NCBI GenBank assembly: GCA_916048095.2
Contig: OU696574.1
Coordinates: 9,402,587-9,466,586 of the forward strand
Source: Sacculina carcini
Taxonomy: Eukaryota; Arthropoda; Thecostraca; Sacculinidae
Reading direction: 5' to 3'
DNA length: 64,000 nucleotides
The notes beneath the pieces are model-generated. The model was not told the DNA's origin and searched no databases. It saw only the letters and a list, made by a program, of their open reading frames with translations. Positions 1-64,000 of this stretch are shown one piece after another (position 1 is the stretch's first letter; each line of letters starts with the position of its first letter). The position numbers and the translations under genes were made by a program.

Positions 1-251
1 CACATTCACAATCACACACACCAACACACACACACACACAAACACACATAAGAGTGGAGTGAACCCATAACAAGTCTAAATTTCTATATTTTTATATTAT
101 TTTGACAAAATAGTTTGCCTAAACCGCCTCATATTTAAACCTGCCCGTCGTGTATAAAAAAATAATATAAAAATATAGAAATTTAGACTTGTTATGGGTT
201 CACTCCACTCTTATGTGTGTGTGTGTGTTGGTGTGTGTGATTGTGAATGTG
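1..251. repeat. Inverted repeat at window edge
   Basis: Bases 1-103 and 160-251 are reverse complements of each other apart from the length of the CA/TG run, with about 56 bases between the arms. The arms are ends of the X-block repeat that reads into the SINE-like tail at 279. The other X copies (33430 and 40270) have only the right arm, so the left arm is a local inverted duplication or the start of an inverted neighbour. Confidence 0.8.
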
Positions 252-278
252 TATGTCCTTTGCTTGAGTGTGTGTGTG

Positions 279-320
279 CAGCGCCTAAGAGACCCTCTAG
301 GTGTAGGGCGCTATATAAAT
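279..320 (+). repeat. SINE/LINE-type 3' tail (GCGCTATATAAAT)
   Basis: A TG-rich run leads into CAGCGCCTAAGAGACCC and then GGGCGCTATATAAAT. Tails of this form, a small stem closed by GCGC followed by TATATAAAT, are common at 3' ends of animal SINEs and their partner LINEs. No SINE head is attached, so this is a tail fragment embedded in the X-block repeat. Confidence 0.45.
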
Positions 321-610
321 ATACTAGCATTAAAACCCGCCCGTTGTGCGGAACAATTCATACTATTCAATTTGTATTCAATTCATAAGAAAATAGGAAT
401 ATGAATTAAAGAAGAGTGGAGTGAACCCATAACAAGTCTAAATTTCTATATTTTCATATTATTTTGACAAAATAGTTGCCTGAACCGCCTCATATTTAAA
501 CCTGCCCGTCGTGCTGAATATTTCAGAACTCAGACACGAAACAATGAAAAATGACTACACTTTTTCATCATAATGTTTCCAAAATATATTGATAACTTAA
601 CATCACTATC

Positions 611-1905
611 TAGCATTGAAACCCGCCCGTCGTGCGGAGCAATTAATAGAATAAAATTAATATTCAATTAAAAATAGAATAGATACAAATTATAAAGAAA
701 AAAGTCACCCCATTAAAAGTCTTATCTTATAGAAAAGTATATAGGTGAATATTTTTTATATATTTGGACAAAATATTTCCCTCAAATCGCATCATATTTA
801 GGCCTGCCCGTCGTACGGAAATATTCAGAACTCAAACACGACATAATGAAAAATGATGAAAAATGAAACATTTTCATCAGAATATTTCCAATATATATTT
901 ATAACTTAACATAATTCCCCAACATCATTTGCACAAGTACTATTATACTTTTACCAGTATAATATTAACTGCCGAAAAATTCATATACATACATTCATAT
1001 ACATTTATATACATACATTATATTCCGCATTCATATTAAACCCAATATAACCTGACCCAATCCTACCAAACCCAACCCAACCATCCCATCTTATCGTATA
1101 TCATCTCATCCCCTCTTAGTATCAAACACGCGGCCCACCAATAATGTTCTCGCAGCCCGCCAGTATAATATAGAAACCAAACTGTAAGACAGATTAATAC
1201 ACATTTATTGAATATTGCCATTTAATTATATATTATTTAATTTAAGTTCTCATATAGCATTAAAACCCGCCCGTTGTGCGGAGGAATTCATAAAATTAAA
1301 TTCATATTTATAAAAATTGATATTCATAAAAAATATTACAAATTACAAATAGAGATAAAAATTAAAAAGAAAAAAGTAAACCCATTAAAAGTCTTATCTG
1401 ATAGAAAAGTACGAAGGTGAATATTTTTTTTTTATATTTGGACAAAATATTTCCCTCAAATAACGTCATATTTAAGTCTGCCCGTCGTACGGAAATATTC
1501 AGAACTTAAACATGAAATAATATAGAATGATGAAAAATGAAATATTTTCATCATGATGTTTCCAAAATATATGCATAACTTAACATCATTCCCCAACATC
1601 ATTTGCACAAGTACTCTTATACTTTTGCCAGTACAATATTTACCGCCAAAAAATTCATATACATACATTATATTCGGCATTCATATTAAACCCAATATAA
1701 CCTGACCCAATCCTACCAAACCCAACCCAACCATCCCATCTTATCGTATATCATCTCATCCCCTTTTAGTATCAAACAAGCGGCCCACCAATAATGTTCT
1801 CGAATCCCGCCAATATAATATAGTAACCAAACTGTAAGACAGATTAATTCACATCTATTGTATAATGCGATTTAATTATATATAATTTAATTCAAGTTCT
1901 CAACT
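611..1905. repeat. Direct tandem pair, ~650-bp unit
   Basis: Two diverged units, about 611-1256 and 1257-1905, share the order: GC core, AT-rich segment, GTACGGAAATATTCAGAAC, ATTTGCACAAGTACT, and a run of degenerate AACCCAACCC repeats. The X copy near 33.9-35.2 kb keeps both units. The copy near 40.7-41.4 kb has one hybrid unit. Confidence 0.8.
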
Positions 1906-2291
1906 AGCAGTTAAACCCGTTCGTCGTGCAAAACAATTAATAAAACAAAGGATATCAATCGAAAAGTGTAAATGTAATGATTTTCAGTTTAATTTTGACA
2001 AAATTTTCCCTCATCCCGCTTCATATTTAAACCCACCCGTCGTGCGGGATAATTCAGAACTCGAACACGATTTGTTCTGGATCTTGAAGTCAACTCCGTT
2101 AGTTTTGTATATGAATTCATTATACACGGTGAAATTGAACGTTCTATTGTCTATAGTTGCTACCCGCGGGACATTTTTATTTCATAAAAATGATCCATCG
2201 TTTCCTTTACGTTTAAAACCCCTGATCTATATCATTGAACCCGCTCAGTTATGTCACCTCGTATCAAAGCATACACACACACAGATAATTC

Positions 2292-2292
<1 letters not shown>

Positions 2293-2337
<45 letters not shown>
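2293..2337. repeat. (AT)n microsatellite
   Basis: Uninterrupted AT dinucleotide run of about 45 bp. The equivalent run is longer in the other X blocks (35544-35611 and 41745-41803). Confidence 0.95.
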
Positions 2338-2340
<3 letters not shown>

Positions 2341-3038
2341 TTAAAGCCGCCCGTCGTGCGGAACAATTCATAAGATCTATTCATATTCAATCCATAAAAG
2401 AAAATGAATACAAATTAAAAAGCAAACAAATTAAAGCTGTAAATATGATAACTAATAGTAAAGTCCAAATATGGATGTTTTTATTTTAATTTTGACAGAA
2501 TATTATCCCTCAACCCGCTTCATATTTAAACCTGCCCGTCGTGCGGAATAATTAAAAATTCAGACACGAAAAATGAAAATTGTCTAAATTTTTATCATAA
2601 TGTTTCCAAAGTATATTTATAAATTAACATCATCTAGCATTGAAACCATCCCGTATAGCGGAACAATTAGAACAAAAAGTAAAATAAATATTGAATTAAT
2701 AAAATTACTAATACAAATAAAAAAATTAAAAAAGCAAGCCCATAAAAAGTCTTAACCAATAGAAAAGTCTAAATATGAATGTGTTTATGTTAGATGTGGC
2801 AAAATATTTTTCCTCGAACAACCTCGTATTTAAACCCGCCCGTCGTGCGGAACTATTAATAAAATATAATGAATCAAAAATCAAAAAGCTTATCCAATAT
2901 AAAAATATAAATGTGTAAATTCTTGTTTTAATTATTGACGAATTTTTTTTCCCTCAACACTGCTCAAATACACACGTCCTTCGTCTGTAGTAATTCAGAA
3001 GTGTAACACTGTCAAAACAATGCAACTTTCTGTCATCT

Positions 3039-3213
3039 CTATATGTGGTGTAATCGTGTGTAGTGAGAGAGAGTGTGTGTGTGTGAAAGATTGTGAGTGC
3101 GTGAACGTGTTAGTGTGTCTATGTGTGATCGTGTATAGTTGAATTGTATATTGCGTGCGAGAGTGTGTGAGCGAGTGTGTATAGCTGTGTCGGTGAGTGT
3201 GTGCAGTTGTTTC

Positions 3214-3253
<40 letters not shown>

Positions 3254-3361
3254 TGTGTGCGTGTGTGTGTGTGTGTTTATGCGTTTGTCGAGTATACATG
3301 TCCCGCGGCGGCGAGCGATTGACCGGCTCGCCACTGATTGGTTGTTGCGGTTGGTGAGGAC

Positions 3362-3405
<44 letters not shown>

Positions 3406-3541
3406 CCCGTGTGTCACGGTGTGAGCTTGGAGTCTTGTTCGTGGTGCGATTGTGGTGTGACGTCTTGTAGGCGCGCATGGGGCGGTGATGCCCACGCGCG
3501 CCTGTCTGTAATATAATTTACTTTTTTTTTGCTACACTATA
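3039..3541 (-). mobile_element. Solo LTR with 5-bp target duplication
   Basis: The element 3044-3536 (493 bp) begins TGTGGTGTAATCG and ends TTTGCTACA, so it has TGT...ACA termini. It is flanked by CTATA at 3039-3043 and 3537-3541. It is the reverse complement of the LTRs in the array at 16934-20739, with longer CA/TG runs. It carries the same GC-rich hairpin (3471-3502) and the ATTGG/CCAAT segment, but none of the 706-bp internal region. The duplicated X block at 36313-36317 is an intact empty site with a single CTATA. TGT...ACA ends plus a 5-bp duplication are the standard signature of LTR retrotransposon integration. A single LTR indicates recombination between two LTRs. Confidence 0.88.
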
Positions 3542-3687
3542 ATTCCAGGTTAATGCTTCCGCTAAAACAGCATAAGTTGGCATTACATGATATTGCAACC
3601 CATATCCTTATGCAACTTATGCTTATGCAACTTGAAATTAAACCAATTAAATTACACAGTTAAATTCAGTAGTTTACTTTGTTCCCA

Positions 3688-5238
3688 GTAGCATTTTAGC
3701 CGCCCGTCGTGCGGAACGTTGTTGAGGACAATAAAGCCTTTATATTCAGTATAGTGTAGCATTAATTAAACTGTACGCAATAAAACCACACCATCCATGC
3801 TTGGAGCTAATATGATGCATTCTTAATTGTGATTGGGCTTCAGTGAAATTTAATCGGTGTATATTCCTGTGTAATCGCAAGTGCGCATAATAGCTGTCAA
3901 ATTGGCAATATGTCCTTTTGACTTTACACCGCCGTAACTTCCTTCAGATATCCTTTGGAAAATTACAAATTATACCGTATTGTAGAAAACAACATTTCTA
4001 GCACGATGGTATAATATATTTTTATGTATAACAAATAGTTACTGAGAAACAGTAGAAAAATGAATAATTTTAGTCACCTGGTGTTCAAGTGTAATTTGGG
4101 ATGTATTTGAGAATTTTGCCAATTTTACAAGTTTTTTGTATCATTTATGGGTATAAACTATAGCTTATCTTGTAGAACACAAAATTATCTACACAGTACT
4201 ATATTCCTGTGTAATCGCAAGTGCGCATAATAGCTGTCAAATTGGCAATATGTCCTCTTGACTTTACACCCCCGTAACTTCCTTCAGATACACTTTGGAA
4301 AATTACAAATTATACCGTATTGTAGAAAACAAGATTTCTAGCACGATGGTATAATTTATTTTTACGTATAACAAATATTTACTGAGAAATAGTAGAAAAA
4401 TGAATTAATTTTAGTCGCACGGTGTTCAAGTGTAATTTTGGATGTATTTGAGAATTTCGCCAATTTTACACGTTTTTTGTATCATTTGTGGGTATAAATT
4501 ATAGCGTTTCTTGTAGAACACAAGATTATCTACACAATAGTATAACTTTTATAACTGTAACTTCGCTGGTCTAAGAGGAATAGGTAGCGGAATATTGACC
4601 AAAATATTCACGTTTTTTGTGCAAATTTTGCCTTTTTGACTTTGTCATTTACACTTCACACCGCCGTAACTTTTTTTAATACACTTTGGAAAATTAAAAA
4701 TTATACCGTGTTGTAGATAACGAAATTCCCAGCATGATGGTATTATTTATTTAGATGTGTGATAATTAGTTTTTGGGAAATAGATAAAAAAATATAGAAA
4801 CTCGGACGCGTGGAGTTTAAATAAAATTTTGAATGTAGATTGAATTTTTTTCCATTTTACATGTTTTTTATTTCATTTTTGAGTATAAATTATAATTCGT
4901 TGAGTAGAACAGACAATTTTCTACACAGTGGTATAATTTGTATAGTTGTACCATTCCTGGTTTAGGAGGAGTAGTCTTCAGAAAATTGACCAAAATTTTC
5001 GAATTTTTCAGGGTTCATTTTGTCTTTTCACCGCTATAACTTTTTTTGGTTTCATTTTTAAAATTTAAAATTTTGTGTTAAGTGTAGACAAGAAAATTTC
5101 CAATGTGATGGTCCAAATTTTTAGCGGGTACGCCAAGTGATGGCCGAGTAGCAGCTGATAGAAAATGGACCAAGAAGGGTGGGACAGACAGACACACACA
5201 CAGACACACACACAGAGGATCTGTTTTATATATATAGA
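3688..5238 (-). mobile_element. 1.55-kb Helentron-like repeat element, minus orientation
   Basis: Read on the minus strand it starts with TCTATATATATAAAACAGATCC at 5238, runs through CTGTGTGTG repeats and a CCTTGGTCCATTTTCTATCAG segment, then holds two to three ~340-bp internal repeats (starts at 3862 and 4202 on the plus strand). It closes with the hairpin-forming core CCGCACGACGGGCGG followed by GCTAC at 3688. The same order is found at 11170, 14744, 27593, 31167, 36464 (minus), 48142, 51270, 56613 and 62079. A TC start, a 3' subterminal hairpin and short variable internal repeats fit non-autonomous Helentrons. No coding capacity is seen, and flank comparison leaves the 3' boundary uncertain. 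Confidence 0.5.
3862..4541 (-). repeat. ~340-bp satellite-like internal repeats
   Basis: Two adjacent units, starting at 3862 and 4202 with ATTCCTGTGTAATCGCAAGT, repeat with a 340-bp period. Each holds the landmarks GCGCATAATAGCTGTCAA and TTTACACCGCCGTAACTTCC. More diverged units continue to about 5060. This is the internal repeat of the surrounding element. Confidence 0.85.
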
Positions 5239-6269
5239 TTAATGTAATGTAATATGTATGCTTGAATATGAGATGACATAATTGCGCGGGCTCAATGATA
5301 TAGATCAGGGGCTTCAAACGTAAACGAAGCGATGGCTCATGTTTATGAAATATTAATGTCCCGCGGGCAGCAACTATAGACAATAGAACGATAGAACGAT
5401 AAATTTCACCGTATAGAATGAATTTATATACAAAACTAACGGATTTCACTTCAAGATCCATAACGGATTGTGTTCGAGTTCTGAATTATTCCGCACGACG
5501 GGCGGGTTTAAATATGAGTCGGGTTAAAGGAAAATATTTTGTCAAAATAAAATTAAAATAAATACATTGAGACTTTTCAATTGATTAAGATTTTTATGAG
5601 TTTATATGTTTTCTTTTTTAATATGCAATATTTTTTTATGAATTAAATATGAATTTCATTTTATGAATTGTTCCGCACAACGGGCGGGTTTTAATGCTAG
5701 ACGGTGATGTTAAGTTATAAATATATTTTGGAAACATTATGATGAAAGAGTGTAGTCATTTTTCATTGTTTCGTGTTTGAGTTCTGAAATCTTCAGCACG
5801 ACGACAGCACGTTTAAAGATGAGGCGGTTTAGGCAAACTATTTTGTCAAAATAATATAAAAATATAGAAATTTAGACTTGTTATGGGTTCACTCCACTCT
5901 TTTTTAATTCATATTCCTGTTATCTTATGAATTGAATACACATAGTATACACATAATAATAATAATAATACAATAGTATTAATTGTTTCGCACGACGGGC
6001 GGGTTTACATGCTAGAATTTTCATTGTTTGTTACGTGTTTGTGTTCTGAATTATTCCGCAGAATGGGTGGGTTTATATATGAGGCGGGTTGAGGGAAAAT
6101 ATTATGTCAAAATAAAAATAAAAATATTCACATTTAGACTTTTCTATTGAGTAAGATATTTATGAGTTTACATTTTTTTTTTAATTTGAATTTTTTATGA
6201 ATATAAATGTTTATAAATATGACTTTCATTTTATGAATTGTTCCGCACAACGGGCGGGTTTAAATGCTA

Positions 6270-6270
<1 letters not shown>
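5239..6270 (+). repeat. GC-core repeat mosaic, plus orientation
   Basis: No gene seen. The orientation of the core flips here: CGCACGACGGGCGGGTTTAAA at ~5493, CGCACAACGGGCGGGTTTTAATGCTAG at ~5674, and further cores at ~5990, ~6055 and ~6243. A segment with ATGTCCCGCGGGCAGCAAC at 5359 is another recurring module. The reading frame on the minus strand at 5078-5461 spans two unrelated repeat modules and is not called as a gene. Confidence 0.65.

Positions 6271-6312
<42 letters not shown>
6271..6312. repeat. (AT)n microsatellite
   Basis: AT run directly after the repeat end TTTAAATGCTAG. Equivalent sites are a longer (AT)n(TG)n tract at 22319-22398 and a short one at 43077-43090. Confidence 0.9.
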
Positions 6313-6315
<3 letters not shown>

Positions 6316-6965
6316 ATGAAAACGTTATTCTGTCTGTGTGTGTGTGCACAAACGAGTTTTTCACATTTTGGTGATTTTATGCCACGGGTTTGAGGAAAAC
6401 TGCTCAACAGAATTTACAGTTTTTTATATCCACAGATTGGAAATTTCGTCTTCTACAAGATTATCTATTTTTCAAATATGTAGTGTTAACATTTCAAAAG
6501 ATATAACCGTTTATTCAAGACCGTGTCATTTCCACCGACAACCCGCCTTGGTCCCTTTTCTGCCAGTTATTACTCGGCAGCCACTCGGTCTACACACTAA
6601 AAATTTACACCATTATGTTGGAAATTATGTTCTCTACACGACATGTTAAATTTTAAAATTTGAAAAATAATTTTAGAAAAAGTTATAGCGGTGTAAATAC
6701 AAAATGAGCCCTGAAAAATGCGAAAATTTTGGTCAATATTCTGCATCTACTTCTATCTATCTATCGATTTGTTACGTGTTTGTGTTCTGAATTATTCCTC
6801 ACGACGGGCAGGTTCAAATATGAGGCGGGTGGAGGGAAAATATTTTGTCGAAATTAATATAAAAAGATTCACATTTGGGCTTTTCTATTGAGTAAGACAC
6901 TTATGACTCTTACACTATTGAGTAAGACACTAGTTTGTTAATATGTGTTGAAATGTTAAAGGTTA
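6313..6965 (+). repeat. Second repeat family (CACAAACGAGTTTTTCAC), one VNTR unit
   Basis: Starts with AAAACGTTATTCTGTCTGTG and contains one copy (about 6545-6730) of a ~184-bp unit beginning CCTTGGTCC and ending GAGCCCTGAAAAATG. Copy B has three of these units in a row and copy C has two. The region from 6775 is another GC-core segment. The small frame at 6338-6649 is not preserved in the other copies, so no gene is called. Confidence 0.7.
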
Positions 6966-7300
6966 AAGGTCTCAAGTGACAGCTGCTACACTGGAAGAAG
7001 TCGAAGCTTATGAACACACACACAGGTGTGTCCCGTGCAGCTCGCTGCCACCACAGAGCCGACCCTCTCCACGCTATGACACCACAAGGACAAACAACGT
7101 ATTAGAGAGCCACCTCCCCAGAATGCATGACACAACACATGACTGATATCTGGTATCATTTACTGCTGGGTGGACAGGGGCTGTTGGATTATAGAATTCA
7201 CCCCAAAATAATTCTCCTCCACCGGGATTCGAACCGCTGACCTCTAATCATCATAATTTTACGTATTTTACGTCTACTCCAACAGCAAACATCATTTGCA
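6966..7300 (-). mobile_element. tRNA-derived SINE-like element, minus orientation
   Basis: On the minus strand there is a tRNA T-arm/B-box, GGTTCGAATCC (7225-7235), embedded in AGCGGTTCGAATCCCGG. A possible degenerate A-box (TGTTGGAGTAG) lies ~45 bases upstream of it. Downstream comes a body with CCACCCAGCAGTAAATG and a GTGTGTGTGTG tail. A B-box head followed by a CCCAGCAGTAAATG-type body is typical of invertebrate tRNA SINEs. It lies upstream of kinase copy A and recurs at the same place in B and C. Exact ends are uncertain. Confidence 0.6.
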
Positions 7301-8039
7301 AGCGACCCTTGCATATTCAACTACATTGAAGAGGTGAGTCAGTTAAGCTTTCACATTGCTGCAAAGGCAGCACATCACATTACAACGCTAAACCTAAACT
7401 AACCTAAAATCTATGAAAAATATAGAAACGTTTTTATGGGTTTTTCTAGCGTTTTTTATAAATTAGCGTTTTTAATGTTCTTGAATCCTTACACATTTAG
7501 CCTAGACCAAAAAACTCGGCGAACCTATCACGAACTTCGAGGTCTGTGAGTACGCCCAATTTCTCCTGACATAAGCACGTTGTCACGGGAATGTGTTTGA
7601 CCCATGATACAGGAGGACGGTGTAACTCAGTTTGATCTTCACTCGGTATCGGAATGTTAATCTCAATCGATGTTGCTAAAGCTCGCCTCGAAAAGGTGGA
7701 TGCTAATACACGATGTCGCCGACTGCGCTGATGAGATGGAATTGGATGAAAATTTAAAATTCGACGGATACAATGACCTTTTCGAATGAGAATTTTTAAA
7801 AACGTACGAGTTTTTATTATGTCATTTATTTACGAGGAAACATTTAGACATATTTAGAAATAATTTCTCTCAACCGCAAGTGCCGATTAATTGTTCATCA
7901 CGAGTTTTCATCAGATAATGATTTACGAGGTCACTAGTATAGTAATTGTGTTAGATGCAGTCATTTCTGAACTGGGTTTCAGCTGTGGAACATCGTTCTC
8001 ACACACCGTCAGTTCAGTCTGTGTTGAAGGTGAAACATC
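7301..8039 (+). promoter_or_regulatory. Presumed 5' flank of kinase copy A
   Basis: This 740-bp stretch is conserved in all three kinase copies and is not built from the GC-core repeats, so it probably holds the promoter and 5' leader. Possible splice signals are a donor-like GAG/GTGAGT at 7331-7338 and a pyrimidine-rich TTTTTCTAG about 110 bp later. A 1-base deletion near 8033 (GTGAAACATC against GTGAAGACATC in B and C) lies just before the start codon. No TATA box stands out. Confidence 0.35.
7604..7789 (+). pseudogene. Broken copy of 61-codon upstream ORF
   Basis: Equivalent of the small open frames at 24027 and 44571 upstream of kinases B and C. Here a TCA codon is TAA (7658-7660), ending the frame after 18 codons. 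The product is not recognised. The break in one copy suggests that the short peptide is not under strong constraint or is lost in this copy. Confidence 0.3.
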
Positions 8040-10136
8040 ATGCCATATATTCTCAAGAAGATCAATATTGAGGAGGCGTTTGCCAAACACCTCGCCTGGA
8101 CCGGTGTTACCGAGAAGGCAGCAAGGCTATGCGTCCACTATAACGACACTTCAAAGTGGAGCATGCTTTCCAACTGGCAGAAGACCATTCGCCAGTGTCC
8201 CGCGTACTATGCGCACAATCTCAAACAATACTCGGCAAAAATGACCACCAAGAAGCCCAGCAAGGTTCTCGTCATGTGTAGCAAGCATACCACTTTGCTG
8301 CAAAACCTGGAGATCTCGCTGCGTATGTACAACAGACGTTGGCTTCTGGATTTCGTGGAGCAGCAAGGATTCATTGTTCTGCTCGACTACATGAATATCA
8401 TACTGTCGGCCAAAGAACGTCTTGACCAAGAAGAGGAGACCACTGAAGAGGAGACTCAAACTTGCTGTATGCCGATATTCTGCAGATCTAAACCAAACAC
8501 CAATAAGTCCACTCTTATTAAAAATGCACACCAGGTGTTGAAACAATGTGTGCTTTGTATCAAAGCAATAGTGGGAGATAAAGTATCCATCAATAAAATA
8601 GTCCTGAATCGGGAAAATATCCTAGTGCTGGTACGTTGCGTCGACTTTATCGTACAAGAGTCTTCGGCAACGATCATTATCGATCCAACAGCATCTACGA
8701 TCATGGGCATTTTAAAAACGTTGGCGATAAACGACCCGCATGTCCGCACTGTGCTTCAAGATTTTCGCTACAATGATCTCTACACTCGTCAAATGGGCAG
8801 ATTAAGTGATTTGGTCAATAATTTCGATGAGCCTGGGCCTCAATCGCCATATATTGAGATGCAAGATCCTGATACCAAAACTGAAACGGTCAGTGCGGAC
8901 CTGGTGCCTGCGGCGGCGGCGGCGGCCAGCTCAATTGAGGCGGCAACATGTCCCACCAAGTACTCGCTGGCCGATTTTGAGCTGATTAGCGTGATTGGAT
9001 GCGGCGGCGGCGGCAAAGTGATGATGGTGGAGCTGCGACGCACTCGGCGCGTGTACGCTATGAAGGTGATCAAGAAGGAGATACTAACCTGTGACTATCT
9101 TATCAAATCAGTAAAGATAGAAAAGAACGTCTTTCAGACAGTGTCCAACCATCCGTTCCTGGTTGGACTGCACTCGTGCTTTCAGAGTTTCAGTCGGCTG
9201 TTTTTTGTGATTGAGCTTGTGAGCGGCGGTGACCTCAGGTTTCACATGCATCGCCACGGCAAACTGCCCGAGGAGCACGTCAGGTTCTACTCGGCTGAGA
9301 TTTGCATAGCGCTCAAATTTCTACACGAGAACGGTATCATCCACCGTGACCTGAAGCCGAGAAATGTGCTGATCGACCACGAGGGCCATATCAAGCTGAC
9401 GGACTACGGCATATGCAAGGTGGGAATTCGACCGGGCGACAGGACGCTCAAAATCTGCGGCACACCCGGCTACATAGCACCGGAGATGCTGCGTGGCGAG
9501 GGTTACGACTTCAGTGTGGACTGGTGGGCGCTGGGTGTGCTCATGTACAAGATGATGACTGATGACAATCCGTTCTATATTGACTATTTTCCTGAATGTA
9601 CCGCTGATAGAATAAGTGAACTGAGACGGATGGATATTGCCATCAGGACCCTACACATTCCGCAGTCTTTGTCGGTGGAGACGCGCAACATTCTCAAGGG
9701 ATTTATCGAGATAAACCCGCTGAAGCGACTGGGATGTCAATCGGATACCGGTATCCAGGACATACTGGAACACGCGTTCTTTGAGAGCATTGACTGGCAG
9801 TTACTGGAGCAAAAACAGCTGACACCGCCGTACAAGCCGTACATCAGGACCAAACGTGACCTGGCCAACTTTCCGCATCCGTTAACCGACCTGCCGGCGT
9901 GGATGGCACCTGACAGACCAATCAATACACGGACTCAATACATCGACCAGAGCAATTTTGACGGATTCGACTATGTCAACCCGTCACTGATAGGTCACAC
10001 AGAAATATGTTATACCATCGCTATAATTATATCGGTATGTCTTATTATATCATTGAACCAAGCAGCGATGCAGCCAGTGGAGCGGTCACACCAGCCAGGA
10101 TCAGTACCTCGGCCAGGACCAGAACGTACCCGGTGA
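8040..10136 (+). CDS. Chimeric FMNL-type GBD/FH3 - atypical PKC-like kinase, copy A
   Basis: 698 residues, no introns. Residues ~8-262 resemble the FMNL/Frl formin GTPase-binding/FH3 region: EEAFAKHL, ARLCVHYNDTSKW, LLQNLEISLR, WLLDFVEQQGFIVLLDYM, and HQVLKQCVLCIKA to ILVLVRCVD. An acidic stretch (129-138) and six alanines (291-296) form linkers. Residues ~313-581 are an aPKC-type kinase: G-loop GCGGGGKV (320-327), Lys342, Glu361, HRDLKPRN (435-442), DYG (455-457) and APE (480-482). The C-tail keeps FDGFDYVNP (640-648). PB1 and C1 are absent. The activation-loop phosphosite is Lys471 and the turn-motif Thr is Ala623. Residues 656-673 are strongly hydrophobic. The start ATG fits the FMNL alignment, and the upstream in-frame extension of B and C is frameshifted here. 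Unlike B and C, residue 2 is Pro and residue 37 Thr. Active-site residues are intact, so catalysis is plausible. GTPase binding is inferred. Confidence 0.85.
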   Translation: MPYILKKINIEEAFAKHLAWTGVTEKAARLCVHYNDTSKWSMLSNWQKTIRQCPAYYAHNLKQYSAKMTTKKPSKVLVMCSKHTTLLQNLEISLRMYNRRWLLDFVEQQGFIVLLDYMNIILSAKERLDQEEETTEEETQTCCMPIFCRSKPNTNKSTLIKNAHQVLKQCVLCIKAIVGDKVSINKIVLNRENILVLVRCVDFIVQESSATIIIDPTASTIMGILKTLAINDPHVRTVLQDFRYNDLYTRQMGRLSDLVNNFDEPGPQSPYIEMQDPDTKTETVSADLVPAAAAAASSIEAATCPTKYSLADFELISVIGCGGGGKVMMVELRRTRRVYAMKVIKKEILTCDYLIKSVKIEKNVFQTVSNHPFLVGLHSCFQSFSRLFFVIELVSGGDLRFHMHRHGKLPEEHVRFYSAEICIALKFLHENGIIHRDLKPRNVLIDHEGHIKLTDYGICKVGIRPGDRTLKICGTPGYIAPEMLRGEGYDFSVDWWALGVLMYKMMTDDNPFYIDYFPECTADRISELRRMDIAIRTLHIPQSLSVETRNILKGFIEINPLKRLGCQSDTGIQDILEHAFFESIDWQLLEQKQLTPPYKPYIRTKRDLANFPHPLTDLPAWMAPDRPINTRTQYIDQSNFDGFDYVNPSLIGHTEICYTIAIIISVCLIISLNQAAMQPVERSHQPGSVPRPGPERTR

Positions 10137-10847
10137 CATCGGCCGTGTTCAACATTGACAGGTCACATCTCGATCGCTGTGTCTCTTGTCCATCTAACAT
10201 CTAACATCTAGCATCAGCGTTGTGCTTCAAGTGAAAATCAACGCAACAAATCTGACGGAAGACACGCCACATTTCTGCTTCTCTCTCTATATGTCCTACT
10301 CTCTCTATCGTTTGACGTAATCTCAAGCTGTGAAGACAGGGCGAGGAGATGAATGGTGGCAGCGACTTTTATTGCCATCTCCACTGTCCTAACATCTTTC
10401 CGAGAACAATTATGACGTCACAATAAGCTTGTGCACATTGCACAAATATAGCCGATATTGGCGACATTCATGGCGAGCATGAACGAATGTAGTGAGCTTT
10501 GAGCTTGCTAAAAAAAACACTCATTGAACCGACAATATGAAGATGTGACATTATTTGAATATGACCAATTTTGATTGAGTGAATGTATCATAAGTCAGAC
10601 TGCTCAAGATTACGTTTGGTGAAATTATGGAAGAAAGTTTGCCCACTGAAAACACAGAAAGCAGGCGACAATGAGTAGCGTGGCAGCTATGATACCCCCG
10701 CCATATGAGCGGATAATACTTTCCTCTGGGAAAGGGGGACCTGTAGCCACAGGCCAAAATAATTACATTAGCAAGTAGTGTATTTAACCTTTGTATTAGC
10801 TATTTGTAGAATGACACAATATAACTTAAAAAAGATATATTAAAACA
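10137..10847 (+). other. 3' flank of kinase copy A
   Basis: No recognised gene. It begins with a triple CATCTAA/CATCTAG repeat (10190-10213). A CRE-type palindrome TGACGTCA lies at 10413-10420. ATTAAA at 10839-10844 is a possible variant polyadenylation signal, and I see no AATAAA. A 68-codon minus frame (10551-10757) is present in all three copies but matches nothing known. On the minus strand CTTTCTGTGTTTTCAG resembles a splice acceptor. The segment is single-copy apart from the kinase-locus duplication. Confidence 0.4.
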
Positions 10848-10975
10848 CGTGGGACATCGCTGTCCCACGCGCGCCTATACGAACACACCGCACAGCAAAC
10901 ACGCCCAAACACGACTCCTCACCTACACATCCTCACATCTCAACACGACCCCCGATCACCGCCACGCAGAGTATG
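10848..10975 (+). repeat. Diverged LTR-related fragment with hairpin
   Basis: CGTGGGACA-TCGC-TGTCCCACG (10848-10869) is a perfect 9-bp stem followed by CGCGCCTA and a CA-rich tail. The LTRs at 16934-20739 carry the same order: hairpin, CCCCACGCGCGCCTACAAG, CA-rich run. I read this as an old or related LTR fragment. Copy B at 27271 keeps the hairpin. Copy C at ~47825 has lost its left arm. Confidence 0.45.
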
Positions 10976-11062
10976 GATACGGTACGGTACGGTACGAAAT
11001 TACGGTACGGTACGATTGAATTTCGGGCAAGAGTACGGTACGAAATTACGGAACGAAATTTT
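10976..11062. repeat. ACGGT minisatellite
   Basis: Clusters of the pentamer ACGGT (TACGGTACGGTACGGTACG), separated by AAATT spacers. Present in the same position in copies B and C with point changes. Confidence 0.85.
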
Positions 11063-11169
11063 TTCTTTTCTGGACCTTGAAGTCAAATCCGTTAGTTTTG
11101 TATATGAACTCGTTTTACACGGTGAAATTAAACGTTATATTGTCTATAGTTGCTGCCCCCGGGACATTA

Positions 11170-12389
11170 TCTATATATATAAAAGAGATCCTCTGTGTGT
11201 CTGTGTGTCTGTTTGTGTGTCCCACCCTCCTTGGTCCATTTTCTATGAGCTGCTAATCAGCCATGATATGGCGTACCCGCTAACAATATATACCATCACG
11301 TTGGAAATTTTCTTGTCTACACTTTAGAGTAAATTTTAAATCTTAAAAATGAAACCAAAAAAAGTTATAGCGGTGAAAAGACAAAATGAACCCTGAAAAA
11401 TGCGAACATTTTGGTCAATTTTCTGAAGACTACTCTTCCTAAACCAGCAATGGTAAAACTATACAAATTATACCAATGGGTAGAAAATTTTCTGCTCTAC
11501 TCAACGAACAATAATTTATACCCAAAAATTAAATATAAAACATGTAAAATGGAAAAAATTCAATCTACATTCAAAATATTTTTTAAACTCCACGCGTCCG
11601 ATTTTCTATACTTTTTTCTCTATTTCTCAAAAACTAATTATCACACATCTAAATAAATATTACCATCATGCTGGGAATTTTCTTTGCTACAACACGGTGT
11701 TATTTTTTATTTTTCAAAGTGTATTAAAAAAAGTTACGGCGGTGTGAAGTGTAAATGACAAAGTCAAAAAGGCAAAATTAGCACACAAAAACGTTAATAT
11801 TTTGGTCAATATTCCGCTATCCTGTCCTGATAAGCCAACAGCAGTACAGCTATAAAACTTATACTATTGTGTAGAGAATTTTGTGTTCTACAAGAAAAGT
11901 TATAATTTATACCCACAAATTATACAAAAAACGTGTAAAATTAGCAAAATTCTCAAATACATCCTAAATTACACTTGAACACCAGGCGACTAAAATTAAT
12001 TCATTTTTCTACTATTTCTCAGTAACTATTTGTTATACATAAAAAATAAATTATACCATCGTGCTAGAAATCTTGTTTTGTACAATACGGTATAATTTGT
12101 AATTTTCCAAAGGGTATCTGAAGGAAGTTACGGCGGTGTAAAGTCAAAAGGACATATTGCCAATTTGACAGCTATTATGCGCACTTGCGATTACACAGGA
12201 ATATACACCGATTAAATTTCACTGAAGCCCAATCACAATTAAGAATGCATCATATTATCTCCAAGCATGGATGGTGTGGTTTTTTTGCGTACAGTTTAAT
12301 TAATGCTACACTATACTGAATAGAAAGTCTTTATTGTCCTCAATATTTACACATCAAATGTTCCACACGACGGGCGGGTAAAATGCTAC
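11170..12389 (+). mobile_element. 1.2-kb Helentron-like repeat element
   Basis: Starts TCTATATATATAAAAGAG with a TGTGTGTCTG run, contains one to two ~340-bp internal repeats, and ends with the core CACGACGGGCGGG followed by TAAAATGCTAC. The left flank (GCTGCCCCCGGGACATTA) differs from that of the copy at 14744, while the sequence after the right end (GGAACAAAGTAA) is shared. The true right boundary may therefore lie further on. The frames at 11016-11656 are repeat-derived and identical in kind in B and C. Confidence 0.5.
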
Positions 12390-14743
12390 TTGGAACAAAG
12401 TAAGCTACTGAATTTTACTGTGCAATTTAATTGGTTTAATTTCAAGTTACATACGCTTAAGTTGCATAAGGATACGGATTGTAATATCATGCAATGCCAA
12501 GTATATGCATATGCTGTTTTAGAGGAAGCATTAATCTGGAATTATAGAGATGTTTCATTGTTTTGATAGTGTTACACCTCTGAATTACTACACACGAAGG
12601 ACGGGTGTGAATTTGAGTAGTGTTGAGGGAAAAACATCGTCAATAATTAAAACAAGAATTTACAAATTTGACTTTTTCTATTGGTCGTTTTTCATCAATT
12701 TTGTTTGTGTTTGTTTCGTGTTTGAGTTCCGAATTATTCCGCACGCCGGGCAGCTTGAAATATGAGGCGGGTTGTGGAAAAACATGTTTTCTAAATTGAA
12801 ACATAAATTTCACATTTAGACTTTCATATTGGCTTGGACTTTCCTATGGGTTTGTTTTTCTTTTTCAATTTTCACTAATATTTTTATTAATTGAATATTA
12901 ATTATATTTTATGAACTGTTCCGCACGACGGGCGAATTAAATGTATCTATAAAGAGTGGGTTTAAATGATAGCGAGGTATATGATATTTTGCTAGCAGTA
13001 AATATTCTAGCGATGAAAGTAGAATAGCTCCTAAGCAAATGATTTTGGAGAATGATGTGAACCTTTAAATATATTTTGCGATCTGATGATATATGTATTA
13101 GGAATAATACGTAGCAGAATATAGATTGCATAATATAATATCGGCTGTAATATCAAGGGCTGTAATATCGGTGTAATCCAAAAAATAACAACTGTATGAA
13201 TATGATGCATTATTGGAAGCATAATCGGGAATTATGAGAAAATATGATAATGGTGTATAATTATATCGCATTATGCAACAAATGTGAATTTAGCTGCCTT
13301 ACAGTTTGGTTCCGATACTATATTGGCGGGTTGAGAGAAAAGTATTGGTGGGCCGCGTGTGTGGGACCCCTGGGGTAGATAATATCAGTCTTCTGATTAC
13401 AAATTATGATCGCATCAGTATATTTTGTGATCACAAACTAATAAGTTAAATCACCTCAGACTAGGCTGAGTGCGGTCAAGATTGGATGGTTGGGCTGGGT
13501 TGGCTAGGTTTGACTCAGGTTATATTGGGTTTTAATGATAGCGGAAAATATATAAATTTTAGCAATAAATATTATAGTGGTAAAAGTGAAATAGTACTTA
13601 AGCAAATGATATTGGGGAATGATGTTAAGTAATAAATATAGTTTGGAAACATTCTGATGAAAAGATTTCATCATCTTTCATTGTTTGTTTCGTGTTTGTG
13701 TTCTGAATTATACCACACGACGGGCAGATTTATATATCAGGCGGGTTGAGGGATAATATTTGTCAAAATAAGAACAAAAATATTCACATTTAGACTTTTC
13801 TATAAGTTAAGATATATATAGGTTACATTTTTTGGTTTTCAATTTGTATTCATTATATTCTATGGATTTTATATGAATTTTATTGTATGAATTGTTCCGC
13901 ACGACGGGCGGGTTTAAAACAGTGTTTTTAGTTCATTTTTTCAAATGGTTAATTTAAAAAAGGTATTTTTTTATAATAAAAATGCTCCGCGGGCAGCAAC
14001 TATAGACAATAGAACGTTCAATTTACCCTGTAGAATTATTCCATACACAAAACCAATGGATTTGATATTTGGATTTGATATTTGATAAATGGAAAATATT
14101 TCCCCTCAGTCCGTCTGACGGACTGAGGGGAAATATTTTGTCGAAATATAAATAATTAAACTTATAATTTTCAATTGATTAATATTTTTATGAGTTTACC
14201 CTGATTCATTTTTAATTTTCTATATTTTTTTATGAATTGAATATGAATTTCATGTTATGAATTGCTCCGCACAACGGGCGGGTTTTAATGCTATATATTT
14301 ACATAAAGAAGAAATTATCTGTCTGTCTGTGTATGTATGCTCGAATATGAGGTGACATAATTGCGCTGGTTCATGGTTCGCTGGTTCAATGATCAGGGGC
14401 TTCAAACGCAAACGAAGCGATGGCTCATTTTTATGAAATAAAAATGTCCCGCGGGCAGCAATAAAACGTTCAATTTCACCGTGTAGAATATATTAATATA
14501 CAAAACTAATGGATTTGACTTCATGAACCAGAACGGATGGTGTTCGAGTTTTGAATTATTCCGCACGTCTGCCGGGTTTAAATATGAGGGGGGCTGAGTG
14601 AAAATATTTTGTCAAAATAAAATTAAAAATAATGAAATTTAGACTTTTTAATTGATTAAGGTTTTTATGAGTTTGCCTTATTTATTTTTAATTTGCAATA
14701 TTTTTATGAATTGCTCCGCACAACGGGCGGGTTTTAATGCTAG
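12390..14743 (+). repeat. GC-core repeat mosaic downstream of kinase A
   Basis: No gene seen. Cores occur near 12362, 12741, 12926, 13718, 13897, 14270 and 14720. A stretch at 13480-13540 with GGTTGGGCTGGGTTGGCTAGG is the reverse complement of the AACCCAACCC stretch in block X. A 47-bp perfect palindrome is listed separately. The whole region recurs at 28813-31166, at 49362-51269 and, in part, at 53376-54890. Confidence 0.65.
14093..14139. repeat. 47-bp perfect palindrome
   Basis: Two 23-base arms (14093-14115 and 14117-14139) are exact reverse complements around a single T. The arm reads AAAATATTTCCCCTCAGTCC then GTC. The corresponding L-block sequence at ~54730 has only the right arm (GACTGAGGGGAAATATT), so the left arm arose by copying the right arm in inverted orientation. 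Confidence 0.95.
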
Positions 14744-15954
14744 TCTATATATATAAAAGAGATCCTCTGTCTGTCTGTCTGTGTGTCCCACCCTCCTTGT
14801 TCCATTTTCTATCAGCTACTACTCGGCCACCACTTGGCGTACCCGCTAACATTTTATACCATTACGTTGGAAATTTTCTTGTCTACACGACAGGTTAAAT
14901 TTTAAATTTTAAAAATCAAACCAAAAAAAGTTATACCGGTAAAAAGACAAAATGAACCCTGAAAAATGCGAAAATTTTGGTCAATATTCTACAATCTACT
15001 CCTCATAAACCAGCAATGGTACAACTATGCGAATCATACCACTGTGTAGGAATTTTCTGTTCTACAAGATAGGCTATAATTCATTCCTAAAAATTAATTA
15101 TAAAACATGTAAAATTGAAAGAAAATCAATATACATTCAAAATTTCATTTAAACTCCACGCGTCCGATTTTCTACACTTTTTTCTCTATTTCTCAAAAAC
15201 TAATTATCACACATCTAAATAAATAATACCATCATGCTGGGAATTTTGTTTTCTACAGCACGGTACAAATTTTAATTTTCCACAGTGTATTAAAAAAAAG
15301 TTACGGCGGTGTGGAGTCAAAATGACAAAGTCAAAAAGGTAAAATTAGCACACAAAAACGTGAATATTTTGGTCAATATTCCGCTATCTATTCCTCATAA
15401 ACCAGCAATGGTACAGCTATAAAAATTATACTATTGTGTAGAGAATTTTGTGTTCTACAAGATAAGCTATAATTTATACCCACAAATGATACAAAACGTG
15501 TAAATTGGCAAAATTCTCAAATACATCCAAAATTACACTTGAACACCGGGCGAATAAAATTAATTAATTTTTCTACTATTTCTCAGTAACTATTTATTAC
15601 ACATAAAAATAAATTATACCATCGTGCTAGAAATTTTGTTTTCTACAATACGGTATAATTTGTAATTTTCCAAGGTGTATTTGAAGGAAGTTACGGCGGT
15701 GTAAAGTCAAAAGGACATATTGTCAATTTGACAGCTATTATGCGCACTTGCGATTACACAGGAATATACACCGATTAAATTTCACTGAAGCCCAATCACA
15801 ATTAAGAATGTATCATATTAGCTCCAAGCATGGATGGTGTGGTGTTATTGCGTACAGTTTAATTAATGATACACTATACTGAATAGAAAAAGGCTTTATT
15901 GTCCTCAATATTTACACATAAATGGTTCAGCACGATGGGCGGGTAAAATGCTAC
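14744..15954 (+). mobile_element. 1.2-kb Helentron-like repeat element
   Basis: Begins TCTATATATATAAAAGAG directly after the repeat end TTTTAATGCTAG, so two elements abut head to tail. It contains CTGTCTGTCTGTCTG, the GGCGTACCCGCTAAC segment and the internal 340-bp type repeat, and ends GGGCGGGTAAAATGCTAC. Copy B (31167) has an additional internal repeat. No coding frame. Confidence 0.5.
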
Positions 15955-16137
15955 TGGGAACAAAGTAAACTACTGAATTTTACTGTGTAATTTAATTGGT
16001 TTAATTTCAAGTTGCATACGCTTAAGTTGCATAAGGATATGGGTTGTAATATCATGCAATGCCAACTATATGCATATGCTGTTTTAGCGGAAGCATAAAT
16101 CTGGAATTATAGAGATGACAGAAGGTTTCATTGTTTT

Positions 16138-16660
16138 TACGAGCGAGCGAGTTCATACTTGGTGTTACTAGGAAAATGAGTATGAGCGGCCCGCCGGCCG
16201 GCCGGCCGTGGTCACGCTTTTCAGAGGCTTATATCTCTGGAACCATTAGTCCGATTAACATGCATTTTTTTGTTGGGTAGCCTCATCCTTCCTGCCGCGA
16301 ATGAGACTATGCCAAATTATGTCAGTTCCCACTGTGGCACGTGGCACGTCCCAAATGCCCTCCTACTTTTTCGAAAAACACTATTTACCCGTTTTTCAGA
16401 GGCTTATATCTCTGGAACCATAAGTCCGATTAACATGCGTTTTTTTGTTTGTTGGGTAGCCCAATCCTTCCTGCCGCGAATGAGACCATGCCGAATCATG
16501 TCAGTGCCCAGTGTGGTACGTGGCACGTGCCATATGCCTTCTTATAATTTAGCAGAAAACTTTGCCCATGCACGCAGACAAATGCATTTACGACAAAGTT
16601 TGATTACATATGATAGCTTCGTGCTCGCTCGTTCATCGCCGAACACGGCGCCTTACTGGT
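16138..16660. mobile_element. ~523-bp insertion with 10-bp inverted repeat
   Basis: Copy B (TTGTTTTGATAGTG at 32894-32907) lacks this segment, so its limits are set by comparison. ACGAGCGAGC at 16139-16148 is repeated inverted at 16623-16632. The interior contains CCGGCCGGCCGG (~16193-16207) and two tandem units with a 175-bp period (TCAGAGGCTTATATCTCTGG at 16221 and 16396), each ending GTGGCACGT. A 130-codon frame crosses both units but its repeated half is just the tandem unit, so no gene is called. No clear target duplication is visible, and the family is not recognised. Confidence 0.6.
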
Positions 16661-16933
16661 GATAGTGTTATACTTCTGAATTACATCAAACGAAGGACGG
16701 GTGTGAATTTGAGCAGTGTTGAGGGAAAAAACTTCGTCAATAATTAAAACAAGAATTTACAAATATATATTTTTCTATTGGATAAGCTTTTTTCTTCATT
16801 ATATTTTATTTATAGTCCCGCACGACGGGCGGGTTTAAATACGAGGCTGTTCGAGGAAAAATATTTTGCCACATCTAAAATAAAATCATTCATATTTAGA
16901 CTTTTCTATTGGTTAATAATTTTTATGGGATTA

Positions 16934-17358
16934 TGTAGCAAAAACAAAAATATATTACAGACAGGCGCGCGTGGGTATCACTGCCCCACGCGCGCCTACA
17001 AGACGTCACGCCACAACCGCAGCTCAAACAAGACTCTCCGCTCACACCGTGTCACACGGGAGCACACACGGACACACACACACACACACAGTCCTCACCC
17101 GCCGCAACAACCAATCAGCGGCGAGCCGGTCATTCACTCGCCGCTGCGGGGCATGGACAATTCACAAACGCATACACACACACACCGAAACAACTGCACA
17201 CACACACCGAAACAACTAGACACACTCGCTCACACACTCTCGCACGCAATATACAATTCAACTATACACGATCACACATAGACACACTAACACGTTCACG
17301 CACTCACAATCTTTCACACACACACACACTCTCTCTCACTACACACGATTACACCACA
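16934..17358. repeat. LTR 1 of array (425 bp)
   Basis: Starts TGTAGCAAAAACAAAAAT and ends GATTACACCACA. It contains the hairpin AGGCGCGCGTGGG / CCCACGCGCGCCT with a short loop, a CCAATCAG box inside CAACAACCAATCAGCGGCG, and CA-rich runs. It differs from the other LTRs by T for C in the hairpin loop (GTGGGTATC). Confidence 0.88.
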
Positions 17359-18064
17359 CCTCCACCTGTTTTTAAAGAAACAAATCAACAAAAAACCGCG
17401 AACCAAGCAAACCAGGAAAAATGAACCAATAACCAAAATCTAATTAGACGACGGCCTCCACCAGATGCACACACCTTGGCTGCGGCGAAACACAACACGT
17501 CAGGCCCCAGCGTCCACCACGCTCCCGCCTCCGCCCGTGCTCTTCAGTGCTCCGCCGCAGCCTGCCCTCCTCTTCATCACCGGCTGCCGCGACAGGGCAC
17601 AACACTTCGACCCCAGCACCCACTATGCTCCCGTCGACTCCAATGCTCTTCAGCACCCTGCCGCAAACAGCCGGGACGTCGCCGTTCACACAGGCCACGC
17701 CGTCGACGTCGTTCGTCATGTTTTCCTCCGGCTTCAGCAGCCTCTCTCTGTCACCTGCCGTCCAGCACCAGCATCCTCCACGAGCGATCGTCGCCTCCAC
17801 TGACAATCCTGTAGTTGCCCGGCGACGTGCCTTACACCAGTGCAGGCGAGACGACCAGCATCCCTCGGCCACAGCTCCTCAGCTGCCTCCCGCCGGCATC
17901 ATGCTGCACTGCCGTCCCCCTGCACACCAGCCTGACACGCCATCGAGCACCTCCACCGCTGTTCTCCGCTGGTAGGCCGCTACTGATGCTGGAAGGCACC
18001 ATCTCCGCTGCTGAAGCCGGGTCGCAGACAAAAATATTTCCAAAACAAAAAGGCCGAAATAGCT
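17359..18064. other. Internal region 1 of LTR array (706 bp)
   Basis: GC-rich segment, unlike its AT-rich surroundings, between LTR 1 and LTR 2. Several overlapping frames of 84-142 codons lie on both strands, none recognisable and none resembling Gag or Pol. Overlapping frames on both strands are expected in GC-rich sequence. The same frames appear unchanged in the second and third units. It is probably an untranslated template region. Confidence 0.75.
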
Positions 18065-18489
18065 TGTAGCAAAAACAAAAATATATTACAGACAGGCGCG
18101 CGTGGGCATCACTGCCCCACGCGCGCCTACAAGACGTCACGCCACAACCGCAGCTCAAACAAGACTCTCCGCTCACACCGTGTCACACGGGAGCACACAC
18201 GGACACACACACACACACACAGTCCTCACCCGCCGCAACAACCAATCAGCGGCGAGCCGGTCATTCACTCGCCGCTGCGGGGCATGGACAATTCACAAAC
18301 GCATACACACACACACCGAAACAACTGCACACACACACCGAAACAACTAGACACACTCGCTCACACACTCTCGCACGCAATATACAATTCAACTATACAC
18401 GATCACACATAGACACACTAACACGTTCACGCACTCACAATCTTTCACACACACACACACACTCTCTCACTACACACGATTACACCACA
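18065..18489. repeat. LTR 2 of array (425 bp)
   Basis: Same termini and landmarks as LTR 1, 1131 bp further on. It serves at once as the right LTR of unit 1 and the left LTR of unit 2. Confidence 0.88.
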
Positions 18490-19195
18490 CCTCCACCTGT
18501 TTTTAAAGAAACAAATCAACAAAAAACCGCGAACCAAGCAAACCAGGAAAAATGAACCAATAACCAAAATCTAATTAGACGACGGCCTCCACCAGATGCA
18601 CACACCTTGGCTGCGGCGAAACACAACACGTCAGGCCCCAGCGTCCACCACGCTCCCGCCTCCGCCCGTGCTCTTCAGTGCTCCGCCGCAGCCTGCCCTC
18701 CTCTTCATCACCGGCTGCCGCGACAGGGCACAACACTTCGACCCCAGCACCCACTATGCTCCCGTCGACTCCAATGCTCTTCAGCACCCTGCCGCAAACA
18801 GCCGGGACGTCGCCGTTCACACAGGCCACGCCGTCGACGTCGTTCGTCATGTTTTCCTCCGGCTTCAGCAGCCTCTCTCTGTCACCTGCCGTCCAGCACC
18901 AGCATCCTCCACGAGCGATCGTCGCCTCCACTGACAATCCTGTAGTTGCCCGGCGACGTGCCTTACACCAGTGCAGGCGAGACGACCAGCATCCCTCGGC
19001 CACAGCTCCTCAGCTGCCTCCCGCCGGCATCATGCTGCACTGCCGTCCCCCTGCACACCAGCCTGACACGCCATCGAGCACCTCCACCGCTGTTCTCCGC
19101 TGGTAGGCCGCTACTGATGCTGGAAGGCACCATCTCCGCTGCTGAAGCCGGGTCGCAGACAAAAATATTTCCAAAACAAAAAGGCCGAAATAGCT
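18490..19195. other. Internal region 2 of LTR array (706 bp)
   Basis: Second internal segment. Its length and all its open frames match internal region 1, and no difference was seen by eye. Confidence 0.75.
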
Positions 19196-19614
19196 TGTAG
19201 CAAAAACAAAAATATATTACAGACAGGCGCGCGTGGGCATCACTGCCCCACGCGCGCCTACAAGACGTCACGCCACAACCGCAGCTCAAACAAGACTCTC
19301 CGCTCACACCGTGTCACACGGGAGCACACACGGACACACACACACACAGTCCTCACCCGCCGCAACAACCAATCAGCGGCGAGCCGGTCATTCACTCGCC
19401 GCTGCGGGGCATGGACAATTCACAAACGCATACACACACACACCGAAACAACTGCACACACACACCGAAACAACTAGACACACTCGCTCACACACTCTCG
19501 CACGCAATATACAATTCAACTATACACGATCACACATAGACACACTAACACGTTCACGCACTCACAATCTTTCACACACACACACTCTCTCTCACTACAC
19601 ACGATTACACCACA
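19196..19614. repeat. LTR 3 of array (419 bp)
   Basis: Same as LTR 2 except for shorter CA runs (6 bp less in total), which explains the change in array period from 1131 to 1125 bp. Confidence 0.88.
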
Positions 19615-20320
19615 CCTCCACCTGTTTTTAAAGAAACAAATCAACAAAAAACCGCGAACCAAGCAAACCAGGAAAAATGAACCAATAACCAAAATCTAAT
19701 TAGACGACGGCCTCCACCAGATGCACACACCTTGGCTGCGGCGAAACACAACACGTCAGGCCCCAGCGTCCACCACGCTCCCGCCTCCGCCCGTGCTCTT
19801 CAGTGCTCCGCCGCAGCCTGCCCTCCTCTTCATCACCGGCTGCCGCGACAGGGCACAACACTTCGACCCCAGCACCCACTATGCTCCCGTCGACTCCAAT
19901 GCTCTTCAGCACCCTGCCGCAAACAGCCGGGACGTCGCCGTTCACACAGGCCACGCCGTCGACGTCGTTCGTCATGTTTTCCTCCGGCTTCAGCAGCCTC
20001 TCTCTGTCACCTGCCGTCCAGCACCAGCATCCTCCACGAGCGATCGTCGCCTCCACTGACAATCCTGTAGTTGCCCGGCGACGTGCCTTACACCAGTGCA
20101 GGCGAGACGACCAGCATCCCTCGGCCACAGCTCCTCAGCTGCCTCCCGCCGGCATCATGCTGCACTGCCGTCCCCCTGCACACCAGCCTGACACGCCATC
20201 GAGCACCTCCACCGCTGTTCTCCGCTGGTAGGCCGCTACTGATGCTGGAAGGCACCATCTCCGCTGCTGAAGCCGGGTCGCAGACAAAAATATTTCCAAA
20301 ACAAAAAGGCCGAAATAGCT
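19615..20320. other. Internal region 3 of LTR array (706 bp)
   Basis: Third internal segment, the same length and with the same frames as regions 1 and 2. Confidence 0.75.
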
Positions 20321-20739
20321 TGTAGCAAAAACAAAAATATATTACAGACAGGCGCGCGTGGGCATCACTGCCCCACGCGCGCCTACAAGACGTCACGCCA
20401 CAACCGCAGCTCAAACAAGACTCTCCGCTCACACCGTGTCACACGGGAGCACACACGGACACACACACACACAGTCCTCACCCGCCGCAACAACCAATCA
20501 GCGGCGAGCCGGTCATTCACTCGCCGCTGCGGGGCATGGACAATTCACAAACGCATACACACACACACCGAAACAACTGCACACACACACCGAAACAACT
20601 AGACACACTCGCTCACACACTCTCGCACGCAATATACAATTCAACTATACACGATCACACATAGACACACTAACACGTTCACGCACTCACAATCTTTCAC
20701 ACACACACACTCTCTCTCACTACACACGATTACACCACA
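20321..20739. repeat. LTR 4 of array (419 bp)
   Basis: Ends ACACCACA and is followed at once by the second GATTA target duplication and then by host repeat sequence (CTTTTTCTATATAAATTTC) that continues the sequence broken off at 16933. Confidence 0.88.
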
Positions 20740-21036
20740 GATTACTTTTTCTATATAAATTTCTAATCGTTTTTTATTAATTCAATATTTATTTTACTTT
20801 ATCTATTGTTCTGCACAACGGGCGGGTTTTAATGCTAGATGGTGATGTTAAGTTATAAATATATTTTGAAAACATTATGATGAAAAAGTTTAGCCATTTT
20901 TCATTGTTTTGTGTCTGAGTTATGAATTATTCAGCACGACGGGCAGGTTTAAATATGAGGCGGTTTAGGCAAACTATTTTGTCAAAATAATATAAAAATA
21001 TAGAAATTTAGACTTGTTATGGGTTCACTCCACTCT

Positions 21037-21239
<203 letters not shown>

Positions 21240-21277
21240 TTGTGAATGTGTATGTCCTTTGCTTGAGTATGTGTGTG

Positions 21278-21319
21278 CAGCGCCTAAGAGACCCTCTAGG
21301 TGTAGGGCGCTATATAAAT
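21278..21319 (+). repeat. SINE/LINE-type 3' tail
   Basis: Same GCGCCTAAGAGACCC...GGGCGCTATATAAAT tail as at 279-320, following the expanded TG tract. Confidence 0.45.
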
Positions 21320-22318
21320 ATATTAATGTAATGTAATATGTATGCTTGAATATGAGATGACATAATTGCGCGGGCTCAATGATATAGATCAGGGGCTTCA
21401 AACGTAAACGAACCGATGGCTCATGTTTATGAAATATTAATGTCCCGCGGGCAGCAACTATAGACAATAGAACGATAAATTTCACCGTATAGAATGAATT
21501 TATATACAAAACTAACGGATTTCACTTCAAGATCCAGAACGGATTGTGTTCGAGTTCTGAATTATTCCGCACGACGGGCGGGTTTAAATATGAGCCGGGT
21601 TAAAGGAGAATATTTTGTCAAAATAAAATTAAAATAAATACATTGAGACTTTTCAATTGATTAAGATTTTTATGAGTTTATATGTTTTCTTTTTTAATAT
21701 GCAATATTTTTTATGAATTAAATATGAATTTCATTTTATGAATTGTTCCGCACAACAGGCGGGTTTTAATGCTAAACGGTGATGTTAAATTATAAATATA
21801 TTTTGGAAGCATTATGATGAAAAAGTGTAGTCATTTTTCATTGTTTCGTGTCTGAGTTCTGAAATATTCAGCACGACGGGCAGGTTTAAATATGAGGCGG
21901 TTTAGGCAAACTATTTTGTCAAAATAATATAAAAATATAGAAATTTAGACTTGTTATGGGTTCACTCCACTCTTTTTTAATTCATATTCCTGTTCTCTTA
22001 TGAATTGAATACACATTTAAAAGTATTAATTGTTTCGCACGACGGGCGGGTTTACATGCTAGAATTTTCATTGTTTGTTACGTGTTTGTGTTCTGAATTA
22101 TTCCGCACAATGAGTGGGTTTATATATGAGGCGGGTTGAGGGAAAATATTATGTCAAAATAAAAATAAAAATATTCACATTTAGAGTTTTCTATTGAGTA
22201 TGATATTTATGAGTTTACATTTTTTCTTTTTTAATTTCAATTTTTTATGAATATAAATGTTTATAAATATGAATTTCATTTTATGAATTGTTCCGCACAA
22301 CGGGCGGGTTTAAATGCT

Positions 22319-22319
22319 A

Positions 22320-22398
<79 letters not shown>
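22319..22398. repeat. (AT)n(TG)n microsatellite
   Basis: AT run of about 60 bp passing into a TG run. It has replaced the AATAATGAAAACGTTATTCTG found at this point in copy A. Confidence 0.93.
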
Positions 22399-23387
22399 CA
22401 CAAACGAGTTTTTCACATTTTGGTGACTTTATCCCACGGGTTTGAGGAAAACTGCTCAACAGAATTTACAGTTTTTTATATCCACAGATTGGAAATTTTG
22501 TCTTCTACAAGATGATCTATTTTTGAAATATGTAGTGTAAACATTTCAAAAGATATAACCGTTTATTCAAGACCGTGTCATTTCCACCGACAACCCGCCT
22601 TGGTCCATTTTCTGCCAGTTATTACTCGGCAGCCACTCGGTGTACACACTAAAAATTTACACCATAATGTTGAAAATTATGTTCTCTACACGATAGGTTA
22701 AATTTTAAAATTTAAAAAATAATTTTAGAAAACGTTACGCGGTGTAAAGACAAAATGAGCCCTGAAAAATGCCTTGGTCCGCCTTGGTCCATTTTCTGCC
22801 AGTTATTACTCGGCAGCCACTCGGTGTACACACTAAAAATTTACACCATAATGTTGGAAATTATGTTCTCTACACGATAAATTAAATTTTAAAATTTGAA
22901 AAATAATTTTAGAAAACGTTATAGCGGTGTAAAGACAAAATGAGCCCTGAAAAATGCCTTGGTCCGCCTTTGTCCATTTTCTGCCAGTTATTACTCGGCA
23001 GCCACTCGGTGTACACACTAAAAATTTACACCATAATGTTGGAAATTATGTTCTCTACACGATAGGTTAAATTTTAAAATTTGAAAAATAGTTTTAGAAA
23101 ACGTTATAGCGGTGTAAATACAAAATGAGCCCTGAAAAATGCGAAAATTTTGGTCAATATTCTGCATCTACTTCTATCTATCTATCGATTTGTTACGTGT
23201 TTGTGTTCTGAATTATTCCTCACGACGGGCAGGTTTAAATATGAGGCGGGTGGAGGGAAAATATTTTGTCAAAATTAATATAAAAAGATTCACATTTGGA
23301 CTTTTCTATTGAGTAAGACACTTATGACACTTAAACTATTGAGTAAGACACTAGTTTGTTAATATGTGTTGAAATGTTAAAGGTTAA
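22399..23387 (+). repeat. Repeat with three-unit ~184-bp VNTR
   Basis: Three tandem units begin at about 22598, 22782 and 22967 (CCTTGGTCC/CCTTTGTCC) and end GAGCCCTGAAAAATG. Unit number is 1 in copy A, 3 here and 2 in copy C. A GC-core segment follows at ~23220. No gene. Confidence 0.85.
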
Positions 23388-23722
23388 AGGTCTCAAGTGA
23401 CAGCTGCTACACTGGAAGAAGTCGAAGCTTATGAACACACACACAGGTATGTCCCGTGCAGCTCGCTGCCACCACAGAACCGACCCTCTCCACGCTATGA
23501 CACCACAAGGATAAACAACGTATTAGAGAGAGCCACCTCCCCAGAATGCATGACACAACACATGACTGATATCTGGTATCATTTACTGCTGGGTGGACAG
23601 GGGCTGTTGGATTATAGAATTCACCCCAAAATAATTCTCCTCCACCGGGATTCGAACCGCTGACCTCTAATCATCATAATTTTACGTATTTTACGTCTAC
23701 TCCAACAGCAAACATCATTTGC
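23388..23722 (-). mobile_element. tRNA-derived SINE-like element, copy B
   Basis: Same element as at 6966. The B-box is at 23648-23658 on the minus strand. The body differs from copy A by a GA insertion (GAGAGAGCC) and point changes. The 88-codon plus-strand frame across it is incidental. Confidence 0.6.
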
Positions 23723-24463
23723 AAGCGACCCTTGCATATTTAACTACATTGAAGAGGTGAGTCAGTTAAGCTTTCACATTGCTGCAAAGGCAGCACATCA
23801 CATTTCAACGCTAAACCTAAACTAACCTAAAATCTATGAAAAATATAGAAACGTTTTTATGGGTTTTTCTAGCGTTTTTTATAAATTAGCGTTTTTAATG
23901 TTCTTGAATCCTTACACATTTAGCCTAGACCAAAAAACTCGGCGAACCTATCACGAACTTCGAGGTCTGTGAGTACGCCCAATTTCTCCTGACATAAGCA
24001 CGTTGTCACGGGAATGTGTTTGACCCATGATACAGGAGGACGGTGTAACTCAGTTTGATCTTCACTCGGTATCGGAATGTTCATCTCAATCGATGTTGCT
24101 AAAGCTCGCCTCGAAAAGGTGGATGCTAATACACGATGTCGCCGACTGCGCTGATGAGATGGAATTGGATGAAAATTTAAAATTCGACGGATACAATGAC
24201 CTTTTCGAATGAGAATTTTTAAAAACGTACGAGTTTTTATTATGTCATTTATTTACGAGGAAACATTTAGACATATTTAGAAATAATTTCTCTCAACCGC
24301 AAGTGCCGATTAATTGTTCATCACGAGTTTTCATCAGATAATGATTTACGAGGTCACTAGTATAGTAATTGTGTTAGATGCAGTCATTTCTGAACTGGGT
24401 TTCAGCTGTGGAACATCGTTCTCACACACCGTCAGTTCAGTCTGTGTTGAAGGTGAAGACATC
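23723..24463 (+). promoter_or_regulatory. Presumed 5' flank of kinase copy B
   Basis: Conserved with copies A and C. A donor-like GAG/GTGAGT lies at 23754-23761. In this copy the frame of the kinase is open for 50 codons above the chosen ATG, back to an ATG at 24314. Copy A breaks that extension with a 1-base deletion, so I regard 24314-24463 as leader. Confidence 0.35.
24027..24212 (+). CDS. Hypothetical 61-residue upstream ORF
   Basis: Small open frame ending ENLKFDGYNDLFE, 251 bp before the kinase start. It is intact here and at 44571 with the same sequence, and broken by a stop in copy A. The peptide is mildly acidic with no signal peptide or membrane segment, and no family is recognised. 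It may be an upstream ORF of the kinase transcript, an upstream exon, or chance. Confidence 0.25.
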   Translation: MIQEDGVTQFDLHSVSECSSQSMLLKLASKRWMLIHDVADCADEMELDENLKFDGYNDLFE

Positions 24464-26560
24464 ATGCAATATATTCTCAAGAAGATCAATATTGAGGAGG
24501 CGTTTGCCAAACACCTCGCCTGGACCGGTGTTACCGAGAAGGCAGCAAGGCTATGCGTCCACTATAACGACATTTCAAAGTGTAGCATGCTTTCCAACTG
24601 GCAGAAGACCATTCGCCAATGTCCAGCGTACTATGCGCACAATCTCAAACAATACTCGGCAAAAATGACCACCAAGAAGCCCAGCAAGGTTCTCGTCATG
24701 TGTAGCAAGCATACCACTTTGCTGCAAAACCTGGAGATCTCGCTGCGTATGTACAACAGACGTTGGCTTCTGGATTTCGTGGAGCAGCAAGGATTCATTG
24801 TTCTGCTCGACTACATGAATATCATACTGTCGGCCAAAGAACGTCTTGACCAAGAAGAGGAGACCACTGAAGAGGAGACTCAAACTTGCTGTATGCCGAT
24901 ATTCTGCAGATCTAAACCAAACACCAATAAGTCCACTCTTATTAAAAATGCACACCAGGTGTTGAAACAATGTGTGCTTTGTATCAAAGCAATAGTGGGA
25001 GATAAAGTATCCATCAATAAAATAGTCCTGAATCGGGAAAATATCCTAGTGCTGGTACGTTGCGTCGACTTTATCGTACAAGAGTCTTCGGCAACGATCA
25101 TTATCGATCCAACAGCATCTACGATCATGGGCATTTTAAAAACGTTGGCGATAAACGACCCACATGTCCGCACTGTGCTTCAAGATTTTCGCTACAATGA
25201 TCTCTACACTCGTCAAATGGGCAGATTAAGTGATTTGGTCAATAATTTCGATGAGCCTGGGCCTCAATCGCCATATATTGAGATGCAAGATCCTGATACC
25301 AAAACTGAAACGGTCAGTGCGGACCTGGTGCCTGCGGCGGCGGCGGCGGCCAGCTCAATTGAGGCGGCAACATGTCCCACCAAGTACTCGCTGGCCGATT
25401 TTGAGCTGATTAGCGTGATTGGATGCGGCGGCGGCGGCAAAGTGATGATGGTGGAGCTGCGACGCACTCGGCGCGTGTACGCTATGAAGGTGATCAAGAA
25501 GGAGATACTAACCTGTGACTATCTTATCAAATCAGTAAAGATAGAAAAGAACGTCTTTCAGACAGTGTCCAACCATCCGTTCCTGGTTGGACTGCACTCG
25601 TGCTTTCAGAGTTTCAGTCGGCTGTTTTTTGTGATTGAGCTTGTGAGCGGCGGTGACCTCAGGTTTCACATGCATCGCCACGGCAAACTGCCCGAGGAGC
25701 ACGTCAGGTTCTACTCGGCTGAGATTTGCATAGCGCTCAAATTTCTACACGAGAACGGTATCATCCACCGTGACCTGAAGCCGAGAAATGTGCTGATCGA
25801 CCACGAGGGCCATATCAAGCTGACGGACTACGGCATATGCAAGGTGGGAATTCGACCGGGCGACAGGACGCTCAAAATCTGCGGCACACCCGGCTACATA
25901 GCACCGGAGATGCTGCGTGGCGAGGGTTACGACTTCAGTGTGGACTGGTGGGCGCTGGGTGTGCTCATGTACAAGATGATGACTGATAACAATCCGTTCG
26001 ATTTTGACTATTTTCCTGAATGTACCGCTGATAGAATAAGTGAACTGAGACGGATGGATATTGCCATCAGGACCCTACACATTCCGCAGTCTTTGTCGGT
26101 GGAGACGCGCAACATTCTCAAGGGATTTATCGAGATAAACCCGCTGAAGCGACTGGGATGTCAATCGGATACCGGTATCCAGGACATACTGGAACACGCG
26201 TTCTTTGAGAGCATTGACTGGCAGTTACTGGAGCAAAAACAGCTGACACCGCCGTACAAGCCGTACATCAGGACCAAACGTGACCTGGCCAACTTTCCGC
26301 ATCCGTTAACCGACCTGCCGGCGTGGATGGCACCTGACAGACCAATCAATACACGGACTCAATACATCGACCAGAGCAATTTTGACGGATTCGACTATGT
26401 CAACCCGTCACTGATAGGTCACACAGAAATATGTTATACCATCGCTATAATTATATCGGTATGTCTTATTATATCATTGAACCAAGCAGCGATGCAGCCA
26501 GTGGAGCGGTCACACCAGCCAGGATCAGTACCTCGGCCAGGACCAGAACGTACCCGGTGA
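24464..26560 (+). CDS. Chimeric FMNL-type GBD/FH3 - atypical PKC-like kinase, copy B
   Basis: 698 residues from ATG 24464, uninterrupted. Same architecture as copy A: formin-type GBD/FH3 (~8-262), poly-Ala linker, aPKC-type kinase (~313-581), aPKC C-tail with FDGFDYVNP, hydrophobic end (656-673). Catalytic Lys342, Asp437, Asn442 and Asp455 are present. It differs from A at residues 2 (Gln), 37 (Ile), 40 (Cys for the conserved FMNL-type Trp), 509, 513 and 514. It shares with A the G-loop Cys321 and activation-loop LKI (470-472). A start at 24314 would add 50 residues, including a hydrophobic segment rich in Ile and Val, but that extension is out of frame in copy A. Trp40Cys may weaken the N-terminal domain. 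Confidence 0.85.
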   Translation: MQYILKKINIEEAFAKHLAWTGVTEKAARLCVHYNDISKCSMLSNWQKTIRQCPAYYAHNLKQYSAKMTTKKPSKVLVMCSKHTTLLQNLEISLRMYNRRWLLDFVEQQGFIVLLDYMNIILSAKERLDQEEETTEEETQTCCMPIFCRSKPNTNKSTLIKNAHQVLKQCVLCIKAIVGDKVSINKIVLNRENILVLVRCVDFIVQESSATIIIDPTASTIMGILKTLAINDPHVRTVLQDFRYNDLYTRQMGRLSDLVNNFDEPGPQSPYIEMQDPDTKTETVSADLVPAAAAAASSIEAATCPTKYSLADFELISVIGCGGGGKVMMVELRRTRRVYAMKVIKKEILTCDYLIKSVKIEKNVFQTVSNHPFLVGLHSCFQSFSRLFFVIELVSGGDLRFHMHRHGKLPEEHVRFYSAEICIALKFLHENGIIHRDLKPRNVLIDHEGHIKLTDYGICKVGIRPGDRTLKICGTPGYIAPEMLRGEGYDFSVDWWALGVLMYKMMTDNNPFDFDYFPECTADRISELRRMDIAIRTLHIPQSLSVETRNILKGFIEINPLKRLGCQSDTGIQDILEHAFFESIDWQLLEQKQLTPPYKPYIRTKRDLANFPHPLTDLPAWMAPDRPINTRTQYIDQSNFDGFDYVNPSLIGHTEICYTIAIIISVCLIISLNQAAMQPVERSHQPGSVPRPGPERTR

Positions 26561-27270
26561 CATCGGCCGTGTTCAACATTGACAGGTCACATCTCGATCG
26601 CTGTGTCTCTTGTCCATCTAACATCTAACATCTAGCATCAGCGTTGTGCTTCAAGTGAAAATCAACGCAACAAATCTGACGGAAGACACGCCACATTTCT
26701 GCTTCTCTCTCTATATGTCCTACTCTCTCTATCGTTTGACGTAATCTCAAGCTGTGAAGACAGGGCGAGGAGATGAATGGTGGCAGCGACTTTTATTGCC
26801 ATCTCCACTGTCCTAACATCTTTCCGAGAACAATTATGACGTCACAATAAGCTTGTGCACATTGCACAAATATAGCCGATATTGTCGACATTCATGGCGA
26901 GCATGAACGAATGTAGTGAGCTTTGAGCTTGCTAAAAAAACACTCATTGAACCGACAATATGAAGATGTGACATTATTTGAATATGACCAATTTTGATTG
27001 AGTGAATGTATCATAAGTCAGACTGCTCAAGATTACGTTTGGTGAAATTATGGAAGAAAGTTTGCCCACTGAAAACACAGAAAGCAGGCGACAATGAGTA
27101 GCGTGGCAGCTATGATACCCCCGCCATATGAGCGGATAATACTTTCCTCTGGGAAAGGGGGACCTGTAGCCACAGGCCAAAATAATTACATTAGCAAGTA
27201 GTGTATTTAACCTTTGTATTAGCTATTTGTAGAATGACACAATATAACTTAAAAAAGATATATTAAAACA
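26561..27270 (+). other. 3' flank of kinase copy B
   Basis: Near copy of 10137-10847: CATCTAA triple repeat, CRE-type TGACGTCA at 26837-26844, ATTAAA at 27262-27267. No recognised gene. Confidence 0.4.
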
Positions 27271-27485
27271 CGTGGGACATCGCTGTCCCACGCGCGCCTA
27301 TACGAACACACCGCACAGCAAACACGCCCGAACACGACTCCTCACCTACACATCCTCACATCTCAACACGACCCCCGATCACCGCCACGCAGAGTATGGA
27401 TACGGTACGGTACGGTACGAAATTACGGTACGGTACGATTGAATTTCGGGCAAGAGTACGGTACGAAATTACGGAACGAAATTTT
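27271..27485. repeat. LTR-related hairpin fragment plus ACGGT minisatellite, copy B
   Basis: Hairpin CGTGGGACA-TCGC-TGTCCCACG at 27271-27292, a CA-rich run, then ACGGT repeats from about 27399. Same as copy A apart from single substitutions. Confidence 0.5.
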
Positions 27486-27592
27486 TTCTGTTCTGGACCT
27501 TGAAGTCAAATCCGTTAGTTTTGTATATGAACTCGTTTTACACGGTGAAATTAAACGTTATATTGTCTATAGTTGCTGCCCCCGGGACATTA

Positions 27593-28812
27593 TCTATATA
27601 TATAAAAGAGATCCTCTGTGTGTCTGTGTGTCTGTTTGTGTGTCCCACCCTCCTTGGTCCATTTTCTATGAGCTGCTAATCAGCCATGATATGGCGTACC
27701 CGCTAACAATATATACCATCACGTTGGAAATTTTCTTGTCTACACTTTAGAGTAAATTTTAAATCTTAAAAATGAAACCAAAAAAAGTTATAGCGGTGAA
27801 AAGACAAAATGAACCCTGAAAAATGCGAACATTTTGGTCAATTTTCTGAAGACTACTCTTCCTAAACCAGCAATGGTAAAACTATACAAATTATACCAAT
27901 GGGTAGAAAATTTTCTGTTCTACTCAACGAACAATAATTTATACCCAAAAATTAAATATAAAACATGTAAAATGGAAAAAATTCAATCTACATTCAAAAT
28001 ATTTTTTAAACTCCACGCGTCCGATTTTCTATACTTTTTTCTCTATTTCTCAAAAACTAATTATCACACATCTAAATAAATATTACCATCATGCTGGGAA
28101 TTTTCTTTGCTACAACACGGTGTTATTTTTTATTTTTCAAAGTGTATTAAAAAAAGTTACGGCGGTGTTAAGTGTAAATGACAAAGTCAAAAAGGCAAAA
28201 TTAGCACACAAAAACGTTAATATTTTGGTCAATATTCCGCTATCCTGTCCTGATAAGCCAGCAGTAGTACAGCTATAAAACTTATACTATTGTGTAGATA
28301 ATTTTGTGTTCTACAAGAAAAGTTATAATTTATACCCACAAATTATACAAAAAACGTGTAAAATTAGCAAAATTCTCAAATACATCCTAAATTACACTTG
28401 AACACCAGGCGACTAAAATTAATTCATTTTTCTACTATTTCTCAGTAACTATTTGTTATACATAAAAAATAAATTATACCATCGTGCTAGAAATCTTGTT
28501 TTGTACAATACGGTATAATTTGTAATTTTCCAAAGGGTATCTGAAGGAAGTTACGGCGGTGTAAAGTCAAAAGGACATATTGCCAATTTGACAGCTATTA
28601 TGCGCACTTGCGATTACACAGGAATATACACCGATTAAATTTCACTGAAGCCCAATCACAATTAAGAATGCATCATATTATCTCCAAGCATGGATGGTGT
28701 GGTTTTTTTGCGTACAGTTTAATTAATGCTACACTATACTGAATAGAAAGTCTTTATTGTCCTCAATATTTACACATCAAATGTTCCACACGACGGGCGG
28801 GTAAAATGCTAC
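27593..28812 (+). mobile_element. 1.2-kb Helentron-like repeat element
   Basis: Counterpart of 11170-12389 with the same ends (TCTATATATATAAAAGAG and GGGTAAAATGCTAC) and the same length. It was duplicated with the kinase locus, not inserted independently. Confidence 0.5.
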
Positions 28813-31166
28813 TTGGAACAAAGTAAGCTACTGAATTTTACTGTGTAATTTAATTGGTTTAATTTCAAGTTGCATACGCTTAAGTTGCATAAGGATACGG
28901 ATTGTAATATCATGCAATGCCAAGTATATGCATATGCTGTTTTAGAGGAAGCATTAATCTGGAATTATAGAGATGTTTCATTGTTTTGATAGTGTTACAC
29001 CTCTGAATTACTACACACGAAGGACGGGTGTGAATTTGAGTAGTGTTGAGGGAAAAACATCGTCAATAATTAAAACAAGAATTTACAAATTTGACTTTTT
29101 CTATTGGTCGTTTTTCATCAATTTTGTTTGTGTTTGTTTCGTGTTTGAGTTCCGAATTATTCCGCACGCCGGGCAGCTTGAAATATGAGGCGGGTTGTGG
29201 AAAAACATGTTTTCTAAATTGAAACATAAATTTCACATTTAGACTTTCATATTGGCTTGGACTTTCCTATGGGTTTGTTTTTCTTTTTCAATTTTCACTA
29301 ATTTTTTTATTAATTGAATATTAATTATATTTTATGAACTGTTCCGCACGACGGGCGAATTAAATGTATCTATAAAGAGTGGGTTTAAATGATAGCGAGG
29401 TATATGATATTTTGCTAGCAGTAAATATTCTAGCGATGAAAGTAGAATAGCTCCTAAGCAAATGATTTTGGAGAATGATGTGAACCTTTAAATATATTTT
29501 GCGATCTGATGATATATGTATTAGGAATAATACGTAGCAGAATATAGATTGCATAATATAATATCGGCTGTAATATCAAGGGCTGTAATATCGGTGTAAT
29601 CCAAAAAATAACAACTGTATGAATATGATGCATTATTGGAAGCATAATCGGGAATTATGAGAAAATATGATAATGGTGTATAATTATATCGCATTATGCA
29701 ACAAATGTGAATTTAGCTGCCTTACAGTTTGGTTCCGATACTATATTGGCGGGTTGAGAGAAAAGTATTGGTGGGCCGCGTGTGTGGGACCCCTGGGGTA
29801 GATAATATCAGTCTTCTGATTACAAATTATGATCGCATCAGTATATTTTGTGATCACAAACTAATAAGTTAAATCACCTCAGACTAGGCTGAGTGCGGTC
29901 AAGATTGGATGGTTGGGCTGGGTTGGCTAGGTTTGACTCAGGTTATATTGGGTTTTAATGATAGCGGAAAATATATAAATTTTAGCAATAAATATTATAG
30001 TGGTAAAAGTGAAATAGTACTTAAGCAAATGATATTGGGGAATGATGTTAAGTAATAAATATAGTTTGGAAACATTCTGATGAAAAGATTTCATCATCTT
30101 TCATTGTTTGTTTCGTGTTTGTGTTCTGAATTATACCACACGACGGGCAGATTTATATATCAGGCGGGTTGAGGGATAATATTTGTCAAAATAAGAACAA
30201 AAATATTCACATTTAGACTTTTCTATAAGTTAAGATATATATAGGTTACATTTTTTGGTTTTCAATTTGTATTCATTATATTCTATGGATTTTATATGAA
30301 TTTTATTGTATGAATTGTTCCGCACGACGGGCGGGTTTAAAAAAGTGTTTTTAGTTCATTTTTTCAAATGGTTCATTTAAAAAAGGTATTTTTTTATAAT
30401 AAAAATGCTCCGCGGGCAGCAACTATAGACAATAGAACGTTCAATTTACCCTGTAGAATTATTCCATACACAAAACCAATGGATTTGATATTTGGATTTG
30501 ATATTTGATAAATGGAAAATATTTCCCCTCAGTCCGTCTGACGGACTGAGGGGAAATATTTTGTCGAAATATAAATAATTAAACTTATAATTTTCAATTG
30601 ATTAATATTTTTATGAGTTTACCCTAATTCATTTTTAATTTTCTATATTTTTTTATGAATTGAATATGAATTTCATGTTATGAATTGCTCCGCACAACGG
30701 GCGGGTTTTAATGCTATATATATACATAAAGAAGAAATTATCTGTCTGTCTGTGTATGTATGCTCGAATATGAGGTGACATAATTGCGCTGGTTCATGGT
30801 TCGCTGGTTCAATGATCAGGGGCTTCAAACGCAAACGAAGCGATGGCTCATTTTTATGAAATAAAAATGTCCCGCGGGCAGCAATAAAACGTTCAATTTC
30901 ACCGTGTAGAATATATTAATATACAAAACTAATGGATTTGACTTCATGAACCAGAACGGATGGTGTTCGAGTTTTGAATTATTCCGCACGTCTGCCGGGT
31001 TTAAATATGAGGGGGGCTGAGTGAAAATATTTTGTCAAAATAAAATTAAAAATAATGAAATTTAGACTTTTTGATTGATTAAGGTTTTTATGAGTTTGCC
31101 TTATTTATTTTTAATTTGCAATATTTTTATGAATTGCTCCGCACAACGGGCGGGTTTTAATGCTAG
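28813..31166 (+). repeat. GC-core repeat mosaic downstream of kinase B
   Basis: Counterpart of 12390-14743. No gene. It includes a copy of the 47-bp palindrome at 30516-30562. Confidence 0.65.
30516..30562. repeat. 47-bp perfect palindrome, copy B
   Basis: Identical to 14093-14139: 23-base arms around a central T. Confidence 0.95.
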
Positions 31167-32717
31167 TCTATATATATATAAGAGATCCTCTGTCTGTCTG
31201 TCTGTGTGTCCCACCCTCCTTGTTCCATTTTCTATCAGCTACTACTCGGCCACCACTTGGCGTACCCGCTAACAATTTATACCATTACGTTGGAAATTTT
31301 CTTGTCTACACGACAGGTTAAATTTTAAATTTTAAAAATCAAACCAAAAAAAGTTATACCGGTAAAAAGACAAAATGAACCCTGAAAAATGCGAAAATTT
31401 TGGTCAATATTCTACAATCTACTCCTCATAAACCAGCAATGGTACAACTATACGAATCATACCACTGTGTAGGAATTTTCTGTTCTACAAGATAGGCTAT
31501 AATTCATTCCTAAAAATTAATTATAAAACATGTAAAATTGAAAGAAAATCAATATACATTCAAAATTTCATTTAAACTCCACGCGTCCGATTTTCTACAC
31601 TTTTTTCTCTATTTCTCAAAAACTAATTATCACACATCTAAATAAATAATACCATCATGCTGGGAATTTTGTTTTCTACAGCACGGTACAAATTTTAATT
31701 TTCCACAGTGTATTAAAAAAAAGTTACGGCGGTGTGGAGTCAAAATGACAAAGTCAAAAAGGTAAAATTAGCACACAAAAACGTGAATATTTTGGTCAAT
31801 ATTCCGCTATCTATTCCTCATAAACCAGCAATGGTACAGCTATAAAAATTATACTATTGTGTAGAGAATTTTGTGTTCTACAAGATAAGCTATAATTTAT
31901 ACCCACAAATGATACACAAAACGTGTACATTGGCAAAATTCTCAAATACATCCAAAATTACACTCGAACACCGGGCGAATAAAATTAATTCATTTTTCTA
32001 CTATTTCTCAGTAACTATTTATTACACATAAAAATAAATTATACCATGTGATGGAAATTTTGTTTTCTACAATACGGTATAATTTTTAATTTTTCAAAGT
32101 GTATCTGAAGGAAGTTACGGCGGTGTAAAGTCAAAAGGACATATTACCAAGTTGACAGCTATTATGCGCACTTGCGATTACACAGGAATATACTACTGTG
32201 TAGATAATTTTGTGTTCTACAAGATAAGCTATAATTTATACCCACAAATGATACAAAAAACGTGTAAAATTCGCAAAATTCTCAAATACATCAAAAATTA
32301 CACTTGAACACCGGGCGACTAAAATAAATTCATTTTTCTACTATTCCTCAGTAACTATTTGTTATACATAAAAATAAATTATACCATCGCGCTAGAAATC
32401 TTGTTTTCTACAATGCGGTATTATTTGTAATTTTCCAAAGTGTATCTGAAAGAAGTTACGGCGGTGTAAAGTCAAAAGGACATGATACCATGTTGACAGC
32501 TATTATGCGCACTTGCGATTACACAGGTATATACACCGATTAAATTTCACTGAAGCCCAATCACAATTAAGAATGCATCATATTAGCTCCAAGCATGGAT
32601 GGTGTGGTTTTATTGCGTACAGCTTAATTAATGCTACACTATACTGAATAGAAAGGCTTTATTGTCCTCAATATTTACACCTCAATTGTTCCGCACGACG
32701 GGCTGGTAAAATACTAC
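31167..32717 (+). mobile_element. 1.55-kb Helentron-like repeat element
   Basis: Counterpart of 14744-15954 with one more ~340-bp internal unit (about 32180-32520). It ends GGGCTGGTAAAATACTAC, a decayed form of the usual GGGCGGGTAAAATGCTAC. Confidence 0.5.
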
Positions 32718-33528
32718 TGGGAACAAAGTTAACTACTGAATTTTACTGTGTAATTTAATTGGTTTAATTTCAAGTTGCATACGCTTAAGCTGCATAAGGA
32801 TACGGGTTGTAATATCATGCAATGCCAACTATATGCATATGCTGTTTTAGCGGAAGCATAAATCTTGAATAATAGAGATGACAGAAGGTTTCATTGTTTT
32901 GATAGTGTTACACTTCTGAATTACTACAAACGAAGGACGGGTGTGAATTTGAGCAGTGTTGAGGGAAAAAACTTCGTCAATAATTAAGACAAGAATTTAC
33001 AAATTTATATTTTTCTATTGGATAAGCTTTTTTCTTCATTATATTTTATTTATAGTCCCGCACGACGGGCGGGTTTAAATACGAGGCTGTTCGAGGAAAA
33101 ATATTTTGCCACATCTAAAATAAAAACATTCATATTTAGACTTTTCTATTGGTTAAGAATTTTTATGGGTTTACTTTTTCTTTTTAAATTTCTAATCGTT
33201 TTTTATTAATTCAATATTTATTTTACTTTATTTATTGTTCTGCACAACGGGCGGGTTTTAATGCTAGATGGTGATGTTAAGTTATAAATATATTTTGAAA
33301 ACATTATGATGAAAAAGTTTAGTCATTTTTCATTGTTTTGTGTCTGAGTTATGAATTATTCAGCACGACGGGCAGGTTTAAATATGAGGCGGTTTAGGCA
33401 AACTATTTTGTCAAAATAATATAAAAATATAGAAATTTAGACTTGTTATGGGTTCACTCCACTCTTATGTGTGTGTGTTGGTGTGTGTGATTGTGAATGT
33501 GTATGTCCTTTGCTTGAGTGTGTGTGTG
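32718..33528 (+). repeat. Repeat mosaic joining kinase B unit to second block X
   Basis: No gene. Contains the empty sites of two insertions seen after kinase A: the 523-bp element (32900/32901) and the LTR array (about 33169-33175). GC cores at ~33061 and ~33243. Confidence 0.7.
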
Positions 33529-33570
33529 CAGCGCCTAAGAGACCCTCTAGGTGTAGGGCGCTATATAAAT
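33529..33570 (+). repeat. SINE/LINE-type 3' tail
   Basis: Same tail as 279-320. Confidence 0.45.
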
Positions 33571-35542
33571 ATACTAGCATTAAAACCCGCCCGTTGTGCG
33601 GAACAATTCATACTATTCAATTTGTATTCAATTCATAAGAGAAAAGGAATATGAATTAAAGAAGAGTGGAGTGAACCCATAACAAAGTCTAAATTTATAT
33701 ATTTTAATATATATGTTTATATTAGTTTGCCTAAACAGCCTCATATTTAAACCTGCCCGCCGTGCTGAATAATTCAGAACTCAGACACGAAACAATGAAA
33801 AATGACTACACTTTTTCATCATAATGTTTCCAAAATATATTGATAACTTAACATCACTATCTAGCATTGAAACCCGCCCGTCGTGCGGAGCAATTAATAG
33901 AATAAAATTAATATTCAATTAAAAATCGAATAGATACAAATTATAAAGAAAAAAGTCACCCCATTAAAAGTCTTATCTTATAGAAAAGTATATAGGTGAA
34001 TATTTTTTTATATATTTGGACAAAATATTTCCCTCAAATAGCATCATATTTAAGCCTGCCCGTCGTACGGAAATATTCAGAACTCAAACACGACATAATG
34101 AAAAATGATGAAAAATGAAACATTTTCATCAGAGTATTTCCAATATATATTTATAACTTAACATAATTCCCCAACATCATTTGCACAAGTACTATTATAC
34201 TTTTACCAGTATAATATTAACTGCCGAAAAATTCATATACATACATTCATATACATTTATATACATACATTATATTCCGCATTCATATTAAACCCAATAT
34301 AACCTGACCCAATCCTACCAAACCCAACCCAACCATCCCATCTTATCGTATATCATCTCATCCCCTCTTAGTATCAAACACGCGGCCCACCAATAATGTT
34401 CTCGCAGCCCGCCAGTATAATATAGAAACCAAACTGTAAGACAGATTAATACACATTTATTGAATATTGCCATTTAATTATATATTATTTAATTTAAGTT
34501 CTCATATAGCATTAAAACCCGCCCGTTGTGCGGAGGAATTCATAAAATGAAATTCATATTTATAAAAATTGATATTCATAAAAAATATTACAAATTACAA
34601 ATAGAGATAAAAATTAAAAAGAAAAAAGTAAACCCATTAAAAGTCTTATCTGATAGAAAAGTATGAAGGTGAATATTTTTTTTTTTATTTGGACAAAATA
34701 TTTCCCTCAAATAGCGTCATATTTAAGTCTGCCCGTCGAACGGAAATATTCAGAACTTAAACACGAAATAATATAGAATGATGAAAAATGAAATATTTTC
34801 ATCATGATGTTTCCAAAATATATGCATAACTTAACATCATTCCCCAACATCATTTGCACAAGTACTCTTATACTTTTGCCAGTACAATATTTACTGCCAA
34901 AAAATTCATATACATACATTATATTCCGCATTCATATTAAACCCAATATAACCTGACCCAATCCTACCAAACCCACCCCAACCATCCCATCTTATCGTAT
35001 ATCATCTCATCCCCTTTTAGTATCAAACACGCGGCCCACCAACAATGTTCTCGAATCCCGCCAATATAATATAGTAACCAAACTGTAAGACAGATTAATT
35101 CACATCTATTGTATAATGCGATTTAATTATATATAATTTAATTCAAGTTCTCAACTAGCAGTTAAACCCGTTCGTCGTGCAAAACAATTAATAAAACAAA
35201 GGATATCAATTGAAAAGTGTAAATGTAATGATTTTCAGTTTAATTTTGACAAAATTTTCCCTCATCCCGCTTCATATTTAAACCCACCCGTCGTGCGGGA
35301 TAATTCAGAACTCGAACACGATTTGTTCTGGATCTTGAAGTCAACTCCGTTAGTTTTGTATATGAATTCATTATACACGGTGAAATTGAACGTTCTATTG
35401 TCTATAGTTGCTACCCGCGGGACATTTTTATTTCATAAAAATGATCCATCGTTTCCTTTATGTTTAAAACCCCTGATCTATATCATTGAACCCGCTCAGT
35501 TATGTCACCTCGTATCAAAGCATACACACACACAGATAATTC

Positions 35543-35613
<71 letters not shown>

Positions 35614-36463
35614 TTAAAGTCGCCCGTCGTGCGGAACAATTCATAAAATCTATTCATATTCAATCCATAAAAGAAAATGAATACAAATTAAAAAGCAAAC
35701 AAATTAAAGCTGTAAATATGCTAACTAATAGTAAAGTCCAAATATGGATGTTTTTATTTTAATTTTGACAGAATATTATCCCTCAACCCGCTTCATATTT
35801 AAACCTGCCCGTCGTGCGGAATAATTAAAAATTCAGACACGAAAAATGAAAATTGTCTAAATTTTTATCATAATGTTTCCAAAGTATATTTATAAATTAA
35901 CATCATCTAGCATTGAAACCATCCCGTATAGCGGAACAATTAGAACAAAAAGTAAAATAAATATTGAATTAATAATATTACTAATACAAATAAAAAAATT
36001 ACAAAAGCAAGCCCATAAAAAGTCTTAACCAATAGAAAAGTCTAAATATGAATGTGTTTATGTTAGATGTGGCAAAATATTTTTCCTCGAACAACCTCGT
36101 ATTTAAACCCGCCCGTCGTGCGGAACTATTAATAAAATATAATGAATCAAAAATAAAAAAGCTTATCCAATATAAAAATATAAATGTGTAAATTCTTGTT
36201 TTAATTATTGACAAATTTTTTTCCCTCAACACTGCTCAAATTCACACCCGTCCTTCGTGTGTAGTAATTCAGAAGTGTAACACTGTCAAAACAATGCAAC
36301 TTTCTGTCACCTCTATAATTCCAGGTTAATGCTTCCGCTAAAACAGCATAAGTTGGCATTACATGATATTGCAACCCATATCCTTATGCAACTTATGCTT
36401 ATGCAACTTGAAATTAAACCAATTAAATTACACAGTTAAATTCAGTAGTTTACTTTGTTCCCA
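33571..36463 (-). repeat. GC-core repeat mosaic, block X, second copy
   Basis: Counterpart of 321-3687, 33.25 kb away, without the solo LTR. The empty target CTATA is at 36313-36317. Both ~650-bp tandem units are present. Contains (AT)n at 35544-35611, longer than in the first copy. No gene. Confidence 0.7.
35544..35611. repeat. (AT)n microsatellite
   Basis: AT run of about 68 bp, against 45 bp at 2293 and 59 bp at 41745. Confidence 0.95.
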
Positions 36464-38014
36464 GTAGCATTTTACCCGCCCGTCTTGCGGAACGTTATTG
36501 AGGACAATACAGCCTTTATATTCAGTATAGTGTAGCATTAATTAAACTGTACGCAATAAAACCACACCATCCATGCTTGGAGCTAATATGATATATTCTT
36601 AATTGTGATTGGGCTTCAGTGAAAATTAATCGGTGTATATTCCTGTGTAATCGCAAGTGCGCATAATAGCTGTCAAATTGGCAATATGTCCTTTTGACTT
36701 TACACCGCCGTAACTTCCTTCAGATATCCTTTGGAAAATTACAAATTATACCGTATTGTAGAAAAGAACATTTCTAGCACAATGGTATAATATATTTTTA
36801 TGTATAACAAATAGTTACTGAGAAATAGTAGAAATATGGATAATTTTAGTCACCTGGTGTTCAAGTGTAATTTGGGATGTATTTGAGAATTTTGCCAATT
36901 TTACAAGTTTTGTGTATCATTTATGGGTATAAACTATAGCTTATCTTGTAGAACACAAAATTATCTACACAGTACTATATTCCTGTGTAATCGCAAGTGC
37001 GCATAATAGCTGTCAAATTGGCAATATGTCCTCTTGAATTTACACCCCCGTAAATTCCTTCAGATACACTTTGGAAAATTACAAATTATACCGTATTGTA
37101 GAAAACAAGATTTCTAGCACGATGGTATAATTTATTTTTACGTATAACAAATATTTACTGAGAAATAGTAGAAAAATGAATTAATTTTAGTCGCACGGTG
37201 TTCAAGTGTAATTTTGGATGTATTTGAGAATTTTGCCAATTTTACACGTTTTTTGTATCATTTGTGGGTATAAATTATAGCGTTTCTTGTAGAACACAAG
37301 ATTATCTACACAATAGTATAACTTTTATAACTGTAACTTTGCTGGTCTAAGAGTAATAGATAGCGGAATATTGACCAAAATATTCACGTTTTTTGTGCTA
37401 ATTTTGCCTTTTTGACTTTGTCATTTACACTTCACACCGCCGTAACTTTTTTTAATACACTTTGGAAAATTAAAAATTATACCGTGTTGTAGATAACGAA
37501 ATTCCCAGCATGATGGTATTATTTATTTAGATGTGTGATAATTAGTTTTTGGGAAATAGATAAAAAAATATAGAAAATCGGACGCGTGGAGTCTAAATAA
37601 AATTTTGAATGTAGATTGAATTTTTTTCCATTTTACATGTTTTTTATTTTATTTTTGAGTATAAATTATAATTCGTTGAGTAGAACAGACAATTTTCTAC
37701 ACAGTGGTATAATTTGTATATTTGTACCATTCCTGGTTTAGGAGGAGTAGTCTTCAGAAAATTGAACAAAATTTTCGCATTTTTCAGGGTTCATTTTGTC
37801 TTTTCACCGCTATAACTTTTTTTGGTTTCATTTTTAAAATTTAAAATTTAGTGTTAAGTGTAAACAAGAAAATTTCCAACGTGATGGTACAAATTTTTAG
37901 CGGGTACGCCAAGTGATGGCCGAGTAGCAGCTGATAGAAAATGGACCAAGAAGGGTGGGACAGACAGACACACACACAGACACACACACAGAGGATCTGT
38001 TTTATATATATAGA
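36464..38014 (-). mobile_element. 1.55-kb Helentron-like repeat element, minus orientation
   Basis: Counterpart of 3688-5238 with the same 1551-bp span and point differences. ~340-bp internal repeats start near 36640 and 36979. Confidence 0.5.
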
Positions 38015-39540
38015 TTAATGTAATGTAATATGTATGCTTGAATATGAGATGACATAATTGCGCGGGCTCAATGATATAGATCAGGGGCTTCAAACGTAAA
38101 CGAAGCGATGGCTCATGTTTATGAAATATTAATGTCCCGCGGGCAGCAACTATAGACAATAGAGCGATAAATTTCACCGTATAGAATGAATTTATATACA
38201 AAACTAACGGATTTCACTTCAAGATCCAGAACGGATTGTGTTCGAGTTCTGAAATATTCCGCACGACGGGCGGGTTTAAATATGAGCCGGGTTAAAGGAA
38301 AATATTTTGTCAAAATAAAATTAAAATAAATACATTGAGACTTTTCAATTGATTAAGATTTTTATGAGTTTATATGTTTTCTTTTTTAATATGCAATATT
38401 TTTTTATGAATTAAATATGAATTTCATTTTATGAATTGTTCCGCACAACGGGCGGGTTTTAATGCTAGACGGTGATGTTAAGTTATAAATATATTTTGGA
38501 AATATAATTAATTTTTATAGGTATAATTTTTAATTTTCCAAAGTGTATCTGAAGGAAGTTACGGCGATGTAAAGTCAAAATGTCATGTTGCCAATTTGAC
38601 AGCTATTATGCGCACTTGCGATTACACATGAATATACACTGACTTAATTTCACTGAGGTCCAATCACAATTCACGCACTTGCGATTACACAGGAATATAC
38701 TACTGTGTAGAGAATTTTATGTTCTAAAAGATAAGTTATAATTTATACCCACAAATGATACAAAAAACGTGTAAAATTGGCAAAATTCTCAAATACATCC
38801 AAAATTACACTTGAACACCAGGTGACTAAAATTAATTCATTTTTCTACTATTCCTCAGGAACTATTTGTTACACATAAAAATAAATTATACCATCGTGCT
38901 AGAAATCTTGTTTTCCACAATACGGTATAATTTGTAATTTTCCAAAGTATATCTGAAGGAAGTTACGGCGGTGTAAAGTCAAAAGGACATATTACCAAGT
39001 TGACAGCTATTATGCGCACTTGCGATTACACAGGAATATACTACTGTGTAGATAATTTTGTGTTCTACAAGATAAGCTATAATTTATACCCACAAATGAA
39101 AAAAAAAACGTGTAAAATTGGCAAAATTCTCAAATACATAAAAAATTACACTTGAACACCGGGCGACTAAAATTAATTCATTTTTCTACTATTCCTCAGT
39201 AACTATTTGTTATACATAAAAATAAATTATACCATCGCGCTAGAAATCTTGTTTTCTACAATGCGGTATTATTTGTAATTTTCCAAAGTGTATCTGAAAG
39301 AAGTTACGGCGGTGTAAAGTCAAAAGGACATGATACCATTTTGACAGCTATTATGCGCACTTGCGATTACACAGGTATATACACCGATTAAATTTCACTG
39401 AAGCCCAATCACAATTAAGAATGCATCATATTAGCTCCAAGCATGGATGGTGTGGTTTTATTGCGTACAGCTTAATTAATGCTACACTATACTGAATAGA
39501 AAGGCTTTATTGTCCTCAATATTTACACCTCAATTGTTCC
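38015..39540 (+). repeat. GC-core mosaic fused to ~340-bp satellite units
   Basis: 38015-38505 matches 5239-5725, then breaks off at TATATTTTGGAAATATAATT. It continues with two to three plus-oriented ~340-bp units (landmarks GCGCACTTGCGATTACACAG at ~38598, ~39015 and ~39356). The breakpoint joins the X-block end to a kinase-downstream type element. No gene. Confidence 0.6.
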
Positions 39541-40376
39541 GCACGACGGGCTGGTAAAATGCTACTGGGAACAAAGTTAACTACTGAATTTTACTGTGTA
39601 ATTTAATTGGTTTAATTTCAAGTTGCATACGCTTAAGCTGCATAAGGATACGGGTTGTAATATCATGCAATGCCAACTATATGCATATGCTGTTTTAGCG
39701 GAAGCATTAATCTTGAATTATAGAGATGACAGAAGGTTTCATTGTTTTGATAGTGTTACACTTCTGAATTACTACAAACGAAGGACGGGTGTGAATTTGA
39801 GCAGTGTTGAGGGAAAAAACTTCGTCAATAATTAAAACAAGAATTTACAAATTTATATTTTTCTATTGGATAAGCTTTTTTCTTCATTATATTTTATTTA
39901 TAGTCCCGCACGACGGGCGGGTTTAAATACGAGGCTGTTCGAGGAAAAATATTTTGCCACATCTAAAATAAAAACATTCATATTTAGACTTTTCTATTGG
40001 TTAAGAATTTTTATGGGTTTACTTTTTCTTTTTAAATTTCTAATCGTTTTTTATTAATTCAATATTTATTTTACTTTATTTATTGTTCTGCACAACGGGC
40101 GGGTTTTAATGCTAGATGATGATGTTAAGTTATAAATATATTTTGAAAACATTATGATGAAAAAGTTTAGTCATTTTTCATTGTTTTGTGTCTGAGTTAT
40201 GAATTATTCAGCACGACGGGCAGGTTTAAATATGAGGCGGTTTAGGCAAACTATTTTGTCAAAATAATATAAAAATATAGAAATTTAGACTTGTTATGGG
40301 TTCACTCCACTCTTATGTGTGTGTGTTGGTGTGTGTGATTGTGAATGTGAATGACCTTTGCTTGAGTGTGTGTGTG

Positions 40377-40418
40377 CAGCGCCTAAGAGACCCTCTAGGT
40401 GTAGGGCGCTATATAAAT
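40377..40418 (+). repeat. SINE/LINE-type 3' tail
   Basis: Same tail as 279-320. Confidence 0.45.
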
Positions 40419-41743
40419 ATACTAGCATTAAAACCCGCCCGTTGTGCGGAACAATTCATACTATTCAATTTGTATTCAATTCATAAGAGAAAAGGAATAT
40501 GAATTAAAGAAGAGTGGAGTGAACCAATAACAAAGTCTAAATTTATATATTTTAATATATATGTTTATATTAGTGTGCCTAAACCGCCTCATATTTAAAC
40601 CTGCCCGCCGTGCTGAATAATTCAGAACTCAGACACGAAACAATGAAAAATGACTACACTTTTTCATCATAATGTTTCCAAAATATATTGATAACTTAAC
40701 ATCACTATCTAGCATTGAAACCCGCCCGTCGTGCGGAGCAATTAATAGAATAAAATTAATATTCAATTAAAAATAGAATAGATACAAATTATAAAGAAAA
40801 AAGTCACCCCATTAAAAGTCTTATCTTATAGAAAAGTATATAGGTGAATATTTTTTTATATATTTGGACAAAATATTTCCCTCAAATAGCATCATATTTA
40901 AGCCTGCCCGTCGTACGGAAATATTCAGAACTCAAACACGACATAATGAAAAATGATGAAAAATGAAACATTTTCATCAGAATATTTCCAATACATATTT
41001 ATAACTTAACATAATTCCCCAACATCATTTGCACAAGTACTATTATACTTTTACCAGTATAATATTAACTGCCGAAAAATTCATATACATACATTCATAT
41101 ACATTTATATACATACATTATATTCCGCATTCATATTAAACCCAATATAACCTGACCCAATCCTACCAAACCCAACCCAACCATCCCATCTTATCGTATA
41201 TCATCTCATCCCCTTTTAGTATCAAACACGCGGCCCACCAATAATGTTCTCGAATCCCGCCAATATAATATAGTAACCAAACTGTAAGACAGATTAATTC
41301 ACATCTATTGTATAATGCGATTTAATTATATATAATTTAATTCAAGTTCTCAACTAGCAGTTAAACCCGTTCGTCGTGCAAAACAATTAATAAAACAAAG
41401 GATATCAATTGAAAAGTGTAAATGTAATGATTTTCAGTTTAATTTTGACAAAATTTTCCCTCATCCCGCTTCATATTTAAACCCACCCGTCGTGCGGGAT
41501 AATTCAGAACTCGAACACGATTTGTTCCGGATCTTGAACTCAACTCCGTTAGTTTTGTATATGAATTCATTATACACGGTGAAATTGAACGTTCTATTGT
41601 CTATAGTTGCTACCCGCGGGACATTTTTATTTCATAAAAATGATCCATCGTTTCCTTTACGTTTAAAACCCCTGATCTATATCATTGAACCCGCTCAGTT
41701 ATGTCACCTCGTATCAAAGCATACACACACACACAGATAATTC

Positions 41744-41744
<1 letters not shown>

Positions 41745-41803
<59 letters not shown>
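41745..41803. repeat. (AT)n microsatellite
   Basis: AT run of about 59 bp in the third block X. Confidence 0.95.
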
Positions 41804-41806
<3 letters not shown>

Positions 41807-42418
41807 TTAAAGTCGCCCGTCGTGCGGAACAATTCATAAAATCTATTCATATTCAATCCATAAAAGAAAATGAATACAAATTAAAAAGCAAACAAATTAA
41901 AGCTGTAAATATGCTAACTAATAGTAAAGTCCAAATATGGATGTTTTTATTTTAATTTTGACAGAATATTGTCCCTCAAACCACTTCATATTTAAACCTG
42001 CCCGTCGTGCGGAATAATTAAAAATTCAGACACGAAAAATGAAAATTGTCTAAATTTTTATCATAATGTTTCCAAAGTATATTTATAAATTAACATCATC
42101 TAGCATTGAAACCATCCCGTATAGCGGAACAATTAGAACAAAAAGTAAAATAAATATTGAATTAATAAAATTACTAATACAAATAAAAAAATTAAAAAAG
42201 CAAGCCCATAAAAAGTCTTAACCAATAGAAAAGTCTAAATATGAATGTGTTTATGTTAGATGTGGCAAAATATTTTTCCTCGAACAGCCTCGTATTTAAA
42301 CCCGCCCGTCGTGCGGAACTATTAATAAAATATAATGAATCAAAAATCAAAAAGCTTATCCAATATAAAAATATAAATGTGTAAATTCTTGTTTTAATTA
42401 TTGACGAATTTTTTTCCC

Positions 42419-43929
42419 TGAGATGACATAATTGCGCGGGCTCAATGATATAGATCAGGGGCTTCAAACGTAAACGAAGCGATGGCTCATGTTTATGAAA
42501 TATTAATGTCCCGCGGGCAGCAACTATAGACAATAGAACGATAGAACGATAAATTTCACCGTATAGAATGAATTTATATACAAAACTAACGGATTTCACT
42601 TCAAGATCCAGAACGGATTGTGTTCGAGTTCTGAATTATTCCGCACGACGGGCGGGTTTAAATATGAGCCGGGTTAAAGGAAAATATTTTGTCAAAATAA
42701 AATTAAAATAAATACATTGAGACTTTTCAATTGATTAAGATTTTTATGAGTTTATATGTTTTCTTTTTTAATATGCAATATTTTTTTATGAATTAAATAT
42801 GAATTTCATTTTATGAATTGTTCCGCACAACGGGCGGGTTTTAATGCTAAACGGTGATGTTAAATTATAAAATGTTATGATGTTATATTATGTCAAAATA
42901 AAAATAAAAATATTCACATTTAGACTTTTCTATTGAGTAAGATATTTATGAGTTTATTTATTTATTTATGAGTCATTTTTTCTTTTTTAATTTGAATTTT
43001 TTATGAATATAAATGTTTATAAATATGACTTTCATTTTATGAATTGTTCCGCACAACGGGCGGGTTTAAATGCTAGTATATATATATCTATAATAATAAA
43101 AACGTTATTCTGTCTGTGTGTGTGTGCACAAACGAGTTTTTCACATTTTGGTGATTTTATGCCACGGGTTTGAGGAAAACTGCTCAACAGAATTTACAGT
43201 TTTTTATATCCACAGATTGGAAATTTCGTCTTCTACAAGATGATCTATTTTTCAAATATGTAGTGTTAACATTTCAAAAGATGTAACCGTTTATTCAAGA
43301 CCGTGTCATTTCCACCGACAACCCGCCTTGGTCCATTTTCTGCCAGTTATTACTCGGCAGCCACTCGGTGTACACACTAAAAATTTACACCATAATGTTG
43401 GAAATTATGTTCTCTACACGATAAATTAAATTTAAAAATTTGAAAAATAATTTTAGAAAACGTTATAGCGGTGTAAAGACAAAATGATCCCTGAAAAATG
43501 CCTTGGTCCGCCTTTGTCCATTTTCTGCCAGTTATTACTCGGCAGCCACTCGGTGTACACACTAAAAATTTACACCATAATGTTGGAAATTATGTTCTCT
43601 ACACGATAGGTTAAATTTTAAAATTTGAAAAATAGTTTTAGAAAACGTTATAGCGGTGTAAATACAAAATGAGCCCTGAAAAATGCGAAAATTTTGGTCA
43701 ATATTCTGCATCTACTTCTATCTATCTATCGATTTGTTACGTGTTTGTGTTCTGAATTATTCCTCACGACGGGCAGGTTTAAATATGAGGCGGGTGGAGG
43801 GAAAATATTTTGTCAAAATTAATATAAAAAGATTCACATTTGGACTTTTCTATTGAGTAAGACACTTATGACACTTACACTATTGAGTAAGACACTAGTT
43901 TGTTAATATGTGTTGAAATGTTAAAGGTT
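42419..43929 (+). repeat. Repeat mosaic upstream of kinase C with two-unit VNTR
   Basis: Begins GAGATGACATAATTGCGCG, equivalent to 5268/21353. It lacks about 280 bp present in copy B between TTAAATTATAAA and TATTATGTCAAAATAAA (junction near 42870-42890). Two ~184-bp VNTR units start at about 43327 and 43502. No gene. Confidence 0.65.
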
Positions 43930-44262
43930 AAAGGTCTCAAGTGACAGCTGCTACACTGGAAGAAGTCGAAGCTTATGAACACACACACAGGTATGTCCCG
44001 TGCAGCTCGCTGCCACCACAGAACCGACCCTCTCCACGCTATGACACCACAAGGACAAACAACGTATTAGAGAGAGCCACCTCCCCAGAATGCATGACAC
44101 AACACATGACTGATATCTGGTATCATTTACTGCTGGGTGGACAGGGGCTGTTGGATTATATAATTCACCCCAAAATAATTCTCCTCCACCGGGATTCGAA
44201 CCGCTGACCTCTAATCATCATAATATTACGTATTTTACGTCTACTCCAACAGCAAACATCAT
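43930..44262 (-). mobile_element. tRNA-derived SINE-like element, copy C
   Basis: Same element as at 6966 and 23388. B-box at 44192-44202 on the minus strand. Confidence 0.6.
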
Positions 44263-45007
44263 TTGCAAGCGACCCTTGCATATTTAACTACATTGAAGAG
44301 GTGAGTCAGTTAAGCTTTCACAGTGCTGCAAAGGCAGCACATCACATTACAACGCTAAACCTAAACTAACCTAAAATCTATGAAAAATATAGAAACGTTT
44401 TTATGGGTTTTTCTAGCGTTTTTTATAAATTAGCGTTTTTAATGTTCTTGAATCCTTACACATTTAGCCTAGACCAAAAAACTCGGCGAACCTATCACGA
44501 ACTTCGAGGTCTGTGAGTACGCCCAATTTCTCCTGACATAAGCACGTTGTCACGGGAATGTGTTTGACCCATGATACAGGAGGACGGTGTAACTCAGTTT
44601 GATCTTCACTCGGTATCGGAATGTTCATCTCAATCGATGTTGCTAAAGCTCGCCTCGAAAAGGTGGATGCTAATACACGATGTCGCCGACTGCGCTGATG
44701 AGATGGAATTGGATGAAAATTTAAAATTCGACGGATACAATGACCTTTTCGAATGAGAATTTATAAAAACGTACGAGTTTTTATTATGTCATTTATTTAC
44801 GAGGAAACATTTAGACATATTTAGAAATAATTTCTCTCAACCGCAAGTGCCGATTAATTGTTCATCACGAGTTTTCATCAGATAATGATTTACGAGGTCA
44901 CTAGTATAGTAATTGTGTTAGATGCAGTCATTTCTGAGCTGGGTTTCAGCTGTGGAACATCGTTCTCACACACCGTCAGTTCAGTCTGTGTTGAAGGTGA
45001 AGACATC
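44263..45007 (+). promoter_or_regulatory. Presumed 5' flank of kinase copy C
   Basis: Conserved with copies A and B. As in B, the kinase frame stays open for 50 codons upstream, to an ATG at 44858. Confidence 0.35.
44571..44756 (+). CDS. Hypothetical 61-residue upstream ORF, copy C
   Basis: Same open frame as at 24027. No recognised family. Intact in two of three copies. Confidence 0.25.
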   Translation: MIQEDGVTQFDLHSVSECSSQSMLLKLASKRWMLIHDVADCADEMELDENLKFDGYNDLFE

Positions 45008-47104
45008 ATGCAATATATTCTCAAGAAGATCAATATTGAGGAGGCGTTTGCCAAACACCTCGCCTGGACCGGTGTTACCGAGAAGGCAGCAAGGCTATGC
45101 GTCCACTATAACGACATTTCAAAGTGGAGCATGCTTTCCAACTGGCAGAAGACCATTCGCCAATGTCCAGCGTACTATGCGCACAATCTCAAACAATACT
45201 CGGCAAAAATGACCACCAAGAAGCCCAGCAAGGTTCTCGTCATGTGTAGCAAGCATACCACTTTGCTGCAAAACCTGGAGATCTCGCTGCGTATGTACAA
45301 CAGACGTTGGCTTCTGGATTTCGTGGAGCAGCAAGGATTCATTGTTCTGCTCGACTACATGAATATCATACTGTCGGCCAAAGAACGTCTTGACCAAGAA
45401 GAGGAGACCACTGAAGAGGAGACTAAAACTTGCTGTATGCCGATATTCTGCAGATCTAAACCAAACACCAATAAGTCCACTCTTATTAAAAATGCACACC
45501 AGGTGTTGAAACAATGTGTGCTTTGTATCAAAGCAATAGTGGGAGATAAAGTATCCATCAATAAAATAGTCCTGAATCGGGAAAATATCCTAGTGCTGGT
45601 ACGTTGCGTCGACTTTATCGTACAAGAGTCTTCGGCAACGATCATTATCGATCCAACAGCATCTACGATCATGGGCATTTTAAAAACGTTGGCGATAAAC
45701 GACCCACATGTCCGCACTGTGCTTCAAGATTTTCGCTACAATGATCTCTACACTCGTCAAATGGGCAGATTAAGTGATTTGGTCAATAATTTCGATGAGC
45801 CTGGGCCTCAATCGCCATATATTGAGATGCAAGATCCTGATACCAAAACTGAAACGGTCAGTGCGGACCTGGTGCCTGCGGCGGCGGCGGCGGCCAGCTC
45901 AATTGAGGCGGAAACATGTCCCACCAAGTACTCGCTGGCCGATTTTGAGCTGATTAGCGTGATTGGACGCGGCGGCGGCGGCAAAGTGATGATGGTGGAG
46001 CTGCGACGCACTCGGCGCGTGTACGCTATGAAGGTGATCAAGAAGGAGATGCTAACCTGTGACTATCTTATCAAATCAGTAAAGATAGAAAAGAACGTCT
46101 TTCAGACAGTGTCCAACCATCCGTTCCTGGTTGGACTGCACTCGTGCTTTCAGAGTTTCAGTCGGCTGTTTTTTGTGATTGAGCTTGTGAGCGGCGGTGA
46201 CCTCAGGTTTCACATGCATCGCAACGGCAAACTGCCCGAGGAGCACGTCAGGTTCTACTCGGCTGAGATTTGCATAGCGCTCAAATTTCTACACGAGAAC
46301 GGTATCATCCACCGTGACCTGAAGCCGAGAAATGTGCTGATCGACCACGAGGGCCATATCAAACTGACGGACTACGGCATATGCAAGGTGGGAATTCGAC
46401 CGGGCGACAGGACGTCCAACTTCTGTGGCACACCCGGCTACATAGCACCGGAGATGCTGCGTGGCGAGGGTTACGACTTCAGTGTGGACTGGTGGGCGCT
46501 GGGTGTGCTCATGTACAAGATGATGACTGATGACAATCCGTTCTATTTTGACTATTTTCCTGAATGTACCGCTGATAGAATAAGTGAACTGAGACGGATG
46601 GATGTTGCCATCAGGACCCTACACATTCCACAGTCTTTGTCGGTGGAGACGCGCAACATTCTCAAGGGATTTATCGAGATAAACCCGCTGAAGCGACTGG
46701 GATGTCAATCGGATACCGGTATCCAGGACATACTGGAACACGCGTTCTTTGAGAGCATTGACTGGCAGTTACTGGAGCAAAAACAGCTGACACCGCCGTA
46801 CAAGCCGTACATCAGGACCAAACGTGACCTGGCCAACTTTCCGCATCCGTTAACCGACCTGCCGGCGTGGATGGCACCTGACAGACCAATCAATACACGG
46901 ACTCAATACATCGACCAGAGCAATTTTGACGGATTCGACTATGTCAACCCGTCACTGATAGGTCACACAGAAATATGTTATACCATCGCTATAATTATAT
47001 CGGTATGTCTTATTATATCATTGAACCAAGCAGCGATGCAGCCAGTGGAGCGGTCACACCAGCCAGGATCAGTACCTCGGCCAGGACCAGAACGTACCCG
47101 GTGA
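45008..47104 (+). CDS. Chimeric FMNL-type GBD/FH3 - atypical PKC-like kinase, copy C
   Basis: 698 residues, uninterrupted, same domain order as copies A and B. This copy is closest to canonical aPKC at the positions where the copies differ: G-loop GRGGGGKV (Arg321), Asn406, activation loop TSNFCGTPGY with Phe472, and Trp40 in the formin part. aPKCs carry Thr at residue 471 as the PDK1 target. Here it is Asn, so even this copy lacks the phospho-acceptor. The turn-motif Thr is Ala623, and the hydrophobic motif keeps an acidic residue (Asp644) where aPKCs have Glu. Compared with B I count 12 amino-acid differences. The hydrophobic tail 656-673 precedes a Pro/Arg-rich end. It is the best candidate for an active kinase among the three. 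Confidence 0.87.
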   Translation: MQYILKKINIEEAFAKHLAWTGVTEKAARLCVHYNDISKWSMLSNWQKTIRQCPAYYAHNLKQYSAKMTTKKPSKVLVMCSKHTTLLQNLEISLRMYNRRWLLDFVEQQGFIVLLDYMNIILSAKERLDQEEETTEEETKTCCMPIFCRSKPNTNKSTLIKNAHQVLKQCVLCIKAIVGDKVSINKIVLNRENILVLVRCVDFIVQESSATIIIDPTASTIMGILKTLAINDPHVRTVLQDFRYNDLYTRQMGRLSDLVNNFDEPGPQSPYIEMQDPDTKTETVSADLVPAAAAAASSIEAETCPTKYSLADFELISVIGRGGGGKVMMVELRRTRRVYAMKVIKKEMLTCDYLIKSVKIEKNVFQTVSNHPFLVGLHSCFQSFSRLFFVIELVSGGDLRFHMHRNGKLPEEHVRFYSAEICIALKFLHENGIIHRDLKPRNVLIDHEGHIKLTDYGICKVGIRPGDRTSNFCGTPGYIAPEMLRGEGYDFSVDWWALGVLMYKMMTDDNPFYFDYFPECTADRISELRRMDVAIRTLHIPQSLSVETRNILKGFIEINPLKRLGCQSDTGIQDILEHAFFESIDWQLLEQKQLTPPYKPYIRTKRDLANFPHPLTDLPAWMAPDRPINTRTQYIDQSNFDGFDYVNPSLIGHTEICYTIAIIISVCLIISLNQAAMQPVERSHQPGSVPRPGPERTR

Positions 47105-47825
47105 CATCGGCCGTGTTCAACATTGACAGGTCACATCTCGATCGCTGTGTCTCTTGTCCATCTAACATCTAACATCTAGCATCAGCGTTGTGCTTCAAGT
47201 GAAAATCAACGCAACAAATCTGACGGAAGACACGCCACATTTCTGCTTCTCTCTCTATATGTCCTACTCTCTCTATCGTTTGACGTAATCTCAAGCTGTG
47301 AAGACAGGGCGAGGAGATGAATGGTGGCAGCGACTTTTATTGCCATCTCCACTGTCCTAACATCTTTCCGAGAACAATTATGACGTCACAATAAGCTTGT
47401 GCACATTGCACAAATATAGCCGATATTGTCGACATTCATGGCGAGCATGAACGAATGTAGTGCGCTTTGAGCTTGCTAAAAAAAAACACTCATTGAACCG
47501 ACAATATGAAGATGTGACATTATTTGAATATGACCAATTTTGATTGAGTGAATGTATCATAAGTCAGACTGCTCAAGATTACGTTTGGTGAAATTATGGA
47601 AGAAAGTTTGCCCACTGAAAACACAGAAAGCAGGCGACAATGAGTAGCGTGGCAGCTATGATACCCCCGCCATATGAGCGGATAATACTTTCCTCTGGGA
47701 AAGGGGGACCTGTAGCCACAGGCCAAAATAATTACATTAGCAAGTAGTGTATTTAACCTTTGTATTAGCTATTTGTAGAATGACACAATATAACTTAAAA
47801 AAGATATGGAAGGACAGATAAAAGG
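47105..47825 (+). other. 3' flank of kinase copy C
   Basis: Near copy of 10137-10847 with CRE-type TGACGTCA at 47381-47388. The end differs: ATGGAAGGACAGATAAAAGG replaces the sequence with ATTAAA and the left arm of the hairpin, so the variant polyadenylation signal seen in A and B is missing. Confidence 0.4.
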
Positions 47826-48035
47826 ACATCGCTGTCCCACGCGCGCCTATACGAACACACCGCACAGCAAACACGCCCGAACACGACTCCTCACCTACAC
47901 ATCCTCACATCTCAACACGACCCCCGATCACCGCCACGCAGAGTATGGATACGGTACGGTACGGTACGAAATTACGGTACGGTACGATTGAATTTCGGGC
48001 AAGAGTACGGCACGAAATTACGGAACGAAATTTTT
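47826..48035. repeat. LTR-related fragment (hairpin arm lost) plus ACGGT minisatellite, copy C
   Basis: Begins at GACATCGCTGTCCCACGCG, so only the right hairpin arm remains. The CA-rich run and the ACGGT repeats (from about 47949) follow as in A and B. Confidence 0.5.
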
Positions 48036-48141
48036 TCTGTTCTGGACCTTGAAGTCAAATCCGTTAGTTTTGTATATGAACTCGTTTTACACGGTGAAAT
48101 TAAACGTTATATTGTCTATAGTTGCTGCCCCCGGGACATTA

Positions 48142-49361
48142 TCTATATATATAAAAGAGATCCTCTGTGTGTCTGTGTGTCTGTTTGTGTGTCCCACCCT
48201 CCTTGGTCCATTTTCTATGAGCTGCTAATCAGCCATGATATGGCGTACCCGCTAACAATATATACCATCACGTTGGAAATTTTCTTGTCTACACTTCAGA
48301 GTAAATTTTAAATCTTAAAAATGAAACCAAAAAAAGTTATAGCGGTGAAAAGACAAAATGAACCCTGAAAAATGCGAACATTTTGGTCAATTTTCTGAAG
48401 ACTACTCTTCCTAAACCAGCAATGGTAAAACTATACAAATTATACCAATGGGTAGAAAATTTTCTGTTCTACTCAACGAACAATAATTTATACCCAAAAA
48501 TTAAATATAAAACATGTAAAATGGAAAAAATTCAATCTACATTCAAAATATTTTTTAAACTCCACGCGTCCGATTTTCTATACTTTTTTCTCTATTTCTC
48601 AAAAACTAATTATCACACATCTAAATAAATAATACCATCATGCTGGGAATTTTCTTTGCTACAACACGGTGTTATTTTTTATTTTTCAAAGTGTATTAAA
48701 AAAAGTTACGGCGGTGTGAAGTGTAAATGACAAAGTCAAAAAGGCAAAATTAGCACACAAAAACGTTAATATTTTGGTCAATATTCCGCTATCCTGTCCT
48801 GATAAGCCAGCAGTAGTACAGCTATAAAACTTATACTATTGTGTAGAGAATTTTGTGTTCTACAAGAAAAGTTATAATTTATACCCACAAATTATACAAA
48901 AAACGTGTAAAATTAGCAAAATTCTCAAATACATCCTAAATTACACTTGAACACCAGGCGACTAAAATTAATTCATTTTTCTACTATTTCTCAGTAACTA
49001 TTTGTTATACAAAAAAAATAAATTATACCATCGTGCTAGAAATCTTGTTTTGTACAATACGGTATAATTTGTAATTTTCCAAAGGGTATCTGAAGGAAGT
49101 TACGGCGGTGTAAAGTCAAAAGGACATATTGCCAATTTGACAGCTATTATGCGCACTTGCGATTACACAGGAATATACACCGATTAAATTTCACTGAAGC
49201 CCAATCACAATTAAGAATGCATCATATTATCTCCAAGCATGGATGGTGTGGTTTTTTTGCGTACAGTTTAATTAATGCTACACTATACTGAATAGAAAGT
49301 CTTTATTGTCCTCAATATTTACACATCAAATGTTCCACACGACGGGCGGGTAAAATGCTAC
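48142..49361 (+). mobile_element. 1.2-kb Helentron-like repeat element
   Basis: Counterpart of 11170-12389 and 27593-28812, the same length and ends. Confidence 0.5.
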
Positions 49362-51269
49362 TTGGAACAAAGTAAGCTACTGAATTTTACTGTGTAATTT
49401 AATTGGTTTAATTTCAAGTTGCATACGCTTAAGTTGCATAAGGATACGGATTGTAATATCATGCAATGCCAAGTATATGCATATGCTGTTTTAGAGGAAG
49501 CATTAATCTGGAATTATAGATATGTTTCATTGTTTTGATAGTGTTACACCTCTGAATTACTACACACGAAGGACGGGTGTGAATTTGAGTAGTGTTGAGG
49601 GAAAAACATCGTCAATAATTAAAACAAGAATTTACAAATTTGACTTTTTCTTTTGGTCGTTTTTCATCAATTTTGTTTGTGTTTGTTTCGTGTTTGAGTT
49701 CCGAATTATTCCGCACGCCGGGCAGCTTGAAATATGAGGCGGGTTGTGGAAAAACATGTTTTCTAAATTGAAACATAAATTTCACATTTAGACTTTCATA
49801 TTGGCTTGGACTTTCCTATGGGTTTGTTTTTCTTTTTCAATTTTCACAATTTTTTTTATTAATTGAATATTAATTATATTTTATGAACTGTTCCGCACGA
49901 CGGGCGAATTAAATGTATCTATAAAGAGTGGGTTTAAATGATAGCGAGGTATATGATATTTTGCTAGCAGTAAATATTCTAGCGATGAAAGTAGAATAGC
50001 TCCTAAGCAAATGATTTTGGAGAATGATGTGAACCTTTAAATATATTTTGCGATCTGATGATATATGTATTAGGAATAATACGTAGCAGAATATAGATTG
50101 CATAATATAATATCGGCTGTAATATCAAGGGCTGTAATATCGGTGTAATCCAAAAAATAACAACTGTATGAATATGATGCATTATTGGAAGCATAATCGG
50201 GAATTATGAGAAAATATGATAATGGTGTATAATTATATCGCATTATGCAACAAATGTGAATTTAGCTGCCTTACAGTTTGGTTCCGATACTATATTGGCG
50301 GGTTGAGAGAAAAGTATTGGTGGGCCGCGTGTGTGGGACCCCTGGGGTAGATAATATCAGTCTTCTGATTACAAATTATGATCGCATCAGTATATTTTGT
50401 GATCACAAACTAATAAGTTAAATCACCTCAGACTAGGCTGAGTGCGGTCAAGATTGGATGGTTGGGCTGGGTTGGCTAGGTTTGACTCAGGTTATATTGG
50501 GTTTTAATGATAGCGGAAAATATATAAATTTTAGCAATAAATATTATAGTGGTAAAAGTGAAATAGTACTTAAGCAAATGATATTGGGGAATGATGTTAA
50601 GTAATAAATATAGTTTGGAAACATTCTGATGAAAAGATTTCATCATCTTTCATTGTTTGTTTCGTGTTTGTGTTCTGAATTATACCACACGACGGGCAGA
50701 TTTATATATCAGGCGGGTTGAGGGATAATATTTGTCAAAATAAGAACAAAAATATTCACATTTAGACTTTTCTATAAGTTAAGATATATATAGGTTACAT
50801 TTTTTGGTTTTCAATTTGTATTCATTATATTCTATGGATTTTATATGAATTTTATTGTATGAATTGTTCCGCACGACGGGCGGGTTTAAAACAGTGTTTT
50901 TAGTTCATTTTTTCAAATGGTTCATTTAAAAAAGGTATTTTTTTATAATAAAAATGCTCCGCGGGCAGCAACTATAGACAATAGAACGTTCAATTTACCC
51001 TGTAGAATTATTCCATACACAAAACCAATGGATTTGATATTTGGATTTGATATTTGATAAATGGAAAATATTTCCCCTCAGTCCGTCTGACGGACTGAGG
51101 GGAAATATTTTGTCGAAATATAAATAATTAAACTTATAATTTTCAATTGATTAATATTTTTATGAGTTCACCCTAATTCATTTTTAATTTTCTATATTTT
51201 TTTATGAATTGAATATGAATTTCATGTTATGAATTGCTCCGCACAACGGGCGGGTTTTAATGCTATATA
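49362..51269 (+). repeat. GC-core repeat mosaic downstream of kinase C
   Basis: Counterpart of 12390-14290. No gene. It leaves the A/B pattern at 51265, where the L block begins in place of the ACATAAAGAAGAAATTATCTG module. Includes the 47-bp palindrome at 51065-51111. Confidence 0.65.
51065..51111. repeat. 47-bp perfect palindrome, copy C
   Basis: Identical to 14093-14139. Confidence 0.95.
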
Positions 51270-51300
51270 TCTATATATATAAAAGAGATCCTCTGTGTGT

Positions 51301-51337
<37 letters not shown>

Positions 51338-53176
51338 CGACCCTCCTTGGTCCATTTTCTATCAGCTATTATTCGGCCACCACTCAGCCTACCCGCTAAC
51401 AATTTATACCATCACGTTGGAAATTTTCTTGTCTACACTTTAGATTAAATTTTAAATTTCAAAAATGAAATCAAAAAAAGTTATAGCGGTGAAAAGACAA
51501 AATGAACCCTGAAAAATGCGAAAATTGTGGTCAATGCTCTGCCATCTACTCCTCATAAACCAGAAATGGTACAGCCAAACAGATTATACCACTGTGTAGA
51601 GAATTTTCTGTTCTACAAGATAGGTTATAATTCATATCCAAAAATAGAACATAAAAGATGTAAACATGACAAAATTTCAATCTATATTCAAAATTATATT
51701 TATACTCCACGCGTCCGATTTTCTATACTTTTTTCTCTATGTATCAAAAACTAATTATCACACAACTAAATAAACAATACCATCATGCTGGGAATTTTGT
51801 TTGCTACAACACGGTATAATTTTTAATTTTCCAAAGTGTATTAAAAAAAAGTTACGGCGGTGTGAAGTCAAAATGACAAAGTCAAAAATGCAAAATTATC
51901 ACTGGAAACCGTGAATGTTTTGGTAAATATTCCCCTATCTATTCCTCATAAACCAGCAATGGTACAGCTATAAAAATTATACTATTGTGTAGATAATTTT
52001 GTGTTCTACAAGAAAAGGTGTAATTTATACCCACAAATGATACAAAAAATGTGTAAAATTGGCAAAATTGTCAAATACATCCAAAATTACACTTGATCAC
52101 CGGGCGCCTAAATTAATTCATTTTTTTACCTATTTCTCAGGAACTATTTGTCACACATTAAAATAAATTATATCATCGTGCTGGAAATTGTATTTTTTAA
52201 AATGCGGTATAATTCTTAATTTTCCAAAGTGTATCTGAAGGAAGTGACGGCGGTGTAAAGTCAAAAGGACATATTGCCAATTTGACAGCTATTATGCGCA
52301 CTTGCGATTACACAGGAATATACTACTGTGTAGAAAATTTTGTGTTCTACAAGAAAAGGTGTAATTTATACCCACAAATGATACAAAAAACGTGTAAAAT
52401 TGGCAAAATTCTCAAATACATCCAAAATTACACTTGAACACCGGGTGACTACAATTTATTCATTTTTATACCCATTTCTCAGGAACTATTTGTCATACAT
52501 TAAAATTAATTATACCATCGTGCTAGAAATTTTGTTTCCTACAGTACGGTATAATTTTTAATTTTCCAAAGTGTATCTGAAGGAAGTTACGCCGGTGTAA
52601 AGTCAAAAGGACATATTGCCAATTTGACAGCTATTATGCGCACTTGCGATTACACAGGAATATACTACTGTGTAGAGAATTTTGTGTTCTACAAGAAAAG
52701 CTATAATTTATACCCACAAATGATACAAAAAACGTGTAAAATTGGCAAAATTCTCAAATACATCCAAAATTACACTTGAACACCGGGCGACTAAAATTAA
52801 TTCATTTTTCTACTATTTCTCAGTAACTATTTGTTACACATAAAAATAAATCATACCATCGTTCTAGAAACCTTTTCTTCTACAATACGGTATAATTTGT
52901 AATTTTCCAAAGGGTATCTGAAGGAAGTTACGGCGGTGTAAAGTCAAAAGGACATATTGCCAATTTGACAGCTATTATGCGCACTTGCGATTACACAGGA
53001 ATATACACCGATTAAATTTCACTGAAGCCCAATCACAATTAAGAATGCATCATATTATCTCCAAGCATGGATGATGTGGTTTTATTGCGTACAGTTTAAT
53101 TAATGCTACACTCTACTGAATATAAAGGCTTTATTGTCCTCAATAACGTTCCGCACGACGGGCGGGTAAAATGCTA
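51270..53176 (+). mobile_element. 1.9-kb Helentron-like repeat element with extra internal units
   Basis: Starts TCTATATATATAAAAGAG with a (TG)n run and ends CGGGCGGGTAAAATGCTAT. Three ~341-bp internal units are visible, the landmark GACATATTGCCAATTTGACA occurring at about 52268, 52609 and 52950. Confidence 0.5.
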
Positions 53177-54890
53177 TTGGGAACAAAGTAAACTACTGAA
53201 TTTAACTGTGTAATTTAATTGGTTTAATTTCAAGTTGCATAAGCATAAGTTGCATAAGGATATGGGCTGCAATATCATGTAATGCCAACTTATGCTGTTT
53301 TAGCGGAAGCATTAACCTGGAATTATAGAGATGACAGAAGGTTGCATTGTTTTGATAGTGTTGTGGAAAAACATGTTTTCTAAATTGAAACATAAATTTC
53401 ACATTTAGACTTTTAGATTAGCTATAACTTTCCTGTGGGTTTGTTTTTCTTTTTCAATTTGCACTAATTTTTTTATGAATTGAATATTAATTATATTTTA
53501 TGAACTGTTCCGCACGACGGGCGAATTAAATGTATCTATAAAGAGTGGGTTTAAATGATAGCGAGGTATATGATATTTTGCTAGCAGTAAATATTCTAGC
53601 GATAAAAGTAGAATAGCTCTTAAGCAAATGATTTTGGAGAATGATGTGAACCTTTAAATATATTTTGCGATCTGATGATATATGTATTAGGAATAATACG
53701 TAGCAGAATATAGATTGCATAATATAATATCGGCTGTAATATCAAGGGCTGCATTATCGATGTAATCCAAAAAATAACAACTGTATGAATATGATGCATT
53801 AGTGGAAGCATTAACCGGGAATTATGAGATAATATGATAATGGTGTAAAATTATATCGCATTATGCAACAAATGTGAATTTAGCTACCTTACAGTTTGGT
53901 CCCGATACTATATTGGCGGGTTGAGAGAAAAGTATTGGTGGGCCGCGTGTTTGGGACCCCTGGGGTAGATAATCTCAGTCTTCTGATTACAAATTATGAT
54001 CGCATCAGTATATTTTGTGATCACAAACTAATAAGTTAAATCACCTCAGACTAGGCTGAGAGCGGTCAAGATTGAATGGTTGGGTTGGGTTGGGTAGGTT
54101 TGACTCAGGTTATATTGGGTTTTAATGATAGCGGAAAATATATAAATTTTAACAATAAATATTATAGCGGTAAAAGTGAAATAGTACTTAAGCAAATGAT
54201 ATTGGGGAATGATGTTAAGTAATAAATATAGTTTGGAAACAGTCTGATGAAAAGATTTCATCATCTTTCATTGTTTGTTTCGTGTTTGTGTTCTGAATTA
54301 TACCACACGACGGGCAGATTTATATATAAGGCGGGTTGAGGGATAATATTTGTCAAAATAAGAACAAAAATATTCACATTTAGACTTTTCTATTGGTTAA
54401 GATATTTATAGGTTACATTTTTTGCTTTTCGATTTGTATTCATTATATTTTATGGATTTGATATGAATTTTATTGTATGAATTGTTCCGCACGACGGGTG
54501 GGTTTAAAAAAGTGTTTTTAGATCATTTTTTCAAATGGTTCATTTAAAAAAAGGTTTTTTTTTTTATAAATAAAAATGTTCCGCGGGCAGCAACTATAGA
54601 CAATAGAACGTTCAATTTACCCTGTAGAATTAATCCATACACAAAACCAATGGATTTGACTTCAAGATGCAGAACGGATCGTGTTCGAGTTCTGAATTAT
54701 TCAGCACGACGGGCGGGTTTAAAAATGACTCAGGCGGACTGAGGGGAAATATTGTGTCGAAATAAAAATAATTAAACTTATAATTTTCAATTGATTAATA
54801 TTTTTATGAGTGTACCCTATTTCATTTTTATTTTTCCATATTTTTTATGAATTGAATATGAATTTCATGTTATGAATTGCTCCGCACAAC
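53177..54890 (+). repeat. Kinase-downstream type mosaic inside block L
   Basis: Diverged counterpart of the region after kinase A (about 12400-14280), with one deletion near 53363 where GATAGTG joins TTGTGGAAAAACATG. It lacks the palindrome and keeps the ancestral TCAGCACGACGGGCGGG core at ~54702. Confidence 0.65.
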
Positions 54891-56231
54891 TGGCGGGTTT
54901 TAATGCTATATATATACATAAAGAAGAAATTATCTGTCTGTCTGTGTATGTATGCTTGAATATGAGGTGACATAATTGCGCTGGCTCATGGTTCGCTGGT
55001 TCAATTATCAGGGGCTTCAAACGCAAACGAAGCGATGGCTCATTTTTATGAAATAAAAATGTCCCGCGGGCAGCAATAAAACGTTCAATTTCACCGTATA
55101 GAATGAATTCATATACAAAACTAATGGATTTGACTTCAAGAACCAGAACGGATGGTGTTCGAGTTCTGAATTTTTCCTCACGTCGGGCGGGTTTAAATAT
55201 GAGGCGGGTTGAGTGAAAATATTTTGTCAAAATAAAATTAAAAATAATGAAATTTAGACTTTTTAATTGATTAAGGTCTTCATGAGTTTGCCTTATTTAT
55301 TTTTAATTTGCAATATTTTTATGAATCGTTCCGCACAACGGGCGGGTTTTAATGCGGTTTTAATGCTATATATATACATAAAGAAGAAATTATCTGTCTG
55401 TCTGTGTATGTATGCTTGAATATGAGGTGACATAATTGCGCTGGTTCATGGTTCGCTGGTTCAATGATCAGGGGCTTCAAACGCAAACGAAGCGATGGCT
55501 CATTTTTATGAAATAAAAATGTCCCGCGGGCAGCAATAAAACGTTCAATTTCACCGTGTAGAATTAATTCATATACAAAACTAATGGATTTGACTTCAAG
55601 AACCAGAACGGATGGTGTTCGAGTTCTGAATTATTCAGCACGTCGGCCGGGTTTAAATATGAGGCGGGCTGAGTGAAAATATTTTGTCAAAATGTAAATT
55701 AAAAATAATGAAATTTAGACTTTTTAATTGATTAAGGTTTTTATGAGTTTGCCTTATTTATTTTTAATTTGCAATATTTTTATGAATTCTTCCGCACAAC
55801 GGGCGGGTTTTAATGCGGTTTTAATGCTATATATATACATATATATACATAAAGAAGAAATTATCTGTCTGTCTGTGTATGTATGCTTGAATATGAGGTG
55901 ACATAATTGCGCTGGTTCATGGTTCGCTGGTTCAATGATCAGGGGCTTCAAACGCAAACGAAGCGATGGCTCATTTTTATGAAATAAAAATGTCCCGCGG
56001 GCAGCAATAAAACGTTCAATTTCACCGTGTAGAATGAATTCATATACAAAACTAATGGATTTGACTTCAAGAACCAGAACGGATGGTGTTCGAGTTCTGA
56101 ATTATTCCGCACGTCGGCCGGGTTTAAATATGAGGCGGGCTGAGTGAAAATATTTTGTCAAAATGTAAATTAAAAATAATGAAATTTAGACTTTTTAATT
56201 GATTAAGGTTTTTATGAGTTTGCCTTATTTA
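54891..56231 (+). repeat. Three ~460-bp tandem repeat modules
   Basis: Each module runs from ATGCTATATATATACATAAAG through TTATCTGTCTGTCTGTG, AAAAATGTCCCGCGGGCAGC and CACGTCGGCCGGG to a terminal core ACAACGGGCGGGTTTTAATGC. The minus-strand frames across them are not recognised proteins. Single modules occur at 14290-14730 and 30720-31160. Confidence 0.8.
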
Positions 56232-56612
56232 TACAAGAAAAGGTGTAATTTATACCCACAAATGATACAAAAAATGTGTAAAATTGGCAAAATTGTCAAA
56301 TACATCCAAAATTACACTTGATCACCGGGCGCCTAAATTAATTCATTTTTTTACCTATTTCTCAGGAACTATTTGTCACACATTAAAATAAATTATATCA
56401 TCGTGCTGGAAATTGTATTTTTTAAAATGCGGTATAATTCTTAATTTTCCAAAGTGTATCTGAAGGAAGTGACGGCGGTGTAAAGTCAAAAGGACATATT
56501 GCCAATTTGACAGCTATTATGCGCACTTGCGATTACACAGGAATATACTACTGTGTAGAAAATTTTGTGTTCTACAAGAAAAGGTGTAATTTATACCCAC
56601 AAATGAATTATG
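56232..56612 (+). repeat. Templated insert at duplication junction
   Basis: 56232-56606 copies 52007-52381 (375 bp, offset 4225). Then come six bases (ATTATG) before the second L copy starts at 56613 (equivalent to 51273). The left break falls within TGCCTTATTTAT with 1-2 bases of homology. Confidence 0.88.
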
Positions 56613-56640
56613 ATATATATAAAAGAGATCCTCTGTGTGT

Positions 56641-56677
<37 letters not shown>

Positions 56678-59600
56678 CGACCCTCCTTGGTCCATTTTCT
56701 ATCAGCTATTATTCGGCCACCACTCAGCCTACCCGCTAACAATTTATACCATCACGTTGGAAATTTTCTTGTCTACACTTTAGATTAAATTTTAAATTTC
56801 AAAAATGAAATCAAAAAAAGTTATAGCGGTGAAAAGACAAAATGAACCCTGAAAAATGCGAAAATTGTGGTCAATGCTCTGCCATCTACTCCTCATAAAC
56901 CAGAAATGGTACAGCCAAACAGATTATACCACTGTGTAGAGAATTTTCTGTTCTACAAGATAGGTTATAATTCATATCCAAAAATAGAACATAAAAGATG
57001 TAAACATGACAAAATTTCAATCTATATTCAAAATTATATTTATACTCCACGCGTCCGATTTTCTATACTTTTTTCTCTATGTATCAAAAACTAATTATCA
57101 CACAACTAAATAAACAATACCATCATGCTGGGAATTTTGTTTGCTACAACACGGTATAATTTTTAATTTTCCAAAGTGTATTAAAAAAAAGTTACGGCGG
57201 TGTGAAGTCAAAATGACAAAGTCAAAAATGCAAAATTATCACTGGAAACCGTGAATGTTTTGGTAAATATTCCCCTATCTATTCCTCATAAACCAGCAAT
57301 GGTACAGCTATAAAAATTATACTATTGTGTAGATAATTTTGTGTTCTACAAGAAAAGGTGTAATTTATACCCACAAATGATACAAAAAATGTGTAAAATT
57401 GGCAAAATTGTCAAATACATCCAAAATTACACTTGATCACCGGGCGCCTAAATTAATTCATTTTTTTACCTATTTCTCAGGAACTATTTGTCACACATTA
57501 AAATAAATTATATCATCGTGCTGGAAATTGTATTTTTTAAAATGCGGTATAATTCTTAATTTTCCAAAGTGTATCTGAAGGAAGTGACGGCGGTGTAAAG
57601 TCAAAAGGACATATTGCCAATTTGACAGCTATTATGCGCACTTGCGATTACACAGGAATATACTACTGTGTAGAAAATTTTGTGTTCTACAAGAAAAGGT
57701 GTAATTTATACCCACAAATGATACAAAAAACGTGTAAAATTGGCAAAATTCTCAAATACATCCAAAATTACACTTGAACACCGGGTGACTACAATTTATT
57801 CATTTTTATACCCATTTCTCAGGAACTATTTGTCATACATTAAAATTAATTATACCATCGTGCTAGAAATTTTGTTTCCTACAGTACGGTATAATTTTTA
57901 ATTTTCCAAAGTGTATCTGAAGGAAGTTACGCCGGTGTAAAGTCAAAAGGACATATTGCCAATTTGACAGCTATTATGCGCACTTGCGATTACACAGGAA
58001 TATACTACTGTGTAGAGAATTTTGTGTTCTACAAGAAAAGCTATAATTTATACCCACAAATGATACAAAAAACGTGTAAAATTGGCAAAATTCTCAAATA
58101 CATCCAAAATTACACTTGAACACCGGGCGACTAAAATTAATTCATTTTTCTACTATTTCTCAGTAACTATTTGTTACACATAAAAATAAATCATACCATC
58201 GTTCTAGAAACCTTTTCTTCTACAATACGGTATAATTTGTAATTTTCCAAAGGGTATCTGAAGGAAGTTACGGCGGTGTAAAGTCAAAAGGACATATTGC
58301 CAATTTGACAGCTATTATGCGCACTTGCGATTACACAGGAATATACACCGATTAAATTTCACTGAAGCCCAATCACAATTAAGAATGCATCATATTATCT
58401 CCAAGCATGGATGATGTGGTTTTATTGCGTACAGTTTAATTAATGCTACACTCTACTGAATATAAAGGCTTTATTGTCCTCAATAACGTTCCGCACGACG
58501 GGCGGGTAAAATGCTATTGGGAACAAAGTAAACTACTGAATTTAACTGTGTAATTTAATTGGTTTAATTTCAAGTTGCATAAGCATAAGTTGCATAAGGA
58601 TATGGGCTGCAATATCATGTAATGCCAACTTATGCTGTTTTAGCGGAAGCATTAACCTGGAATTATAGAGATGACAGAAGGTTGCATTGTTTTGATAGTG
58701 TTGTGGAAAAACATGTTTTCTAAATTGAAACATAAATTTCACATTTAGACTTTTAGATTAGCTATAACTTTCCTGTGGGTTTGTTTTTCTTTTTCAATTT
58801 GCACTAATTTTTTTATGAATTGAATATTAATTATATTTTATGAACTGTTCCGCACGACGGGCGAATTAAATGTATCTATAAAGAGTGGGTTTAAATGATA
58901 GCGAGGTATATGATATTTTGCTAGCAGTAAATATTCTAGCGATAAAAGTAGAATAGCTCTTAAGCAAATGATTTTGGAGAATGATGTGAACCTTTAAATA
59001 TATTTTGCGATCTGATGATATATGTATTAGGAATAATACGTAGCAGAATATAGATTGCATAATATAATATCGGCTGTAATATCAAGGGCTGCATTATCGA
59101 TGTAATCCAAAAAATAACAACTGTATGAATATGATGCATTAGTGGAAGCATTAACCGGGAATTATGAGATAATATGATAATGGTGTAAAATTATATCGCA
59201 TTATGCAACAAATGTGAATTTAGCTACCTTACAGTTTGGTCCCGATACTATATTGGCGGGTTGAGAGAAAAGTATTGGTGGGCCGCGTGTTTGGGACCCC
59301 TGGGGTAGATAATCTCAGTCTTCTGATTACAAATTATGATCGCATCAGTATATTTTGTGATCACAAACTAATAAGTTAAATCACCTCAGACTAGGCTGAG
59401 AGCGGTCAAGATTGAATGGTTGGGTTGGGTTGGGTAGGTTTGACTCAGGTTATATTGGGTTTTAATGATAGCGGAAAATATATAAATTTTAACAATAAAT
59501 ATTATAGCGGTAAAAGTGAAATAGTACTTAAGCAAATGATATTGGGGAATGATGTTAAGTAATAAATATAGTTTGGAAACAGTCTGATGAAAAGATTTCA

Positions 59601-61571
59601 TCATCTTTCATTGTTTGTTTCGTGTTTGTGTTCTGAATTATACCACACGACGGGCAGATTTATATATAAGGCGGGTTGAGGGATAATATTTGTCAAAATA
59701 AGAACAAAAATATTCACATTTAGACTTTTCTATTGGTTAAGATATTTATAGGTTACATTTTTTGCTTTTCGATTTGTATTCATTATATTTTATGGATTTG
59801 ATATGAATTTTATTGTATGAATTGTTCCGCACGACGGGTGGGTTTAAAAAAGTGTTTTTAGATCATTTTTTCAAATGGTTCATTTAAAAAAAGGTTTTTT
59901 TTTTTATAAATAAAAATGTTCCGCGGGCAGCAACTATAGACAATAGAACGTTCAATTTACCCTGTAGAATTAATCCATACACAAAACCAATGGATTTGAC
60001 TTCAAGATGCAGAACGGATCGTGTTCGAGTTCTGAATTATTCAGCACGACGGGCGGGTTTAAAAATGACTCAGGCGGACTGAGGGGAAATATTGTGTCGA
60101 AATAAAAATAATTAAACTTATAATTTTCAATTGATTAATATTTTTATGAGTGTACCCTATTTCATTTTTATTTTTCCATATTTTTTATGAATTGAATATG
60201 AATTTCATGTTATGAATTGCTCCGCACAACTGGCGGGTTTTAATGCTATATATATACATAAAGAAGAAATTATCTGTCTGTCTGTGTATGTATGCTTGAA
60301 TATGAGGTGACATAATTGCGCTGGCTCATGGTTCGCTGGTTCAATTATCAGGGGCTTCAAACGCAAACGAAGCGATGGCTCATTTTTATGAAATAAAAAT
60401 GTCCCGCGGGCAGCAATAAAACGTTCAATTTCACCGTATAGAATGAATTCATATACAAAACTAATGGATTTGACTTCAAGAACCAGAACGGATGGTGTTC
60501 GAGTTCTGAATTTTTCCTCACGTCGGGCGGGTTTAAATATGAGGCGGGTTGAGTGAAAATATTTTGTCAAAATAAAATTAAAAATAATGAAATTTAGACT
60601 TTTTAATTGATTAAGGTCTTCATGAGTTTGCCTTATTTATTTTTAATTTGCAATATTTTTATGAATCGTTCCGCACAACGGGCGGGTTTTAATGCGGTTT
60701 TAATGCTATATATATACATAAAGAAGAAATTATCTGTCTGTCTGTGTATGTATGCTTGAATATGAGGTGACATAATTGCGCTGGTTCATGGTTCGCTGGT
60801 TCAATGATCAGGGGCTTCAAACGCAAACGAAGCGATGGCTCATTTTTATGAAATAAAAATGTCCCGCGGGCAGCAATAAAACGTTCAATTTCACCGTGTA
60901 GAATTAATTCATATACAAAACTAATGGATTTGACTTCAAGAACCAGAACGGATGGTGTTCGAGTTCTGAATTATTCCGCACGTCGGCCGGGTTTAAATAT
61001 GAGGCGGGCTGAGTGAAAATATTTTGTCAAAATGTAAATTAAAAATAATGAAATTTAGACTTTTTAATTGATTAAGGTTTTTATGAGTTTGCCTTATTTA
61101 TTTTTAATTTGCAATATTTTTATGAATTCTTCCGCACAACGGGCGGGTTTTAATGCGGTTTTAATGCTATATATATACATATATATACATAAAGAAGAAA
61201 TTATCTGTCTGTCTGTGTATGTATGCTTGAATATGAGGTGACATAATTGCGCTGGTTCATGGTTCGCTGGTTCAATGATCAGGGGCTTCAAACGCAAACG
61301 AAGCGATGGCTCATTTTTATGAAATAAAAATGTCCCGCGGGCAGCAATAAAACGTTCAATTTCACCGTGTAGAATGAATTCATATACAAAACTAATGGAT
61401 TTGACTTCAAGAACCAGAACGGATGGTGTTCGAGTTCTGAATTATTCCGCACGTCGGCCGGGTTTAAATATGAGGCGGGCTGAGTGAAAATATTTTGTCA
61501 AAATGTAAATTAAAAATAATGAAATTTAGACTTTTTAATTGATTAAGGTTTTTATGAGTTTGCCTTATTTA
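56613..61571 (+). repeat. Second copy of tandem duplication (block L)
   Basis: Matches 51273-56231 with no length difference. The only substitution noticed by eye is A at 55637 against C at 60977. It contains the second 1.9-kb element (56613-58516) and the second set of ~460-bp modules. After 61571 it continues into sequence that the first copy lacks. Confidence 0.92.
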
Positions 61572-62078
61572 TTTTTAATTTGCAATATTCTTATGAATTC
61601 TTCCGCACAACGGGCGGGTTTTAATGCTAGTATATACATAAAGAAGAAATTATCTGTCTGTCTGTGTATGTATGCTTGAATATGAGGTGACATAATTGCG
61701 CTGGTTCATGGTTCGCTGGTTCAATGATCAGGGGCTTCAAACGCAAACGAAGCGATGGCTCATTTTTATGAAATAAAAATGTCCCGCGGGCAGCAATAAA
61801 ACGTTCAATTTCACCGTGTAGAATGAATTCATATACAAACCTAATGGATTTGACTTCAAGAACCAGAACGGATGGTGTTCGAGTTCTGAATTATTCCTCA
61901 CGTCGGGCGGGTTTAAATATGAGGCGGGCTGAGTGAAAATATTTTGTCAAAATAAAATTAAAAATAATGAAATTTAGACTTATTAATTGATTAAGGTTTT
62001 CATGAGTTTGCCTTATTTATTTTTAATTTGCAATATTTTTATGAATTGTTCCGCACAACGGGCGGGTTTTAATGCTAG
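61572..62078 (+). repeat. Further ~460-bp module
   Basis: One more module of the 54891-56231 type, ending TTTTAATGCTAG at 62078, directly against the next element start. No gene. Confidence 0.75.
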
Positions 62079-64000
62079 TCTATATATATAAAAGAGATCC
62101 TCTGTGTGTGTGTGTGTGTGTCTGTGTGTGTGTCTGTGTGTCTGTTCAACCCTCCTTGGTCCATTTTCTATCAGCTATTATTTGGCCACCACTTGGCCTA
62201 TCCGCTCAAAATTTATACCATCACGTTGGAAATTTTCTTGTCTACACTTCAGATTAAATTTTAAATTTCAAAAATGAAATCAAAAAAAGTTATAGCGGTG
62301 AAAAGACAAAATGAACCCTGAAAAATGCGAAAATTTTGGTCAATTTTCTGAAGACTACTCCTCCTAAACCAGCAATGGTAGAACTATAAAAATTATACCA
62401 ATGGGTAGAAAATTTTCTGTTCTACTCAACGAACAATAATTTATACCCAAAAATTAAATATAAAACATGTAAAATGGAAAAAATTCAATCTACATTCAAA
62501 ATATTTTTTAAACTCCACGCGTCCGATTTTCTATACTTTTTTCTCTATTTCTCAAAAAATAATTATCACACATTTAAATAAATAATACCATCATGCTGGG
62601 AATTTTGTTTGCTACAACACGGTATAATTTTTAATTTTCCAAAGTGTATTAAAAAAAAGTTACGGCGGTGTGAAGTGTAAATGACAAAAAGGCAAAAAGG
62701 CACAATTAGCACAAGAAACGTGAATATTTTGGTCAATATTCCGCTATCTATTCCTCATAAACCAGCAATGGTACAGCTATAAAAATTATACTATTGTGTA
62801 GATAATTTTGTGTTCTACAAGAAAAGTTATAATTTATACCCACAAATGATTCAAAAAACGTGTAAAATTGGCAAAATTCTCAAATACATCCAAAATTACA
62901 CTTGAACACCGGGTGACTAAAATTAATTCATTTTTCTACTATTTCTCAGTAACTATTAGTTAAACATAAGAATAAATTATACCATCGTGCTAGAAATATT
63001 GTTTTCTACAATACGGTATAATTTGTAATTTTCCAAAGTATATCTGAAGGAAGTTACGGCGGTGTAAAGTCAAAAGGACATATTGCCAATTTGACAGCTA
63101 TTATGCGCACTTGCGATTACACAGGAATATACTACTGTGTAGATAATCTTGTGTTCTACAAGATAAGCTATAATTTATATCCACAAATGAAACAAAAAAC
63201 GTGTAAAATTGGCAAAATTCTCAAATACATCCTAAATAACACTTGAACACCGGGCGACTAAAATTAATTGATTTTTCTACTATTTCTCAGTAACTATTTG
63301 TTATATAAAAAAATAAATTATACCATCGTGCTAGAAATCTTGTTTTCTACAATACGGTATAATTTGTAATTTTCCAAAGTGTATCTGAAGGAAGTTACGG
63401 CGGTGTAAAGTCAAAATGTCATGTTGCCAATTTGACAGCTATTATACGCACTTGCGATTACACAGGAATATACACCGATTAATTTCACTGAAGTCCAATC
63501 AGAATTTACGCACTTGCGATTACACAGGAATATACTAATCTGTAGAGAATTTTGTGTTCTACAAGATAAGCTATAATTTATACCCACAAATGATACAAAA
63601 TACGTGTAAAATGGGCAAAATTCTCAAATACATCCAAAATTACACTTGAACACCGGGCGAGTAAAATTAATTCTTTTTTCTACTATTTCTCAGTAACTAT
63701 TTGCTACACATTAAAATAAATTATACCATCGTGCTAGAAATCTTGTTTTCTACAATACGGTATAATTTGTTATTTTCCAAAGTGTATCTGAAGGAAGTTA
63801 CGGCGGTGTAAAGTCAAAGGGACATATTGCCAATTTGACAGCTATTATGCGCACTTACGATTTCACAGGAATATACACCGATAAAATTTCACTGAAGCCC
63901 AATCACAATTAAGAATGTATCATATTAGCTCCAAGCATGGATGGTGTGGTTTTATTGCGTACAGTTTAATTAATGCTACACTATACTGAATATAAAGGCT
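62079..64000 (+). mobile_element. Helentron-like repeat element, cut by window end
   Basis: Starts TCTATATATATAAAAGAG after TGCTAG. It contains at least three ~340-bp internal units (GCGCACTTGCGATTACACAG type landmarks near 63105, 63447 and 63850) and runs off the window at AATATAAAGGCT, just before the expected terminal core. Confidence 0.5.

Follow-up and report, generated by a model that had tools for sequence, protein, structure and literature searches.

The accessory domains of protein kinases are normally slow to change. For atypical PKC (aPKC) a kinase-only form is known, PKM-zeta, and the autoinhibition of formins requires a DAD partner. On the formin side the closest described system is the structure of FMNL2 bound to Cdc42 (PMC4432619). 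According to the accessible part of that report Cdc42 contacts the GTPase-binding head (GBD) and all five armadillo repeats: E111 acts through water on Cdc42 E95, H222 and R261 form salt bridges with Cdc42, and E311 and D360 reach the Cdc42 insert helix, which is contacted by armadillo repeats 4-5. On the kinase side the accessible part of PMC4177888 describes hybrid and rogue kinases, in which the catalytic domain of one subfamily is combined with the accessory domains of another, and this part of the text makes no mention of a GBD, of atypical PKC or of a formin. In a literature search covering titles and the openings of abstracts, with most subscription journals outside its scope, no formin-aPKC fusion was found. 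We know of no other case of the layout described below, a GTPase-binding formin head on one to three polarity kinases.

The chimeric reading frame in the window

We give the detailed results for one of three copies found in the window, i.e. the whole stretch of 64,000 nucleotides that was analysed. All features are located on the forward strand. The earlier note had read positions 45008-47104 (copy 3) as one frame that joins an FMNL-like formin module to an aPKC kinase, and this reading held: the frame runs uninterrupted over 698 codons and contains both halves. The start codon is a predicted one; the frame is open upstream to 44858. Residues 1-258 (45008-45781) comprise, by domain and sequence matches, an FMNL-type GBD and about three armadillo repeats. 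They are followed by an acidic linker of 47 residues without a pseudosubstrate-like or DAD-like match (45782-45922), the atypical PKC kinase domain with its AGC C-tail (residues 306-655, 45923-46972) and a C-terminal extension with a hydrophobic segment resembling a tail anchor (46973-47101, mean KD 2.23 over 19 residues).

Drf_GBD matched residues 9-202 with E=1e-10 (41.9 bits compared to a curated cut-off of 30.1) and Pkinase matched residues 314-581 with E=6.8e-62. For residues 1-265 both Drf_GBD and Drf_FH3 had been proposed, and only the first was recovered. Drf_FH3 (PF06367) had no match in the three window copies (E≤1), in 8 further members (E≤0.01) or in 7 relatives (E≤0.001). FH2 was absent from the window proteins in the Pfam scan, and neither PB1 nor C1 matched in the family proteins scanned (the window copies and 8 other members). 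Besides the GBD, the formin part of the chimera includes only about the first three armadillo repeats. When we compared the sequences to solved proteins, residues 1-266 were closest to FMNL2 (E=1.7e-8) and FMNL1 (E=5.9e-6), and residues 262-654 to PKC iota with E=1.2e-127, the next subfamily being PKC beta at 2.5e-89. Profiles sharpened this assignment: 17 family GBDs found FMNL1 (1.7e-13) and FMNL2 (1.4e-11) with Dia1 behind at 0.31, and 23 kinase domains found PKC iota at 7.7e-170 versus 4.9e-118 for the next. Given these matches, the landmarks that the earlier note had picked out in both halves were correct.

Copy 1 (8040-10136) and copy 2 (24464-26560) also encode 698 aa, and all three frames are intact. 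They differ pairwise at only 9, 16 and 19 of 2097 positions and sit within segmental duplicates that are 7.8-9.2 kb long and 98.9-99.3% identical; the duplicate that carries copy 3 (43323-51304) is 99.2% identical to 22779-30753. The activation loop reads GDRTLKICGTPG in copies 1 and 2 and GDRTSNFCGTPG in copy 3. Neither has the Thr phosphorylated by PDK1; the PKC iota counterpart is TSTFCGTP, the loop in which we take the PDK1 site of aPKC to lie. The kinase of copy 3 shows Asn at the PDK1-site position, Ala in place of the turn-motif Thr and the acidic hydrophobic motif FDGFDYV, and all window copies lack both the PDK1-site Thr and the turn-motif Thr-Pro. Five of the base differences specific to copy 3 crowd into 12 bases of the activation loop (46415-46426, ORF bases 1408-1419), a pattern that gene conversion or a small template switch could have produced.

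Upstream of the frame we observed a 5' leader (44773-45007) that is common to diverged members at ∼71-83% identity; in most of them the homology starts at 44773-44839. The non-coding sequence between 11860 and 63830 holds dispersed and tandem repeats with a spacing of 341 bp and ∼460 bp in both orientations. A further repeat of ∼290 bp (86-88% identity) occurs near several family members, at 43918-44211 and in the flanks of L030, L053 and L054, and looks SINE-like. No tRNA genes were detected in the window.

The genome-wide family and its relatives

We searched the assembly from which the window was taken (G000, 264 Mb, 43 contigs). The protein query gave at least 130 matches on 15 contigs with 62 of 577 candidates scored, ranging from 100% down to ∼59% identity. 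The Drf_GBD query gave 135 matches from 147 candidates. The open frame around the match is 600 codons or longer for 110 of these, 1000 or longer for 45 and 2000 or longer for 11; a frame with two GBDs is counted twice. For comparison, the longest stop-free runs in random 200 kb sequence of three GC contents were 127, 176 and 180 codons. We fetched 49 frames. Seven of them repeat a gene already in the set, so that the sample comprises 42 distinct genes including the three of the window. The fusion itself was confirmed on this larger set, as in 40 of the 42 genes GBD and kinase are both near-full and share a single frame; the two exceptions (L014 and L016) are damaged. One further locus, L027, has two stops inside the match and no frame long enough to join the 49. 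Among the matches scored, an array on contig C4 (9.30-9.49 Mb) alone holds nine full-length copies and a broken one. The earlier note had concluded from the three window copies that the fusion is no assembly join. The conclusion stands and the chimera is real; the three copies are recent segmental duplicates, however, and prove little by themselves. The strong evidence against an artefact is the genome-wide family.

More than one near-full kinase was found in six of the 42 genes. L022, L023 and L031 have three each, L024 and L033 two each, and L021 has two and another that is cut by the end of the locus. L021 is one of the frames of 1619-1692 codons in an array on contig C15, most of which lie outside the fetched set. 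Two kinase matches each were also seen in the partly fetched frames L063 and L064 (1402 and 2249 codons). In the kinase tree the domains of L022, L023 and L031 cluster by their position in the chain (support 99 for the first, 99 for the second and 94 for the third), thus the triple layout predates the spread to contigs C35, C23 and C2. A different arrangement was observed at L061 (C32:510600-513900): the GBD is followed by repeated stubs, each consisting of the linker and the first residues of the kinase N-lobe, and then by one full kinase. The stubs are apparently partial tandem duplications held in frame. As a separate observation, Chitin_bind_4, a family tied to the arthropod cuticle, has 94 matches in the same assembly, 20 of them with similar scores within ∼93 kb (G000:C30:335968-429085). 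These matches mark the host as an arthropod. Neither COX1 nor an exact 18S primer site was detected, and a search for insect odorant receptors gave no match here or in any control genome.

The catalytic residues are conserved. An alignment-based count over 47 distinct kinase domains found the catalytic Lys in 46 and both the HRD Asp and the DYG Asp in all 47. Glu replaces the catalytic Lys in the second kinase of L031; in L008 the Arg of HRD is lost, and in L012 the Lys that follows this motif. The phosphorylation sites are more variable: by pattern, the PDK1 position is Thr in 23, Ser in 14 and another residue in 10 of the 47 domains, and the turn motif reads Thr-Pro in 19, Ala-Pro in 13, Thr-Leu in 10 and Ile-Leu in 5. 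The activation loop TSTFCGTP is found in members such as L063. By the Nei-Gojobori method the median pairwise dN/dS is 0.38 for the GBD (range 0.24-0.64, 120 pairs) and 0.42 for the kinase (range 0.24-1.04, 210 pairs), i.e. the family is under constraint and changes fast. Within the window clade, where there are few changes, pairwise values range from 0.14 to 1.37, and single kinase pairs elsewhere reach 1.04, so that the young copies are weakly constrained. We also counted raw nucleotide gaps. For the GBD 178 of 228 gaps are in phase compared to 82 of 528 in the leader, which favours frame keeping. For the kinase the same test gives no support for frame keeping (295 of 878 gaps in phase over the whole domain, 23 of 82 in the N-half and 67 of 203 in the C-tail), a result that alignment noise in the variable loops may explain.

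Ordinary formin genes also appear to be present in this genome, because matches to GBD and FH2 at C9:4597229-4597937, C21:5685680-5687258 and C9:4549198-4590563 are split into pieces, as if by introns. Two intronless frames stand between these and the chimeras: L053 (687 aa, GBD, FH1 and FH2) and L054 (867 aa), both with a GBD, a proline-rich part and FH2. The GBD of L053 falls inside the kinase-fusion clade (support 100/100) and is 66% identical to that of L025. L053 may have kept or regained its FH2; the GBD tree, which carries a long-branch warning, fits both. The simplest history, with the direction of the exchange as we infer it, is an intronless FMNL retrocopy in which FH1-FH2 was swapped for an aPKC kinase. 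A canonical aPKC parent was not located in this genome, and the PB1 search of the assembly gave two matches, on C8 and C26, with no listed member less than 100 kb away from either.

The same head occurs in other combinations. L062 (C18:1618000-1620000) is a single 631-aa frame in which a GBD is joined to a Ulp1/SENP-like SUMO protease domain (Peptidase_C48 E=3.2e-15, SENP1 E=2.2e-8); its GBD is a distant one that reaches no more than 30% identity with the other rows of the tree. Further GBD frames of 631 aa appear among the Drf_GBD matches on C18, C22 and C9. In L057 and L058 (C9, 7.48 and 7.65 Mb) two GBDs stand in tandem ahead of a long tail rich in proline and serine, with no other Pfam match in L057, and L065 is a GBD frame without kinase or FH2. 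With respect to a foreign source, viral contigs were scanned with the protein and with the GBD alignment and no relative was confirmed, and a scan of genome contigs with the GBD alignment gave no prokaryotic or contaminant source.

The 3' element, the head and the linker

Another noticeable characteristic is a conserved element of ∼105 bp behind the frames, located at 47616-47721 for copy 3 and, placed from exact 18-mers at 10661 and 27084, at 10647-10752 and 27070-27175 for copies 1 and 2. BLAST located it behind 35 of the 42 genes, with 92-100% identity, whereas proteins of different subfamilies are only 60-70% identical. The sequence flanking the element aligns within subfamilies and not between them. 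Among the genes without a match, L021 and L033 have only 2 and 192 bases past the frame; behind L020, L022, L024, L025 and L032 the element is absent despite 1.1-1.8 kb of sequence. An exact 22-mer of the element is present in 36 of the 66 fetched loci, and with up to two mismatches it has 189 genomic sites compared to none for the reversed pattern. Among the 100 exact sites that were listed, a GBD on the same strand lies at most 7 kb upstream of 47, none has one on the opposite strand within 7 kb, and 53 have no listed GBD. One of these 53, on contig C29, lies behind an unrelated intronless frame of 267 aa (L066, part of an array). A known structured RNA was rejected: no Rfam family reached its gathering score in the window, a relaxed search with the element gave one match far below that score (E=1.4), and the predicted folds are weak (z between −0.1 and −2.2, six sequences). 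The element may serve intronless genes in arrays as a common 3' regulatory sequence, or it may be one end of a mobile cassette.

The second possibility leads to an alternative explanation for the family as a whole, namely that the genes are the payload of a mobile or amplifying unit in which the GBD frame and the 3' element are copied as a cassette, with selection acting on copying and not on host signalling. The many copies on at least 15 contigs, the tandem arrays, the repeat-rich surroundings, the strand-specific association with the GBD and the element behind L066 are all consistent with this. However, the median dN/dS near 0.4 and the kept kinase active sites fit a function in the host, by eye we noticed no transposon gene or terminal repeat in the shared unit and no poly(A) after the element, and the element is missing behind the five genes listed above. 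We regard a mobile unit as somewhat unlikely.

The head can be compared with FMNL2. Mapped onto the family with the numbering offset checked, FMNL2 E111, as given in the accessible part of the structure report, corresponds to an invariant E91, and linker residue K73 to an invariant R51. The equivalent of H222 is a variable position (K168 in the window protein) and that of R261, aligned by eye, is Thr or Met. Armadillo repeats 4-5 are absent from the chimera. As the H222 and R261 equivalents are not kept and these repeats are missing, the specificity for Cdc42 has probably been changed or lost, and some GTPase contact may be left. The same data could mean that the GBD no longer binds GTPases at all and serves as a scaffold or dimer module only. 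In support of this, key contacts of the FMNL2 structure, so far as described in its accessible part, are absent or variable, and the same type of GBD is duplicated in L057 and L058 and found without kinase or FH2 in L065. Against it, 83 GBD positions are invariant among 17 members, the E111 and K73 equivalents included, and we judge a pure scaffold to be unlikely.

The linkers bear on regulation. The 35 distinct ones are 45-264 residues long, contain 17-34% Ser and Pro and are acidic in 34 cases. The earlier note had proposed that the kinase is kept inactive by its own formin part, in cis and like DID and DAD, which would make release dependent on a GTP-loaded Rho GTPase. The two parts do lie in cis, and the same region is established as taking part in formin autoinhibition. 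However, none of the 35 linkers has a DAD-like or pseudosubstrate-like match (the linkers only, searched with our own regular expressions, which is a weak test), armadillo repeats 4-5 are missing and the linker length varies almost sixfold, so that we consider autoinhibition in cis highly doubtful. The genes are intronless and multicopy, but a non-expressed retrocopy array or an assembly artefact is extremely improbable: for 110 of the 135 GBD matches the surrounding frame is 600 aa or longer, and members diverged to 60-70% identity are still open with dN/dS of 0.24-1.04 (median ∼0.4).

At the other end of the protein a hydrophobic C-terminal segment is present in 11 loci (L001-L010 and L014; mean KD 2.07-2.86 over 19 residues) and absent from L011-L013. 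It looks like a tail anchor.

Proposed mechanism and comparison with known systems

The reading that we consider probable is a family of host genes, intronless chimeras that would encode GTPase-targeted, PKM-like atypical PKCs acting without Par6. An aPKC catalytic domain would have replaced the formin FH1-FH2 behind an FMNL-type GBD and about three armadillo repeats, and the chimera would then have multiplied into dozens of predicted genes, a few of which carry two or three consecutive kinases. The GBD would act as a Rho-GTPase-responsive targeting module that brings the kinase to active GTPase at membranes. Since neither PB1 nor C1 was found, the bypass of Par6 proposed earlier is plausible. 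The kinase itself would be PKM-like, lacking PB1, C1 and pseudosubstrate, and controlled by location and priming phosphorylation rather than by a formin-style DID-DAD closure. We prefer a targeting head on a PKM-like kinase to autoinhibition because the linkers gave no match to a DAD or pseudosubstrate pattern and the chimera lacks repeats 4-5. The window subfamily would depend on anchoring, since it lacks the PDK1 and turn-motif phosphosites and has the hydrophobic tail.

A broader reading is tentative and, in our view, possible rather than probable: in this arthropod lineage the GBD may have become a targeting module for general use. It would head a superfamily of ∼100 intronless genes that evolve fast and swap the head among effectors, and many members would share the 3' element as a means of co-regulation or mobilisation. 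The effectors would range from aPKC kinases, one or several, and FH2 to a Ulp1/SENP-like SUMO protease, proline-rich tails and a second GBD. If true, head swapping would be a recent and ongoing shuffling of signalling domains, comparable to expanded immune or effector repertoires.

Under the preferred reading of a GTPase-targeted kinase family, one kinase has had its whole regulatory region exchanged for a formin GTPase-binding head in dozens of predicted genes, and its catalytic domain has been multiplied within chains. The family lets one test whether recruitment by a GTPase can replace the control of aPKC through Par6, PB1 and C1, and ask what several like kinase domains in a chain do. Members that differ at the PDK1 and turn-motif sites form a natural series for the question of which priming events aPKC needs.

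Compared to atypical PKC (PKC iota/zeta), the chimera has the same kinase domain, DYG motif, acidic hydrophobic motif and AGC C-tail. Unlike atypical PKC it has no PB1, C1 or pseudosubstrate-like match, carries a formin GBD instead, is intronless and has up to three kinases. It shares the GBD and the first armadillo repeats with the FMNL (Frl) formins, and the intronless relatives L053 and L054 of the same genome resemble FMNL further in keeping the proline-rich part and FH2. In contrast to FMNL, the chimera is without a Drf_FH3 match, armadillo repeats 4-5, FH2 and a DAD-like match, and the window copies, if translation starts at the ATG at 45008, begin with MQ or MP and thus have no N-terminal glycine for myristoylation. 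The chimera fits the class of hybrid and rogue kinases as set out in the accessible part of PMC4177888. Hybrid kinases are already known as a class, and it is the formin-aPKC chimera family that would be new.
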